Part shown: positions 1-64,000 of the stretch, piece after piece
Layout: each line of letters begins with the position of its first letter
Numbering within the stretch: position 1 is the stretch's first letter
Source: [Synechococcus] sp. NIES-970
Lineage (GTDB): Bacteria; Cyanobacteriota; Cyanobacteriia; Cyanobacteriales; MRBY01
DNA: 64,000 nt
Reading direction: 5' to 3'
NCBI GenBank assembly: GCA_002356215.1
Contig: AP017959.1
Location: 806,001-870,000, forward strand
Notes under the pieces: generated by a model
The model's database searches: none
Told to the model about the DNA's origin: nothing
The model's input: only the letters and a program-made list of their open reading frames with translations
Made by a program: the position numbers and the translations under genes

Positions 1-3000
1 GTTGTTTTGTTTTTACCGTGAGGCCCTGGGCGGGGGCCACTGCCGTTCCCGTCGCCGCCTTGGGGTCATGGGCTTTGGTGAACTCCGCGGCCAGATAAGC
101 TGTCAGCACATCCAATCGGGGCCGTTCATAGATTTCCCGGGGATAGAGCATCAGTTGTAGATCTTGCTTGAGGGCGGCGATCGCCTCCATCACCATCAGG
201 GAATCCATCCCTAGATCTAAAAGACTATCGTGGGGTTGAATTTTTTGGCGGTCTAACTTGAGAATTTGCGCCACAGAATGACGTAGATATTCCAATAGAT
301 AAGCTGCTCGTTTTTCTGCTGTCAGGGTGAGTAACTCAGTGAAAATTGAGAGATTTTTTTGAGGTATTTGTTCCTCTGTAATTACCGCTTGGAAATAGTC
401 GCTATGGGTCAGTCCCGGGAACTGTTTTGCCAGGGTAGACCAGTCGGCTTTAAAGACACCAATCTCGCCCTGTTTACCTAACAGTGTTTCAAGTATGTCT
501 AAACCCTGTTGTGGTTGAATTAGGTCTAGGGCTTGGTTCGTTAATGCCGTTGCCATTCCCCCCGCGGCCCAAGGCCCCCAATGGATCGCTAGGGCGGGTA
601 AGCCCTTGGCCTGCCGATGTTGGGCGATCGCCGTCATAATGCGATTAGCCGCCGCATAATTACATTGGCCTGGGGAACCCAACACACTTGCAACAGAGGA
701 AAAAAGGACAAAAAAATCGAGATTTAAGTTTTGACTATGGCGATGTAAATACCAAGTTCCGTTAACTTTTGCGGCCGCAACAGCTTGAAAATTTTCCCAG
801 GTTTGTTTTTGCAGTAAGCCATCGGCTAACGCACCCGCTGTATGAAAAATGCCACGAATCTGAGAATAGATTTGAAACAGTTTTTCAACCTGGCTTTCAT
901 CTGCCAAATCACAGGGATAAACAATGGCATTTTGCGGCAGATCTATGGAAATTTTGGGGTGACGATGGCGGCTGAGAAGGATGATTTTTTCGGCCCCTTG
1001 ATCGGCGAGCCAGTGGGCAATTTTACGCCCAATCGCCCCTAAGCCACCCGTCACTAGATAAGTTCCCTGGGATTGAACTGGCACCTTCTTGATGGCTCTA
1101 TGGGCTTGGGGCTGCAGTTGGGCCCCATAGAGTTGACCCCGGCGCATTGCTAAATGTTGAAACTGATTTTGCTGACAAATTTGGACTAGATTCGGCAGGG
1201 TTGTATCTAGGTCGATAATTCCCCCCCACAACTCTGGATGCTCAAGGGCGATCGCCTGGCCTAACCCCCATAATCCGGCCTGGGCAAAGCCTTCTACAGA
1301 ATCACTTTCGAGCACCCGCTGGCTTTGGTGGGTCACAAACCAGCAGGGCACAGCAAATTTTTGTTGATCAAGGGCTTGGATGAGCTTCAAGGCCGTGGCG
1401 CTGGTCGAGCGTTGCCCTTGTTCTAGGTCTGATGTCGGCACTGTTGGGGGACAAATCTGAAGAACCCCCGCTAAATGTTCCCGCTCGATATAACTGAACA
1501 ATTCGTCAAAACCATCGGGAGAGACCTGCCAGAAATCATCCCCAGAAAACTGATTTTTGGTCCCCAGATAAACAAATTTGGCTTTGGTGAATTGCTGATA
1601 AATAGCTTCACTAACGGGATGGCGATCGCCTAAAATCAACCATTGTTTTTCTGGCTGTTGAGCTATCCCTAAACTTTGAATCGGCTTCCAGACCGTGCGA
1701 TAAAACCAACCATGACTATTTTCCGCTGGTGCGGCATTAGACTGTGTCCAGGATTGGGGATTAAACCAGTAGCGCTGCCGCTGAAAAGGATAGGTCGGCA
1801 AAATGAGTTTCCGGTGACCAAAACCCGCTTCCACGACTGGCCAATGCACGTCAAAGCCCTGTTCATAAAGTTTCCCGAGACTGATGAACATCTCCTGGAG
1901 GGGGTCACTTTGGGGACGCAGGCTCGGTAGCCACAGGGCGGCCTGTTCTGGGAGACAATGGCGTCCCATACTTAGGAGCACTGGTTTCGCTCCAATTTCG
2001 AGGTAAACATTGACCCCAAACTGGGCTAGGGTCTGGATGCTTTGGACAAATTTAACAGGCTGAGATACATGGTTGACCCAATAGTCCACCTGGGCAATTT
2101 CTGTCCCGATTTCTGTTCCAGTCACGTTGGAAATCAGTGGTATGCGGGGTGCTTGGAAGGAAATTTGAGCGGCAACCTGGCGAAACTCTGCCAACATCGG
2201 CGCCATGAGGGGCGAGTGGAAAGCATGGGAAACGCGGAGAGACTTGGTTTTAATCCCCTGGCTCTGGAGCTTACTAATACTTTCTTCGAGGCAAGGGGTT
2301 TTCCCGGACAGGACTAGGTGGGAACCATTTTCTGCCCCAACGGTTAAATTTTCTGACAAATAAGGCTTAATTACGGTTTTATCTGCGAAAACTGCTGCCA
2401 TGCTGCCATTACTGGGGAGAGCATGCATCAATTTGCCACGAGCTGTGATCAGTTTTAGGCCATCGGCTAAGGAAAAAACCCCCGCAAGACAAGCTGCTAC
2501 ATATTCACCGACACTGTGGCCCATGCAGAAATCGGGGGTAATCCCCCAACTGAGCCATACTTGGGCGATCGCATATTCGACGGCAAACAGTAAGGGCTGG
2601 GTATAGATTGTTTCATGGACGAGATCAGGGCTGTGGTGGCCATAGAGCAGCTCGATCAGGCTGGGGGCATCGGGGGCATAGATTTGCCAAAGGCGATCGC
2701 ATTCATCTAGGGTCTCTTTAAACAGAGTCTGGGTCTGGTAGAGTTGTCGCCCCATGCCATGGTATTGAGAGCCCTGGCCCGTGAACAAAAAAGCTGTTTT
2801 GGGAGACTGAATTTTCAGCAGGGGCGCAGGGGGGCTCTGGTTTAATTGCCGTTGTAACTCTGCTACATCTTGAAAGACAAAAAAACACCGCTCGTTCAAG
2901 GGCGATCGCCCAGTATTAGCAGATAAACAAAGGTTCTGCAAATCTATTTTTGGATGTTGGCAGAGATAGGTTGAATATCGTCTCTGTAAATCATTTAAGG

Positions 3001-6000
3001 CAGCACGATTCTTTGCCGAAACTGTTAACAAATGCCAAGGGCGTGTTTTTGAGGGCTGGGGTTCTCGTTCACCGATTTTTGCGGCATGGTCACCGATAAT
3101 GAGGTGGGCATTAGTTCCCCCAAAACCAAAGGAACTAACCCCAGCTAAACGTTTTTTTTCGCCCCGCCGCCAAGGTTGAACCGCTCGGGGAATCGTCACT
3201 AAATCTTCTAGGTCAATGTGGGAATTTAATTGCTGAAAATGTAGATGTTGAGGAATTTGCTCGTGCTGCAAAGAGAGCACAACTTTGATTAAACCGGCGA
3301 TGCCAGCCGCTGCTTCTAAGTGCCCAATATTGGTTTTAACAGAACCTAACACACAGGGGGCTTGGCGTTTTTCTGTCTTTAAAACTGCCTTGAGGGAATT
3401 CACCTCAATGGGATCACCGAGGGGGGTCCCCGTACCATGGGCCTCTACATAGTCGAGCTCCGCTGCCGTAATTCTGGCCTGGGCCAAAGCCTGACGAATC
3501 ACAGCCTGTTGCGATCGCCCGTTGGGGGCCGTCAGACCATTACTACGCCCATCCTGATTTACCGCCGAGCCATGGATCACTGCGAGAATATTGTCGCCAT
3601 CCTGTTCTGCCTGGGCCAAGGGTTTGAGGAGTACAACGCCGCAGCCTTCCCCGCGCACGTAACCATCGGCTGCTTCATCAAAAGTTCTGCACCGTCCGGC
3701 TTCACTCATCATCCCTGCCTGAACGAATGTCTGGGTCACATCGGGGGTCAAAATCAAATTTACCCCTGCGGCGATCGCCAACTCTGATTCATTATTGATT
3801 AAGCTTTGGCAGGCTAGATGAACTGCAACTAAAGAAGAGGAGCAAGCCGTATCAACGCTGAGAGAAACCCCCCGTAAATCTAAAAAATAGGACAGGCGAT
3901 TGGCGGCAATACTATGGGCGTTACCTGTACCTAAATAGGGATTAATGGGGTTATTTTCGCGTACTTGCAGTTGGGCATAATCACTATTACTAATGCCGAC
4001 AAAAACACCTGTCCGAGAGTTTTTTAGGCTCTCTGCGGGGATATTTGCCCGTTCCAGCGCTTCCCAGGTAACTTCTAAAAGCAGCCGTTGCTGGGGATCC
4101 ATTTGTTCCGCTTCCCGGGGGGAAATTCCAAAAAATTGGGGATCAAAGCGATCGATATTGTCCAAAAAACCGCCCCACTCTCCCGTTGCCCAACGATTTT
4201 TTAGCTGTTGGATACCATCTTTTCCCTGGTTGAGCAGTTCCCAGAATGCCTCTGGGCTGTCTGCTTGGGGAAAACGACAACTCAAGCCCACAATGGCAAT
4301 TTTTGTCCCTTGATTTGTTTGGGGTGTCGGGATAATTGCAGGCGCTTGATCTCCTTGGATTAAAAAATAGGCGATCGCCCGAATGGTGGGGTAATCATAG
4401 GCTAAGGTGGGGTCTAGTTTGATGCCGAGCCAATCCTCTAGATCAGCCGTCACTTGCACCGCCTGGACAGAATCTAAACCATAACTAGCAAAGGGCTCAT
4501 CAACATCTAATTGTTCAGGCCTAATCCCCAGTCGATGGGCAATATTTGCCTGTAGCCAGGTTTCAATATCCTGTTGTTTTTGTGTCAGGTGCAACTCAGC
4601 AATGGACAGCGATCGAGAAGGAGTAGAGGGTGACTGGACCGGCGAAAATTTTGCCATGGTTGCCGTGGCTTGCCACTCCCCAATCACCGCCAAAGTATGG
4701 TCTAAAAAACCAGCTTTACAGGCATGGCGACGAATCTTCCCACTAGAGGTTTTCGGGATGCTACCCGGTTTAATCAGACAAATGGCATGGGGTTGCAGGT
4801 GATGCTCTGCGGCGATCGCCCCCCGGATCGCTTGGCTCACTGCGGCGACATCAAGCTTGCGGGCATACTGACGTTCGACTTCTTGCACAATCACCAGTTG
4901 CTCTTCACCGTCAACTTCCACAGAAACCGCAGCACCAGCCCCTTGGCGGAGGGCAGGATGGGCTACCTCCACCGTTAGCTCGATGTCTTGGGGATAGTGA
5001 TTGCGGCCTCGAATAATCAGCAGATCCTTCAAGCGGCCCGTAATGTAGAGTTCTCCGTCCTGTAAAAAACCCAAATCGCCTGTCCGGAGAAAACCAGTTT
5101 CACCCGCAACCTGAGCTTGGAATTGCGCTTGGGTCAGTGCTGCTTTTTTCCAATAGCCTTGGGCGACACTTTCCCCTTTCACGCACACTTCACCGATGTT
5201 GCCGGGAGCACATTCTGTCAAATTCTGGGGATCAACAATTTTGACAATTTGGTCACCAATAATCTCGCCGCTCCCCACCAAAGTCACCGTTGCTTCCGTT
5301 GCTGCAGCTGGGCGAACCTCATTAGCTTCGATGCCCTGTTTACTGACGGTCACCGCCTGGGGGAGTCGGGCCGAGTGATGACCACCGGAGACAATCAATG
5401 TTGTTTCGGCCATCCCATAGCAAGGATAAAATGCTGATTTTTGAAAGCCCGCCGCCGCAAAGGTTTTCGCAAAATTTTCGAGGGTCACGGCGCGAATTGG
5501 TTCGGCCCCCGAAAAAGCCAGCCGCCAGCTACTTAGATCTAAGACTGCAATTTGTTCTGGGGTGATCTGGCTACTACAGAGATCGTAGGCAAAGTTCGGG
5601 GCACCACTGGTAGAAACCTGGTAATCACTAATCGCCTTTAGCCAGCGGAAAGGACGCTGTAAAAAGGCGACGGGGGGCATAAGAATTTGCGTGGCGCCCA
5701 CATAGATCGGCTGTAAGATGCCGCCGATTAACCCCATGTCATGGTATGGGGGCAACCAGGATACACCTATACTGGCCTCAGTGTCTTGGAATCCTTGGTT
5801 AATGAGGGCAGAATTGTGAATTAAATTGTGGTGGGAAACCATGACCCCTTTGGGATCCCCCGTAGAGCCGCTGGTATATTGCAAAAAAGCGAGATCTTCT
5901 CCTGCAATCGGTTTTTCTTGCCAGTCTTGGGCGAGGCTGAGATCTAGGTGATCTGTGGCGAGGCAGTGGAAATCTGCTCCTTCTAAATCTTCAAGGCGAT

Positions 6001-6379
6001 CGGCGATTTTGTCTTTAAGTTCTGTTGTGGTCAGGGCAAATTTCGCCTGGGCATCTTGGATAATGCGATGGAGACGGTCAAAGGATTTATTCGGGCGCGG
6101 TGGGTAAGCAGGCACGGCGATCGCCCCGGCATATAAGCAGCCCAAAAAAGCACCGATGAATTCTAAACCTGGCGGATACAAAAGGAGTGCCCGTTCCCCT
6201 TGGGCTTGGTTACGCTGCAAAAAAGCGGCGATCGCTTGGGCTTTTTGGTCCAATGCAGCATAGGTCAGGGCAGCAGATTCCGTTTCGCCATCAGCCAAAA
6301 AACTAAACACAGTCTTCTGGGCCTGGGATGCAGCTCTGTATTGGAGCAGATCGACGAAATTTGCAAATTGACCAACCAT
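1..6379 (-). CDS. ols: Olefin synthase (Ols), modular type I PKS, C-terminus outside window
   Basis: Partial gene of about 2,126 codons, open at the left edge. Domains in order, all in one frame: fatty acyl-AMP ligase (YTSGSTG near residue 167; roughly 1-580), acyl carrier protein (GLDSVQ, Ser637), ketosynthase (DTACSSS Cys846; His981 in EAHGTG; His1020 in NIGHLEA), acyltransferase (GHSVGEY, Ser1289), ketoreductase (TGGLGAIG near 1774) and a second carrier protein (MDSLM, Ser2060). Known of the family: Ols activates a fatty acid, extends it with malonyl, reduces the beta-keto group, then a sulfotransferase and thioesterase give a terminal alkene. Those last two domains should lie beyond base 1. 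No dehydratase or enoylreductase is seen, as expected. The ATG at 6379 is preceded by AAGG 5 nt away and AGGAG 14 nt away. The alternative is another FAAL-PKS, but this order is typical of Ols. Confidence 0.93.
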
Positions 6380-6543
6380 TTATGCCTTAGCAACTCCTGT
6401 GAATAGAAATTTTTGGACTCCGTATCCTAGCAAATTTTGCGAGTACCCTCGGACCATAGCCTAGTTAACCATATTAAACCGTGAGTTCCCTCCCCACGGT
6501 AAATCCCTTTGAAATCCCCTCGTCCTTGGGTGATTTTACGAAA

Positions 6544-7449
6544 TTAGCCCCCTGGGGACTGTTGCCGACTCAACCAATCGAGCAAATAATCGTTAACAAG
6601 ATCCGGGGCTTCATCCTGGGGACAATGGCCAACATTTTCAAAGGACTGAAACTCAATCTGAGGATACTGTTCCACGAGGGCACGCCCTAGGGTGATCGGC
6701 TCCCAGGGATCTGCTGTGCCCCAAGCCACCGCCGTTGGACAGGTCAATTGGGGTAGGAGGTCATCCGGTAGTGGCCCCTGGGAGTAGCTCGTGAAGGCGA
6801 GGAAAACAGCGGCGGCGCCTGGATCTTTCGCTGGGGCCAAAATCATCTCTACCAGTTCATCGGTAATCGCGCTTTTGTCGGTATAGGCCTGGCCCAGGAC
6901 GTTACGGACCATTTTCGGCTGGGCTAATTGCTTGAAGAAAAGGGAGCCAAGGGGCGTTTGGGTGAGCATTTTTTGAAAGACTGGCACACCCCAACGCTGA
7001 TAAAAAGGAGCTTTGAGTAAATTACGCTCGTGGAATAGACGCAGGGAAAAATTCAAAGCAACAATCCCTTTGACCCAATCGGGATAGGAGACTGCCGCTT
7101 GCATCACCACCACACAGCCGATGGAATTACCAATTAGAAAGGCTGGCTCTCCAATCACCTCAGCGCAAAATGCCTGAACTTGGGCTGCCCAGGTATCAAA
7201 GGTATAGTCTGCCTCCAGTTTTGGCTGGGGTTTAGCTGATTTTCCGAAGCCCAAAAGGTCGATCGCATAGCAACGGTAATGTTCCCCGAGGACAGGCAAA
7301 TTTTTGCGCCAATGGCCCACCGATGCCCCAAAACCATGTACGAGTAGAATGGGTGGCCCCTGGGTTCCCCATTGACGATAGTTGATCGCAAAGCCTCGCC
7401 ATTGCCAGGTGTAGTCGGTTTGGGGGTCGGTCGGAGAAATAACGGTCAT
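6544..7449 (-). CDS. Alpha/beta hydrolase fold protein
   Basis: About 301 residues. Visible features are the oxyanion motif HGFG (about 38-41), the nucleophile elbow GNSIGC (Ser109), a late Asp in the GTADPW segment and the catalytic His275 in VGHCPQDE, so the Ser-Asp-His triad is intact. There is no signal peptide, so it is probably cytosolic. I chose the ATG at 7449; a TTG 21 nt upstream is possible. The gene follows yidD on the same strand with a gap of about 55 bp and precedes ols by about 160 bp. Substrate is unknown; closely related cyanobacterial proteins are often annotated only as hydrolases or haloperoxidase-like. Confidence 0.88.
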   Translation of the reverse strand: MTVISPTDPQTDYTWQWRGFAINYRQWGTQGPPILLVHGFGASVGHWRKNLPVLGEHYRCYAIDLLGFGKSAKPQPKLEADYTFDTWAAQVQAFCAEVIGEPAFLIGNSIGCVVVMQAAVSYPDWVKGIVALNFSLRLFHERNLLKAPFYQRWGVPVFQKMLTQTPLGSLFFKQLAQPKMVRNVLGQAYTDKSAITDELVEMILAPAKDPGAAAVFLAFTSYSQGPLPDDLLPQLTCPTAVAWGTADPWEPITLGRALVEQYPQIEFQSFENVGHCPQDEAPDLVNDYLLDWLSRQQSPGG

Positions 7450-7505
7450 GGGGATCGGTTGAGCAGACAAGAACAGTGGGTCAGAAACAGGCCTTAGGCG
7501 ATCGC

Positions 7506-7745
7506 CTAAGGGTTTTTGGGGTCATGGCCACCACAGGGGGGCACTGGGTCATAACCACCGGGATGAAAGGGGTGGCAGCGGCCAATGCGTTTAACCGCCA
7601 GCCAACTGCCCCGCACTGGACCAAACCGTTCCACCGCTTCGAGGGCATATTGGGAACAGGTGGGCTGAAAGCGACAACTGGGGGGAAAGAGGGGCGAGAT
7701 CCAGCGGCGATATCCCTGGATGCCCCAGAGGATGATGGTTTTCAT
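7506..7745 (-). CDS. yidD: Membrane protein insertion efficiency factor YidD
   Basis: A 79-residue protein with the YidD core: an N-terminal amphipathic stretch (Ile-Gly-Tyr-Arg-Arg-Trp-Ile-Ser-Pro), then [13 protein letters not shown], and a late GGYDPVP. Two cysteines sit in the conserved PTC region. Known of the family: YidD is associated with the inner membrane and assists YidC-mediated insertion. It starts 5 bp after the ftsH stop, so co-transcription with ftsH is likely; both act on membrane proteins. It is not beside rnpA, rpmH or yidC here. Confidence 0.93.
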
Positions 7746-7750
7746 CGGGA

Positions 7751-9652
7751 TTAGGCGAGGGCGGCGGTTTTCTGGAGATCAATTGTCTGGTTGAGGGCTT
7801 CGTTGACCAGACGGCTAAATTCTTCTCCCTCGATGGTTTCTTCTTCAATGAGACGATCTACCAGGCGATCAATCAGTTGCCGATTGTCGCGGATGATTTG
7901 TTTAGCCGTGTCATAACACTCGTTGATAATTTCCCGCACCTTGTGGTCAATGCGTTGGGCGATCGCCTCGGAATATTCTGGCCGCTCTCCCAACCAATCA
8001 TTGCGCAGGAACACTTCACCCCGGTTCGTTTCGAGGGCAAATTGACCAAGCTCCGACATCCCGAATTTAGTGACCATCTGGCGAGCAATATTAGTGAGCA
8101 CCTGGATATCCTGGGAGGCCCCAGAGGTGATTTCGTCATAGCCAAAGACAATATCTTCGGCGGCTCGTCCTCCGAGGGCGACGGCGATCTGGGCATGAAA
8201 TTGTGCTTTGGTGGTGAGGCCCTGTTCTTCGTTGGGGGTAAACCAGGTTAAACCTTGGGCGCGACCCCGGGGAATAATCGTCACTTTTTGCAGGGGGTCA
8301 TGGTCCTTGAGTACCGTGCCGACAATGGCATGGCCCACCTCATGGTAGGCGATGAGACGTTTGCTTTTACCGTCCGTGAGGGGAGTGCCCTCCATGCCCG
8401 CCACAACCCGGTCAATGGCATCATTGATTTCGGCACTGGTGATCGCTTCCTTGCGACGACGGGCGGTAAAAATAGCGGCTTCATTGAGTAAATTGGCCAG
8501 ATCTGCCCCCGAAAAGCCTGGGGTGCGCCGGGCGATCGCCTCAAGATCCACATCTTCAGCAATTTTCTTATCCTGGGCATGGACTTCAAGGATCGCCAAG
8601 CGACCGGGGCGGTCAGGATAATCAACAGTCACCTGACGGTCAAAGCGGCCCGGCCGCAGGAGGGCTTGATCGAGCACATCGGGGCGGTTTGTCGCCGCAA
8701 TCACGATAATGCCAGAATTCCCCTCGAAGCCGTCCATCTCCGTGAGCAATTGGTTAAGGGTTTGTTCCCGTTCATCGTTGCCCCCACCGATGCCCGCACC
8801 CCGCTGACGGCCCACGGCATCAATTTCGTCGATAAACACGAGACAAGGGGCATTTTCCTGGGCCTTGCGAAACAGATCCCGCACCCGAGAGGCACCGACC
8901 CCCACAAACATTTCCACAAATTCTGAGCCAGAAATGCTAAAGAAAGGCACGCCAGCTTCGCCGGCGATCGCCTTGGCGAGGAGGGTTTTTCCTGTCCCAG
9001 GGGGGCCGATCAAGAGCATGCCGCGGGGGATTTTGGCACCGATAGCAGTAAATTTATTCGGCTCCTTCAGAAAGGTAACTACTTCGCCGAGTTCTTCTTT
9101 CGCTTCTTCTACCCCGGCCACATCCTTGAACATGATGCCTGTCTCTGCATCCATCTGGAAGCGGGCCTTCGAGCGGCCAAAGTTCATGGCGTTATTTTGC
9201 ATGCTGGCGGAGCGACGGATGATCAAAACCAGGCCGCCAATCAAAATCCCAAAGAGCAACAGATTTGTAAACAGGGCGATCGCCACGGAGTTGTCCTGGG
9301 AAGGAACCACCTCAAAATCTACATTATTTTCTCGCAGAGCCGCGAGTAACTCCTGGTTGTTGTTGAGAAGCTGCACCGTTTGGGCTTCCTCTTCTGTTTG
9401 GCCCCGGAGAATCACTGTGGCGGTGTTGGTCTCTGGGTCGAGGACAAATTTCTCGATTTGATCCTGGCGGATATCTTGGATTAAATTGCCGTAGTTTAAC
9501 TCCTGCTTTGGCTCGGTTTGGGCGATCGCCCCTGCCCCCCAAAACAATGCCTGACCCAAAAGAAAGCTAGCCATGCCAGCCCGCCATCCGGAGAAAATGC
9601 GGGGGCGATATTGGGTTTGCTGAGGATGACGATGATGAGGATGGTGGGACAT
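7751..9652 (-). CDS. ftsH: ATP-dependent zinc metalloprotease FtsH
   Basis: A 633-residue membrane AAA+ protease. Two hydrophobic segments (about 27-44 and 123-146) flank a periplasmic or lumenal domain. Walker A is GPPGTGKT (216-223), Walker B LVFIDEID (271-278), the second region of homology includes RPGRFDR (about 333-339), and the zinc site is HEVGH (437-441). Known role: degrades damaged or misassembled membrane proteins; cyanobacterial paralogues act in photosystem II repair and nutrient regulation. Which paralogue this is cannot be fixed from sequence alone. The N-terminus is unusually histidine-rich (six His in the first ten residues) before the first membrane segment. It heads the unit with yidD and the hydrolase. 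Confidence 0.97.
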
Positions 9653-9895
9653 AGCTTGACGACAACAACAGAGAAACTGTCTTTATTTTAGGGTTTTCCT
9701 CTGGGAATCGCTGCCTGTGGGCGATTTCTCCCCTAACTTTCTGCTCCAATGCCTGCTCTATAACTGCTTCTTTCGCCAAAATCGTCCTCGTCTATCGTTA
9801 TACCGGGCTGGGATTTGCTAAGTTGAAGCGGGCCTGCACTGTGGAAACCCCCCTCCCCTAAGCGTTGCCCAAAATTTAAAATTCAATCTAAAAAA

Positions 9896-11548
9896 ATGAA
9901 TGGTATTCTGTTCGATTTTGGCATCCTACTTGCTGAGATCGCTCTATTTTCAATTTTGATTATCCTTGGCCAGTTTTTAATCATCTCGACCCTCAAGCAA
10001 TTAATCCAGTGGCTGCCAGGGAAACAGGGTGAAAATCTGTTGACTCTGACCCAAAAAATTCTTAAAAAGCTATTTCTATTACTCGCTTTTGGTGGCGTTG
10101 CAACTATTCTGGCGCTCAATGGTTATTTATTATTGCAGGGTCGGTCTATCTATCGCTATACCCTGGGAATTCTGAATGACATTTCGGTAGAACAGTGGCG
10201 CAATCTAGCCCTCGGCCTGGGCCGCAGTATTCTTCTTCTCCTCTTGGTAAGTTTGATTATTGCTAGTCTCAAACCGCGTTTAAGGCAGTTGGGCGATCGC
10301 CTCAAGGCTTGGAAAAATATCAAGCAAAACAATCACAGCATCGATACGCTCTTTATGGCCTTAGATTTAGCTATTACTAGTGGCCTATGGATCCTGGCTT
10401 TGGTTGTTTGTCTGGACTTTTTGTTTGTTCCCCCTTGGATCACCCAGTATTTTTATTTGGGAATTCAAGTTTATTTCTGGATTTGTTTAGCTATTATTAG
10501 TGTGCGAGCTGCGTTTTCTTTGATTGAAACTCTCGATGGTTTATCAACAGAATTTATCGCCAAAAATCCCGAGTCTATCCTGCGATTTTATCCCCGCTTT
10601 CAGCATCTATTGGGGCTACTAAAACGCTGTTTAGAGGCGGCAATTTATGTGGCAATTACTGGAATGGTCTTTGCTCAACTTCCTTGGGTTAATCCCCTTG
10701 CCAATTATGCCATTTCTATTAATCAAATTATTTTTATTATTCTGGTCGTTGCTTTTAGTATCGCCCTGGGTGACATTGTTGTTGAAAAGCTATTGCTGCG
10801 ATCGCCTGACCTTAGTCCGATTCAATACCGTCGCCGCCTGACCTTTATTCCTCTAGTCCAAAATGGGGTTCGATACTGCATCTACTTTCTCGGCGGTGTC
10901 TCAGTGCTCTATGTCTTTAACATTGACCCCACACCAATTCTTGCTGGGGCGGGGATTGTGGGGATTGCCGTTGGTCTTGGGGCGCAAAATTTAATTAATG
11001 ATCTCGTCAATGGCTTGTCGATTTTGTTGCAGAACTATTATTTAGTAGGAGATTTTGTCCAGACCGATGATGCCACTGGGATTGTAGAGGCAATGGACTT
11101 GCGGGTTACCCGTATCCGCGATCCGGGGGGGCGTCTCCACATTATTCGCAATGGTGATATTAAAACCATCGTGAATTATTCAAAAAAATATGTTTATGCG
11201 GTGGTGTATGTCGGGGTGGATTACGACTCTAATTTAGATCATGTGTATCGCGTCCTTGAGGAAGTAGGACATCAAATCAAAGAGTTACATCCCGATGTGC
11301 TCGAGCCGACGCGCATTGATGGTTTAGATGATTTTGCAGAATCAGAGCTAACCATTCGCACGGCGACCAAGGTCAAACCAGGGAAACATCTTCCAGTGCA
11401 ACGGCTACTCCGAAAATTGATCAAGGAAGCTTTTGACCGTGAACAGATTGAAATTCCCTTTGCCCGTCGGGTGCTGATCCTGAAAAATGAGGGGACTTTG
11501 GAGAATCTGGATAGCGAAGCAGAAAGTATGTCAGACTTTTCTCAGTGA
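9896..11548 (+). CDS. MscS-family mechanosensitive ion channel
   Basis: A 550-residue protein. The N-terminal two-thirds is hydrophobic with several predicted membrane spans. Near residues 350-375 lies the pore-lining signature of the family, Gly/Ala-rich (GIAVGLGAQNLINDL), followed by the cytoplasmic beta domain (VGDFVQ, IRNGDIKTIVNYS) and an alpha-beta C-terminal domain. The length exceeds that of E. coli MscS (286 residues) because of extra N-terminal spans. Likely role: release of solutes or ions under membrane tension in the plasma membrane. It is transcribed away from ftsH and followed 68 bp later by the SLH protein gene. Confidence 0.9.
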   Translation: MNGILFDFGILLAEIALFSILIILGQFLIISTLKQLIQWLPGKQGENLLTLTQKILKKLFLLLAFGGVATILALNGYLLLQGRSIYRYTLGILNDISVEQWRNLALGLGRSILLLLLVSLIIASLKPRLRQLGDRLKAWKNIKQNNHSIDTLFMALDLAITSGLWILALVVCLDFLFVPPWITQYFYLGIQVYFWICLAIISVRAAFSLIETLDGLSTEFIAKNPESILRFYPRFQHLLGLLKRCLEAAIYVAITGMVFAQLPWVNPLANYAISINQIIFIILVVAFSIALGDIVVEKLLLRSPDLSPIQYRRRLTFIPLVQNGVRYCIYFLGGVSVLYVFNIDPTPILAGAGIVGIAVGLGAQNLINDLVNGLSILLQNYYLVGDFVQTDDATGIVEAMDLRVTRIRDPGGRLHIIRNGDIKTIVNYSKKYVYAVVYVGVDYDSNLDHVYRVLEEVGHQIKELHPDVLEPTRIDGLDDFAESELTIRTATKVKPGKHLPVQRLLRKLIKEAFDREQIEIPFARRVLILKNEGTLENLDSEAESMSDFSQ

Positions 11549-11616
11549 TTGGGCTCAAAATAGGCAAAATTTAGTCTAATAAGAGCAGTAATTGTTTAAA
11601 TTTCAGATTAGTGGCC

Positions 11617-12906
11617 ATGTCTCAAGCGACCTTATCCAAAAAAATGTGGGCGATCGCCCTTGCGAGTATCAGCTGCCTGCTTCCCCTACGGCCAGCACAG
11701 TCCCAGAGTATCTTCGGTGAAACCGAAATTAATCCAAATAACATGGCGGCGATCGCTGTACCTCTGAACAGTGGCGGCTACAACTTACTGGTAGTGGAAC
11801 AGTTGGAACGACCGGATCGGCAGGAATGTTGGGCTGAAACAGGGAGTAACCCAACCACCGTTGAGCCTCTGTTGTTAAACTTCGATTTCACGGGTTTTTG
11901 TCGTCGCAGTACCGACAGCAATGGCTATTCCATGCGCGTTGGCGGTGAAGATTTCGGCCAAAGCCATCTGCTGCGGATTATCCCCTGGGAAAATGAAATG
12001 CTGCTGGTGGCAACCCCCAATGTCAATACCCAAGATGAAATTGTCATCGGCCGTACCAATGGCCTTGCCGATGGCTTCCTTAAATTCAACCTCCTGCCGG
12101 GCTGGGAATTTACCCGGCGCACCTTTGAGGATCGCCCCCTGGGTCACTTCTACTTCTCTAGCAATGGCCGTCAGATTGCTATTATCAAAAAGCCCACCAT
12201 CGATGAACTGGTCGCAGGCATTACCGGACGATCCATTGTGACGTTGGATTCTTTTCCTGGTATCGAACCCCCCGCCCCAGAAACGACCAATCCCGATGAT
12301 CCAGGTGTCGCAGCACGCTTTACGGATATCAGCGGTGATATTTACCGTAATGAAATTGCCCAGGCGGTGAATGTTGGTTTTATCGCAGGTTTTAATGACA
12401 ATACCTTTCGCCCTAATGATGTCCTAACACGGGAACAGTTAGTTTCGATGGCGATCGAAGGTTTATTAACGATCCCGAACACTAATCTTAATGTTCCAAC
12501 CCAAGTGGCCAGCGATCCCTATCCCGATGTGGCGGCTGACCGCTGGAGTGCGGCAAAAATCGCCTGGGCCCGGGCAAATAACATTGTCAGTGGTTATCCA
12601 GACGGTACATTTCAACCGACCCAGCCGGTAACTCGCGCCGAACTATTGGCGATTCTCCGTCGTACTGCTGAATATGCCCAGGCCGCCCAGGGACGCCCAA
12701 CAACCCTTGTCGCCACTAACAATCCGGTGGCCTTTAGTGATACAGAAACCCATTGGGCCAGTGCATTAACAACGCAGATGTCGGCTTTCTGTCGGGTAGC
12801 GTCTCCTCTCAATGAAAGTGGCGATCGCTTCTTCCCCGATACCGCATCTCAACGGAACTACGCAGCGGCAGCCACCCTCCGGGCGCTCCAATGTAGCACG
12901 CGCTAA
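11617..12906 (+). CDS. Exported DUF3747 and S-layer-homology domain protein
   Basis: About 429 residues. The N-terminal signal peptide is hydrophobic and ends near PAQSQS. Next comes a DUF3747-like domain (FGETEINPNN, NLLVVEQLE, about 30-190). The C-terminal part carries SLH motifs: FTDISGDIYRNEI, GFNDNTFRPND and YPDVAADRW, SGYPDGTFQP, with conserved acidic and Gly-Tyr-Pro-Asp positions. SLH domains bind peptidoglycan-linked polymer, so the protein is probably anchored in the cell wall or periplasm. The function of DUF3747 is unknown. I chose the ATG at 11617; a GTG six nucleotides upstream is also in frame. A strong hairpin terminator follows the stop. Confidence 0.85.
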   Translation: MSQATLSKKMWAIALASISCLLPLRPAQSQSIFGETEINPNNMAAIAVPLNSGGYNLLVVEQLERPDRQECWAETGSNPTTVEPLLLNFDFTGFCRRSTDSNGYSMRVGGEDFGQSHLLRIIPWENEMLLVATPNVNTQDEIVIGRTNGLADGFLKFNLLPGWEFTRRTFEDRPLGHFYFSSNGRQIAIIKKPTIDELVAGITGRSIVTLDSFPGIEPPAPETTNPDDPGVAARFTDISGDIYRNEIAQAVNVGFIAGFNDNTFRPNDVLTREQLVSMAIEGLLTIPNTNLNVPTQVASDPYPDVAADRWSAAKIAWARANNIVSGYPDGTFQPTQPVTRAELLAILRRTAEYAQAAQGRPTTLVATNNPVAFSDTETHWASALTTQMSAFCRVASPLNESGDRFFPDTASQRNYAAAATLRALQCSTR

Positions 12907-12932
12907 GTTGTCCTGAGGCGCTCAGTAAAATC

Positions 12933-12973
12933 AAAAAAATAGCCCTGATGTCTAAGCATTTGGGCTATTTTTT
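12933..12973. terminator. Bidirectional rho-independent terminator
   Basis: Arms AAAAAAATAGCCC and GGGCTATTTTTT enclose a 16-nt loop. The A and T runs on the two flanks provide a U-tract in either direction, fitting its position between two convergent genes. Confidence 0.88.
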
Positions 12974-13003
12974 GTCTTGTTGAATATTCTAAGGTTGAGC
13001 AAT

Positions 13004-13648
13004 TTAAATTGGGGTGATGTCTGCCGAATCAAAAAATGCGTCCACCTCTGGGCTATCAACGCGATCGCCTTCTGTCACCACCAGAATTTGGTGGAGGGTA
13101 GGCCCATTGGGATCAATATAAATTTCGGCCCTGGTGGTATAAATCGTTCCGTCATCTTGGGTGGCGCTCATCACCAAGTTTGTCCCCGGAATCCCAAAGC
13201 GATCGCTCGCCTCATCCAGGACGATAGTAGAGCCAGAATTACTTGCGGCACCTTCTTTAGCCGCTTCTAATCCTTGGGCGGCGTCATACTGATCTGGCGC
13301 AACTGGGTAAGTCACACTGCTCACCATGAAAAATTGTTGGTTGGCATCATCCGCATAGGAAGTCATTGTAAATTCCAGTTCACCTAAATCAGAAGGTGTT
13401 GTTTGCGTTTCTGTTTCGGGTGTACCCGGAAATTTCACCGTCAAGTTGCCATCTTCTGTCTGAAAATCAATCCAATCTGCCGTCAAAGCCGCCGAGTCAT
13501 CCCCCGTAGTATCACCCTCTGTCGTTTCCGTGGTTGTTGTGCCACCAGAGGTATCACTATCGGCATTGTCATTGCTCACCAGCCCACAGCCAAATATGGC
13601 CCCTTGGAACATGGCCAGACTCAAAAAAAGTAAAAGTTTAGATTTCAT
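13004..13648 (-). CDS. Small lipoprotein of unknown function
   Basis: About 214 residues. The N-terminus MKSKLLLFLSLAMFQ followed by IFGC is a lipoprotein signal with the lipidated Cys at 21. A low-complexity Asp/Ser/Thr/Gly-rich linker (about 25-55) leads to a globular domain with a repeated beta-strand pattern (FQTEDGNLTVKFPGTPE, then TMTSYADDANQQFFMVSS). This form is seen in small cyanobacterial lipoproteins, but I do not assign a function. The start was set at the ATG at 13648; the reading frame extends upstream only to a TTG. Its promoter region is shared divergently with recN. Confidence 0.78.
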   Translation of the reverse strand: MKSKLLLFLSLAMFQGAIFGCGLVSNDNADSDTSGGTTTTETTEGDTTGDDSAALTADWIDFQTEDGNLTVKFPGTPETETQTTPSDLGELEFTMTSYADDANQQFFMVSSVTYPVAPDQYDAAQGLEAAKEGAASNSGSTIVLDEASDRFGIPGTNLVMSATQDDGTIYTTRAEIYIDPNGPTLHQILVVTEGDRVDSPEVDAFFDSADITPI

Positions 13649-13959
13649 AGGGGTTTTAAACCGATATTTCAATAAAGCCCAGTCAATATTGAGCTTGCTC
13701 AGTATTCAATCATGGACTACTTTTTCTGATCCTAGACGTTCTCTCTGAGAGTCGCATCTTTTCTTCACGGAAATTCGACAGCAGGCAGAAAGGCGGCTTG
13801 AGCATATCTAAAAATTTCTCACCCCTGGGAGCGAGATAAAAATCATTCACAGAGTGAATCATGCTTTTACACTAGAGGTTAGCGTAGGTTGTTTGCCCGT
13901 TGTGAGTTACAGCCAATCTACCCATTCTTTTATGCAGACGCAGATTGTTACAAACATCT
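13649..13959. other. Divergent intergenic region, lipoprotein gene and recN
   Basis: About 310 bp with no supported gene. It holds a 6-3-6 inverted repeat, ATTCAC-aga-GTGAAT (13845-13859), and 17 nt after its left arm a -10-like TACACT (13868-13873) directed at recN. The two may form a regulated promoter. Nothing else stands out. Confidence 0.4.
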
Positions 13960-15729
13960 ATGCTTTGTTTTCTCCGAATCGAAAATTTCGCGCTGATTGA
14001 TCGCCTAGAGCTGGAACTGCAGACTGGGTTAATGGTTTTGACAGGGGAGACGGGGGCCGGAAAATCGATTATTCTCGATGCCCTAGACCTTGCCTTGGGG
14101 GGAAAAGCCACCGCTCGGATGGTTCGGGCCAAAAATACCCAAGGAGACTCCCAAGGAGAGCGGGCATTTATTGAAGCAACTTTTTTGCTTACGCCAGGCG
14201 TTAAGGAATGGCTGCAAGCACAAGAGATTGATCTTTTAGAAGATGAAACGGTAGTTTGTAGCCGAGAACTTAGTCTCAATCGCACGGGATTGCGATCGCG
14301 CAGCCGTGTGAATGGGGTGATTCTTACCCAGGGGCTGATGGTGGCCCTACGGGAGCAGTTGTTAGAAATTACTGCCCAGGGTCAAACGGTAGAGCTGTTA
14401 ATCCCGGAACGGCAACGTATTTTGTTGGATAGCTACGGTGGTGCTCAGTTGCAGCAGCAGCGACAAAAGGTGGCTACTGCCCATCAAATTTATTTTAAAG
14501 CAAAGCATTTACTCGAAAACCGTCGCACCTCGGAACAAGAACGACTACAACGGCTTGATTTACTGCAATATCAACTTCGAGAGCTAAATGAAGCGAATTT
14601 AAGCGATCCTGAAGAGTTGGAACAGCTCCAACAGGAAGGCGATCGCCTGTCCCATGTGGTGGAATTACAACAGCTCAGTTACCAGACCCATCGCATTCTC
14701 TACCAAAATGATGACCCCGAAACACCAGCAGTGGCGGATCTCTTGGGAGATGCCGAAAGTCTGCTCCAGGAGATGGTCGGCTATGATCCGCAATTGGGCG
14801 GGATTTTAGAGATGGTGCGCAATGCCCTGACGGAAGTGGTAGAAGCCGGCCATCAGATCAGTGCCTATGGCAGTGACTTGGAGGCAGACCCAGAACAACT
14901 AACGCAGATTGCTGAACGGATTCGGACGCTGAAGCAAATTTGCCGCAAATATGGCGCAACTTTAGGGGAGGCGATCGCCCACCGAGACAAACTTCAGGGG
15001 GAGCTAGATGCCCTCACCGCGACAGATCAATCCATTGAGGCCTTAGAGCGCGACTGTGCGGTTAAATATCAAGAACTAGAGGTTCAATGTCAGGAATTGA
15101 CCCAATTGCGCCAAAAAGCAGCCCAAAAGTTGGAAAAGCAACTTGTTAAGGAATTAAAACCCCTAGCGATGGCCAAGGTGATTTTTGAATGTCGCCTCAG
15201 CCCAACTCCCCCCACAGCAGTCGGCTCCGATCAGGTGATTTTTTACTTCAGCCCCAACCCAGGGGAAGCAGCTCAACCCCTCGCCGAAATTGCCTCCGGT
15301 GGGGAAATGAGTCGTTTTCTACTGGCGCTCAAATCCTGCTTTACCCAGCAGCAAAGCACACCGAAAACCCTGGTTTTTGATGAAATTGATGCGGGGGTTT
15401 CGGGGAAAGTTGCCCAGGCGATCGCCGCCAAACTCCACCAGCTCAGTCAGCATCATCAGGTGCTCTGTGTGACGCACCAGCCCCTAATTGCAGCCATGGC
15501 TGATGGCCATTTCCGGGTCACAAAACAGGTGCAGTCTAAGGGGAAAAAAGTCAAAGGAGAAGCAGACGATCGCACAATTGTCTCCGTAGAATCTCTCCAG
15601 CACCCCCACACCCGCCGCGATGAACTCGCACAGCTCACGGGGGGCCATGCTGCTGAGGAAGCAATTTCCTTCGCTGAGTCTTTACTCACCCAAGCCCAGA
15701 GCCTTAAGGAAACCCTCAAAAGCAGTTAG
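13960..15729 (+). CDS. recN: DNA repair protein RecN
   Basis: About 589 residues, an SMC-like repair ATPase. Walker A is GETGAGKS (29-36). The middle (about 160-390) is Gln/Leu/Glu-rich coiled coil. The C-terminal head has the signature ASGGEMSRFLLALK and Walker B LVFDEIDAGVSG (about 470-485), then VTHQP. Known role: binds DNA ends and promotes recombinational repair of double-strand breaks in the cytoplasm. The ATG at 13960 gives the usual family N-terminus (MLCFLRIENFALID); a TTG 15 nt upstream is possible. Its stop codon abuts the stop of convergent glmM with no gap. Confidence 0.95.
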   Translation: MLCFLRIENFALIDRLELELQTGLMVLTGETGAGKSIILDALDLALGGKATARMVRAKNTQGDSQGERAFIEATFLLTPGVKEWLQAQEIDLLEDETVVCSRELSLNRTGLRSRSRVNGVILTQGLMVALREQLLEITAQGQTVELLIPERQRILLDSYGGAQLQQQRQKVATAHQIYFKAKHLLENRRTSEQERLQRLDLLQYQLRELNEANLSDPEELEQLQQEGDRLSHVVELQQLSYQTHRILYQNDDPETPAVADLLGDAESLLQEMVGYDPQLGGILEMVRNALTEVVEAGHQISAYGSDLEADPEQLTQIAERIRTLKQICRKYGATLGEAIAHRDKLQGELDALTATDQSIEALERDCAVKYQELEVQCQELTQLRQKAAQKLEKQLVKELKPLAMAKVIFECRLSPTPPTAVGSDQVIFYFSPNPGEAAQPLAEIASGGEMSRFLLALKSCFTQQQSTPKTLVFDEIDAGVSGKVAQAIAAKLHQLSQHHQVLCVTHQPLIAAMADGHFRVTKQVQSKGKKVKGEADDRTIVSVESLQHPHTRRDELAQLTGGHAAEEAISFAESLLTQAQSLKETLKSS

Positions 15730-17175
15730 TTAGGTGAGATTGCTTTGGGCCACATTCACCAGATGTTGGGTCCAATATTCCGCAAGATACTGTTCTTCTG
15801 CTTCCACCATCACCCGTACCACCGGTTCTGTACCAGAAGCGCGTACTAATACCCGGCCCCGATCACCCATGGCGGCTTCGGCTTTACTGATTTCCGTCTG
15901 GAGGCGATCGCAATCTTGCCAATTTAAACGGCGATCGCGGTCTTCTACCCGGACATTTCTGAGCAGTTGGGGATAGGTCTGAAAACTTTGGTCAATCAGC
16001 TCGCTGAGGGGAACCCCTGCAGCCTGTACCAACGCTGCTAAATGGAGAGCCGTTTGAATCCCATCCCCAGACACACTGTGGTGATGGCAGAGAATATGAC
16101 CCGACTGCTCCCCACCGAGCATTGCCCCCGTTTGCCACATGGCCGCTTGCACATGTTGATCACCGACAGCGGTACGACGGAGTTGTCCTCCCAGTTTTTC
16201 CCAGGCCCGCTCAAAACCCAGGTTCGCCATCACCGTACCAACAATTAAGTTTTCGGGTAACTGACCTGCTTCCTGGAGCTGTTTGCCCCAGAGGTAGAGG
16301 GTGTAATCTCCGTCTACAACCCGCCCTTGGTTATCCACAGCGATCACCCGGTCTGCGTCCCCATCAAAGGCAAAACCAAGATCGGCTTGGTGGTATTGCA
16401 TGGCGGCTTGGAGCTGATCGATATGGGTAGAACCGCAGTTCACATTAATCTTGCTGCCATCGGGTTGGTGGTGCAGAGCGATCACTTCAGCACCAAGGGC
16501 TTGGAAAAGTTCGGGGGCCAAATGAACGGAAGCACCCCAGGCTAAATCCAGGACTACTTTTAAACCGCTCAGGGATAAATCTCGGGGCAGGGTGGCAAAG
16601 ACAGCATCACGGTACTGTTGGGTCAGCTCCTTTTGGTGTTGGTAGGAACCGCAGTTCTGGTGACTCAATTGGAACGGTTCTGGGTGTTGACCCCGCAGGC
16701 CGGCTTCAATTTTTGCGCTGAGATCCTTGAGCAGTTTTGTACCAGCATGGCTAAAAAACTTAATGCCGTTATCTTCGGGGGGGTTGTGGCTGGCGGAGAT
16801 CATAATGCCACCGATCGCCTCGGTGGTGCGAGCCAGATGGGAAACACAGGGAGTGGGACAAAGACCCACATGCCATACTTCTAAACCGGAAGCGGTTAAA
16901 CCAGCGGCGATCGCCATCGCCAACATATCACTGGAGTTGCGGGAGTCTTGACCGATGATCACGGGGGCGCGCCGTTCCGCCGTTTCCTGGAGAACTTGAC
17001 CGGCCCAATAACCCACCTGAAGCGCGAAGGGGGCCGTCAGCAGATCACCGGCTTTGCCGCGAATCCCATCAGTACCAAACAACGAACCTGCGGGTAAATC
17101 ACATCGGAGTGCGTGGGGCGGATAACTCGCCAACATACGACTCAGGGGATGTCCTTCCTCTGGCATGATCATCAT
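15730..17175 (-). CDS. glmM: Phosphoglucosamine mutase
   Basis: About 481 residues. It interconverts glucosamine-6-phosphate and glucosamine-1-phosphate on the route to UDP-GlcNAc and peptidoglycan. Seen: the family start FGTDGIRG (33-40), the phosphoserine loop ISASHNPP with Ser129, the metal loop DGDADR, the sugar loop GGEQSG, and the phosphate-binding RASGTEP near the C-terminus. The ATG at 17175 is chosen because GAGGA lies 8 nt upstream; the frame stays open to a TTG 93 nt further up. The N-terminal extension of about 30 residues before the core is common in cyanobacteria. Phosphomannomutase paralogues are the alternative, but FGTDGIRG favours GlmM. Confidence 0.93.
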
Positions 17176-17189
17176 TGGTTTTGTCCTCA
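17176..17189 (-). promoter_or_regulatory. Shine-Dalgarno deciding the glmM start
   Basis: On the minus strand GAGGA lies 8 nt before the ATG at 17175. No comparable site precedes the upstream in-frame TTG, so the shorter protein is preferred. Confidence 0.7.
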
Positions 17190-17319
17190 CAACATACAGA
17201 CACAACGATATCAGCGATCGCTTCGTCCTGCGCCATGGGGAGGCATTTTCATCAGGGATTGGTATCAATGGGGTCTAATTTAAAAACTTGCGGTAAGGAT
17301 TACGCCCTGATTCACCGCT

Positions 17320-17928
17320 TTATTCGCTGAAATCGCCTTCTAAATCGTCATCTGTTTCAGGCAAGGTCACGGTGGCATAAATATCAGCAAGAGAGATTTC
17401 TAAGTCTAAAGATTGCAGTTTGAGAAGCGCTTCTTGGCCTTGATAACTTTCAAGAATCCAGAGATCGCCTTCGCCACGCCGGAAGCAGTCCACGGAATAT
17501 TGGGTAGTACTGACTAAAATATATTCTTGCAGACTGGGAATGGTGCGGTAAAACTTAAACTTATTGCCCCGGTCAAAGCCTTCTGTGGATTCTGACAAAA
17601 TTTCGATGATCAGCCGTGGATGATCCATAGCATAGGCTGTCAGATCTTCAATTTCTGGATTGCAGCTGACGAGCAAATCAGGGTAAAAAAAGCGTCGCCC
17701 TTCCTGAACCCGAACTTTCATATCGCTGCTGTAGGGCTGACAATTGGAACCCCGCAGTTTAAGGCTCAGAGAAACCAAAAGATTAGTATTAATTTTGTTG
17801 TGGGCATTGCTCGCTCCAGCCATTGCATAGATCTCTCCGTCAATGTACTCATGTTTAATATCGCTGTGCTTCTCAAACTCCAGATATTCTTCGGGGCTGA
17901 GGTAGTGATCGGCGGTGAGAGCAACCAT
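17320..17928 (-). CDS. Uma2/DUF820 family putative restriction-endonuclease-fold protein
   Basis: About 202 residues. The Uma2 pattern is clear: LSPEEYLEFE near the start, EYIDGEIYAMAGAS, then YPDLLVSC (about 95-101), IIEILSEST and RGNKFKFY. The Asp of YPDLL, the Glu of EILS and the Lys of NKFKFY are placed like a PD-(D/E)XK active site. The family is greatly expanded in cyanobacteria and its biological role is unknown. Start set at the ATG at 17928 rather than a TTG 21 nt upstream. It stands alone between glmM and the divergent malic enzyme gene. Confidence 0.88.
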   Translation of the reverse strand: MVALTADHYLSPEEYLEFEKHSDIKHEYIDGEIYAMAGASNAHNKINTNLLVSLSLKLRGSNCQPYSSDMKVRVQEGRRFFYPDLLVSCNPEIEDLTAYAMDHPRLIIEILSESTEGFDRGNKFKFYRTIPSLQEYILVSTTQYSVDCFRRGEGDLWILESYQGQEALLKLQSLDLEISLADIYATVTLPETDDDLEGDFSE

Positions 17929-18141
17929 GATTTTTCTGACTAAACGCAACTTGTTCTTCTATTTTGCCAAGAATCTATGGATCTGTTCTTGACGATAAAT
18001 TGAAGGGCTCATGTAACAGGCGATCGCCCCGGGACATTTCCCCTCGGGTCACACTTTAGGAAAAGGAAAAAGTAGGGTTAAATGAGATGGGAATTTTCCT
18101 ATTTTTACTCCACTTTCACCAACACAGTCAGCGAATATCCT

Positions 18142-19533
18142 ATGGTTGCCCTTACCCCGAACCCAAGCTACAGCGTCACCATTCAGTTACGGATCTCCAA
18201 TCGGGCTGGCACCCTCGCTAATGTGACCCAGGCGATCGCCAATGTGGGGGGCAGCCTCGGCAATATCGACCTGGTGGAACGGGACCTGAAGTTTTTAATC
18301 CGCAACATCACCGTCGATGCATCTAGCGAAAAACACGCCGGGGAAATTGTCGATGCGGTGAAGGCTGTCCCTGATATTGAAGTGCTGAAAGTCTCAGACC
18401 GCACCTTTGATATTCATCGGGGGGGCAAAATCACCGTGGAAAGTCGCATTCCCCTGACGGTGCAGTCGGATCTCGCCATGGCCTATACACCTGGGGTGGG
18501 GCGGGTTTGTAAGGCGATCGCCGAAGCACCGGAGCAGGTTTATGACTTGACCGTGAAAAGCAATATGGTGGCGATCGTCACCGATGGTAGTGCGGTACTG
18601 GGGCTCGGGAACCTGGGGCCAGAGGCGGCGATGCCCGTGATGGAAGGGAAAGCGATGCTCTTTAAGGAATTTGCGGATGTCAACGCCTTCCCCATCTGTT
18701 TGGCCACCCAGGATGTAGAAGAAATCGTCCGCACAGTGAAATATTTGGCGCCAGTGTTTGGGGGGGTGAATTTAGAAGATATTGCCGCCCCCCGCTGTTT
18801 TGAAATCGAACAACGGTTGAAAGCCGAAACAGATATTCCCATCTTCCATGATGATCAACATGGCACGGCGATCGTTTCCCTCGCCGCGCTGTTTAACGCC
18901 TTAAAGTTGGTCAAAAAAGACCTCCAGACCGTCAAAATTGTGATCAATGGGGCTGGGGCTGCGGGGGTGGCGATCGCCAAACTGCTCCGTCAAGCGGGGA
19001 CAACGGATATTTGGATGTGTGATTCGAAGGGAATCATTTCTACCCAGCGGGATAATCTGACGGCTGAAAAACAAGAATTTGCCGTTGCTGCCTCTGGAAC
19101 CCTCGCTGATGCAATGAAAAATGCGGATATTTTTCTTGGGGTGAGCGCGCCCGGTGTGGTGACCCCGGAGATGGTCGCTTCCATGGCGAAAGATCCGATT
19201 GTCTTTGCCATGGCGAACCCGATCCCCGAAATTCAGCCGGAACTGATTATGGATAAGGTAGCCGTCGTCGCCACCGGACGCAGCGACTACCCAAACCAAA
19301 TTAACAATGTCCTGGCATTTCCTGGGGTCTTCCGGGGCGCCCTCGATTGCCGTGCCTCCAGCATCACCACCAATATGTGTCTCCAAGCAGCCCAGGCGAT
19401 CGCCTCGTTGGTGAGCCCCGCCCAACTGGATCGCGAACACATTATTCCCTCCGTCTTCGATCAACGGGTGGCCCCTGCCGTCGCTGCTGCCGTTGGCCAG
19501 GCTGCCCGGCAAGACGGTGTCGCCCGTCGCTAA
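18142..19533 (+). CDS. NAD(P)-dependent malic enzyme with N-terminal ACT domain
   Basis: About 463 residues. It oxidatively decarboxylates malate to pyruvate. An ACT-type regulatory domain occupies roughly 8-90 (QLRISNRAGTLANVTQAI). The catalytic part has SRIPL, the active-site region LAMAYTPGVGRVC, the metal-site segment FHDDQHGTAIV and a Rossmann motif NGAGAAGVAIAKLL, followed by ANPIPEI. I prefer the ATG at 18142, which gives the usual cyanobacterial length; an in-frame ATG at 18082 would add 20 residues. The ACT domain suggests allosteric control by a small ligand. Convergent with pheT, separated by a two-way terminator. Confidence 0.93.
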   Translation: MVALTPNPSYSVTIQLRISNRAGTLANVTQAIANVGGSLGNIDLVERDLKFLIRNITVDASSEKHAGEIVDAVKAVPDIEVLKVSDRTFDIHRGGKITVESRIPLTVQSDLAMAYTPGVGRVCKAIAEAPEQVYDLTVKSNMVAIVTDGSAVLGLGNLGPEAAMPVMEGKAMLFKEFADVNAFPICLATQDVEEIVRTVKYLAPVFGGVNLEDIAAPRCFEIEQRLKAETDIPIFHDDQHGTAIVSLAALFNALKLVKKDLQTVKIVINGAGAAGVAIAKLLRQAGTTDIWMCDSKGIISTQRDNLTAEKQEFAVAASGTLADAMKNADIFLGVSAPGVVTPEMVASMAKDPIVFAMANPIPEIQPELIMDKVAVVATGRSDYPNQINNVLAFPGVFRGALDCRASSITTNMCLQAAQAIASLVSPAQLDREHIIPSVFDQRVAPAVAAAVGQAARQDGVARR

Positions 19534-19561
19534 CTTTTAAAGTTGCCCAATTCACCAAAAA

Positions 19562-19606
19562 ACTCCCCAGTCGGTTAAAAAAACTGAATCTGGGGAGTCT
19601 CTTTCT
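19562..19606. terminator. Bidirectional terminator between malic enzyme gene and pheT
   Basis: Perfect 9-bp stem ACTCCCCAG / CTGGGGAGT (19562-19570 with 19590-19598). Read on the minus strand the stem runs straight into TTTTT, a good terminator for pheT; on the plus strand the tail CTCTTTCTG is weaker. Confidence 0.85.
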
Positions 19607-19645
19607 GTGGTTGCCCTTGGGAGAGATGCCGTCAGGCAGAGGGGG

Positions 19646-22072
19646 TTAACTTCTCAGGGTGACCGCAAACTGTTTCACCAGAGCATCCCGTACTTTTTGG
19701 TGGACAGGATCAATTTCTTCGTCTGTGAGGGTTTTGTCCGTCGCCCGGTACCGCAAGCTAAATGCCAAGCTCCGCTGACCTTCTGGAGCATGTTCACCGC
19801 GATATTCATCAAACAGTTCCACCCCAGCCAGCAGTTTCTTCGCGGTTTTTTGCATTACCTGTTCCAAATCTCCCACAGAGGTTTCTAGGGGCGCAAAGAA
19901 GGCTAAGTCGCGGGTAACTGCCGGATAGGTAGAAAATGCCTTGAAAACAGGAACCTGTTGGGATGGGCGACTGAGTACGGCTTGCAACATCTCCAGTTTT
20001 AGCTCAAACACATATACCGCATCGATGAGATCTTTCTCCTGGCGCAGTTGGGGATGCAATTGCCCAAAAATGCCGATTTGTCGTCCCTGGAGCCAGAGGG
20101 AAGCGGTACGGCCAGGATGAAGCTTATCATTACTAGAATCAGCACGGTAACTGATCTCTAGGCCCAACTGGGTGAAGGCCGCATCGAGTAAACCTTTTGC
20201 TTCGTACCAAGACATGGGCTGCCCCTTGCCACCATTGGCCCAACTGCCATCTGGGTTAAGATTTCCGCCGAGAATCCCCGCAAGGTAATCAGCTTCGGCA
20301 TAATCCTCATTTTCCAGCCAGAAAACTCGGCCAATTTCAAAAGCATTTAATGCCCCATTGCCCTGGGATTGGTTGTAGATAAAGGCATCGATGAGCCCTG
20401 TAAGGAGTTCTTTGCGCAGAGCCGAATATTCCACAAAGAGGGGATTACTGAGTTTGATATCTGCCAATTCCGGCTTCACGAGGGAATAGTGCACCACTTC
20501 CGTTAAGCCGATCGCCCGGAAGCTCTCGCGCAGTTTACGATTCACTTTTTCAGCCGGGGAGAGAAAACCAGCGGCGGATTGACTGGGCAGGGTATCGCAG
20601 AAATTGTCGTAGCCATAGAGCCGGGCCACTTCTTCAATCAGGTCGATTTCCCGCTCTAGGTCTCGGTAACGGTAGGGGGGCACTTTCACGGCCCAAACCC
20701 CTTCACCGGTGGATTCGAGTTCACAGCCGAGATCCGCCAAAATGCGTTCCACGTCGGCTAGGGGCACATCGAAAATTTCACCATCTTTTTGCACATGGCC
20801 CAACACCTCATGGAGTCGTTGCAGGCGGAGGGTAATTTTGGGCCGAGCGTTGGGATCCGGCCGGGTATCTGCCATCCCGCGATGGACCACGGTGCCGCCA
20901 GCCAGTTCTTGCAGGAGGGCGATCGCCCGTTGCGCTGCCCGGTCCAGTTCCACTTGGTTAACCCCCCGTTCATAGCGGGTCGAAGACTCACTGCGGAGGC
21001 CCACTGCCCGGGAAGAACGACGGACGGTCACGGGTTCAAATAGAGCTGCTTCCAGGACAATATTGTCCGTGCCACTGTGAACTTCCGTACTCTCACCACC
21101 CATTACCCCAGCCAGGGCGACCGGAACATCATTGGCGGTAATCACCAAGTTTTTCCCTCCCAGTTCTCGTGCCTGGCCATCGAGAGTCGTTAGAGTTTCG
21201 CCAGTTTTCGCTAGCCGTACCCCCAGGGTAAACTCTGTGGCCCCAGCGACAGCCACGAGACGTTCCCGGTCAAAGGCGTGGAGCGGCTGACCCCATTCGA
21301 GCAGGACGTAATTTGTGATATCGACCACATTGTTAATCGGGCGAGTGCCAGCGGCCTGTAAACGGAACTTGAGCCAATCGGGAGAAGGCCCTGTTTTTAC
21401 CCCTTCAATCACAGTGCCAATGTAGGCGGGGCAGGCCAGATGATCGGCGACCGCAATTTGTAACGTGTTCCCAGCGGCTTTGAGGGGCGGAATTTCCGGC
21501 AACTTCACCTCAACCCCATTTAAGGCCGCGACTTCCCGGGCAACCCCCACCATGCTCAGGGCATCGGCGCGGTTGGCGGTGGCGGTGAGGTCTAAAACCA
21601 CATCATCTAAACCCAAGAGAGGGCGCACATCCATCCCCGGTTTCAGGTCTGCTTGGGTGAAAATATGAATCCCCTCGGAGTCTTTTTCGAGCCCCAGTTC
21701 CGAAAGGGAGCAGATCATGCCAGAGGAGTTGACCCCCCGCAATTTCGTTGGTTTTAATTTCAAGTCAATGGCGGGCAGATAGGTGCCCAGGGTGGCGACG
21801 GGGACGAAAATATCGGCCCGGACATTTTTTGCACCGCAGACAATTGTGGATAGTTCAGCCGCACCGATATCGACTTGACAGACGCTGAGCTTATCGGCAT
21901 CGGGGTGGGGTTCACGGCTGACGACTTTTCCCACAACCACCCCATCGGCCAAACGGCGACGATCTTCAATTTCTTCTACTTCAAAGCCAGCGATGGTGAG
22001 GGTTTTGGCTAATTCTTCTGGGGATAGGCTGATGTCGACAAATTCTTTTAACCAATTCAGGGAAATCCGCAT
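19646..22072 (-). CDS. pheT: Phenylalanine-tRNA ligase beta subunit
   Basis: An 808-residue protein of usual bacterial length. It forms the alpha2-beta2 enzyme that charges tRNA-Phe. In order: an N-terminal start typical of the family ([13 protein letters not shown]), an OB-fold tRNA-binding domain (about 39-150; [13 protein letters not shown]), the B3/B4 editing domain (about 210-390; [13 protein letters not shown]), B5 (about 410-485), the catalytic-like core, and the FDX-ACB anticodon-binding domain from about 715 ([13 protein letters not shown]). The catalytic alpha subunit gene pheS is not in this window, so the genes are unlinked, as is usual in cyanobacteria. Confidence 0.97.
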
Positions 22073-22427
22073 TGACTTTTGGGGGCGTTACAGTAGTTTC
22101 AAGGAACTTATTTTAACTGGATCCCTCCCCCTCCCGGGAATTTCTTCTGGGCGATCGCCTCCGCCTAAGAATCTAGGGCGATCGCCAGAAAATTTTTAGC
22201 CGTACCAAATCAAAATGCAAAAATCTCACCCATGTCTTTGCCATAAACATAAGGATGAAGCTCAAGGATGTCAGGGTGTTGGGATATGATGGAGCGTGAG
22301 GTACATAGGTCGTGATATTCCTGCCATGCGCACCTGAGGCCACAAGATACACTGCTGTCCCGTGCCCCCCTGGATCGCCTACTGTAAAGGGTAGTGGCGA
22401 TCGCCTCCCCCACCAAGGTGACTCTGG
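22073..22427. other. Divergent intergenic region, pheT and kinase gene
   Basis: About 355 bp with no supported gene. It contains two HIP1 palindromes close together (22151-22158 and 22178-22185), each in the longer form GGCGATCGCC, and another near 22400. AAGGTGA at 22415-22421 is a plausible ribosome binding site for the kinase ATG. Confidence 0.4.
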
Positions 22428-24107
22428 ATGAGCTACTGCATTAACCCCGAATGTTCTAATCCCAAAAACCCACTCAACGCCCGGGTCTGTGCCACCTGCG
22501 GCAGCAGTCTGATCTTGCATCAGCGCTACAAATCCCTAAAGAGCCTGGGCCAAGGTGGTTTTGGTGCCACCTTCCTCGCGGTAGATTTAAACCTCCCCGG
22601 TAAACCCTCCTGTGTCATTAAACAGCTCCGGCCCTCCAGCAATGTCCCCCACCTATTCCAAATGGCCCGGGAACTCTTTGAGCGAGAAGCCGAAACCCTA
22701 GGGCGCATTGGTAACCATCCTCAGGTGCCCCGACTGCTCGATTACTTTGAAGATAGCCACCAGTTCTACCTCGTCCAAGAATATGTAAAAGGCAATAACC
22801 TCCAACAGGAAGTGAGAAAAAATGGCCCCTTCAGCGAAGCAGGAGCGCGGCAATTTTTGAGTGAAGTATTGCCCGTTGTTCAATATATCCACTCCCAACA
22901 GGTGATTCACCGCGATATCAAGCCGGCTAACTTGATCCGCCGTGAACAGGACAAAAAACTTGTCCTCATTGATTTTGGCGCCGTCAAAAACCAAATTAAT
23001 CTTGAGGCCGTGGCTAATTCCTCCGATCAAACGGCCCTCACCTCCTTTGCCGTCGGAACCCCTGGTTACGCCCCCCCAGAGCAAATGGCCATGCGCCCGG
23101 TCTATGCCAGTGATATCTACGCTGTGGGAATTACTTGCCTTTATCTGCTCACGGGGAAATCTCCCAAAGATCTAGACTATGACCCCAAAACCGGGGAAAT
23201 GATGTGGGAATCCTTTGTTGATATCAGTAACAGTTTTGCCAGTGTTCTCCGCAAAATGCTGGAAAGCTCTGTCAAGCACCGTTACCAGTCAGCCCAAGAG
23301 GTATTAGATGCCCTTGAGATGGAACCCTACATGGAAAGCTTGGCCCAGGGAATGGCTGATTTAAGTGGGGCCGATGCGATCAAAGGCACAACAGGCGGAC
23401 AACTGCCCAATGACCCTCTGGGCGAGGACGACGAGGATCTGACGGCGGGCCCCTCCACTTCGGCCCATTCTCGCTTAGCCATGGCCATTCGAGCGAGGCA
23501 AGACCGCTTTAAAACAAACCAGGGAAAACGAAATGTCCCCCATTCCCCAAGTTCTGCGGCAGGGCAGCGGGCAAACCGTGTCCAACAAAATCAACAACAT
23601 AAGCCCCGTTCGACTACGGGACGGAGCACACGTCTAGAAAAAAATTCAACACAAAATATACCGAAGCCAACGACTGTAAAATTAACTTCTCAGGATGTGT
23701 TGAGTGGCTACAACCAAGGACGTAAGGATTTTGCTCAGTTACAACTGGTGGCCCTGAGTCTACCGCGTCTCAATTTAGCGGGTTGTATTTTTCATCAGTC
23801 TCAGATGATCCAGGCGAATTTTCAAGGGTCAGATCTAAGTAATGTTGATTTTGGCAAAGCTAACCTCAGCCAAGCAAATTTGCGGGATGCCAATTTAGGC
23901 CGAGCTTATCTAAGCTATACCAATCTCAGTAATGCGGATCTGCGGGGGGCGGATTTACGTTTTGCTTATTTGAACTATGCCAACCTCGAGGGGGCCAATC
24001 TCTGTGGTGCTAATTTGCGGGATGCGAAGGTGACGGAGCAACAATTAAAAAAGGCGAAAACCAACTGGGCAACGGTAATGCCTAACGGAAAACGGGGTTT
24101 ATTTTAA
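22428..24107 (+). CDS. Ser/Thr protein kinase with zinc ribbon and pentapeptide repeats (SpkB-like)
   Basis: 559 residues. The N-terminus has four cysteines spaced like a zinc ribbon (Cys4, Cys9, Cys21, Cys24). A Hanks-type kinase domain follows (about 32-300): glycine loop LGQGGFGAT, Lys65, HRDIKPANLI, IDFGAVK, and an APE-like GYAPPEQ. A polar Gln/Ser/Arg-rich linker (about 340-425) leads to tandem pentapeptide repeats (about 445-545; ANLSQANLRDANLG, NLSNADLRGADLR). This architecture matches the cyanobacterial SpkB type. Known: such kinases phosphorylate Ser/Thr in signalling; the substrate here is unknown. No membrane span, so probably cytosolic. It converges on the next gene, sharing 4 bp (TTAA) at the stops. 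Confidence 0.92.
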   Translation: MSYCINPECSNPKNPLNARVCATCGSSLILHQRYKSLKSLGQGGFGATFLAVDLNLPGKPSCVIKQLRPSSNVPHLFQMARELFEREAETLGRIGNHPQVPRLLDYFEDSHQFYLVQEYVKGNNLQQEVRKNGPFSEAGARQFLSEVLPVVQYIHSQQVIHRDIKPANLIRREQDKKLVLIDFGAVKNQINLEAVANSSDQTALTSFAVGTPGYAPPEQMAMRPVYASDIYAVGITCLYLLTGKSPKDLDYDPKTGEMMWESFVDISNSFASVLRKMLESSVKHRYQSAQEVLDALEMEPYMESLAQGMADLSGADAIKGTTGGQLPNDPLGEDDEDLTAGPSTSAHSRLAMAIRARQDRFKTNQGKRNVPHSPSSAAGQRANRVQQNQQHKPRSTTGRSTRLEKNSTQNIPKPTTVKLTSQDVLSGYNQGRKDFAQLQLVALSLPRLNLAGCIFHQSQMIQANFQGSDLSNVDFGKANLSQANLRDANLGRAYLSYTNLSNADLRGADLRFAYLNYANLEGANLCGANLRDAKVTEQQLKKAKTNWATVMPNGKRGLF

Positions 24108-25813
24108 CCGTTGCTCTTCCGCCAAGCGGCGATATTCCAAGTATTCATATCCCAGGGCGTAAGGGTAACACCCATTAGGCGATCGCCAATGCCTGCCGTT
24201 TCTGCCCGGTGCACGAGGGGAATCACCGCAAAATCTTCAATTAACAGATCATTGAGGCGGATCAAATTAGCCTGACGCTGGCCCGGATCTAACTCTATGA
24301 CCGTCGCTGCCCAGAGGTTGTCATAGTCCGAGTTACAGTAGCGGGAATCATTATCTCCCGTCCAGTTGTTGGCCTGGGTGGGAATTTCATCACAGGTGTA
24401 ACGGCGCAGGTAGGGGAGAGGATCTGGGTTCGTATTCCCTGTCATAAACATTTGCAAATCTGCGGTAAAACGTTCCACCGTGTCCGAGTTCCCTGGATCC
24501 CCAGAAAAATAAACGCTGGCATCGATACTCTTGAGATCGATCGCCATACCGATCTGGGCAAGGTTTTGCTTGATAATCGCCTGGGTCTTTTGGCGCAGAG
24601 GATTCACAGAGGTTTGAAATAACAGACGCATTTCGATCCCATTTTTGTCGCGGCTGCCATCCCCATTGCTATCAACCCAACCGGCTTGATCCAGGAGTTG
24701 ATTTGCCCGCCCTGGGTCAAATTCAAAGCGGGTATTGGGAGAAACTACCTCGGGGGGATTGACGACAAAATTACTGGTGGCCTGACCTGTCACCCCATAA
24801 AGTTCTTGGGCAATGGTGTCGCGGTCAATGGCGGAGGCGATCGCCTCCCGGACTAAAGGATCACTCAAAAAAGGATGGGGAAAAGCCAAGCTCGACCGCT
24901 CGCCACTGGGGGTGGCCTGATTTGGATCCGTGAAATTGAGCACCAATCGTTCACTGAGGGCGCCAAAATTGGTTAACACCTGGCCCCGACCCGCCGCCTC
25001 TAACTCTGTCAGCACCTTACTTTCCACCTGGAGATTGTAGGCAAAATCTGCCTCCCCCGTTTGCAGCACCGCCCGCGCCGCCGCCGTTGCATCCCCCCCA
25101 CCTTTCAATTCCAGCCGTTCAAAAGCCAGTTGTTCCACCGCACGGTAGTGGGGATTTTTTTCATAGACCACCACATCCCCGGGTCGAAACTCTGTCACGC
25201 GATAGGGGCCCGTACCTACAGGTAAAAGGTTTGCCGGAGCCGTCCGTGCCTGTTCGCCTGGATAGTTGATAAATTGATGCCTGGGCAAAATGACCCCTTC
25301 GGCTCCCACAAAAACCCCAAACCAGGCAGGTGTGACTTCCTTGAAAGTAATTTTGACGGTTGTCTCATCTAGGGCCTCTACAGTTTCTATCCCCTGAACA
25401 TTTCCTGCATTGGTCGCCCCTGTCGCCGGATCGCTGAGAAATTCGTAGGTAAACACCACATCTGCCGCCGTAAAGGGTTCCCCATCAGACCAGCGTAAAT
25501 CAGGTTTTAAGCGCCAGGTTACCGATCGCCCGTCAGCACTGAGGCCACCATTTTCGAGGGTCGGAATTTCAGCCGCCAGGATCGGGGTCAGTTCGCTGTC
25601 TGGGTCAAAGCTAGCGAGGGGTTCGAGGGTAATACGGCTGGCTTCCCAATCCTTGAAACCCGTGGATAGGTGAGGATTGAGAATCGTGGGAGCTTGCCAA
25701 TATAAAAGCTTGAGTTGGGTTGGATCATCCTGGCGGGGGGCCATGTTAGCACCACTGCAAGCAACCAGCAGGAGGGAAGCAACAAGGAGAGTCGGGCGAA
25801 ATAAATGGGGCAT
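24104..25813 (-). CDS. ABC transporter substrate-binding lipoprotein, family 5 (peptide/nickel type)
   Basis: 569 residues. It starts with a lipoprotein signal (LLVASLLLVAC, lipidated Cys about 19) and has the family-5 fold: NPHLSTGFKDWEA, then RWSDGEPFTAADVVFTYEFL (about 110-130), and the late PFLSDPLVREAIASAIDR block. Known role: periplasmic capture of oligopeptides or similar solutes for an ABC importer. No permease or ATPase gene is beside it. It starts 5 bp after the FAH-family gene, so the two are probably one transcript. Ligand cannot be assigned. Confidence 0.9.
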   Translation of the reverse strand: MPHLFRPTLLVASLLLVACSGANMAPRQDDPTQLKLLYWQAPTILNPHLSTGFKDWEASRITLEPLASFDPDSELTPILAAEIPTLENGGLSADGRSVTWRLKPDLRWSDGEPFTAADVVFTYEFLSDPATGATNAGNVQGIETVEALDETTVKITFKEVTPAWFGVFVGAEGVILPRHQFINYPGEQARTAPANLLPVGTGPYRVTEFRPGDVVVYEKNPHYRAVEQLAFERLELKGGGDATAAARAVLQTGEADFAYNLQVESKVLTELEAAGRGQVLTNFGALSERLVLNFTDPNQATPSGERSSLAFPHPFLSDPLVREAIASAIDRDTIAQELYGVTGQATSNFVVNPPEVVSPNTRFEFDPGRANQLLDQAGWVDSNGDGSRDKNGIEMRLLFQTSVNPLRQKTQAIIKQNLAQIGMAIDLKSIDASVYFSGDPGNSDTVERFTADLQMFMTGNTNPDPLPYLRRYTCDEIPTQANNWTGDNDSRYCNSDYDNLWAATVIELDPGQRQANLIRLNDLLIEDFAVIPLVHRAETAGIGDRLMGVTLTPWDMNTWNIAAWRKSNG

Positions 25814-25818
25814 TAGGC

Positions 25819-26637
25819 TCAGGACAGGGGGGGAGTGGCGGATTCAAGGGGGGCAACAATGGGATTTTCTAGGGCACCAATGCCCTCAATGGTGATCAAC
25901 AGGCGATCGCCAACCTGTATTGGTTTCACCCCTGCGGGGGTTCCCGTTAAGATCACATCCCCCGGTAGGAGGGTCATCACCTGGGAAATATAGCTCACCA
26001 GTTGCGCTAGGGAAAAAACCATATCCTGGATCGAAGCATCCTGAACGGGCGCAGTTTCGGATTCTTCGGTTTTGACATAATTTATATAAGTCCGCAGCCG
26101 GGCATCGGGGCTAATTTCCCGCACAATCCATGGCCCTAGGGGACAAAATGTATCAAAGCCTTTAGCCCTCGTCCATTGGGCATCCTGTCGCTGGAGATCC
26201 CGCGCCGTGACATCATTGGCGATGGTATAACCCCAAATCTTTTGATGGGCTTCTTCCTCAGAGCAATGGTGGAGGCGATCGCCAATGACCAGGGCTAATT
26301 CCCCCTCAAACTCTAATTGCTGGCAAGGAATAGGATAGACAATATTCTGTTGGTGTGCCACAAGGGAACTGGGCGGCTTCAGAAATAACAAAGGCTCCGG
26401 CGGCACAGCCTGATTAAACTCCGCTGCATGGGCTGCATAATTATGGCCCACAGCCACAATCTTAGACGGGGCACAGGGAGTCAAGAGTTGATACCCATCT
26501 GGCTCCAAAATTTCCCCTGTCGGTTGTCCCCCCAACCAAGCTGGCGCATCGATGATCTGCACTTCCCAGTTGAGCTGTAATAGCCCATAAAGTACTTGCC
26601 CTTGGGGGGTCTTGACCCGTACATATCGTTTCGCCAT
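25819..26637 (-). CDS. Fumarylacetoacetate hydrolase (FAH) family protein
   Basis: 272 residues. The C-terminal FAH fold is clear: KIVAVGHNYAAHAAE (about 59-73), FLKPPSS, the metal-site Glu residues in EFEGELALVIG, NDVTARDLQ (Asp metal ligand), KGFDTFCPLGPW, and GDVILTGTPAGV. Known of the family: hydrolysis, decarboxylation or isomerisation of C-C bonds next to keto groups, with Mg or Mn. In cyanobacteria the usual guess is acylpyruvase or oxaloacetate decarboxylase activity; the substrate here is not known. It is first in a two-gene unit with the substrate-binding lipoprotein and is divergent from rpsF. Confidence 0.9.
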   Translation of the reverse strand: MAKRYVRVKTPQGQVLYGLLQLNWEVQIIDAPAWLGGQPTGEILEPDGYQLLTPCAPSKIVAVGHNYAAHAAEFNQAVPPEPLLFLKPPSSLVAHQQNIVYPIPCQQLEFEGELALVIGDRLHHCSEEEAHQKIWGYTIANDVTARDLQRQDAQWTRAKGFDTFCPLGPWIVREISPDARLRTYINYVKTEESETAPVQDASIQDMVFSLAQLVSYISQVMTLLPGDVILTGTPAGVKPIQVGDRLLITIEGIGALENPIVAPLESATPPLS

Positions 26638-26886
26638 AGATGAATTTCAGTCAAACTGATTAGGGATAAAAAACAAATATCACCGGACAATGGCGATCAT
26701 CGATCCTCCCATTGCCTAACACTGAAGCAATAGTCTACCTGCAAATTTCTGCAAACATTTCCTAAAGCTAGGCAAGGTGTAGTAGAATTTTATATCCTTG
26801 CTCCTCGAATCGTAAAAGAAATCTAATATTTCTATTTCCGCACACCGAGCAGCCCTATTGTCCAGAAGGATTGAAATCAAACAGTA

Positions 26887-27237
26887 ATGAGCAACAACTA
26901 CGAAATGATGTACATCCTGCGCCCCGACCTCAGCGAAGAGCAGGTGCAGGAAGTGTCGAGTAAATACAAAACGATGCTCCAGGAATCTGGTGCCACTGAT
27001 CTCCAAGTGCAAGTACGGGGCAAACGTCACCTCGCTTACCCCATCCAAAACTTCAACGATGGTATTTATATCCAGGTGAACTACAAAGCCGATGGTAGTC
27101 AAATCAAAGCCATTGAGCGGGATATGCGCTTAGGTGAAACTGTTATCCGCTACCTCACGATCAAAATGGATGCAGAGCCCGCTGAGCTCGAGACAGAAAT
27201 TGTGCCACCTTCTGAACCAGCCGCTGCTGGTGCTTAA
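26887..27237 (+). CDS. rpsF: 30S ribosomal protein S6
   Basis: 116 residues. The S6 fold starts with [19 protein letters not shown], continues with the [20 protein letters not shown] block (about 48-68), and ends in an acidic Pro/Ala-rich tail. It binds 16S rRNA with S18 in the small-subunit platform. Neither rpsR nor ssb is adjacent, unlike many bacteria. A strong terminator lies just downstream, so it is probably monocistronic. Confidence 0.97.
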
Positions 27238-27286
27238 GCCCTGGTAACCCCACAACAATTACACAATTAAGCCTTAATTAAAAATG

Positions 27287-27322
27287 AAAAAAGGTGGAAG
27301 AAATTTTCTCTCCACCTTTTTT
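27287..27322. terminator. Bidirectional terminator between rpsF and kinase-like gene
   Basis: Perfect 12-bp stem AAAAAAGGTGGA / TCCACCTTTTTT with a 12-nt loop. Symmetrical A and T runs serve both convergent genes. Confidence 0.92.
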
Positions 27323-27334
27323 TAATGCCCTTAC

Positions 27335-28726
27335 CTAGATCGGCACAGCCAGGCTATGGCCTAGGGGTAAGAAAATGGCAAAAACCTCTTCTCCTGATGC
27401 CCGTCGCCGAATTGCAAGTTTCCCCCCCAACTGTTGGAACAGATTTTTGGTGACATTGGGGTTGAGGCTCAAGCTTCCAGTTTCTGGCTGAAAGACCAGC
27501 AGTTGACCGATCGCCTTTTCGAGACATTTTTGACCAAGGCCATGGGATTGGACTTCGAGTTTGAGTTGGTCACCAGCCGTACTCACCTGAATTTGTACCT
27601 CCGCCCCAGTCGGTAACCGCCGGGTAAAGGTTTCAATGAGCCCCGAAAGAACCTGGTCTAACATGGCTGGATCGCTCACTACCTGGGGGAGGTAGGGGGG
27701 CAAGGTCACTTCAAGGTTAACATTGCGCCGTTGGGCCTGTTTTTGCCAGCGGGGCGTCCCTTCCTGGAACAGTTGCTCTAGGGAAATGGGCATCAATTGC
27801 ACCGAATGTCGTTGTTTTTGGGAAGGAGTTTCTAATTCTGCGGCCCGGAAAATGAGTTCCATGCGACGGATCTGTTCGTTACATTCCTGCTCAATGGTTT
27901 CGATGCGCTTCACGATATCTTTGGTGAGCTGGGTTTTCTTTTTCAGCAGCAGTTTCGTCATGGTGCGGATCGTTGTGAGGGGGGTGCGAATCTCGTGGGT
28001 GAGGGCCTGGAGCAGTTCGAGCTCTGGTTGTACCGCCTGTACTGTCTGCTCTGGGATATTGAGGGATTCTTCGGGGAGGATAATGTCAGTTTGGGGTAGG
28101 GTCGCCACCAGCGATCGCACAAAGAGCTGACTAAAACGCACCACGAGGCGGTAGTCAGGGATCTGGCCACCCAAGGGTTGCCACCGTCGGGCAAGGGCTT
28201 GGTATTGGAAGGGTTGGGTCAAAGCCAGTCGCCACTGCAAAATTTCCCAAATGGCGGCGATCGCCTCCGGCTCGAAAGAAAATAATAATCCCTGGGGGGA
28301 GGCGGCCATGGCGAAGTTAAAGTCTTCGGTCAAAATCACGCAAAACTGTTCCTGGGCCAGGGGATCATTGGGCAGAAGGGGAAATTCTACCATCTTGTTT
28401 TCTAGTGATCGCCCCTGGGGACAGCCCCCACCGGGTAACTGGAGTTGATCCCGGGCAATGTGTCGGAGATTTTTGGGGGTGAGGACGCAATGGTGGTAGC
28501 GGGTGGCAATTTGAGGGGCCGCAAACAGGGGGCTAGGACTCGATAAAATAATTCCATGGTGGCTGGCGGCGGTGGTGGCTTGCAGCAATTCTGTCAGGGC
28601 AACGATCGCCGCCCCCCATTGATCCCCCTGGTGGCGATCGCCTGCCGGGGAAGACAATGGCTGAAATTTCTGGAGAATGCCCACCACCGTTTGTTGAATA
28701 TCCAGTTGTTCGAAATCTAAATTCAC
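27335..28726 (-). CDS. Histidine-kinase-like protein with degenerate ATPase domain
   Basis: About 463 residues. The N-terminal ~230 residues form a sensor-like region I cannot classify. A dimerisation/phosphoacceptor helix has a normal H-box, LTHEIRTPLT (His about 244). The ATPase part looks eroded: where a VLxNLLxNA N-box is expected there is VLSGLIETFTRR without the key Asn, and the DxGxG motif reads SHGLG. The final block LGGKLAIRRRASGEEVFAIFLPL keeps the family shape. It may therefore sense or scaffold without normal autophosphorylation. A GTG start at 28726 has GGAG 8 nt upstream; a GTG at 28735 is an alternative. No partner regulator is adjacent. Confidence 0.8.
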   Translation of the reverse strand: MNLDFEQLDIQQTVVGILQKFQPLSSPAGDRHQGDQWGAAIVALTELLQATTAASHHGIILSSPSPLFAAPQIATRYHHCVLTPKNLRHIARDQLQLPGGGCPQGRSLENKMVEFPLLPNDPLAQEQFCVILTEDFNFAMAASPQGLLFSFEPEAIAAIWEILQWRLALTQPFQYQALARRWQPLGGQIPDYRLVVRFSQLFVRSLVATLPQTDIILPEESLNIPEQTVQAVQPELELLQALTHEIRTPLTTIRTMTKLLLKKKTQLTKDIVKRIETIEQECNEQIRRMELIFRAAELETPSQKQRHSVQLMPISLEQLFQEGTPRWQKQAQRRNVNLEVTLPPYLPQVVSDPAMLDQVLSGLIETFTRRLPTGAEVQIQVSTAGDQLKLEVQSHGLGQKCLEKAIGQLLVFQPETGSLSLNPNVTKNLFQQLGGKLAIRRRASGEEVFAIFLPLGHSLAVPI

Positions 28727-28891
28727 CGCAGTCACTCCGACTTCGACCCTAAGTTACCTTGATACTAAGAGGATTCTTCACAAAATAGAAGTCGTACAAC
28801 CGAACAGAACACAGTGGGGTTTTACCAGAAAGTCCAGGTCATCAGAGCCTTTATCTCTTGCCCGGATATGGCGAAATCTTCAAATTTTTCC

Positions 28892-28920
28892 GTAACAAAA
28901 ACGGTATGTTCTGCTACACT
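28892..28920 (+). promoter_or_regulatory. Candidate promoter of an intergenic small RNA
   Basis: GTAACA at 28892-28897, a 17-nt spacer, and extended -10 TGC-TACACT with the hexamer at 28915-28920. The same TGC-plus-hexamer form precedes tRNA-Arg at 36 kb. Transcription would begin near 28927. Confidence 0.4.
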
Positions 28921-28926
28921 ATGGAT

Positions 28927-29046
28927 TGTGTAAAGAAATATTTCGGGCTCCGTGCTGGGAACGCGTGGTTTGAAATTTTACGTTTTTTTGATACAGAAAC
29001 AACAACAAGCTTGAGTCATGCCAGCGATCGCCTCGCTGGTTTTTTT
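28927..29046 (+). ncRNA. Candidate small RNA or ycf51 leader attenuator
   Basis: About 120 nt bounded by a plausible promoter and a strong intrinsic terminator. The segment carries no open frame of note and no match that I recognise to Yfr1, Yfr2, 6S, tmRNA or SRP RNA. Alternatively it could be an attenuating leader of ycf51, whose ATG is about 106 bp beyond the terminator. Confidence 0.4.
29021..29046 (+). terminator. Orphan intrinsic terminator
   Basis: Perfect 7-bp stem CCAGCGA / TCGCTGG, 5-nt loop and seven T. The left arm and loop contain a HIP1-like octamer. No plus-strand gene ends upstream of it within 1.7 kb. Confidence 0.85.
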
Positions 29047-29152
29047 CTTGAGGCCCTTGCTGAGATAATAGATGCCACTACTTTTTTAAAAAATCTTTCT
29101 TTGGCCTCAATGGTTTCGAGATTGAGTGACCATCCTTTAATATTACTGACCT

Positions 29153-29674
29153 ATGGAAAATTTGGATTTCGCCCTTTATACCCAGTGGTCGGCCTATGCC
29201 ACCCTCCTGTTTGCTGTTTTGGCGATCGCCGCCTTTTTGTTCAAATGGGGAATCCGTTTTCGCCTTGTGGGAACGACGGGTTTTATGATCGTCTTGACCA
29301 TTGGTCTATTTGGTCTGAGCCTGGGCCTGTTTAACCGCAGCGTTGTCCCCGGAGCCGTCCGCTACACCCTGGTGTATGACAATGGCGCAAATCTGGCCGT
29401 CGTCGCCGTAAAGCCCACCATTACCGCCACGGAAGTCAATGCCACCCTCCAGCAGGCTTCCAATGATCTTTTTTCCTACGGGCGCGTTGGTGGTGGAGAA
29501 GACAAATTTACCGTGCGTCTCCGGGTGATTAACCATCCCGAACCGGGGGTTTCTGAACCTTTGTATTTGGGCCAAGTGCGGCGTTCCATCACCGATCGCG
29601 AAACCGCGAGTCTCGATGTCCAGCTTTATCCAGAAAATTTCAAAAAACTGCCCCAACCAAATCCCATTAGTTAG
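29153..29674 (+). CDS. ycf51: Ycf51 family membrane protein
   Basis: 173 residues. Two hydrophobic spans at about 14-32 and 42-62 precede a soluble domain rich in beta strands (VPGAVRYTLVYDNGANLAVVAVKP, then a C-terminal SITDRETASLDVQLYP). It matches the Ycf51/DUF2518 family found in cyanobacteria and red-algal plastids. Function is unknown; membrane location is inferred from the two spans. It precedes the dehydrogenase gene by about 50 bp on the same strand. Confidence 0.85.
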   Translation: MENLDFALYTQWSAYATLLFAVLAIAAFLFKWGIRFRLVGTTGFMIVLTIGLFGLSLGLFNRSVVPGAVRYTLVYDNGANLAVVAVKPTITATEVNATLQQASNDLFSYGRVGGGEDKFTVRLRVINHPEPGVSEPLYLGQVRRSITDRETASLDVQLYPENFKKLPQPNPIS

Positions 29675-29724
29675 GATCTAAGGGATTATCTTTTTCCTGT
29701 TGCTTTTACGTTCATCCATCACCT

Positions 29725-30888
29725 ATGAAAAACGTCGCTGCGCCCACCGAAACTGCTGTTATGCAAATTCTCATTGCCCCGGCCCAAGTCCTCAAGGGAC
29801 ATAATGCCTTGGCCCAGGCGGGGGCGGCGATCGCCCGGTGGGGAAAACGGCCCTTTGTGGTGGGAGGACAACAGACCCTGGCACAGTTGGCAGCTCCTTT
29901 AAATGCCCTCAGTTCCCAAGAAAACCTAGATTTAGCCACAGGGAGCTATAGTCCCGATTGTTCGGAAGCCTCCCTAAAAAGTCTGGCGAAAAAGTTTAAG
30001 GGCCACAAGGCAGATTTTGTGATCGGGATTGGTGGCGGCAAAGCCCTGGATACGGCAAAGCTCCTTGCCCACCAGCAACATTGCCCGATTGTCACGATTC
30101 CCACCTCAGCGGCCACCTGTGCGGCCTGGACAGCGCTCTCGAATATTTATTCTGACCAGGGGGCATTTCAGTATGATGTCAGCTTGGCCCAATGCCCTAA
30201 TTTGCTGATCCTTGACTATAATCTGATTCGCACTGCCCCCCAACGGACGTTAGTGGCTGGCATCGGGGATGCGATCGCCAAGTGGTATGAAGCCTCTGTG
30301 AGCAGTGGGCATTCCCCCCAGACCTTGACCATTGCCGCCGTCCAGGAAGCGAGAATTCTCCGGGATATCCTTTTGCAAAAATCTGCCCAGGCGATCGCCG
30401 ATGTCCAGAGTCCCGAATGGCAAGAGGTGGTAGATGCAACGGTGCTCCTCGCTGGGGTAATTGGGGGCTTAGGAGGCGCTAACTGCCGCACCGTCGCCGC
30501 CCATGCCGTCCACAACGGGCTAACCCATTTGCCTGCGGCCCATGGCGTTTTACACGGCGAAAAAGTAGCCTACGGAATCTTGGTACAATTGCGCCTCGAA
30601 GAAATTTGCCAGAAGAGTCAATTGGCGGAAACCGCGCGGCAACAGCTGCTCCAGTTCTATCGGGAAATTGGTCTCCCCCAAAGTCTCGGCGATCTCGGCT
30701 TGGGGGATATGACCCTGGCTGAATTACGCCGGGTGGCTGAAATCACCTGCCAACCCCAGTCTGACATCCATCGCTTGCCCTTTAAGGTGAATCCAGAACA
30801 ACTGATGGCCGCCATGGTTTCCACCCAGGCCCCCCGGGAAAGTGCCACAGCCGAGGCGATCGCCCCCACAGAAGCAAAGGTCAGCTAG
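29725..30888 (+). CDS. Iron-containing alcohol dehydrogenase family, GldA-like
   Basis: 387 residues. Seen: the NAD-binding GIGGGKALDTAKLLA (about 97-111), TIPTSAATCAAWTALS (about 120-140), and the metal-ligand helices with HAVHNGLTHLPAAHGVLHGEK near 262-280. This is the glycerol dehydrogenase-like branch, NAD-linked and probably cytosolic. Substrate in cyanobacteria is uncertain; some relatives are annotated as glycerol dehydrogenase. An internal ATG at 29761 is an alternative start. It is followed by purK on the same strand. Confidence 0.88.
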   Translation: MKNVAAPTETAVMQILIAPAQVLKGHNALAQAGAAIARWGKRPFVVGGQQTLAQLAAPLNALSSQENLDLATGSYSPDCSEASLKSLAKKFKGHKADFVIGIGGGKALDTAKLLAHQQHCPIVTIPTSAATCAAWTALSNIYSDQGAFQYDVSLAQCPNLLILDYNLIRTAPQRTLVAGIGDAIAKWYEASVSSGHSPQTLTIAAVQEARILRDILLQKSAQAIADVQSPEWQEVVDATVLLAGVIGGLGGANCRTVAAHAVHNGLTHLPAAHGVLHGEKVAYGILVQLRLEEICQKSQLAETARQQLLQFYREIGLPQSLGDLGLGDMTLAELRRVAEITCQPQSDIHRLPFKVNPEQLMAAMVSTQAPRESATAEAIAPTEAKVS

Positions 30889-30972
30889 AGGCGATCGCCC
30901 GGTGGCGGCGGCTGGGATAATTTTCGAGATCACGCATTAATTCACCAAATATCAGGACAGCACAACAACAGC

Positions 30973-32115
30973 ATGAAATATCGAGTAGGTGTGATTGGGG
31001 GCGGCCAGTTGGCTTGGATGATGGGGGCCGAGGCGCGCCGTCTCGGGATGGAACTGTGGGTCCAGACCCCCAATGCCAGTGACCCTGGGGTTTCCAATGC
31101 AGACCAAGTGGTGATTGGGGCGATCGATGACCTAGAAGCCACAAAAAAGCTAGTAGAAAACTGTAATGTGGTCACTTTTGAAAATGAATTTGTCGATCTC
31201 GCTGCCCTCGATACTCTAGTGAAAAAAGGCGCTCGTTTTTTCCCTTCCTTAGCATTTCTTGCGCCTCTCCTAGATAAATATGACCAGCGCCATTGTTGCC
31301 AACAGTTGGCGATTCCAGTGCCGGATTTTGCCTTGTGGCGCTTGGGGGAACCTTTACCTGAGGGCTGGCAATTTCCCTTTGTGGTAAAAGCCCGGCGCCA
31401 TGGCTATGACGGGAAAGGGACATTTATTGTGAACAATATTGCAGAGCTCCAGGCTTTGCCAGAGACCCTTGCGAATACGCCCCTCCTGCTGGAATCATTT
31501 GTGCCCTTTGAACAGGAATTAGCGGTGATGGTTGCCCGTAACCGTCAAGGAGAAATTCGTATTTTTCCGACGGTGGAAACCCAGCAAATTGACCAGGTTT
31601 GTCGGTGGGCCTTAGCGCCGGCGGCGGTGTCCCAGGCAGTGCTTAATCAGGTGGAAAATATTGCTCGGACGTTGGCGGAAAAATTAAACTTGGTTGGCAT
31701 TATGGGTATTGAGCTGTTCCTCACGCCCCAGGGACAAGTGCTTGTTAATGAGATTGCCCCCCGGACGCACAATTCTGGTCACTTTAGCTTAGATGCCTGT
31801 CAGACCTCTCAATTTGCGATGCAACTCCAGGCGATCGCCGATCTTCCCTTGGGCAATACGGACATGATGACCCCCGCTGCGGTGATGGTGAATCTATTGG
31901 GATTCGAGCACAGTATCGGTAACTACGCCCACAAGCGGCAGATGTTGAGCCAGATTCCCCATAGCCATGTTCATTGGTATGACAAAACCAGTGCCAGCCC
32001 AGGCCGGAAACTGGGTCATATTACAATTTTCAGCGACACCAACCAGCGGGACGCACTACGGGCGATCGCCCAGCAGGTAGAAACCATCTGGTATGAAGGC
32101 AAAAGTCCCACCTAG
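30973..32115 (+). CDS. purK: 5-(carboxyamino)imidazole ribonucleotide synthase
   Basis: 380 residues, ATP-grasp enzyme of purine synthesis that carboxylates AIR with bicarbonate and ATP. Seen: the N-terminal VIGGGQLAWMMG, the ATP-grasp region PFVVKARRHGYDGKGTF (about 136-152), EQELAVMVAR, and the metal/substrate block VNEIAPRTHNSGH (about 258-270). No purE neighbour is present in the window. Its stop codon overlaps the stop of the convergent downstream gene through a shared CTAG. Confidence 0.96.
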   Translation: MKYRVGVIGGGQLAWMMGAEARRLGMELWVQTPNASDPGVSNADQVVIGAIDDLEATKKLVENCNVVTFENEFVDLAALDTLVKKGARFFPSLAFLAPLLDKYDQRHCCQQLAIPVPDFALWRLGEPLPEGWQFPFVVKARRHGYDGKGTFIVNNIAELQALPETLANTPLLLESFVPFEQELAVMVARNRQGEIRIFPTVETQQIDQVCRWALAPAAVSQAVLNQVENIARTLAEKLNLVGIMGIELFLTPQGQVLVNEIAPRTHNSGHFSLDACQTSQFAMQLQAIADLPLGNTDMMTPAAVMVNLLGFEHSIGNYAHKRQMLSQIPHSHVHWYDKTSASPGRKLGHITIFSDTNQRDALRAIAQQVETIWYEGKSPT

Positions 32116-32519
32116 CCCACTGTGGGCAACCCACACCAACGGGAACCCACGAAAGGCACACCACCCAATTGGGCTATTTTTTGTGGGGTCATCACATAAA
32201 CCCAAGCTTCGGTGAGGATTGTTTGCGGGTCAGCATAGATGAGGGCTTTGACCCGTTGATATTCATTTTCTGCAGGCGATCGCCCCGGTTGATAATCTTC
32301 CAGTTCGTCGAGCTTTGCCAAAACGGCCCCATCCGCAAAACTCAGGAGACAGCCCTCCACCCAACCCGATCCCGGAACGAGGGCCGGATAACCGACAGGT
32401 AAATGGTAGAGCTGGCCGGGGATCAAGGCCCGTGTGACCTGGGGACCATGGGATTGGCAATAACGGGGAAAATTTACTTCTCCAGGCTGGAGGGTGCCAT
32501 AAACAAAAACCTTTAACAT
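32112..32519 (-). CDS. Gamma-glutamylcyclotransferase-like (AIG2/GGCT) protein
   Basis: About 135 residues. The N-terminus MLKVFVYGTLQPGEVNF carries the family phosphate-loop-like YGTLxxG motif, with LPVGYPALVPGSGWVEGCLL following and a Glu in LDELEDYQPG at the expected acid position. Known of the family: cyclising release of 5-oxoproline from gamma-glutamyl compounds, though many members are uncharacterised. Start set at the ATG at 32519; the frame is open further upstream but the family motif begins here. Divergent from the Ycf29-type regulator gene. Confidence 0.85.
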   Translation of the reverse strand: MLKVFVYGTLQPGEVNFPRYCQSHGPQVTRALIPGQLYHLPVGYPALVPGSGWVEGCLLSFADGAVLAKLDELEDYQPGRSPAENEYQRVKALIYADPQTILTEAWVYVMTPQKIAQLGGVPFVGSRWCGLPTVG

Positions 32520-32614
32520 GGCGTAATTTCCGACAAAAAACAACAGGGGCCGAAACCGAGAAAAGCTATAATTAGGGCCAAGATCAGGCGCTTTCGTAAG
32601 GAACAACAGGGGCG

Positions 32615-33310
32615 ATGGAAAAACGTTACAGCATTTTGTTGGTGGATGATGAACCGGGGGTGCGGGAGGCGGTGCAGGCCTATCTAGAGGACGATGAAGC
32701 CTTGACCGTTACCACCGCTGAGAATGCCACAAGAGCCTGGGAAATACTGCAAACTTTGACACCAGATCTTGTTATTTCTGATGTGATGATGCCCCAGGTG
32801 GATGGCTATCAGTTTCTCGGACAACTGCGGGAAGATCCCCGTTTTACCACCCTCCCCGTGATTTTCCTCACGGCGCGCGGCATGACAGGCGATCGCATTC
32901 AAGGTTACCAAGCCGGCTGTGATGCCTATTTACCGAAACCCTTTGAACCAGAAGAGCTCGAAGCGATTGTAAAAAATCTTTTGACCCGTGGCGAGGCGAT
33001 CGCCCAACAGGGGAGCGGCGGCAGTAATCTCGAGGGGATTGCCCAGGATCTGCGGGAAATCAAGCAGTTCCTTGGCCAGCAAAACCAACTGGTCACCACC
33101 CCAGCGCCGTTAAAAATTGACCTCACCCCCAGGGAACAAAGTGTCCTAGATCTGGTGGCCCAGGGCTTGATGAACAAAGAAATCGCCAAGGATCTAGAGA
33201 CCAGCGTCCGCAACGTCGAGAAATACGTTAGTCGCCTATTTAGCAAAACCGGAACCAATAGTCGGACAGAATTGGTACGCTACGCCCTTAAGCATGGCTT
33301 GACCCAATAA
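32615..33310 (+). CDS. ycf29: NarL-type response regulator, Ycf29/Rre1-like
   Basis: 231 residues. Receiver domain at about 6-125 with Asp11, Asp12, phospho-acceptor Asp56 in ISDVMMP, Thr86 and Lys108 in YLPKPF. A linker leads to a LuxR-type helix-turn-helix (about 165-228): LTPREQSVLDLVAQGLMNKEIA and SVRNVEKYVSRLFSKTG. The pattern IFLTARGMTGDRIQGYQAGCDAYL is characteristic of Ycf29, a cyanobacterial and plastid regulator also called Rre1. Known: Rre1 works with the histidine kinase Hik2 in stress responses. No kinase is adjacent here. Assignment to Ycf29 is from pattern recognition; the response-regulator call itself is certain. Confidence 0.86.
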   Translation: MEKRYSILLVDDEPGVREAVQAYLEDDEALTVTTAENATRAWEILQTLTPDLVISDVMMPQVDGYQFLGQLREDPRFTTLPVIFLTARGMTGDRIQGYQAGCDAYLPKPFEPEELEAIVKNLLTRGEAIAQQGSGGSNLEGIAQDLREIKQFLGQQNQLVTTPAPLKIDLTPREQSVLDLVAQGLMNKEIAKDLETSVRNVEKYVSRLFSKTGTNSRTELVRYALKHGLTQ

Positions 33311-33355
33311 TCTGTCTGCACTTTATTAAAGACTTTGTGAATTCCCTCCCGTACC

Positions 33356-33652
33356 ATGCCCCAGCCCCAACAGCAGGATCAAGTCCATCCCCAAGCTAAC
33401 CGCGATCGCCTAATTGTCGATAGCCTCCTCAAGGGGGAACCCAGCGAGCAAGCCTTGGTGGAATTGGCGCGGCTCCATATCCGTTATCAGGGCTTTCCGG
33501 GAGCCAGGGAAATTCAGCGGGATTTACAACTACTCTTTCAACAGTGGGGTCTGACGGAAGAAACGCTGTTTGCCACCACCAGGGAAATCCATCGGGCGGG
33601 GCGGGCCTACAAACATCTGCGCCATGGCGAGGAGCAACAGGATTGGAGTTAA
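33356..33652 (+). CDS. DUF3288 family protein
   Basis: 98 residues, soluble, no signal peptide. It carries LIVDSLLKGEPSEQALVELARL and IRYQGFPGAREIQRDLQ, then GLTEETLFATTREIH, which fit the small cyanobacterial DUF3288 family of unknown function. Its last codons overlap the preferred start of pyrF-pyrE, so the two are probably translationally coupled. This may hint at a role linked to pyrimidine synthesis, but that is inference from position only. Confidence 0.82.
   Translation: MPQPQQQDQVHPQANRDRLIVDSLLKGEPSEQALVELARLHIRYQGFPGAREIQRDLQLLFQQWGLTEETLFATTREIHRAGRAYKHLRHGEEQQDWS
33630..33645 (+). promoter_or_regulatory. Shine-Dalgarno and TTG start of pyrF-pyrE
   Basis: AGGAG at 33630-33634 lies 8 nt before the TTG at 33643-33645. 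The site is inside the end of the preceding gene, and no equal site serves the GTG at 33544. Confidence 0.7.
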
Positions 33653-35091
33653 CCCACCTCAGTTTCACCGAAAAACTCACCGGGGCGATCGCGTCCCAAA
33701 ATACCCTCCTGGTGGCGGGCCTGGATCCGAACCCAGAAATGTTACCGCCCGACCTGCAAGCCGGGGATTTACTCGAAAATCTCGAAACTTGGCTCCTGGG
33801 AATTATTGCCCAAACCCAGGATCTCGTCTGTGCCTACAAGCCGACCCTCGGTTTTTACCAAGCCCTAGGCGTACCGGGGATGCAACTGTTAGAGACGGTT
33901 TTGGCCCAGATTCCTGCGCAGATTCCGGTGATCCTCGATGCCAAGCACGCCGATCTCAATACCAGCAGCCTTTTTGCCCAGGCGGTTTTTGAAACTTGGC
34001 ACGTAGATGCCGTTACCCTGAGCGCCTACCCTGGCCAAGACCACATTGCTCCGTTTTTGCGCTATGGCGATAAGGGGGTTTTCCTCCAGTGCCGCACCTC
34101 AAACCCCGGTGCTAGAAGCATTCAAGATTATCCTGAAGCGGAAAAACCTTTTTATCTGCATCTGATCCAGGAAATTAAGCAGTGGGGCACACCGGAACAA
34201 CTGTTTTTAGAAATCGGCAGCGATCGCCCAGAAATTTTTCGTCAAGTGCGCACCCTTGCCCCGGAGCGTTGGATCCTCGCCCGGAGCATCTGGCAACAGA
34301 GCCAAAACCTGGAAGAAATTATCCACCAAGGCCTCAATTTTAATGGGTCTGGCCTGTTGATCCCCATTCCCAATGATGACCTGAGCCAAACAGATTGCCG
34401 GACGCCCGTCGCCCAACTGCGGGAAAAAGTTGAACAAATCCGCGGCCGCTACACCCCCAGCAATGCCCGTTGTGATCTCCTCCAAGCGCCGACAGATTTC
34501 CCCGCAGTACACCCTGAAGCAGAATTGATCGTGCAGTTGTTCGATGTGGGTTGTCTGCTTTTTGGGGAATATGTACAAGCTTCGGGGGCGACTTTTTCCT
34601 ATTACATTGACCTGCGCAAAATTATTTCTAACCCCCAGGTGTTTAACCAGGTACTTAATGCCTACGGGGCGATCGCCTCTCGGCTGACCTTTGACCGCAT
34701 CGCCGGGATTCCCTATGGATCGTTGCCCACGGCGACGGGTTTGGCCCTCAAGTTAAACTACCCGATGATCTACCCCCGTAAGGAAGTAAAGGCCCATGGT
34801 ACGAGGCGAGTGATTGAAGGACATTTTGAACCAAGGGAAACAATCCTCGTGGTAGATGATGTGCTGATTACGGGCAAAAGCATCGTCGAAGGGGCCAACA
34901 AACTGGAATCAGCGGGACTTAAAGTCAAAGATATGATCGTGCTCATTGACCATGAGGGGGGCGTCAAAGACCGGATCCAGGCCCAAGGTTACCAAATCCA
35001 CGCTATTTTAAAAATCTCAGAGATTACCGAAACCCTTTTTCAGGCGGGTCGCATTACTCAAGCGCAATACCGCTGTCTGGTGCATTCCTAG
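33643..35091 (+). CDS. pyrFE: Bifunctional orotidine-5'-phosphate decarboxylase / orotate phosphoribosyltransferase
   Basis: About 482 residues with two fused pyrimidine enzymes that make UMP from orotate. The N-terminal half is PyrF (VAGLDPNPEMLP; DAKHADLNTSS with catalytic Lys and Asp; SAYPGQDHIAPF). The C-terminal part is PyrE (about 290-482), with the PRPP motif ILVVDDVLITGKSIVEG. The order decarboxylase-first is opposite to the animal and plant fusion and is known from cyanobacteria. The TTG start at 33643 has AGGAG 8 nt upstream and overlaps the DUF3288 gene by 10 bp; the frame is open to a GTG at 33544, but that would embed about 33 unrelated residues. Confidence 0.92.
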   Translation: MELTHLSFTEKLTGAIASQNTLLVAGLDPNPEMLPPDLQAGDLLENLETWLLGIIAQTQDLVCAYKPTLGFYQALGVPGMQLLETVLAQIPAQIPVILDAKHADLNTSSLFAQAVFETWHVDAVTLSAYPGQDHIAPFLRYGDKGVFLQCRTSNPGARSIQDYPEAEKPFYLHLIQEIKQWGTPEQLFLEIGSDRPEIFRQVRTLAPERWILARSIWQQSQNLEEIIHQGLNFNGSGLLIPIPNDDLSQTDCRTPVAQLREKVEQIRGRYTPSNARCDLLQAPTDFPAVHPEAELIVQLFDVGCLLFGEYVQASGATFSYYIDLRKIISNPQVFNQVLNAYGAIASRLTFDRIAGIPYGSLPTATGLALKLNYPMIYPRKEVKAHGTRRVIEGHFEPRETILVVDDVLITGKSIVEGANKLESAGLKVKDMIVLIDHEGGVKDRIQAQGYQIHAILKISEITETLFQAGRITQAQYRCLVHS

Positions 35092-35158
35092 GGGAGGACG
35101 CCAAAAATCGCGACCTTTTGTCTACAGTAGATAGGGAGAGATTGAGTTAAAAGACCCC

Positions 35159-36382
35159 ATGGGACTACATCTGGTTGAACATCTGCAAATGGCGATCGCC
35201 ACCCTGCGCACCAACAAAATGCGCAGTGGCCTGACCATGCTTGGGATCATCATTGGTAACGCCTCGGTAATTGCGATGGTGGGCCTCGGTCAAGGGGCCC
35301 AACGGCTCGCAGCAGAACAGTTTGAATCCCTCGGCTCCAATGTGCTGTTTATTATCCCTGGCTCCCGAGCGGCTCAACGCACCACCTTCGATCTGCCGCG
35401 CACCCTTGTTTTGACCGATGCAGAGGCGATCGCCAAGCAAGTTCCTAATGTGGTTGCCGTCGCCCCCCAGATCAATAGTCGGGGTTTAGTCCAATTTCGG
35501 GGGATCAATAAAGACTCTCTTGTTCTGGGGGTGACACCTGAATTTATCGAAGTGCGAGAGTTCACCCTCGACCAGGGCCGTTTCATTAGCGAAAGTGATG
35601 TGGAGCGTAACCAACGGGTAGCCGTAATTGGTTCAGAAATTGCCGACCAGTTGTTTAGCACCACCGAACCTGTGGGACAAAAACTGCGGATTAATAACAT
35701 CTCCTTTGACGTGGTGGGAGTGATGGCAGAGAAAGGCGCGTCCTTCGGCACAAACCAAGATGACGCCGTTTATATGCCCCTGACGACAATGTCCAACCAG
35801 ATTGTTGGGCGCACCTCCCCCTATGGCACAGAATTAACCTTTATTTCCGTTTCCAGCGAAAGTGAAGACCGGGTGCGGGCAATGACCTTCCAGATTGAAA
35901 ACCTCCTACGTCTACGCCACAAAATCGTCGATGAAGATGACTTTAGCGTCCAAAGTCAGCAGGATTTGTTAGATGTTGCCAATACTATTACTGGTGCATT
36001 AACCACGATGTTAGCGGCGATCGCCGGAATTTCCCTCCTCGTTGGCGGCATCGGCATTATGAATATCATGCTGGTTTCCGTCACCGAACGCACCAAAGAA
36101 ATTGGTCTCCGCAAAGCCCTCGGCGCAACCCAAAACGATATTTTGTACCAATTCTTGATCGAGTCGGTAATCTTAGCAGCGATTGGTGGGCTTTTTGGCA
36201 CAGGCTTGGGGGTCGGGGGGGTCTTTATTGCCAATGTGTTAACGCCCCTCTCCGCACCAGTTTCTGTGACAGCAATTGTGATGGCGGTCGGCGTTTCGGG
36301 TGGAATTGGCCTATTTTTTGGGGTTTTCCCGGCGCGGCAAGCTGCCCGTTTAGACCCGATTGTCGCCCTCAGAAGTGAGTAA
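35159..36382 (+). CDS. MacB-like ABC transporter permease
   Basis: 407 residues. One N-terminal membrane span (MRSGLTMLGIIIGNASVIAMVGLG) is followed by a large periplasmic domain (about 50-270, MacB_PCD type) and three C-terminal spans in the FtsX-like core (GISLLVGGIGIMNIMLVSVTERTKEIGLRKALGAT). The last motif is a hallmark of the family. Known role: mechanotransmission ABC exporters of lipoproteins, antibiotics or peptides. No ATPase gene is beside it, so the partner is encoded elsewhere. Substrate unknown. Confidence 0.92.
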   Translation: MGLHLVEHLQMAIATLRTNKMRSGLTMLGIIIGNASVIAMVGLGQGAQRLAAEQFESLGSNVLFIIPGSRAAQRTTFDLPRTLVLTDAEAIAKQVPNVVAVAPQINSRGLVQFRGINKDSLVLGVTPEFIEVREFTLDQGRFISESDVERNQRVAVIGSEIADQLFSTTEPVGQKLRINNISFDVVGVMAEKGASFGTNQDDAVYMPLTTMSNQIVGRTSPYGTELTFISVSSESEDRVRAMTFQIENLLRLRHKIVDEDDFSVQSQQDLLDVANTITGALTTMLAAIAGISLLVGGIGIMNIMLVSVTERTKEIGLRKALGATQNDILYQFLIESVILAAIGGLFGTGLGVGGVFIANVLTPLSAPVSVTAIVMAVGVSGGIGLFFGVFPARQAARLDPIVALRSE

Positions 36383-36435
36383 AGCAGGTCAAGACCACAA
36401 CCATTTTCCGCCGGCCTAAACTCAAACTCTAATCT

Positions 36436-36443
36436 GCTATACT
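36436..36443 (+). promoter_or_regulatory. Extended -10 promoter of tRNA-Arg
   Basis: TGC-TATACT, hexamer at 36438-36443, ending 19 nt before the tRNA. No good -35 hexamer is seen, consistent with an extended -10. Confidence 0.5.
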
Positions 36444-36462
36444 TTATTAGCCAAAAATCCTT

Positions 36463-36535
<73 letters not shown>

Positions 36536-36560
36536 TTTTTTTCACCAACGACACCCTCCT

Positions 36561-39500
36561 ATGGCACTGGTACACGGCACTTGGATTTTTCAGGCACAGC
36601 AAGCCTACTTTTTTTTGTGGTGTGAAGTCTGGCGCAGTGGGTCTGAGGTGCTGCCCCCTCCCAGCTATCCTTTTGGGGGCGATCGCCACAGCCTCGAAAC
36701 CCAATTGCAGAGCGACGGTGTCACAGTTCCCGAAAATGCCCAGTGGCTAGAGACAACCATTGCTTTACCCAGTACCAAGGGGACGAAGACGAAGCCAACA
36801 GTCCCCCTGCTGTCTCAACAGAGCCCAGTCCCCAAAACCCTGGTTTGGGCAGACTGGGAAATATCTGGCTTAGCCCTCAACCCTCGTCAGACCGCTCATC
36901 TTCTCCAAGCATTACCCCTCACCGCTGCCAGCCTTGCTGGTGACCTGCGCTTTTGGTGGCAAGTGTGCCGCTGGAGCTTAGATCTGGTGGTGCGACGAAA
37001 GTTTTTGCCCCACCTTGCTTCCCTAGAAAGCGGCGAATCTCTGGCTACCTGGATTCCCCTTTTAGATAGCGTTACGGAACAACAGCGTCTTGCCCAGTTT
37101 TTGCGACAGATGCCAGGCATTTGCCAGGGCAATCAGCCAGCAGCCCCGATTTTACTGAGCTTTCTAACGGCGATGGTGGATGCCCAGATTCGTCCCCACG
37201 CCAAGCCGCTACAAAATTTTCCTAAAACCTCAGTGGTTTTGTCGTGGTGCGATCGCCTCTCAAAGGCAAAGGCCACTTTTGAAGATGCGCCACGGTCACT
37301 GACCCATGCCTATGCGAATTGGACATTTCCACTGCGAGATTATCTGGTGCAACCGCCGGACTTTAGCCTCAAACAGCCTTTATTTCGTGGTTGTTTCCAG
37401 CTCTTGCCGCCGGAGAAAGATCAAGACACTTGGCGACTGCAATACGGCCTCCAAGCCCTCGGCAATGTCCAGGAAATGGTGACTGCCGATGCAATATGGC
37501 ATGATCCTCGTCAACCCCAGGAAATGTTTCTCAAGGGTCTTGGCCTTGCTTCCCGTCTATATGGACCAATTCGTGAGAGCCTAAATGAACCCCAGCCCTG
37601 TGGTTGCTCCCTTGATGCGATCCAAGCCTATGAATTTATCCGGTCGGTGGCCTGGCAGCTGCGAGATAAGGGCTTGGGTGTCATGCTCCCAGAAGGTCTT
37701 GAAGCCGGTACTAACGAAGTGCGTCTGGGCCTGAAAATTTCGGCCCGGATTCAGGATGAAAGCCGCCTAAATCTCCAAAGTCTTCTGCAATATAAACTGG
37801 AAGTAGCGGTGGGAGAAACCACCCTAAGCGCCGAGGAATTTCAAGATCTTCTCGCACGGCGATCGCCCCTTGTGGAGGTCAATGGCCAATGGTTGGCGTT
37901 GCAACCGACGGATGTGCGGGCCGCCCAGGAAATTTACCGTGCGAAAATCAGTGAGCAGCCCCTGCGGGTAGAAGATGCCCTGCGGTTGGGGGCAGAACCG
38001 GGCCAGGTGTTTGCAAAGCTCCCGGTGGTGGGCTTTGAGGCGTCGGGGGCGCTGCGGGAACTGCTCGATCATTTAACCAATAATGAAGCCCTCAAGCTGA
38101 TTGATCCCCCCGCATCTCTCCAGGGAACCCTCCGGCCCTACCAGCATAAGGGGATGAGTTGGTTGAGCTTTTTGCAACAATGGGGTTTAGGGGCCTGCCT
38201 CGCCGATGACATGGGTTTGGGGAAAACGATCCAGGCGATCGCCTTTTTATTAACCCTCCAGGAAGCAAAAAAATTAACCAAGCCTGTGCTGTTGGTTTGC
38301 CCGACTTCGGTGGTGAGCAACTGGGAGCGGGAAATCCATAAGTTTGCCCCTGGCCTGAAAACCTTGATTCACCATGGCGATCGTCGCGCCAAGGGGAAAA
38401 ATTTCGCCAGCAGTGCAAAAAAATATCAAGTGATTCTAACCAGCTATCCCCTTGTTTTCCGGGATCAAAAAGAACTAGAAACGGTTTCCTGGCAGGGGAT
38501 TATCCTCGATGAAGCCCAAAATATTAAAAATCCCCAGGCGAAACAGTCCGAAGCGGTACGCGCCCTTGATTCTGGTTTTCGGATTGCCCTGACGGGAACG
38601 CCGGTGGAAAATCGCCTCCGGGAACTGTGGTCGATTCTCGATTTTCTTAACCCGAACTTCCTCGGTAGCCAACAATTTTTCCAGCGGCGCTTTGCGATTC
38701 CCATCGAAAAATATGGCGATCGCCAAACCCTCCATAGCCTGCGCAAACTCACCCAACCCTTTATCCTGCGTCGCCTCAAAACCGACAAAACCATCATCCA
38801 AGATTTGCCAGAAAAACAAGAAATGGAGGTGTTTTGCAGCCTTTCTAAAGACCAAGCAAATCTCTACCAAAAGCTGGTGGATGAATCTCTGGTGGAAATT
38901 GAAAATACCGAGGGCATTAAACGGCGCGGCCTAATCCTGACCCTTCTGCTGCGTCTCAAACAAATTTGTAATCATCCGGTTTTACTCCAGAGTAAACCCC
39001 AACTCGGCAAAAACTTTGCCCAGCGCTCCGGCAAACTCCAACGCCTAGAGGAAATGCTCGAAGAACTGATCTCCGAAGGCGATCGCGCCCTGATTTTTAC
39101 CCAATTTTCCGAGTGGGGCAAGCTGCTGCAACCCTATCTCCAGGAGCGCCTCGGCCAGGAAGTCATTTTTCTCTACGGGGCCACTAAACGCGAAGCCAGA
39201 CAACAGATGTGCGATCGCTTTCAAAATGACCCCAATGGGCCGCCCATTTTCATTCTCTCCCTCAAGGCGGGGGGCACAGGCTTAAACCTCACCCGCGCCA
39301 ACCACGTTTTTCACGTCGATCGCTGGTGGAATCCGGCGGTGGAAGACCAGGCCACTGACCGCGCCTTCCGCATTGGCCAGAAGCAAAATGTCCAAGTCCA
39401 TAAATTTGTCAGCACCGGTACCCTCGAAGAAAAAATCAGTGCAATGATCGCCAACAAAAAAGACTTGGCTGAACAGACCGTTGATACTGGCGAAAATTGG

Positions 39501-39572
39501 CTCACGGAACTAGATACCAACCAACTGCGAGATTTATTGCTATTGGAGCGCGATCGCCTGATGGAAGACTAA
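36561..39572 (+). CDS. SNF2/Rad54-family DEAD/DEAH-box helicase
   Basis: 1003 residues. The N-terminal half (about 1-480) lacks a recognised catalytic motif but resembles the accessory region of cyanobacterial SNF2 proteins. The ATPase core begins near 510: Walker A DDMGLGKT (about 548-555), [13 protein letters not shown], Walker [10 protein letters not shown] (about 647-655), TGTPVENRL, then helicase C with [21 protein letters not shown] and the arginine finger region TDRAFRIGQ (about 930-938). Known role: DNA translocase acting on protein-DNA complexes; the specific target in bacteria is unknown. It starts 25 bp after tRNA-Arg. Confidence 0.94.
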
Positions 39573-39651
39573 CTGGGGGGATCGCCTTGCCGCCGCACCG
39601 TATAATAGGAAGGCTAAACTCCACCAACCCATTGATACCCTCCACCCCAGT

Positions 39652-39879
39652 ATGCAAAAACGCACCTCCTTTGATTCTGCCGAGATTATGCACCGGGCCG
39701 AAGATTTGATGCAGGCCGCCTCGAATCGTTATCGCATCACCGTCCAGGTGGCCCAGCGGGCGAAACGCCGTCGCTATGAAGAATTTGATGCCATTGAAGA
39801 TCCGTTGATGAAGCCGCCGATCCGCGCCATTATCGAGATGTCCGATGAGCTGACCCAGCCAGAAATCATTGGCGAATAG
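39652..39879 (+). CDS. rpoZ: DNA-directed RNA polymerase omega subunit
   Basis: 75 residues. The omega core is visible: [34 protein letters not shown], followed by the acidic [25 protein letters not shown] tail typical of cyanobacteria. Known role: binds the beta-prime subunit and helps RNA polymerase assembly; in cyanobacteria it also influences sigma factor use. A terminator follows the stop. Confidence 0.95.
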
Positions 39880-39902
39880 TCAGCGCACCTAATCCTGGCA
39901 AC

Positions 39903-39937
39903 AAAACCGTCTTTCTTCTGAAAAAAGGCGGTTTTTT
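39903..39937 (+). terminator. Terminator after rpoZ
   Basis: AAAACCG with CGGTTTT, extended by CTTT/AAAG around one mismatch, then a T run. Confidence 0.85.
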
Positions 39938-40053
39938 CATGGGTGATGTTTGCAAAAAAAATCTCAATAAGTTTGTGGCAAGTGTCCCGAGAAGAACGGT
40001 GGAAAGTAAACTGGGAACAATGACAACTCAGCGCAAGAGAGAATAGAGCTCCC

Positions 40054-41715
40054 ATGAAACTGCTGTTGGTGGATGATGACCCGATTTTTCGTCTAGGCTT
40101 TTGTACCGCGTTGGTACAGGCAACTGATTGGGCGATCGCCGCAGAAAATTTTGATACTATTTTGTCCGAAACGCCCCGCCAGGACTTAGATCTCATTCTC
40201 TGTGATCCGGCTTGGCTAGGTGATCGCCATTGGCTCCGTTACCGGGAACTACAAACTTTTTATCCCAGTACCCCCGTCGTTCTCCTGACTAGCCAACTAG
40301 ATGCAGAACGAATTCTTCAAGCAAAACGGGATGGGATCAGCGGCTATTTACCCAAAGGCATGGCGATCACCGCCCTGATTCCAGAGTTGCAAAGCATCAT
40401 CGCGGGCGGCAAAGTTTGGTCACAACAGCCCCGAGGCATTAATCAAAATTTCTTGGCAGGGTTACGTCGCCGGGGGCTGCAACAGATTTACACCAACCTC
40501 GATCAGGTGGAAAGCTATTTAGCCCAAGAAAACCTCCCTGCTTTTTATCGCCTTGTCTTCGCTGGACAGCGCCGGGAACTGAGGACAGCGGCCTGGTTAT
40601 TACGCAGCTGTTTACCCCAGAGTGCTGTGTTTCTGGAGTCTCGCACCCTAACCAACAATGATCGCTCTAATCGGGAGCCTGGAGCGATCATTATCAGCAC
40701 CCCCCTAGAGATTACGACGAGCAACACCCGCTGGCAAAGCAGCCTTGAACAAACTTTTATCAAGCTCAATGGCCCCTTAAGTAACGCGACAACAAGTAGT
40801 TTTGAACTGGAAGTGATCGCCCCGGCAAAACGCCGAGAATTGCTCTACATTATTCTGCAGCAGCTAAATTTTATTTTTAATGATCCCCAGTGGCGAAACT
40901 TAGAATTAGAGCAGTTTTCGGAGCAGTGCCAGTACAGTATTCGTAACCTCTGGAAATTTAGCGCCCAAGAATTTATCGGCCGCTACAATCTCACCGCCGA
41001 CAACCAAGCGGAAGGCTTTTTGGCACTGCTCAACCGGGTGGCGATCGCCAATACCCCAGCCCTCAATCCCAGACTACCCCACAACCGGGAGCTGTTTGCC
41101 TACTTCCTGCGGGATGAGCCTTTGACCATTGATAATGTCACCTATCGCCTAGAATCTCAGGAGGCGATCGCCCGTAGTCAACAAATTCTAGAACATCTCC
41201 TGTTAACCCTGGCCAATGACATTTTGCAATTTGTCTTAAATACCTTGCCAGAACCGGAGCTCCTCAAGGCGGAAATTTATCAACCCAAGCTTCGTTCTGC
41301 CCGGGCGATCGCCCGTTTTCGCAATGATTTGTCCTGGCATTACCGTCTCCGGCAATATTGGTTAGAACCCAAGGCAATCTTTGAAAGTCAGCACCACCTC
41401 TTAACCTTGGGGAATACTGGCATTGTGGTAACCACGATCCATTCACCCCGCTATCAAGAATTAGCTAGCCTCCGGGGGATTCCCTGGGCAGTGACGATCC
41501 TCTTAGAATTGCGAGATGCCTTGGCTCCCCGGGTCCGGGCGATTATCTCTTGGCTGGGAAAAATCTTGGTTTACCTACTCACCAATGTGGTCGGTCGCGC
41601 CCTGGGGCTCATTGCCCGGGGCATCGTCGATGGGGCAGGCAGCAGTTGGCAGAGTTTGCGGTCGCGCCAGGTGGAATTAGCTAACGGCGGCCGTAAAAAT
41701 CCTCTCAAGTTTTGA
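40054..41715 (+). CDS. Receiver domain fused to Ycf55/DUF3685
   Basis: 553 residues. The first ~120 form an intact receiver: DDD at 7-9, candidate phospho-Asp51 in ILCDPAW, Thr/Ser at 79-80 and Lys101 in YLPKG. The rest matches the cyanobacterial and plastid Ycf55/DUF3685 family (FELEVIAPAKRRELLYIILQ, RFRNDLSWHYRLRQYW, SPRYQELASLRGI). A hydrophobic stretch near the C-terminus (about 508-530; LGKILVYLLTNVVGRALG) suggests membrane association. There is no DNA-binding domain. Function of Ycf55 is unknown; the fusion hints that it is an output module of a phosphorelay. The Nudix gene starts 3 bp after its stop. Confidence 0.83.
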   Translation: MKLLLVDDDPIFRLGFCTALVQATDWAIAAENFDTILSETPRQDLDLILCDPAWLGDRHWLRYRELQTFYPSTPVVLLTSQLDAERILQAKRDGISGYLPKGMAITALIPELQSIIAGGKVWSQQPRGINQNFLAGLRRRGLQQIYTNLDQVESYLAQENLPAFYRLVFAGQRRELRTAAWLLRSCLPQSAVFLESRTLTNNDRSNREPGAIIISTPLEITTSNTRWQSSLEQTFIKLNGPLSNATTSSFELEVIAPAKRRELLYIILQQLNFIFNDPQWRNLELEQFSEQCQYSIRNLWKFSAQEFIGRYNLTADNQAEGFLALLNRVAIANTPALNPRLPHNRELFAYFLRDEPLTIDNVTYRLESQEAIARSQQILEHLLLTLANDILQFVLNTLPEPELLKAEIYQPKLRSARAIARFRNDLSWHYRLRQYWLEPKAIFESQHHLLTLGNTGIVVTTIHSPRYQELASLRGIPWAVTILLELRDALAPRVRAIISWLGKILVYLLTNVVGRALGLIARGIVDGAGSSWQSLRSRQVELANGGRKNPLKF

Positions 41716-41718
41716 CCT

Positions 41719-42153
41719 ATGACCTACCGCAACCCTGCTCCCACCGTTGATATCATTATCGAATTAGGCGATCGCCCCCACCGCCCGATTATTTTGATTG
41801 AACGCAAGTTTGAACCCCTGGGCTGGGCGATTCCTGGGGGCTTTGTGGACTATGGCGAAACGGTAGAAACGGCCGCAAAGCGGGAAGCTCTGGAGGAAAT
41901 TTCCCTCGATGTGCAGCTTGTGGAACAATTTTGTGTGTACTCTGACCCCGGCCGGGATGCACGCAAACATACGATCAGTATTGTCTTTATCGCCATGGCC
42001 ACTGGAGAACCCCAAGCGGCAGACGATGCGAAAGCTGTGGGTATTTTTCACCCTTGGGAGTTGCCCCAAAACTTATGTTTTGATCATGGGCGCATTTTGC
42101 AGGATTATTGGTCTTACCGTCATCACAGGATTCGACCCCGGTTGGGTTCCTAA
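41719..42153 (+). CDS. Nudix hydrolase
   Basis: 144 residues. The Nudix box lies at about 41-63, with Gly41, Glu47, Arg55-Glu56 and Glu59-Glu60 in place; the usual Gly near the end is Ser62. [18 protein letters not shown] is typical of ADP-ribose or 8-oxo-dGTP type members. Known of the family: hydrolysis of nucleoside diphosphates linked to another group, with Mg. Specificity is not visible. It is 3 bp after the receiver-Ycf55 gene and 39 bp before ridA, so probably in one transcript. Confidence 0.92.
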
Positions 42154-42192
42154 GATTTTGGCTATTGATGTTGAGTTTTTAAAGGTTTATTG

Positions 42193-42579
42193 ATGGAAAA
42201 GCAAGTTATTCAAACCAGTCACGCCCCGGCCCCCGTTGGCCCTTACAATCAGGCGATCGCCGCCTCTGGGAAAATGCTGTTTTGCTCGGGTCAGATTGCC
42301 CTTGATCCTGCCACTGGCCAGATTATTGAAGGGGATGTGCAGGCCCAAACCAAGCAAGTGATGAGTAATCTTGCGGCGGTTTTAGAAGAAGCCGGGGCTA
42401 CTTGGGAAAATGTGGTCAAAACAGGGGTTTTCCTGAAAGATATGAATGATTTTGCCGCTGTAAATGCCATTTATGCCACCTACTTCGACGAAGCCACTGC
42501 CCCCGCCCGTGCTTGCGTTGAAGTTGCCCGTCTCCCAAAAGATGTCTTTGTGGAAATCGAATGTATTGCCGTACTCTAG
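42193..42579 (+). CDS. ridA: RidA family reactive-intermediate deaminase
   Basis: About 128 residues. The family pattern runs through VIQTSHAPAPVGPYNQAI, LFCSGQIALDPATGQI, NLAAVLEEAGATWENVVKT and RACVEVARLPKDVFVEIECIAVL, including the catalytic Arg in ARACVEV. Known role: hydrolyses reactive enamine/imine intermediates such as 2-aminoacrylate, protecting PLP enzymes. The ATG at 42193 is preferred over the TTG at 42190. A two-way terminator follows. Confidence 0.94.
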   Translation: MEKQVIQTSHAPAPVGPYNQAIAASGKMLFCSGQIALDPATGQIIEGDVQAQTKQVMSNLAAVLEEAGATWENVVKTGVFLKDMNDFAAVNAIYATYFDEATAPARACVEVARLPKDVFVEIECIAVL

Positions 42580-42607
42580 TCCGATTTTGCTGATAAATTA
42601 AGTCCAC

Positions 42608-42649
42608 AAAAAAGCCCCCAATTCTATGTAGAAAAGGGGGACTTTTTTT
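42608..42649. terminator. Bidirectional terminator between ridA and crhR
   Basis: AAAAAAG-CCCCC pairs with GGGGG-a-CTTTTTT around a 16-nt loop, with U-tracts in both directions for the convergent genes. Confidence 0.9.
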
Positions 42650-42676
42650 ATCTTAGGAAAAAATTTCCCTAAGATA
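42649..42676. repeat. Second inverted repeat beside the terminator
   Basis: TATCTTAGG (42649-42657) pairs with CCTAAGATA (42668-42676); the stem extends as GGAAA/TTTCC with a bulge. It sits 14 nt beyond the crhR stop and may add to 3'-end protection or termination of the crhR mRNA. Confidence 0.65.
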
Positions 42677-42690
42677 CCAATGAAAAATCA

Positions 42691-44205
42691 TTAGGAACTA
42701 CGAGTCGGGCTGCTGTAGGAGCGACGACCACCGCCGCCACCACGACGATCACGATCGCCTTGATAGCCGCCACGGTCACGGTCGCCATAGCTAGAAGAAC
42801 GGTAACCGCCTTTGTAGCCGCCGCCACCAGAGCGACGACCGCCACCTTTAGTGGGTTTGGGAATACCGGTGGTTTCGCTGATTTCAGGTACTTCCCAATC
42901 TTCCTTCATCCAATCGGGAGAATCGGTGTCGTACATCATCTGGAGAACCGCCGCTGCGATCGCCTGGGGATCATACTCATCACCCAAACGCTTGACGATG
43001 GGGAGGAAAGAAGCCATCCGTTCACCAGCGAGTGCCGCCTTCACTTCATCTTCTAAACGAGTGATGCGTTGTGCTTCCACTTGGGCACGGCTCGGAATAG
43101 TAGAAACCTTGAGGGATTGTTTCACCCGGCGTTCGATTTGGCGCAATAGACGACGGTCACTGGGTTCTACAAGGGCGATCGCCGTCCCTGTTTTCCCAGC
43201 ACGGCCCGTTCGACCAATACGGTGAATATAGCTTTCGGTATTATCCGGCAAGTCAAAGTTAATTACATGGCTGAGGTTCTCCACATCCAAGCCCCGAGCC
43301 GCAATGTCGGTGGCGACGATCATTTTGATCTTGCCTTCCTTAAAGCGGCGAACAAGTTTTTCCCGTTGGTTTTGGTTGAGGTCGCCATGGTACTCATCGG
43401 CGCTTTGGCCGGCTTCGAGCAACTCATTGGTCAACTCTGAAGCTGTCCGCTTGGTGCGCACGAAGATGATCGCCGATTCCGGGTTCGCCATCTCAAGGAT
43501 GGGCAGCAGAGCCTTGGTTTTCGACCAGCCCCGGGGAATCATATAGACTTCTTGGGCAATCCGATCCGGTGTGACCTGGGGCTGTTTAATGGTGATATTC
43601 ACCGGGTCATTGAGGAAATTTTCCACTAAATCGCGAATTGCCGGGGGCATTGTGGCCGAGAAACAAACCGTTTGGCGCTCCTTCGGCGACTGACGCAAAA
43701 TCTTTTTCACATCATCAATAAAGCCCATGCTCAGCATTTCATCAGCTTCATCGAGCACGGCCCAACGCAACTCTTCAAAGGACAGCTTGCCCCGTTCCAA
43801 AAGGTCAATCACCCGGCCTGGAGTTCCCACAACGATGTGAACACCCTTCTGGAGGCTACGAATTTGCCGCTCCATGGATTGGCCACCGCAAACGGTGAGT
43901 ACCCATAGACGGCGATCGACGGCGAATTCCTTGAGAGACTGGGTCACCTGCACTGCTAGTTCCCGGGTGGGCGTCAGGATTAAACCTTGGACTGTTTTTT
44001 GCTCAATATCGATGTTTTCGAGGAAAGGCAAAGAATAGGCGGCGGTTTTCCCGGTGCCTGTTTGGGAGAGGCCAACGACGTCCCGACCGCCGAGGATTGC
44101 GGGGATTGCTTTACATTGAATTTCGGTCGGTTTCTCGAAGCCGATGCTTTCTAATAGGTCAACGCGTGCTTCAGAAAGGCCGATGGTTTGAAAAGAAATG
44201 GTCAT
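42691..44205 (-). CDS. crhR: DEAD-box RNA helicase, CrhR-like
   Basis: 504 residues. Core motifs: Q motif (FEKPTEIQCKAIP), SQTGTGKT (about 47-54), PTRELA, DEAD in VLDEADEML, SAT, and HRIGRTGRAG (about 330-339). The C-terminal tail from about 455 is Gly/Arg/Tyr/Ser-rich, typical for RNA-binding tails of CrhR. Known: CrhR of Synechocystis is the cold-inducible helicase and is co-transcribed after rimO. The same order and direction are seen here with a 175-bp gap. The symbol rests on the domain layout plus this order. Confidence 0.92.
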   Translation of the reverse strand: MTISFQTIGLSEARVDLLESIGFEKPTEIQCKAIPAILGGRDVVGLSQTGTGKTAAYSLPFLENIDIEQKTVQGLILTPTRELAVQVTQSLKEFAVDRRLWVLTVCGGQSMERQIRSLQKGVHIVVGTPGRVIDLLERGKLSFEELRWAVLDEADEMLSMGFIDDVKKILRQSPKERQTVCFSATMPPAIRDLVENFLNDPVNITIKQPQVTPDRIAQEVYMIPRGWSKTKALLPILEMANPESAIIFVRTKRTASELTNELLEAGQSADEYHGDLNQNQREKLVRRFKEGKIKMIVATDIAARGLDVENLSHVINFDLPDNTESYIHRIGRTGRAGKTGTAIALVEPSDRRLLRQIERRVKQSLKVSTIPSRAQVEAQRITRLEDEVKAALAGERMASFLPIVKRLGDEYDPQAIAAAVLQMMYDTDSPDWMKEDWEVPEISETTGIPKPTKGGGRRSGGGGYKGGYRSSSYGDRDRGGYQGDRDRRGGGGGRRSYSSPTRSS

Positions 44206-44380
44206 AAAGAAGTTGTAAGGTTTATGGATGGGTTATTTGCTAAGGTTTGACAAAATTTTTGAGATTCATTTTGTAAATCCCTTCCCCCAACCCTTTTCCC
44301 AAACTGGGTTTTTTGAGTTAAACCAATTGGATGCTTTTTGGCAGTCTGGACAATGCCGGGGGTGTGGCTGGACGGTCTAG
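44206..44380 (-). promoter_or_regulatory. rimO-crhR intergenic leader
   Basis: 175 bp between rimO and crhR on the same strand, AU-rich (minus-strand stretches AAATGAATCTCAAAAATTTT and poly-purine). In Synechocystis the same junction of the rimO-crhR operon is cleaved to separate the two messages. A short CCCA/TGGG hairpin is present near 44300. A regulatory role here is inference by comparison. Confidence 0.45.
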
Positions 44381-45700
44381 TTATGCTTCGACGACGGTGC
44401 CGTAGAGGTCATAGTTATCCGCAGCGGTAATGTGAACAGGGACAATGGCACCCAGGGAAGCTTCCCCGGTGACATAGACCAAGCCGTCAACGTCTGGGGC
44501 AAATCTAGGCGATCGCCCGATCAGTTCACCGGTCATCGGATTTTCCTGTTCGATCAGCACATCCACCGTTTGTCCTACGCAGAGCTCGTTGCGACGGGCA
44601 GCAATCGGCTGTTGGACTTCCATCAGAGCATCCCGACGGCTATCTTTCACAGATTGTGGTAGTTGATTGGGTAACTCGATCGCGGCGGTTCCTTCCTCAG
44701 GGGAGAAAGAAAACACGCCCACATGATCGAACTCATGGCGTTTCACAAAATCCACGAGGTGCTGGAAGTGTTCTTCCGTCTCGCCGGGGAAACCCACGAT
44801 AAAGGTGGTGCGCAAAACTGCATCGGGGAGCGCCTTTTTCAGGTCGGCAATGATGCGATCATTGACTTGACCTTGCCAAGGACGATTCATCGCCCGAAGG
44901 ATTTCTGGATGGGAATGTTGTAGCGGTAGATCCAGATAGGGAATAACGTTGGGGGTCTCACGCATCGCTGCGATCACTTCGGGGGTTAACCCTGTGGGAT
45001 AGGCATAGTGGATGCGGATCCAAGGAACATCGACTTCACCCAATGCCCTGAGAAGCTCGGCCAGTTTGGGTTTGCCGTAAATGTCTTTGCCATAGTTGGT
45101 GGTGATCTGGGAAATCAAGATAATTTCCTGGACCCCTTCATTTGCCAACTGCTTGGCTTCGGCCACAATGGACTCGATGGGACGCGATCGCTGGTCACCC
45201 CGCAGATGGGGAATGATACAGAAGGCGCAGCGATAATCACAGCCTTCAGCAACCCGGAGGTATGCCACAGCCGAATTTGTTGTGCGGTAGCGGGGCAAGG
45301 TTTCATCGGCAATGTAGGAAATCTCCTTGGAAACTTCCTTCACAATCTCGCCTTTCTCTGCCCGTTGAATCACATCAACAATTTTGTGATAATCACCTGT
45401 ACCCACCAGGGCCACTGCTTCTGGGAGTTCTTCGAGGAGCTGCTCCTGAAAGTGCTGGGCCATACAGCCAGAGATCACAATCTTTTTCTTGGCTTCAGCC
45501 AGTTCCACCAGGGTACGCACAGACTCAGCCCGGGCTTCTTCGATAAAACTGCAGGTATTGACCACCACGTAGTCAGCTAATTCTTCATTGGCATCTACTT
45601 GATAACCTGACGCTGCCAATAACCCAATCATATGTTCGGTATCAATGCGGTTTTTTTCGCAACCAAGATGGGAAAAGGCGATCGTCGGCTTTGTGGTCAT
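44381..45700 (-). CDS. rimO: Ribosomal protein S12 methylthiotransferase RimO
   Basis: 439 residues. It adds a methylthio group to the Asp beside the decoding site of ribosomal protein S12. N-terminal MTTase domain: [26 protein letters not shown] and VISGCMAQ supply the three cysteines of one Fe-S cluster. The radical-SAM motif is CDYRCAFC (about 154-161) and IPHLRG(D)QRSRP follows. The C-terminal TRAM domain includes [13 protein letters not shown]. Being RimO and not MiaB follows from the [12 protein letters not shown] form. It precedes crhR in the same direction. Confidence 0.95.
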
Positions 45701-45757
45701 GCAGTCTCTAATAAAGAACCAGGGTCAGGTCAAGGTTTTGTAAAAACTTCTTAACCT

Positions 45758-45780
45758 ATTGTAATGGATTGGTGGCCAAT
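45758..45780 (-). promoter_or_regulatory. Candidate rimO promoter with inverted repeat
   Basis: On the minus strand TACAAT (45763-45758) is a -10-like hexamer. Just upstream lies the inverted repeat ATTGG-tgg-CCAAT (45768-45780), inside the expected spacer. A repressor at this site could block the promoter. Confidence 0.4.
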
Positions 45781-45838
45781 GCTGAAAAGTTTTTTTGCTT
45801 GATTGTCAGCAAACCTTGTTACCGTTTGGAGAAAATCT

Positions 45839-46480
45839 TCAGGAATTTTCGACGATCGCCTCCAGTTTTTCGGCTAATTGGGCTAGTCCGTAGCGGTTAG
45901 CACGGTAACTGGTGGGGTGGGCAATGAGGCGCACCGTACTTTGAAAGAGCACCTCGACTTCCTCTAGGTTATTTTCTCGCAGGGTATTCCCAGTGGATAC
46001 GAGGTCGACGATCGCCTCAGACATTCCCGTGATCGGGCCGAGTTCGACGGAGCCATGGAGGGGAATCACTTCAATAGGCAAATCCAATTCGCGAAAATAA
46101 TCTTTAGCGCAATTGACAAACTTTGAAGCGACGCGGCAGTTGGGAGGCAGTTGGCGGGGATTTTTGTAGGGGCTGCTCTGGGGGACGGCAACGGAAAGGC
46201 GGCAGCCGCCAAATTTGAGATCGAGTAAATTCGCCACTTCAGGCTTTTTCTCCCGCAGGACATCATAGCCCGCAAATCCCAATTGAGCCTGACCATATTC
46301 CACGTAAACGGGGACATCGTGGGTGCGCACCAACATCGCCCGGGCTGTGCCGGTAGGATCGGTGATTTGTAGTTGGCGATTTTTTTTGTCGAGGAAGGCG
46401 CTAAAGTCGAGGCCCACCTGCTGGAGCAGGGCGATCGCCTCCGGGAGGAGTCCACCTTTAGGGATAGCAATGGTCAACAT
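45839..46480 (-). CDS. hisG: ATP phosphoribosyltransferase, short form
   Basis: 213 residues, the short HisG that lacks the C-terminal regulatory domain. First step of histidine synthesis: joins ATP and PRPP. Visible are the start LTIAIPKGGLLPEAIALL, MLVRTHDVPVYVEYGQAQLGFAGYDVL, and the PRPP-binding region with VDLVSTGNTLRENNL (about 160-174). Known: short HisG needs HisZ for activity, and hisZ lies directly upstream, 59 bp away. Feedback inhibition by histidine would act through HisZ. Confidence 0.95.
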   Translation of the reverse strand: MLTIAIPKGGLLPEAIALLQQVGLDFSAFLDKKNRQLQITDPTGTARAMLVRTHDVPVYVEYGQAQLGFAGYDVLREKKPEVANLLDLKFGGCRLSVAVPQSSPYKNPRQLPPNCRVASKFVNCAKDYFRELDLPIEVIPLHGSVELGPITGMSEAIVDLVSTGNTLRENNLEEVEVLFQSTVRLIAHPTSYRANRYGLAQLAEKLEAIVENS

Positions 46481-46539
46481 AGGGATTTTATGAATATGCG
46501 AAAAATATTTTGATAGTCTGAATTTTTTGAAGCAAAACC

Positions 46540-47754
46540 TTAGAGGGTCTCTGTCGTTACGCTACCCCTTTCATCGAGCCAGGCTAACTGGGCAATGTTA
46601 TTGCGGCGGGCATAGGCATAAATTTCTTCAGGCGATCGCCCCCCCAATTCCACTTCTACCCTGGTTGCAGAAGAAGCTTGACGCAGGGTCTGGGCGTGGG
46701 CGAAAACAAACTCTTGGGCCTCTGGCGCTCTGGCGACCACCAGCCAATCACTGCCTTTGAGGGCTCGGGGTAGTTTGGGTGTTTGGAGCAAGCAGCTATA
46801 GAGTTCCTCCAAGTTCAGGCAAAAACCGATACCTGCATGGTCTTCGTGATTGGGATGATAAAGGCCCAGCAACTGATCATAGCGTCCCCCCTGGCCTAAC
46901 ACATGGGACTGTTGATTGGAGAAACTGACTGCTTCAAACACAATTCCTGTGTAGTAGTCGAAGGTTTGGATCAAGGTCAAATCCAGAACGATGGGCAGGG
47001 CATTGTCGGTGCCGCTGGCCACGAGACGGAATAAATCCTTAAGATTGGCTACGATCGCCTGGGCCTCTGGGGTCAATTCAAACTGACTCACTTTGGCGAG
47101 CACTGCTTCCGGTTTGCCCCGCAGATCAAAGAGTTTTAACGCATAGGCTTTCAGCTCGTCCCCTAAGGGCAACTCCTGCAAGCCCACCCGGTCTAAATGG
47201 GCAATGCAATGGCGCACCTTTTCTCGTAAGGTTTCAGGAAATGGATCCAGGAGCGATCGCCCAAGGGCCGCTTCCCCCAGAATTAATTGCCAATCTTCGA
47301 GGCCCACCGCCTTTAAAGATTCTGCTAAGAGAAGAATAATTTCAGCATCGGCCACCACCCCAGAGGCGAAGAGTAATTCTACCCCGGCCTGGTAAAACTC
47401 CATCTGTTGGCCATGGCTACCACTGGGGGGATGGCGAAACACGTTGGCCCGGTAACAGAGCCGTTGGGGAAAAGTATTTTCAGCCATACGGGTCACGGCG
47501 GCCCGGGCGATCGAGGCGGTTAACTCTGGCCGTAACCCGAGGGGTTGACTTTCTGCTGTTTGGAGCTGAATCACTTTGGTGCGATCAATTGCCCCCCCAG
47601 CCGTCAGGGTATCGAGCCATTCTAAAGTGGAGGTGACGATCCGTTGATAGCCCCACCGCTGAAAAACTTTTTGGAGATTGTCATTAATCCAAGCTTTCTG
47701 AGCAACTTCGAGGGGCAATAAATCCCTTGCACCTGCGGGGGGTTGGTGAATCAT
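46540..47754 (-). CDS. hisZ: ATP phosphoribosyltransferase regulatory subunit
   Basis: About 404 residues, a histidyl-tRNA synthetase paralogue. Class II core features are visible: IHQPPAGARDLLPLEV at the start, RPELTASIARAA, CYRANVFRHPP (in place of the synthetase motif 2), and GGRYDQLLGLY (about 280-290). The anticodon-binding domain of HisRS is reduced, as expected for HisZ. It pairs with short-form HisG next door. Start set at the ATG at 47754, where the family sequence begins; the frame stays open upstream into the next gene's end. Confidence 0.93.
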   Translation of the reverse strand: MIHQPPAGARDLLPLEVAQKAWINDNLQKVFQRWGYQRIVTSTLEWLDTLTAGGAIDRTKVIQLQTAESQPLGLRPELTASIARAAVTRMAENTFPQRLCYRANVFRHPPSGSHGQQMEFYQAGVELLFASGVVADAEIILLLAESLKAVGLEDWQLILGEAALGRSLLDPFPETLREKVRHCIAHLDRVGLQELPLGDELKAYALKLFDLRGKPEAVLAKVSQFELTPEAQAIVANLKDLFRLVASGTDNALPIVLDLTLIQTFDYYTGIVFEAVSFSNQQSHVLGQGGRYDQLLGLYHPNHEDHAGIGFCLNLEELYSCLLQTPKLPRALKGSDWLVVARAPEAQEFVFAHAQTLRQASSATRVEVELGGRSPEEIYAYARRNNIAQLAWLDERGSVTTETL

Positions 47755-47788
47755 GAAATCCGTATTTTGAGCTTTGCCGTCGCCTATT

Positions 47789-48700
47789 CTACTTCTTTTT
47801 CCCACCAAACAAACCGCCAAATAAGCCGCCCTTTTGTTTTTGCGTGCCTGGATGGGTATCAAGGGCACTGCCCATTACTTTTTCGAGTTCCTGTTTAACC
47901 TGGCGCACGAGGGGATCAGTCGGCTTTGAGGTGTAGGCTTTTTTGATATGAACTTTAGCCATGGCCAACTGGTTTTGCTTTAGGTAAACTTGCCCCATTA
48001 GCGCGTGGGCTTTGATGCAATTGGGGTCAAGTTGTAAGGCATCACGGAACTCTAGGGCGGCTTTGGCATAGTTGCCTTTTTTGAGATGTTCTTCCCCCCG
48101 CCAGAGGGCTGCCTCTAAAGAAGATGAGCTGGTGGTTCTAAAGGGCTGGGCGCCTGGTGTTGTCGGTACAGCTTGGCCAGAGGTTTGGTTCGTTGTTTCC
48201 CGAGCGGCAGCTTTTTTACTTTTGCCTAAATATTGGAGATAGACCAGATTGAGTTCGCTGAGTTCGGCGATCGCCTGGGGAACGGCGTTCATTTTGGTGT
48301 AATTCGCCTGGGCGATCGCCTCGACTTTTTCCCGATAGAGTGCTGGCAGGTCCGTCGTTTCATTGGAAAGCGCCCGGGCACTTTCTGAGATGATCTCCAA
48401 AGGGCCAAACTCATTACTAAGTTGTTGGCTTAGCTGTACGAGGATCACCTGATATTCTGACCAAGACACCGGCTTGGACAATTTCTCGTAGGCAGGGTTA
48501 ACCAGTTTAGATAACAGTTCACTTGCCAGGTTTTTTTCTGCCGCCTGCAACAGGGCACAGGTGTCCGGATGAAGCCGTTGGGCGATGCGCAGATAGGCTT
48601 TCCGCACAACTTTTGTATCAGCATCAATGGGTAAGCCGAGCACCGCAAAGTGATCGACAATTTTCCGGGCAAATAATCCTTGATTAATGGCAAGCGACAT
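47789..48700 (-). CDS. J-domain and TPR protein
   Basis: 303 residues. N-terminal J-like domain with intact HPD (44-46) in RIAQRLHPDTCALL. A middle helical region contains EYQVILVQLSQQLSNEFGPLEII. Two TPR-like repeats near 215-280 (LKKGNYAKAALEFRDALQLDPN, HALMGQVYLKQNQLAMAKVHI) suggest peptide binding. The tail is Gly/Phe/Lys-rich (GGLFGGLFGGKKK). Likely a DnaK co-chaperone; the client is unknown. No membrane span. It precedes hisZ by 34 bp on the same strand. Confidence 0.85.
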   Translation of the reverse strand: MSLAINQGLFARKIVDHFAVLGLPIDADTKVVRKAYLRIAQRLHPDTCALLQAAEKNLASELLSKLVNPAYEKLSKPVSWSEYQVILVQLSQQLSNEFGPLEIISESARALSNETTDLPALYREKVEAIAQANYTKMNAVPQAIAELSELNLVYLQYLGKSKKAAARETTNQTSGQAVPTTPGAQPFRTTSSSSLEAALWRGEEHLKKGNYAKAALEFRDALQLDPNCIKAHALMGQVYLKQNQLAMAKVHIKKAYTSKPTDPLVRQVKQELEKVMGSALDTHPGTQKQKGGLFGGLFGGKKK

Positions 48701-48773
48701 AGGTTTATAAAGGCTCTAGTGACCTAATTATGACCGATTCTCGAACAGGTACAACGATTCAGTTTAGGGGCAA

Positions 48774-49619
48774 TTAGCCCAGGGAATAGTATTCCTTGAA
48801 CCACCCAGGCGCTTCCTGGAGAGCGGCACTTAAAAAACCATGGATTTTTCCGTTGGTGGCGAGGAGTCTACCACTGTCTATTTGTAGGGGGGTTTGATCG
48901 TAGCTAGTGACGGTTCCCCCTGCTTCCCGGAGGATACATATCCCAGCGGCCATATCCCAGGGTTGAATCCCTCTTTCCCAATATCCATCAAGACGACCAC
49001 AGGCCACATCCACGAGGTCTAGGGCAGCAGACCCACCCCGCCTGACCCCTTGGGTTTCGTGGGTGAGGTAGCAAAATTCGATGTAGTTATTGTCTTTGGT
49101 TTGGCGGCGATCGTAGGCAAAGCCAGTGGTGAGTAAGCTCTTTTGGAGTTGGGTGGTCTCTGAGACTTGGATTGGTTGCCGATTTAGGGTCGCCCCTAAT
49201 CCTTGGGCAGCGCGAAAAAGTTCATCGCGATGGGGATTGTACACCACACCGACTAAAGGGTCTCCTGCATATAACAGGGCAATGGAAACCGAAAACATCG
49301 GATAGCCATGGGCGTAGTTGACGGTGCCATCGAGGGGGTCGATCAGCCAGAGATAGGGGCTATTTTTCGCGGTGAGGAATTGGCCCGCTTCTTCGGCGTG
49401 GATCGGAAAATCCGGTAGATGTCTCTGGAGGAGTTCGATGATTACCGCTTCGGAGGCGGTGTCGGCTTCGGTGATCAGATCACCTGGGGTTGCTTTATCA
49501 CGTACCTGTTGGAGATTGCCGTAATACTTTTTTAGGACAGCGCCAGCACTGAGGGCGGCTTCGGTAGCGATGTCGAGGTAAGTTTGACGTTCGGTGGGAG
49601 ACGGAAAGGACATAGGCAT
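48774..49619 (-). CDS. Inositol monophosphatase family protein
   Basis: 281 residues. Both family signatures are present: WLIDPLDGTVNYAHGYP (Asp94, Asp97; metal site) and WDMAAGICILREAGG (about 223-237); the Glu-Glu of IHAEEAG (76-77) supplies another metal ligand. Known: Mg-dependent hydrolysis of inositol-1-phosphate, fructose-1,6-bisphosphate or related sugars; substrate here cannot be told. The start could be the first or third codon, both ATG. Probably cytosolic. Confidence 0.92.
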   Translation of the reverse strand: MPMSFPSPTERQTYLDIATEAALSAGAVLKKYYGNLQQVRDKATPGDLITEADTASEAVIIELLQRHLPDFPIHAEEAGQFLTAKNSPYLWLIDPLDGTVNYAHGYPMFSVSIALLYAGDPLVGVVYNPHRDELFRAAQGLGATLNRQPIQVSETTQLQKSLLTTGFAYDRRQTKDNNYIEFCYLTHETQGVRRGGSAALDLVDVACGRLDGYWERGIQPWDMAAGICILREAGGTVTSYDQTPLQIDSGRLLATNGKIHGFLSAALQEAPGWFKEYYSLG

Positions 49620-49673
49620 GGGGAGCGGTTTTGCTAAAGGTAAGGTGAGGCGATCGCCTTTTTCATCATTGCC

Positions 49674-50042
49674 TTAATCTTCATCGAGGGGCAGCCCAAA
49701 GCGGATCCGCCCTTTGCCGAAATTCCGGCCAAACTGCAGTTCATAAACCTCATCCTCGTCCTGGGTTTCCACCACCAAATCACTCTTGGCATGACTAACG
49801 CACATTAAGGCATAGCCTTGCCGTTGCAAGTCTGGGGAAAGACCCATGGCGTATTTCTGCTCAAGATCACCAGATAAAACTCTGACAGCGCAGGTGGTGC
49901 AGGCTCCATTACGGCACGAGAAAGGAATTTGAAAACCCTGTTTTTCGATACTCCGCAGAATGTACTCATCTTCCGGGACAATAAAAGTCTGGGTTTCGTT
50001 AATTTGCCGATAATTGATTGTGATTTTGTGAGTTTTAGCCAT
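49674..50042 (-). CDS. [2Fe-2S] plant-type ferredoxin with C-terminal extension
   Basis: 122 residues. Cluster ligands Cys43, Cys48, Cys51 and Cys81 fit C-x4-C-x2-C-x29-C (CRNGACTTC and LMC). After about residue 95 an extension of roughly 25 residues (VYELQFGRNFGKGRIRFGLP) goes beyond the length of the main photosynthetic ferredoxin. Similar extended ferredoxins exist in cyanobacteria and in plastids (FdC2-like), where they differ in partner choice. Electron transfer partner is not visible. Divergent from tRNA-Ser. Confidence 0.92.
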   Translation of the reverse strand: MAKTHKITINYRQINETQTFIVPEDEYILRSIEKQGFQIPFSCRNGACTTCAVRVLSGDLEQKYAMGLSPDLQRQGYALMCVSHAKSDLVVETQDEDEVYELQFGRNFGKGRIRFGLPLDED

Positions 50043-50065
50043 GTGACACCAAAAAAAATAAAAAG

Positions 50066-50093
50066 TTGCCTTTTCCTTTGGTTATTGTATAAT
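50066..50093 (+). promoter_or_regulatory. Promoter of tRNA-Ser
   Basis: TTGCCT (50066-50071), 16-nt spacer, and consensus TATAAT (50088-50093), preceded by TG one base away. It ends 19 nt before the tRNA. It overlaps the leader of the divergent ferredoxin gene. Confidence 0.75.
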
Positions 50094-50112
50094 CATTAAC
50101 CGTGCCCCATCT

Positions 50113-50199
50113 GGAGAGATGGCCGAGTGGTTGAAGGCGCAGCACTGGAAATGCTGTTTAGGGGTAACTCTAACGAGGGTTCGAATCCCTCTCTCTCCG
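50113..50199 (+). tRNA. tRNA-Ser (GGA)
   Basis: 87 nt with a long variable arm, as expected for a class II tRNA. Acceptor GGAGAGA / TCTCTCC, D arm GGCCGAGTGGTTGAAGGC, anticodon loop CTGGAAA (anticodon at 50147-50149), T arm GGGTTCGAATCCC, discriminator G. Reads TCC and TCT codons. Confidence 0.97.
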
Positions 50200-50214
50200 T
50201 TCTAAATTTAGAAC
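50199..50214. repeat. Perfect 16-nt palindrome at tRNA-Ser 3' end
   Basis: GTTCTAAATTTAGAAC begins at the discriminator base of the tRNA. It may guide processing or be a chance palindrome. Confidence 0.6.
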
Positions 50215-50228
50215 TTAATTTCTCAAAG

Positions 50229-50254
50229 AGCCCCGGAATAATCCAGGGCTTTTT
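50229..50254 (+). terminator. Terminator after tRNA-Ser
   Basis: AGCCCCGG pairs with CCAGGGCT (one mismatch) followed by TTTT. Confidence 0.75.
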
Positions 50255-50286
50255 GGGTTAGTAATGTAGGAATATAGAGATGTCAC

Positions 50287-52227
50287 TTATGCCAATTCTG
50301 CGAGTTCCAGCCAACGTTCGGTTTTGGTTTCGATGTCATGGTTGAGGGTTTCTAGTTCCATAGATAGGGCTTGGAGCTGCTCGTAGTCGGTCTGGTTGGC
50401 GAGTTTAGTTTGTAATGCTTCCCGTTGAGCTTCTAGTTCCGGAATAATCTCATGTTCGAGTTGCTCTAACTCACGGCGTTGGTAGTTTGACAAACGACGG
50501 GAAGGGGTCGATTTTGGTGCACTGGTAGCTTGGGGTGCCGGGGCGATCGCCTGGGGCTTTACAGCAGGTTGTGTTTTTTTAGGTTGGGCGTCTAGGGCAT
50601 TTTTCGCTTCCTCTGCCTTTTTGTAGTCCAGATAAATTGAATAATTGCCTGGATATTGACGTATTTGACCGCCTCCTTCGAGGGCAAAGATTGTGTTCAC
50701 TGTTCGGTCTAGAAAGTAGCGATCATGGGCAACAATAATCACACAGCCATTAAAATCTTCGAGATAATCCTCAAGAATTGAAAGGGTTTGCACATCAAGA
50801 TCATTAGTCGGTTCATCAAGGATTAAAAGATTAGGCGCGGCCATTAAAATCTTGAGCAAAAAGAGGCGGCGTTTTTCACCTCCAGAGAGTTTATGAATGG
50901 GCGCATATTGTTGGTCTGGGGGAAACAAAAATCGCTCCAACATTTGGGAAGCACTAATCTGAGTTCCGTCCGCAGTTTGCACATAGGTAGCCACATTCTT
51001 AATGTAGTCAATGACCCTTTGATTTTGGGTAGATTCTCCTAAAAGATCATCGGAATGCTGGTCGAAATAGCCAACATGAATCGTACCGCCGACTTCAACC
51101 TTGCCACTGTCAGGCTCTAGGCGTTCGGTAATCAGGTTTAAAAAGGTTGATTTCCCGGCCCCATTACCACCAATAATCCCAATGCGATCTTCTGGGGTAA
51201 ATTCATAGCTAAAGTCTTTGACAATCGGGCGATCGCCAAAGGTTTTACACAGGTTTTCCACAACAACAACTTTTTTGCCAATGCGCCGTCCAGGGGTATC
51301 AATTTCCACCTTACCCTGTGCTTCCTTAAAAGTTTTATTCCGCATCTCTGTAATACGATCAATGCGAGCTTTTTGTTTTGTACTACGTGCTTTTGGCCCT
51401 CGCTTCAACCATTCTAATTCTCGCCGCAAGACCCCTTTGTGTTTTTGTTGGCTACTAGCAGCAGATTCCTCTGCAAGGGCTTTTTTTTCTAAATAATAAG
51501 AATAATTTCCGGCGTAACCATAGAGATCACCGCGATCAATTTCCACAATTCGAGTCGTCACTTGATCAAGAAAGTAACGGTCGTGGGTAATTAATAATAA
51601 TGCCCCTGAAAATTGCTTGAGATAATCCTGTAAGCATTCCACGGAATCCGCGTCTAAATGGTTGGTCGGCTCATCCATTAATAGCAATTCTGGTTCAGAT
51701 AAAAGAGCGGAAGCAAGGGCAATCCGTTTTCGATAGCCCCCGGACAAATCACCTACTTTCGCTTCAAAATCATCAATCCCTAATTTACTTAAAATTACCT
51801 TTGCTTTGGTTTCCACTTCCCAGGCATTGAGGGCATCCATTTTTTCAGTGATGCGGGTCAAGTCTCCCATTAGAGCGTTGAGTTCATCTCCCGTTGCCTT
51901 TGCCATTTTATGGGAAAGATCTTCATAGGCTTTCACCCATTTCATTTGTTCACCACAGTTCGCAAAAATTTGATCCAAAACAGTATTTTCAGGATCAATT
52001 TCTGGCTGTTGGGGTAAATAAATAATTCTTGCCCCTGATCGCACAAGTCTTTTGCCGCCATCGATGGGTTCGATGCCTGCAATCATTTTCAATAGGGTCG
52101 ATTTACCGCCACCATTGACACCAATTAAACCAACTTTATCCGCATCATCAATAATGAGGTTTGCTTCACGGAGAATTTCTTTAATGCCAAAATCTTTTTT
52201 GATGCTTTGGAGGTTAATGATACTCAT
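50287..52227 (-). CDS. ABC-F family ATPase (Uup-like)
   Basis: 646 residues with two ABC domains and no membrane span. First domain: Walker A GVNGGGKST (36-44), signature LSGGYRKR, Walker B LLLMDEPTNH. The linker is Lys/Arg-rich (RRELEWLKRGPKARSTKQKARI). Second domain: GGNGAGKST, LSGGEKRR, LLILDEPTND. The C-terminus from about 575 is a charged coiled coil (LEQLEHEIIPELEAQREALQ) like the Uup tail. Known: ABC-F proteins act on the ribosome or, for Uup, in DNA repair and ribosome function. Exact subfamily not fixed. Confidence 0.92.
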   Translation of the reverse strand: MSIINLQSIKKDFGIKEILREANLIIDDADKVGLIGVNGGGKSTLLKMIAGIEPIDGGKRLVRSGARIIYLPQQPEIDPENTVLDQIFANCGEQMKWVKAYEDLSHKMAKATGDELNALMGDLTRITEKMDALNAWEVETKAKVILSKLGIDDFEAKVGDLSGGYRKRIALASALLSEPELLLMDEPTNHLDADSVECLQDYLKQFSGALLLITHDRYFLDQVTTRIVEIDRGDLYGYAGNYSYYLEKKALAEESAASSQQKHKGVLRRELEWLKRGPKARSTKQKARIDRITEMRNKTFKEAQGKVEIDTPGRRIGKKVVVVENLCKTFGDRPIVKDFSYEFTPEDRIGIIGGNGAGKSTFLNLITERLEPDSGKVEVGGTIHVGYFDQHSDDLLGESTQNQRVIDYIKNVATYVQTADGTQISASQMLERFLFPPDQQYAPIHKLSGGEKRRLFLLKILMAAPNLLILDEPTNDLDVQTLSILEDYLEDFNGCVIIVAHDRYFLDRTVNTIFALEGGGQIRQYPGNYSIYLDYKKAEEAKNALDAQPKKTQPAVKPQAIAPAPQATSAPKSTPSRRLSNYQRRELEQLEHEIIPELEAQREALQTKLANQTDYEQLQALSMELETLNHDIETKTERWLELAELA

Positions 52228-52238
52228 TTTTTGTGGAA

Positions 52239-52718
52239 TTATTGTAATGTTTTGAAGTTCAGATACTTGCCGAATTTTTTTTGTGATACTTCTAATTGAT
52301 TAGTTAGCCAGATCAACTTTTTTGCTTTCTTGTCTGCATACATATTTCGATCATCTTGAGATAGATTCTTTTCAGCAAGTAATTGACTAACAGTAAGTAT
52401 CTCCAGAGACTCTTCTCTAATACTTTTTATATATTTGTAGATTTCTTCATCAAATAAGAAGATTGATTCCTGAATATTCTCGTCAAGCTCTGCTAAACGG
52501 CTGTCATGCCAGGCTTGTGGTTCAATCCATGAAGGATGATTACATATAGATATGGTGAATTTTATTACATGACGAAAGATATGTAGCCGTCGATCATATA
52601 GATCAAATTTTAGTCGATACCTATTAATTCTATACTGTTGATATGCGACATAAGTGGTAATACAAGCTGCAATAACAGCAGGGCTTGTAATGATTTCAAT
52701 AAATTCTTCGAGCATCAT
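52239..52718 (-). CDS. AT-rich orphan protein with one N-terminal membrane span
   Basis: 159 residues of unknown function. One hydrophobic segment at about 9-26 (ITSPAVIAACITTYVAY) is followed by a basic stretch (YQQYRINRYRLKFDLYDRR) and a long helical, charged C-terminal part. This form (single anchor, then a helical cytoplasmic domain) is common in small unnamed proteins of mobile or sporadic gene pools. The gene and its flanks are markedly AT-rich and contain no HIP1 site, unlike neighbours, suggesting recent acquisition. No clear ribosome binding site is seen. It lies 11 bp upstream of the ABC-F start on the same strand. Confidence 0.7.
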   Translation of the reverse strand: MMLEEFIEIITSPAVIAACITTYVAYQQYRINRYRLKFDLYDRRLHIFRHVIKFTISICNHPSWIEPQAWHDSRLAELDENIQESIFLFDEEIYKYIKSIREESLEILTVSQLLAEKNLSQDDRNMYADKKAKKLIWLTNQLEVSQKKFGKYLNFKTLQ

Positions 52719-52826
52719 ATGTAAGCATGAAACTTTTTTGTCTATTAGAAAAAAATAGGATGATTCGTAACAGTTTTAATATCAACCCTGAACAAAACAT
52801 CCTATATAGTCACAATAATGCAGTCT

Positions 52827-54641
52827 TTAAAAGTTAGTGTGGCTTGTATTTGCCTCCACTAGACGGGAAATCACTTCAGCCATACCGATCGCCCCTAGTT
52901 CACCAGAAGCACGGGTACGAATGCTTAAACTGTTGGTTTCCACTTCTTTTGCGCCGGCGATCGCCATGACAGGGATTTTCTGCTTCTCGGCGTTGCGGAT
53001 GAGTTTACCGAGACGTTCACCCGATGCGTCGGCGATCGCCCGAATACCCAGAGCTTGCAGTTTGTCGGCTTGCTCCTTGGCGTAATCGTAAAATTCATCG
53101 CTGACGGGCAAAATCCGCACCTGTTCGGGAGCCAACCAGAGGGGGAAATCCCCCGCATATTCCTCGATCAGAATGCCGATTAAACGCTCCAAGGAACCAA
53201 AGGGCGCACGGTGAATCATCACGGGACGTTGGCGTGTACCATCCTCGGCGACATATTCCAGTTCAAAGCGTTCGGGCAAATTGTAATCCACCTGAACCGT
53301 TCCCAGTTGCCATTCCCGCTCAAGGACATCTTGGAAAATAAAGTCGAGTTTAGGACCATAGAAAGCGGCTTCCCCCTCGGCTTCAAAATAGTCCATATCC
53401 AGTTGGGTAACGGCTTTGCGGATGGCGTTTTGTGCCTTTTCCCAAACCTCATCGGAGCCAATATATTTATCCGAATTGGGATCGCGGAAACTCAGACGCG
53501 CCTTGAAATTCTTCAGTTGCAGGCTCTTGAACACCGTCAAAATCAGGTCAACCACGTTAAAGAATTCTTTTTCCAGTTGATCCGGCGTGACAAACAGGTG
53601 CGAATCGTCCACCGTAAAGCCGCGCACACGGGTTAAACCGCCCAATTCGCCAGATTGTTCGTAACGATAAACCGTCCCAAATTCCGCCAGACGGATCGGC
53701 AATTCACGGTAGGAACGCAGTTGATCTTTATAGATTTGGATGTGGAAAGGACAGTTCATCGGCTTCATTACAAAACCCTGTTCTGCCAATCGTTCTGCGT
53801 CGCCATCCGCCATCATCGGGAACATATCCTCGCGGTAGTTCTGCCAGTGACCGGACACTTTAAACAGATCCACACGGGCGATGTGGGGCGTAACAACCCC
53901 TTGATAGCCGCGTTTGGTCTGTTCAGCTTTGAGGAAATTTTCGAGGGTGGAACGGATTAAGGTGCCCTTCGGCGTCCAGAGGGGTAAACCAGGACCCACT
54001 TGATCGGAGAAGATAAACAGTCCCAGTTCTTTACCCAGTTTGCGGTGATCACGTTTGAGGGCTTCTTCCTTGCGCCGTTGATATTCTTTAAGCTGTTCGG
54101 GGGTTTCCCAGGCTGTGCCATAGATGCGCTGTAACTGTTGACGGTTTTCATCGCCACGCCAATAGGCTCCGGCGACAGATTCGAGGGCGATCGCCTTAGG
54201 ATTAATATCGCCTGTATTTTCCACGTGGGGACCCGCACAGAGATCCCACCATTGATCGCCCAGGTAATAGAGGGTGATCGGGTCATGGATGCCTTCGAGG
54301 ATTTCCAGTTTGTAGGGTTCGTTAATCGCCTGAATCCGCTTTTCCGCCTCGGCCCGGGGAATTTCTTCACGGATCACAGGCAATTTTTTCTTGATGATCT
54401 TCACCATCTCTTTTTTGATCGCCTTGAGATCCGCTTCGCTGAAGGGTTCTTTTTTATCAAAATCGTAGTAAAACCCATTTTCTGTCCAGGGGCCAATGGT
54501 GACCTGCGCATCGGGGAAAAGCTTTTGCACTGCCATCGCCATGACGTGGGAAGTGGTGTGACGAATCCGTTTGAGGCTGTCTGATTCGCTCGTTTTCGGC
54601 AGTTTCATCGGTTCGAGTTGTTCCCCAATTGCCTGATCCAT
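52827..54641 (-). CDS. thrS: Threonine-tRNA ligase, without N-terminal TGS domain
   Basis: 604 residues. It lacks the N-terminal TGS domain of the usual ~640-residue bacterial enzyme but keeps the editing domain (His28 and His32 in HTTSHVM; CAGPHV near 137). The class II catalytic core has the zinc-site Cys in MNCPFH (about 296), TRVRGF (motif 2) and the later zinc-site His in MIHRAPFGSLER. The C-terminal anticodon domain begins near 495 (LAPEQVRILPVSD). Charges tRNA-Thr in the cytosol. Editing should be active judging from the conserved residues. Confidence 0.96.
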   Translation of the reverse strand: MDQAIGEQLEPMKLPKTSESDSLKRIRHTTSHVMAMAVQKLFPDAQVTIGPWTENGFYYDFDKKEPFSEADLKAIKKEMVKIIKKKLPVIREEIPRAEAEKRIQAINEPYKLEILEGIHDPITLYYLGDQWWDLCAGPHVENTGDINPKAIALESVAGAYWRGDENRQQLQRIYGTAWETPEQLKEYQRRKEEALKRDHRKLGKELGLFIFSDQVGPGLPLWTPKGTLIRSTLENFLKAEQTKRGYQGVVTPHIARVDLFKVSGHWQNYREDMFPMMADGDAERLAEQGFVMKPMNCPFHIQIYKDQLRSYRELPIRLAEFGTVYRYEQSGELGGLTRVRGFTVDDSHLFVTPDQLEKEFFNVVDLILTVFKSLQLKNFKARLSFRDPNSDKYIGSDEVWEKAQNAIRKAVTQLDMDYFEAEGEAAFYGPKLDFIFQDVLEREWQLGTVQVDYNLPERFELEYVAEDGTRQRPVMIHRAPFGSLERLIGILIEEYAGDFPLWLAPEQVRILPVSDEFYDYAKEQADKLQALGIRAIADASGERLGKLIRNAEKQKIPVMAIAGAKEVETNSLSIRTRASGELGAIGMAEVISRLVEANTSHTNF

Positions 54642-54738
54642 GTTTTGAATGCGCTCCTTATTGCTCGAAAAATGCTCAGAAAAGTTTAGCAGGTCGTTAT
54701 TCTATGTTATCTGCTCCCTGGTGGCGATCGGCGCTAAA

Positions 54739-55221
54739 TCAGATGTTATTCCGCAAGCCACAGGACGCGGCATAGGCGATCGCCATGGCATCGACACTAT
54801 CATCAATGGGAATAGACGCCAGGTTAAAAATGGACTGGATGAGTAGCGCCACTTCTTTTTTATCGGCTTTGGCGTTGCCGATGTGACATTTCCAACTGGA
54901 TTGGTGCAGATAAATCGGTTCGATCTGCAATTCCCGCCAACTGACGAGGTTTAAAACACCTAATCCCTGTAATACGCCCCCCGCCGCTTTGATCTGACGG
55001 CTAAAAAAAGGCATCTCAATGGCGATCGCCTGGGGTTGAAATTCCGTTAATAGTTCTGTGTAATCCTGCTCAATTTCCAGGAGTCGTTGGGGCGTAGAAA
55101 GATGTTTTTCCGTTTCAATAATGCCGTAATCAAGAATCGTCGGCAGCGCTTGTCCCTGTTCCTCTAAAACGGCCCAGCCAATAATCGCTAATCCGGGATC
55201 AATACCAAGCCAACGCTTCAT
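54739..55221 (-). CDS. ruvC: Crossover junction endodeoxyribonuclease RuvC
   Basis: 160 residues. The nuclease start GIDPGLAIIGWAV carries catalytic Asp8; IAIEMPFF supplies a Glu near 70, and the last Asp pair is in PIDDSVDAMAIAYA (about 138-145). Resolves Holliday junctions with RuvAB in the cytosol. It ends 97 bp upstream of the thrS start, same strand. Confidence 0.95.
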   Translation of the reverse strand: MKRWLGIDPGLAIIGWAVLEEQGQALPTILDYGIIETEKHLSTPQRLLEIEQDYTELLTEFQPQAIAIEMPFFSRQIKAAGGVLQGLGVLNLVSWRELQIEPIYLHQSSWKCHIGNAKADKKEVALLIQSIFNLASIPIDDSVDAMAIAYAASCGLRNNI

Positions 55222-55234
55222 AGTACAGCACTTC

Positions 55235-55397
55235 TCATGACGGTGTAAGACAGTAGCAGTCGTGGGGATAGTCGTTCTTGAACTGCGCCTCGCTCGTCAG
55301 CATCTTACCGCGATGGCCTAACCTGCTGAACAACTCATCCCACCAATTGCTTAAAGCTCCCTAGGACATGGGCATCAGCAACAAGCAGAATTCTGAC
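55235..55397 (-). pseudogene. Frameshifted coding-like remnant
   Basis: Read on the minus strand, two overlapping frames look coding. The first, just after the kinase stop, gives RILLVADAHVLGSFKQLVG and stop. The second starts inside it at the AAGCAATTGG region and gives NWWDELFSRLGHRGKMLTSE followed by AQFKNDYPHDCYCLTPS and a TGA at 55235-55237. Together they look like the C-terminus of one protein broken by a single frameshift, perhaps a transposase end. The family is not recognised. No terminal inverted repeats or target duplication are evident. Confidence 0.35.
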
Positions 55398-55398
55398 C

Positions 55399-57627
55399 CT
55401 AAAGCCAAGGCACAATTTCCCGTAGGGTATCCCGCAGCAATTTTTTGAGATTTTCGGCGCCTTCTTCGGCATTTTCCTGGGCTTGCTCCCGCTGGAGTTG
55501 TTCCTCCACAACCTGGCGATCCTCTAAAATTTGTTCGTCATTGGGCCTGTACTGGAGAGCCTGATCATAGGCAGCAATCGCGACTTCATATTGTCCCAAA
55601 ATTTGATAGGCTCTGCCGAGGCGGGCCCAAGTGTCTCCGTCAGCATCATCAAGGCGGAGGGCATTTTCATAGGCGGCGATCGCCTCGGGGTAGTTTTCAG
55701 CGCTGTAGAGTAAATTTCCCAAATTACGCCAACTGGGGCGATCATCACTCTTTAGGGCAACGGTGCGCTGATAAGCAGCAATCGCTGTGGGGTAATCTTC
55801 ATTATTTTCAGCATTCCAAGCGAGATGATACCAAGCGCGGTCATTATTTGGCTCCAGGCGTGTCACGTTGACAAAGGCATCCTGGGCGGCGGGGTAATTG
55901 CGCAGTTGGTTCTGGGTCATGCCCAGGCTATACCAAGCGGCGGCATAGTCGGGTTTCAGGTCCACCACCCGGCGATAGGCGTCCCGGGCATTACGGTGTC
56001 GTTGCAATTTGCTGTAGCTGTTGCCCTGCTGATACCAAAGATCTGCATTTTGGTCATCGAGACGGATGGCCTGTTGGTAGGCGGCGATCGCCTCGCCATA
56101 TTCTTCCCGACCGTGGTGAATCAAGCCCTTTTCAAACCAGGCCCACACCTGTTGCCGATCTAGGTCTAAAAAGCTGTCTAAGCTACTGAGGGCGGCACCG
56201 GTTTCCCCCTGGGCAAGGTGGATTCTGGCTTTGGTTTCCCAGACTGGTGCTTGGCGAGAATTTACTTCGATGGCGCGGTCTAAAAAACCAAGAGCTTGGT
56301 CGTATTGTCGGCGATCACCTGCAATTTTTCCTTTTCCCCACCAGGCTTCCCAGCGTCGTTCATTGATTTCTAGCAGGTCATCATAGGCTTGAATCGCTTC
56401 ATCCAATCGTCCTAAAGCCTGTAAAACCTGAGCTTTCCCCAGAAGCGCCCCTTGGTGCTTGGGATCTGTGCGTAAAACCTGGCCATACTGGGCAAGGGCC
56501 GCTTCATATTGATTCTCTGCCTGGAGTACTTGGGCCTCTTCATACTGGGCGAGTAGAGCTTGCCGCGCCGACCACCAGCGCAAGCCCACATTGGCCCCGA
56601 GACCGAGACTCACCAAGGCGGTTAAACCCAAGCCCAGGAGGGCTGCTTTGACGATTTGTTCCCGATTGGGGTTGAGGCGTTGGTACTGCTGGGAAATCGC
56701 TGTGGAAACCCGGCTCAGAGGTCGGGCGATCGCCGTTTGGGGTAATTGCCGAATCTGGCTCACCGCTTGGGCAATGGCAGTCCCGGGTTGAGTGGGGTTT
56801 AATTCTTGCAACGCTTGCTGTACTGCCTGGGCCTTGGTGAAACGCTCCCGAAAATCGTGGCGCACCATTTTTTGTAAAATCTGCGCTAGATCTTTGGGGA
56901 TATCTACCAAATCTTGCCATTGCACTTCCCCGGTTTTGGGGTCGGTGGGGAGGCTATGGGGCGATCGCCCGGTGAGGGCTTCGATGGCGATCATCCCCGC
57001 TGCGTAGATATCACTCGAAAATTGGGGCCGTCCCTGGGCCTGCTCACTGGGGAAATAGCCCTGGGTGCCGATGGCAACGGTGGCCCGACCAGAGGTACTC
57101 ACAAACTGCGTTGTGACCTGTTTCACCGCCCCAAAATCAATCAAACAGAGTTTTTGGTCCGTTTGGCGTCGGATTAGATTACTGGGGTTTAAGTCCCGAT
57201 GGATCACCTGATGGCTATGGATAAAGGTTAAAAGCCCAAGGATTTCCTGTAGGAGGGCGATCGCCTCCTCTGGGGTAAAAGGGGGCCGATTTTGTAATTC
57301 CGCCCAGAAACTTTCCCCTTCGATGTATTCTTCAACCAGATAAAAATCTTGACCTTCCTCAAAATAGGCAAATAATTGGGGAATTTGCGGATGTTGCCCC
57401 AATTCATCCAAAATTTTTGCCTCTGTCTCAAACAAACGCCGGGCTGTGGCCAAAGTCGTCGCGTCGGTGGTCTGGGGTTTAAGAAGCTTCACCACACAGA
57501 TGGGCCGCTTCGGAAGATCTTGGTCTTCTGCCAAAAAAGTCGCCCCAAATCCCCCCTGGGCCAATTCCCGGAGGATCTGATAACGTCCGCGCAGAACTTT
57601 TCCTGGAGTTAAGAGAGAGGCGGTCAT
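55399..57627 (-). CDS. Ser/Thr protein kinase with C-terminal TPR repeats
   Basis: About 742 residues. Kinase domain about 16-280: glycine loop LAQGGFGAT, Lys47, HRDLNPSNLI, IDFGAVK, GYFPSEQ. The active-site loop has Asn after Leu (HRDLN), as in several cyanobacterial kinases. A hydrophobic stretch near 333-355 (AALLGLGLTALVSLGLG) may be a membrane span. About ten TPR repeats follow (about 370-720; ALAQYGQVLRTDPKHQGALL, AIAAYQQAIRLDDQNADLWY). Kinase inside, TPR probably outside or in the periplasm is inference. Start at the ATG at 57627; a TTG 54 nt upstream is in frame. Substrate unknown. Confidence 0.92.
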   Translation of the reverse strand: MTASLLTPGKVLRGRYQILRELAQGGFGATFLAEDQDLPKRPICVVKLLKPQTTDATTLATARRLFETEAKILDELGQHPQIPQLFAYFEEGQDFYLVEEYIEGESFWAELQNRPPFTPEEAIALLQEILGLLTFIHSHQVIHRDLNPSNLIRRQTDQKLCLIDFGAVKQVTTQFVSTSGRATVAIGTQGYFPSEQAQGRPQFSSDIYAAGMIAIEALTGRSPHSLPTDPKTGEVQWQDLVDIPKDLAQILQKMVRHDFRERFTKAQAVQQALQELNPTQPGTAIAQAVSQIRQLPQTAIARPLSRVSTAISQQYQRLNPNREQIVKAALLGLGLTALVSLGLGANVGLRWWSARQALLAQYEEAQVLQAENQYEAALAQYGQVLRTDPKHQGALLGKAQVLQALGRLDEAIQAYDDLLEINERRWEAWWGKGKIAGDRRQYDQALGFLDRAIEVNSRQAPVWETKARIHLAQGETGAALSSLDSFLDLDRQQVWAWFEKGLIHHGREEYGEAIAAYQQAIRLDDQNADLWYQQGNSYSKLQRHRNARDAYRRVVDLKPDYAAAWYSLGMTQNQLRNYPAAQDAFVNVTRLEPNNDRAWYHLAWNAENNEDYPTAIAAYQRTVALKSDDRPSWRNLGNLLYSAENYPEAIAAYENALRLDDADGDTWARLGRAYQILGQYEVAIAAYDQALQYRPNDEQILEDRQVVEEQLQREQAQENAEEGAENLKKLLRDTLREIVPWL

Positions 57628-57778
57628 CGGCGAATGGCGATAGAAAGAAGTGGGTTTAGATTGTTGGGTGAGAAATGGCAAAGGTCAGCAGGAGCTTTTT
57701 TACCAGTGAGTTGTCAGGAGATGTTGTATTTAGCATTTTTTCTATGGTAATCGCTGCTTTGGGAAATCGGTCTAGGTC

Positions 57779-59455
57779 TCAATTTTGTAAACGGTTGGGC
57801 GAGAGGTTAAAAAACAGGGTTGATCGCCGGATATCCTGGGTGCTGCCGGTGCTAGTGAGGGTAAAGCTCCGTAGGTGGTTGAAGAAGGGTTTGGCGACAT
57901 AGTCTACCACTCGCAAAATGGGCACTTGGGTTTTAAACAGTTGGGAGCCCTGGCGCCAATCGGCAAAGAAATAACCGCTGTTTTCCGTCGGCAACTGGGC
58001 AATACTGGTCTGGAAATCTTTGTTGGCCAAAAGCGATCGCCCTTCATTGGCTTTGAGGGAACGACTGAGGGTCTTTACGGAGGTGGCAAACAGTTCATAA
58101 TCATCGAGGCTGAGGTGGGCGCCCCGCACATTGGCGTTTAGTTGCACCAAATTGTCGCGGTCTTTGGTGTCGATTTCTGTCCAGGCGGTGACCCGGCGAT
58201 CGCCCAGGGGCAGGCGACCCACACTCAAGCCTTTTTCCTGGGCCAAGCTGTCAAAATGGGCCATGACCGGCTCGAGGTCAGTCCCTTGATTGCGTTCCGC
58301 CACAAAGAGCCATTCCACTTGATTGCGTTCGGCATCCGGCACGAGGGCGAGGGCATATTCCCCCGAAATCCAAGCGAAAATATCTTCCGGTAAATCAATG
58401 CCGAGGGGTTCCTGGATCGCAGCTACTGCCTGTTGCAAAATCTGTGAAAGGGGGCTCTTGGGGTTTAATCCCGTGGTCGCCGACTGCCAGAGCTGCTGTA
58501 AATCTTGGCCGGCGATCGCCAACATCGCATCATCAGGAATGTAGTTGAGTACATGGGTCGGTGGGGCTGTCGTGCCGGGCACTAGGGCCGGCTGGGTTTC
58601 CCCAATCAAAGCTGTTTCTGCAATCAATCCTTCTGGATGGAGACCGATGGCGATCGCCAACCGCTGTTCTAGGGTGGGCTCTTCGGGGGCCGGATCGTTG
58701 GCGATCCAGGCGCTCAAGGCTGGTAGATTCGCCACCATCACACCGATGTGTTGGCGATCGATGGTTTCTAGGGCTTCGATATACTGCGGGTCATGACTGA
58801 GGTTTAAATCCGGCACCTGCACCGTATTGATTGCATTGCGCAGCACCTTCGCCTCGTTCGCAAACAGCACATAATTGCCGATAATCGCACTGGCAAAACG
58901 ATGACTACCCGCTTCGGGGATGACTAAGTTAACGCCTTTGTATTGATCAAAGCTTAAACCCGCTTCCGGGGCGATCGCCTGGTCAGTGTAAGAGAGTTGT
59001 AAAAACTCCTTCGCTAAATTCTCATCCCGCGCTTCCACCATCAGTAGATAGCCGGGCTGCGCCCCATTACTAAGATCCCGGTCCACATCGAGGGTTGTTA
59101 CTGCCAAACTAATTTCGTCCCCTAACCAGGGCTCAATCTGCCGCCTGTAGTCTAGGCCCGTAGCACTGAGCAAACTCGTTTTCACCTGTTGTAACTCTGT
59201 CAGGGTAGCCCGTCGTTTTCCCCAGGGGGTCTGCACCAAACCCAAGGCCGCTAATTTTTCGGGATTCACCACCAGAGAAACCATCAAAGGCGCTTGGCGG
59301 GGCACAAATAAAGCTGCGGCTGGGTTACGCGTTACCCCACCCTGGAGCCAAGGTAAAGGGCTATGTTTCAAGATACCGACCCAACTGCCCACTCCTATCG
59401 AGAGTAGGAGTACCACCAGAAGACCGAGATAGACAAAGAAGGAACGAGATTTCAT
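57779..59455 (-). CDS. DUF3352 domain protein, membrane-anchored
   Basis: 558 residues. An N-terminal span (about 7-27; FVYLGLLVVLLLSIGVGSWVG) is probably a signal anchor. The remainder is a large domain with repeated beta-strand units, e.g. PAAALFVPRQAPLMVSLVVNP and LNYIPDDAMLAIAGQDL, matching the cyanobacterial DUF3352 family of unknown function. Probably periplasmic or lumenal. It is near the kinase on the same strand (about 150 bp apart). Confidence 0.85.
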   Translation of the reverse strand: MKSRSFFVYLGLLVVLLLSIGVGSWVGILKHSPLPWLQGGVTRNPAAALFVPRQAPLMVSLVVNPEKLAALGLVQTPWGKRRATLTELQQVKTSLLSATGLDYRRQIEPWLGDEISLAVTTLDVDRDLSNGAQPGYLLMVEARDENLAKEFLQLSYTDQAIAPEAGLSFDQYKGVNLVIPEAGSHRFASAIIGNYVLFANEAKVLRNAINTVQVPDLNLSHDPQYIEALETIDRQHIGVMVANLPALSAWIANDPAPEEPTLEQRLAIAIGLHPEGLIAETALIGETQPALVPGTTAPPTHVLNYIPDDAMLAIAGQDLQQLWQSATTGLNPKSPLSQILQQAVAAIQEPLGIDLPEDIFAWISGEYALALVPDAERNQVEWLFVAERNQGTDLEPVMAHFDSLAQEKGLSVGRLPLGDRRVTAWTEIDTKDRDNLVQLNANVRGAHLSLDDYELFATSVKTLSRSLKANEGRSLLANKDFQTSIAQLPTENSGYFFADWRQGSQLFKTQVPILRVVDYVAKPFFNHLRSFTLTSTGSTQDIRRSTLFFNLSPNRLQN

Positions 59456-59530
59456 GGATTGCCTAGAAACGCACGGGGTCTATTATCTCATTCCCTCGGG
59501 AGGATCGAAAATTCTCCCAAATGGGGAGCT

Positions 59531-59749
59531 TTAATGGCGCTTTTTTGCTTTCCAAGTGCCCCCGTAGCGATAGTGAGCATTATTTTCGGCCAACTTCCGC
59601 CGGCAGTCTGGGCACACCAAAATCCACTGCTGGCTTGGGTCATGCTGAATGCGGTATCGCACAAAGACGACATTTTGACAGATTTCACAATTTTTTTCTC
59701 GAATACGGGCCACTTCAAACAAATTCTTTATGGGGACTACAGAGATCAT
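59531..59749 (-). CDS. Zinc-ribbon miniprotein
   Basis: Up to 72 residues. Two Cys pairs, CEIC and CPDC, spaced 24 residues apart, and a conserved-looking end (HYRYGGTWKAKKRH) resemble small cyanobacterial proteins with a zinc ribbon. The ATG at 59749 lies immediately after the U-tract of the porin terminator, so the real start may be further in, for example the TTG at 59722. Function unknown; the basic tail could bind nucleic acid. The gene lies antisense to nothing annotated. Confidence 0.6.
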   Translation of the reverse strand: MISVVPIKNLFEVARIREKNCEICQNVVFVRYRIQHDPSQQWILVCPDCRRKLAENNAHYRYGGTWKAKKRH

Positions 59750-59778
59750 AAAAAATCCCCGCCCCTAAACAGGCGGGG
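59750..59778 (-). terminator. Terminator of the porin gene
   Basis: On the minus strand CCCCGCC (59778-59772) pairs with GGCGGGG (59763-59757), 8-nt loop, followed by ATTTTTT. Confidence 0.88.
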
Positions 59779-59868
59779 AATATTAGAGAATCTAGCAGTA
59801 CCAAACTTCAAAGAGTTTGTGTGAGGTGTTTGGTTGAGTCGATGCGACTTGGGCCATCAATACCTGAT

Positions 59869-61485
59869 CTAGAACGTAAAGGTTGTGCGGACTGTCCCGA
59901 TCACGATATCTGCATTGTTCGTATCTTGGTTGGGGTTGACCAACCAAATGACACCAGGGGTAATGGAGATATTCCGCGTGAGTTGATATTTGTAGAGACC
60001 TTCGATGTGCAAAGGCATATCATCGGTGAACCCAACAGGGGCGGCACCACCAATTTCTAAGTTACTGGCATAGGGTTCTGCTCCAACGATGATTGCGCCC
60101 ATGTTGCCGGGTTTACCAAGGTTGGGGAAAGCAAGAATACCGGCCCAGGTCCAGATATCGGCGGAGCCATCGGCATCGAGGAAATCGGCATTGGTATAGC
60201 CGACCCAACCCCGCAGACTGACGCGATCGCTCACATCCCATTGGGTTTGGAAACCAAAAGAGTCACTTTCGATCGCCCCTAAAGTCCCCAGGACAGGGTC
60301 AGTCCCTGCACCAAGGTTGCCCCATCTGGTGCCAGTTCCTCCATAGGCGAAGGCACCGTTGGCGGTGTCATAACCCCGGAGATAGTTGAGGCCAAATCTG
60401 AGGCGATCGCTCGGCTTCACCACCAGTTGAGCCAGGGCAGAGTAGCTGCCATCAAAGAGGCCATTGCGGTCACTGGGGTCACTGCCATTTTTCGCGAGGT
60501 AGCCAGCTGACACTTGGAAAGTATCGTTGAAATTGTGGCGGACACCAATACCCGTGCTAGGAACCCCTAGACCAAGGCGATAAATCGGATTGCGCTCCCC
60601 AAAGCGAGAAAGCGCGCCATTGGAGCCGCCCCCCGCTTCGAGGCCAGTGTTAAAGGTGTCGGCATAGAAGTGGTGGCCCCCCAGACTGGCCATGGCGGTG
60701 ACAGTGGTCTTGTTCCCAAGGGGGAAAACGTAGTGGAGGCGATCAATAGTGATGTCATTGCCTGTTTCGCCGTCATAGCTAAAGCGGCCTTCTTGGGTGA
60801 GGGGGGCAATGCCATAGCGACTGATAAAGGAAGTCCCTGCATTGCCAGCGCTGAGACGAGTATAGAGTTGGTCTCGCCCCGTGAAACTGGTTACCAGTTG
60901 GAGGCGGACTTTATCTTGGAAAACGGTCTGGGCATCAACGTCACTGCCAAAGGCATCGGAAACATTAAAGGAGACCTCTCCCATCAGTTTTGTGGTGGTA
61001 GAGAACTGGTGATCTTCTAGGAAGTCAACGCGTCCTTCGAGATCACCAACGCGATCGCCCAGGGTTGCCAGTTCTACTTCAAATTCGTCAAGGAGACGAC
61101 GGAGAGCTGCCAGATCTTCCACACTAACCTCACCCCCCTCCTGGATCATCCGCTCGATCTGCTGGAGACAAGCGTTCAGACCCGCCGCAAATTCATAGCG
61201 GCTCAGGGGGCGATCGCCTCGGAAAGTGCCATCAGGGTAGCCGACGATACAGTTGTAATTCTCTACCAGGTTACGGAGTGCATCAAACGCCCAGTCAGAG
61301 GGGGAAACGTCACTGAGTTGGAAAACGCTATTCACTTGAGCGACTGAGGCGTCGTCACTGTACTGGTTGATTTGCACCAGCAGGTCTTGATTGTCCTGAG
61401 CGATCGCCTGATTTGCTACGGCCAAAAAGGCCGCCGTTGCTAGGGACACATGTCTCAAAAAAGCCATAGTTTTGTTTTTCCTCAT
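59869..61485 (-). CDS. Outer-membrane porin with SLH domain (iron-uptake porin type)
   Basis: About 538 residues. Signal peptide (MRKNKTMAFLRHVSLATAAFLAV, cleavage after NQAIA). An SLH domain follows at about 50-115 (SDVSPSDWAFDALRNLVENY, GYPDGTFRGDRPLSRYEFAAGL), then a coiled-coil spacer (VGDLEGRVDFLEDH), then an OprB-type beta-barrel to the C-terminal Phe (TVRTTFTF). Known: such porins anchor to peptidoglycan by the SLH domain and let small solutes or iron pass. The start was set at the ATG at 61485; the ATG at 61467 (MAFLRH) is also possible, with AGGA 13 nt upstream. Confidence 0.92.
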   Translation of the reverse strand: MRKNKTMAFLRHVSLATAAFLAVANQAIAQDNQDLLVQINQYSDDASVAQVNSVFQLSDVSPSDWAFDALRNLVENYNCIVGYPDGTFRGDRPLSRYEFAAGLNACLQQIERMIQEGGEVSVEDLAALRRLLDEFEVELATLGDRVGDLEGRVDFLEDHQFSTTTKLMGEVSFNVSDAFGSDVDAQTVFQDKVRLQLVTSFTGRDQLYTRLSAGNAGTSFISRYGIAPLTQEGRFSYDGETGNDITIDRLHYVFPLGNKTTVTAMASLGGHHFYADTFNTGLEAGGGSNGALSRFGERNPIYRLGLGVPSTGIGVRHNFNDTFQVSAGYLAKNGSDPSDRNGLFDGSYSALAQLVVKPSDRLRFGLNYLRGYDTANGAFAYGGTGTRWGNLGAGTDPVLGTLGAIESDSFGFQTQWDVSDRVSLRGWVGYTNADFLDADGSADIWTWAGILAFPNLGKPGNMGAIIVGAEPYASNLEIGGAAPVGFTDDMPLHIEGLYKYQLTRNISITPGVIWLVNPNQDTNNADIVIGTVRTTFTF

Positions 61486-61714
61486 ACCCAAATCTTCAGT
61501 TGCACATTGGTAAACCGAAGCTTATGAAGGGGTTAATAAAATGAATGGCTTAGTTTTGCCATGGCTTTAGCAGTTATTTTGGTAGCTTCCCTTACGAAAT
61601 CACTTCTGTGATGCAAGTCAGACTGATGTTGCATCCAAAAGTCGCATCAAGCAAGCAACAAGCGGGAACTGTATCCTAGAAACAGCAATTACAGATCTTT
61701 CAGGCGGTAAATCT
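61486..61714. other. Divergent intergenic region, porin and pentapeptide gene
   Basis: 229 bp that must hold both promoters. I see no clear hairpin, small gene or operator. Confidence 0.35.
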
Positions 61715-62239
61715 ATGGTTTTCTTCGGCACCCGATTAGCATGGTCAAAATTTATCCAGCGAGTCATGGTGATCTTTTTTGTGGCGATCGCTTCAATTTG
61801 CCTCATAGCACCCCAGGCGATCGCCGACAGCAAGTTGAACTATACCTATTCCGAGCTGCCCAACCACGACTTTTCTCACCAAGACCTCCAGGCCGCTAGC
61901 TTTGCCCGGGCCGATGTGCGGGGCAGCGACTTTACTGAAAGCGATCTCAGCCGCGCCATCCTCACCGAAGGCAAATTTATGGAAGCAGACCTCAGGGGCG
62001 CCAACCTTTCCGAAGCCTTTATGGATCAAGTCAACATGGAAGGGGCGGACCTGACCAATGCCCTGTTTATCGATGCCGTCGCCCCGGGGACAAATTTCGC
62101 TGGGGCCACTATCGATGGCGCAGATTTTTCCGGTGCGCTCCTCGACCGTTACCAATTGTCTGAACTCTGCAAACGGGCTTCCGGCACCAATACCGTCACG
62201 AACATAGACACCCGCTACAGCCTCAACTGCAAGAACTAA
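61715..62239 (+). CDS. Exported pentapeptide-repeat protein
   Basis: 174 residues. A signal peptide with a basic start and hydrophobic core (FIQRVMVIFFVAIASICLIA) ends at PQAIADS. About 12 pentapeptide repeats follow (A(D/N)LXX pattern: ADLRGANLSEAFMDQ, GADLTNALF). The C-terminus ends in two Cys (ELCKRASG ... SLNCKN) that could form a disulfide. Similar lumenal pentapeptide proteins occur in cyanobacteria and plant thylakoids (TL15/TL17-like). Function unknown. Confidence 0.88.
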   Translation: MVFFGTRLAWSKFIQRVMVIFFVAIASICLIAPQAIADSKLNYTYSELPNHDFSHQDLQAASFARADVRGSDFTESDLSRAILTEGKFMEADLRGANLSEAFMDQVNMEGADLTNALFIDAVAPGTNFAGATIDGADFSGALLDRYQLSELCKRASGTNTVTNIDTRYSLNCKN

Positions 62240-62271
62240 TATCCCCAGTTGCTGCTCTAATAATTCTGTAA

Positions 62272-62348
<77 letters not shown>

Positions 62349-62428
62349 AAAAGCAGAATCCATACTAACACAGGTAAACCTTGCTAGGATAAAAACCTGT
62401 GCGTTAATTTCAAAAGTTTGCAAAAAAT

Positions 62429-62445
62429 AAGGAGCGATCGCCGTG
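62429..62445 (+). promoter_or_regulatory. Shine-Dalgarno and GTG start of lipA
   Basis: AAGGAG (62429-62434) is 8 nt before GTG at 62443. The spacer contains a HIP1 octamer. Confidence 0.75.
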
Positions 62446-63336
62446 GCGGTAAAACCAGAGTGGCTCAGAGTAAAAGCCCCCCAATGGCAGCGGGTTGGTA
62501 GCGTCAAAGAAATTTTACGAGACCTCAACCTCAACACTGTCTGCGAAGAAGCTTCTTGTCCCAATATCGGCGAATGCTTTAACGCTGGTACTGCCACTTT
62601 TTTGATCATGGGGCCTGCCTGTACCCGCGCCTGCCCCTACTGCGATATCGACTTTGATAAAGTGCCCCGGGGCCTTGATCCTGCCGAACCTGATAACCTG
62701 GCTGAAGCCGTTCGTCGTTTGAACCTCAACCATGTGGTGATCACCTCCGTAAATCGCGATGACTTGCCCGATGGCGGTGCGAGTCAATTTGTGAAATGTA
62801 TCGAACGCACCCGTACCCTTTCTCCCAAAACCACCATCGAAGTGCTCATTCCCGACCTCTGCGGCAATTGGGATGCCCTCGAAACTTTACTGCAAGCAGA
62901 GCCTGAAGTTCTAAATCACAACACTGAGACAGTGCCTCGCCTCTACAAAAAAACTCGGCCCCAGGGAGATTATCAACGCTCTCTCGAATTGCTCCAGCGC
63001 ACCCGTGAGCTGACGCCCTGGGTCTACACAAAATCTGGGATTATGGTGGGCCTTGGGGAAACTGATGTTGAAGTCCGTGAAGTGATGCGCGATCTACGGG
63101 CCGTGGACTGTGACATTCTCACCATTGGCCAATATCTCCAGCCGACCCAAAAACACTTGGGTGTGAAAGATTTTGTGACCCCAGAGCAATTTGACGCTTG
63201 GCGTGAATATGGTGAATCCCTCGGCTTTTTGCAGGTGGTTTCTAGCCCGCTCACCCGCAGCTCCTACCACGCAGAACAGGTGCGCACTTTAATGGCAAGT
63301 CACCCTAGATCTAAACCTGTAATCATTGCGCGATGA
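62443..63336 (+). CDS. lipA: Lipoyl synthase
   Basis: 297 residues. Radical-SAM enzyme that inserts sulfur into protein-bound octanoyl to make lipoate. Auxiliary cluster cysteines Cys34, Cys39 and Cys45 ([12 protein letters not shown]) and the radical-SAM CxxxCxxC at Cys60, Cys64 and Cys67 are visible; the C-terminal RSSYHAEQ segment carries the conserved Arg-Ser-Ser. The GTG start is supported by a strong AAGGAG. Its TGA overlaps the ATG of the cysteine desulfurase gene (ATGA), so the two are translationally coupled. Confidence 0.96.
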
Positions 63337-64000
63337 AACGTCCTATCTATCTGGATAACCATGCGACAACCCCCGTCGATCCGCAGGTACTGGAAGCGAT
63401 GTTGCCCTACTTTACGGAGCAGTTTGGCAATCCAGCCAGCGCCGGCCATATGTATGGTTGGGAAGCCAGCGCGGCGGTAGAACGGGCGAGGGAGATCATT
63501 GCCACCAGCATTGGAGCAGAGCCAGAGGAGATTGTGTTTACGAGCGGGGCAACGGAGGCAAACAATTTAGCGATTAAAGGGGTGGCTGAAGCCTATTTTG
63601 AAAAAGGCAGACACATTGTCACGGTGCAAACGGAACACCGGGCAGTGCTTGACCCCTGCGCCTATCTAGAAACCCTGGGTTTTGAGATCACCTATCTACC
63701 AGTACAAGCCAATGGGTTACTGGATTTATCGCTGCTGGAAACAGCGCTCCGTCAAGATACGGTGCTGGTTTCGGTGATGGCGGCCAATAACGAGATTGGG
63801 GTACTGCAACCGATCGCCCAAATCGGGGCCCTTTGCCACGAGCGGGGGATTTTATTTCACTGTGACGCGGCCCAGGCGATCGCCAAAATCGCGATCAATG
63901 TGCAGACCCAAAATATTGACCTCCTTTCCCTCACCGCCCACAAAATTTATGGTCCCAAAGGCATTGGGGCGCTGTATGTGCGCCGGAAAAATCCCCGGGT
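63333..64000 (+). CDS. Cysteine desulfurase (NifS/IscS type), C-terminus outside window
   Basis: About 222 codons of the N-terminal part, open at the right edge. PLP-enzyme features: [25 protein letters not shown] (about 70-82), [29 protein letters not shown] (Asp stacks on PLP), and the PLP Lys in [11 protein letters not shown] (about 204). It releases sulfur from cysteine for Fe-S clusters and thiolation. Start ATG overlaps lipA's stop as ATGA. The catalytic Cys lies beyond the window, so subfamily is not certain. Confidence 0.93.

Follow-up and report, generated by a model that had tools for sequence, protein, structure and literature searches.

A probable NsrR1 small RNA gene upstream of ycf51 in the unicellular cyanobacterium NIES-970

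The window analysed here, a stretch of 64,000 nucleotides from the 3.12 Mb genome of [Synechococcus] sp. NIES-970 (closest named relative compared, Picosynechococcus sp. PCC 7117), was found to contain a gene-free interval of ~120 nt bracketed by a promoter and a terminator, the latter ending ~107 bases before the start codon of ycf51 and lying on the same strand. The divergent gene upstream (27335-28735, minus strand) encodes a sensor histidine kinase, of which curated models fit the kinase part only. The original prediction had described this interval and its borders, and the promoter (GTAACA, a 17-nt spacer and TGC-TACACT, together at 28892-28920), the strong terminator (stem and T-run) and the absence of a gene between them were all confirmed in the sequence. 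The features, numbered within the window, are as follows.

28892..28897, plus strand: -35-like GTAACA, weakly conserved, homologues frequently having TTTACA, or TAACA with an A-run after it
28904..28917, plus strand: predicted NtcA-type site GTATGTTCTGCTAC (GTR-N8-TAC), overlapping the -10 box, the position expected of a repressor
28912..28920, plus strand: extended -10 element TGC-TACACT; consensus among homologues, TGnTACAAT
28927..29046, plus strand: probable nsrR1 homologue, predicted RNA of ~120 nt (covariance models R1 and R2; alignment A7)
28940..28976, plus strand: central hairpin, its loop CUGGGAA (28955-28961) being the conserved (U)UGGGAA(C) element
28997..29016, plus strand: conserved segment AAACAACAACAAGCUUGAGU, unpaired and corresponding to AAGACAACG, with which Nostoc NsrR1 binds nblA; probable mRNA-binding segment
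29020..29046, plus strand: Rho-independent terminator, stem GCCAGCGA/TCGCUGGU followed by 7 U

The start at 28927 (+/-2) was deduced from the promoter and from the start in Nostoc. In the terminator, 29020-29027 pairs with 29033-29040 and the T-run occupies 29040-29046. Two further pairings put forward in the original prediction were rejected because one partner of each precedes the expected transcription start and so lies outside the RNA, namely GCCCGGATAT (28860-28869) of the pair GCCCGGATAT/ATATTTCGGGC, which is also not conserved in the genus alignment, and TACAC (28915-28919) of a TACAC/GTGTA hairpin.

Pattern and fold scores were not in themselves distinctive. Pattern scanning leads one to expect 6.1 terminator-like sites per 4-kb region, so that the terminator score is not beyond chance; a strict sigma-70 pattern scan of the 4-kb region did not report the promoter at 28892-28920, and the fold of the 120-123 nt RNA was only mildly better than that of shuffled sequences (z -1.4 to -1.6). 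The element is considered to exceed chance because it is conserved, as seen in identity within the genus, model matches at one per genome and covariation of its helices. The block 28896-29046 has 76-90% identity in the five other genomes of the genus, where it always precedes ycf51, and the intergenic flanks are less conserved. Within the unpaired segment at 28997-29016, the sequence from AACAACAACAAG onward does not vary among the six genomes. Inspection of the alignments revealed neither a common start codon nor a common reading frame that would indicate a conserved small ORF.

A covariance search across related cyanobacteria, as proposed in the original prediction, was carried out. Covariance model R1 grew out of two weak matches in other families and gave full-length matches in 130 of the 245 genomes of the order, with a single match in all but two. 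Model R2, built from 42 diverse members, matched 96 of 386 genomes in a phylum-wide sample, most of them belonging to the same order and others to some families of the same class; two weak matches in small genomes outside the class (E ~0.001-0.003) were left out of these counts. In one family of another order (f38) the element was present in 36 of 42 genomes. As the many-genome searches used strict filters, absences are not firm. Neither the element nor 19 homologous loci reached the gathering score of any Rfam 15 family, the only matches in the scan being tRNAs. Judged by these model matches, the covariance family is far more widespread than the heterocyst-forming cyanobacteria, extending to many families of the order and to another order.

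The structure is supported by covariation. On an alignment made without structure, and hence not fitted to it, 90% of cells pair, and two-sided changes were found for 6 of the 6 central-helix pairs and 8 of the 9 terminator-stem pairs (14/15 in total). The covariation score was 0.43, compared with 0.22 for shuffled and 0.07-0.14 for slid structures; kinship among the sequences inflates such counts, but the slid control retains this kinship and still drops to a third or less. Hairpin arms also fit their own partners better than those of other species (mean score 4.5 against 3.6 after swapping, the maximum of 300 swaps being 3.9). The hairpin loop is UUGGGAA in the family and CUGGGAA in NIES-970, and an unpaired segment with ACRACAAC sits between the hairpin and the terminator. 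The GGGAA of this loop, in NIES-970 and its homologues, is among the best-conserved parts of the RNA, exceeding the published mRNA-binding segment. Many members outside the genus of NIES-970 (among them L129, L140, L153 and L156) carry GGAUUUCCUC or a similar stretch between the hairpin and ACRACAAC; it is a possible complement of ribosome-binding sites and is missing in the genus of NIES-970.

The promoter is conserved as well as the hairpin, which is what the original prediction had implied for a genuine element. Among 85 distinct homologues, GTR-N8-TAC is preserved at 93% (G), 92% (T), 90% (R) and 96-100% (TAC), with the TAC falling inside TGnTACAAT. The motif by itself is unremarkable (8 occurrences in the 64-kb stretch, where 4.6 are expected), and it is its conservation at this position that matters. 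NtcA sites which overlap the -10 serve as repressor sites (PMC6166021). This arrangement has been published for nsrR1 of Nostoc PCC 7120 and all of its homologues; for the Nostoc gene, NtcA binding has been shown, as has repression under nitrogen stress (PMC6166021).

NsrR1 of Nostoc PCC 7120 has its start at 2050703f and its terminator end at 2050814f, giving about 110 nt (PMC6166021), and is a nitrogen-controlled repressor of mRNAs with nblA and all1871 as experimentally supported targets (PMC6166021, PMC7281752). Its C63 and C66 pair with G-18 and G-21 of nblA, for which compensatory mutants have been published. In the Nostocaceae-like members G111 and G511, AAGACAACGCG in the RNA complements CGCGUUGUCUU in their own nblA leader, and G occurs at exactly -18 and -21 in these leaders, matching the published bases. 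The pairing C residues of Nostocaceae-like members lie at 62/65 or 63/66, counted from the inferred start. The predicted RNA-nblA duplexes reach -25.6 (G511), -23.1 (G111) and -23.9 (G523) kcal/mol, values that no shuffle out of 200 equalled, in a test that scores pairing energy without accessibility. Nostocaceae-like genomes carry C at the published U51, and therefore PCC 7120 may differ by one base or the numbering may differ by one. Family f33 is presumed to be Nostocaceae, on grounds that include this match in nblA pairing.

A single covariance family unites these Nostocaceae-like copies with the NIES-970 element, and it was taken to be NsrR1 because the former show the published nblA pairing; the identification draws on genomes that are probably Nostocaceae, on published numbering and on target pairing. 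The NIES-970 element itself shows family homology, GTR-N8-TAC over the -10, and a length of ~110-120 nt with a Rho-independent terminator. From its sequence, it is very probably a free-standing gene for a trans-acting sRNA, the NsrR1 homologue of a unicellular Picosynechococcus-like strain. The suggestion of an undescribed sRNA was therefore borne out as regards an sRNA, whose predicted start and end agree with those given there, but only half so as regards novelty, the family being already known as NsrR1 of Nostoc (PMC6166021, PMC7281752). NsrR1 was published, from BLASTN-based searches, as confined to heterocystous cyanobacteria and two close unicellular relatives, and as absent elsewhere (PMC6166021, PMC7281752). 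Elements of this kind were known before, but this member and the breadth of distribution are new relative to the NsrR1 papers and a review; later work may have widened the distribution.

As an alternative, the original prediction had proposed an attenuator controlling ycf51. Such an element, or a leader, would act in cis, transcription from 28927 stopping at 29046 or reading through to ycf51 depending on a signal. The terminator is indeed close to ycf51 on the same strand, and this order is kept in 6/6 genomes of the genus. However, among 93 homologous loci ycf51 lies downstream in only six, which are the six genomes of this genus, and in 57 rqcH (NFACT, Pfam PF05833) lies upstream on the same strand, with the RNA typically beginning ~70 bases after it and many copies facing convergent genes. 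Moreover, the predicted folds of the RNA offer no alternative partner for the terminator stem. The attenuator idea fails because the RNA precedes ycf51 only in this genus and usually follows rqcH elsewhere, and we regard it as very unlikely. The RNA thus typically adjoins rqcH, and its placement ahead of ycf51 is a feature of this genus alone, where ycf51 is adjacent but gives no sign, by position, of being a target. The genes downstream of the rqcH-linked copies vary and are often convergent. At six loci (L129, L131, L180, L193, L208 and L211) a porin-like gene (OprB/SomA type, by eye from the translation) is convergent just downstream of nsrR1, an arrangement which is frequent in other families. 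In family f20 (L117, L119-L124, L126, L137) the sRNA immediately precedes a co-oriented gene for a CorA magnesium transporter, in the manner of a leader.

The frequent linkage with rqcH, found also in 8 of the 10 loci checked in another order, could point to an RNA that binds protein or is linked to the ribosome, working chiefly in connection with this neighbour and pairing with mRNA secondarily; the GGGAA loop, so highly conserved, is distinct from the published nblA-binding part. Nevertheless, the genus of NIES-970 retains the RNA although rqcH is located elsewhere (in NIES-970 at C1:189661-191001, ~645 kb away), and Nostoc NsrR1 has its experimentally supported mRNA targets (PMC6166021, PMC7281752), making such a role very unlikely. 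Identity with PsrR1/SyR1, a light-regulated sRNA of comparable size (131 nt) that is widely conserved among cyanobacteria (PMC6091082, PMC2662882), is scarcely conceivable, since separate loci exist in one genome: the published probe GTTCTCCTAGATATGCC is absent from the NIES-970 RNA (and was not found in the NIES-970 genome at up to 2 mismatches), and of the five genomes of genus g8, four carry a perfect match to the probe 17-mer and the fifth a match with 2 mismatches, at a locus separate from that of the NsrR1-family RNA. Also set aside were Sye_sRNA1, by description ~200 nt long and adjoining psbD or cobB, and Yfr2, by description sharing only a GGA-containing loop.

With the element read as NsrR1, the question of its targets arises. 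The predicted pairing between the RNA and nblA is strong for three of the Nostocaceae-like genomes, less so for others, and near chance or inconsistent in the genus of NIES-970, where the counterpart of the nblA segment is AACAACAACAAGCUUGAG, invariant across six genomes. The nblA leaders of this genus showed no consistent pairing with their own RNA, shuffle p values ranging from 0.04 to 0.9 at differing positions. A scan of the NIES-970 genome with CTTGTTGTTGTT, allowing one mismatch, gave 43 matches compared with 46 for the reversed control, and therefore no enrichment; among 24 match loci inspected, one is found shortly before an open frame of 495 codons (L260). As no convincing nblA pairing was found in this genus, the targets have probably changed, and the likeliest reading of these sequences is that the switch has been conserved while its targets have changed, nblA probably being no longer a target or no longer the only one.

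For the expression, NtcA repression and mRNA targets of the NIES-970 RNA, we infer the following by analogy with Nostoc. The RNA would be made when nitrogen is plentiful, and its unpaired segment would pair with mRNA leaders near the ribosome-binding site, blocking translation. Under nitrogen stress, NtcA would bind over the -10 and lower transcription of the RNA, thereby relieving the repressed mRNAs. A broader proposal, plausible but about which we are slightly more doubtful than confident, is that NsrR1 has long served as a regulator in Cyanobacteriia, mostly inherited beside rqcH, and has a GGGAA loop with a conserved partner and an mRNA-binding segment that has been altered from lineage to lineage. 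A single NtcA-switched RNA would then act on nblA and all1871 in Nostoc and on different mRNAs in Picosynechococcus. The present identification would move NsrR1 from a heterocystous trait to a widespread, probably nitrogen-responsive sRNA, and would bring into its distribution a genus whose laboratory strains grow fast and are open to genetic manipulation. Target exchange during evolution, by an sRNA that stays under one conserved transcription factor, becomes a testable idea, and attention is drawn to the conserved loop as a possible functional part.

Compared with NsrR1 of Nostoc PCC 7120, the NIES-970 RNA is alike in its NtcA-type GTR-N8-TAC over the -10, its length of about 110-120 nt, its terminator, and its conserved hairpin with an unpaired A/C-rich segment. 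It differs in its unicellular, non-heterocystous host, in preceding ycf51, and in its predicted target-binding segment (AACAACAACAAGCUUGAG rather than AAGACAACGCG), with no clear nblA pairing. PsrR1/SyR1 is likewise a conserved cyanobacterial sRNA of ~130 nt, but differs in sequence and locus and is controlled by light. NsiR4 of Synechocystis is similarly a small RNA under NtcA in nitrogen regulation; it differs, by description, in being induced under nitrogen stress and in regulating IF7 (PMC6316151, PMC6166021).
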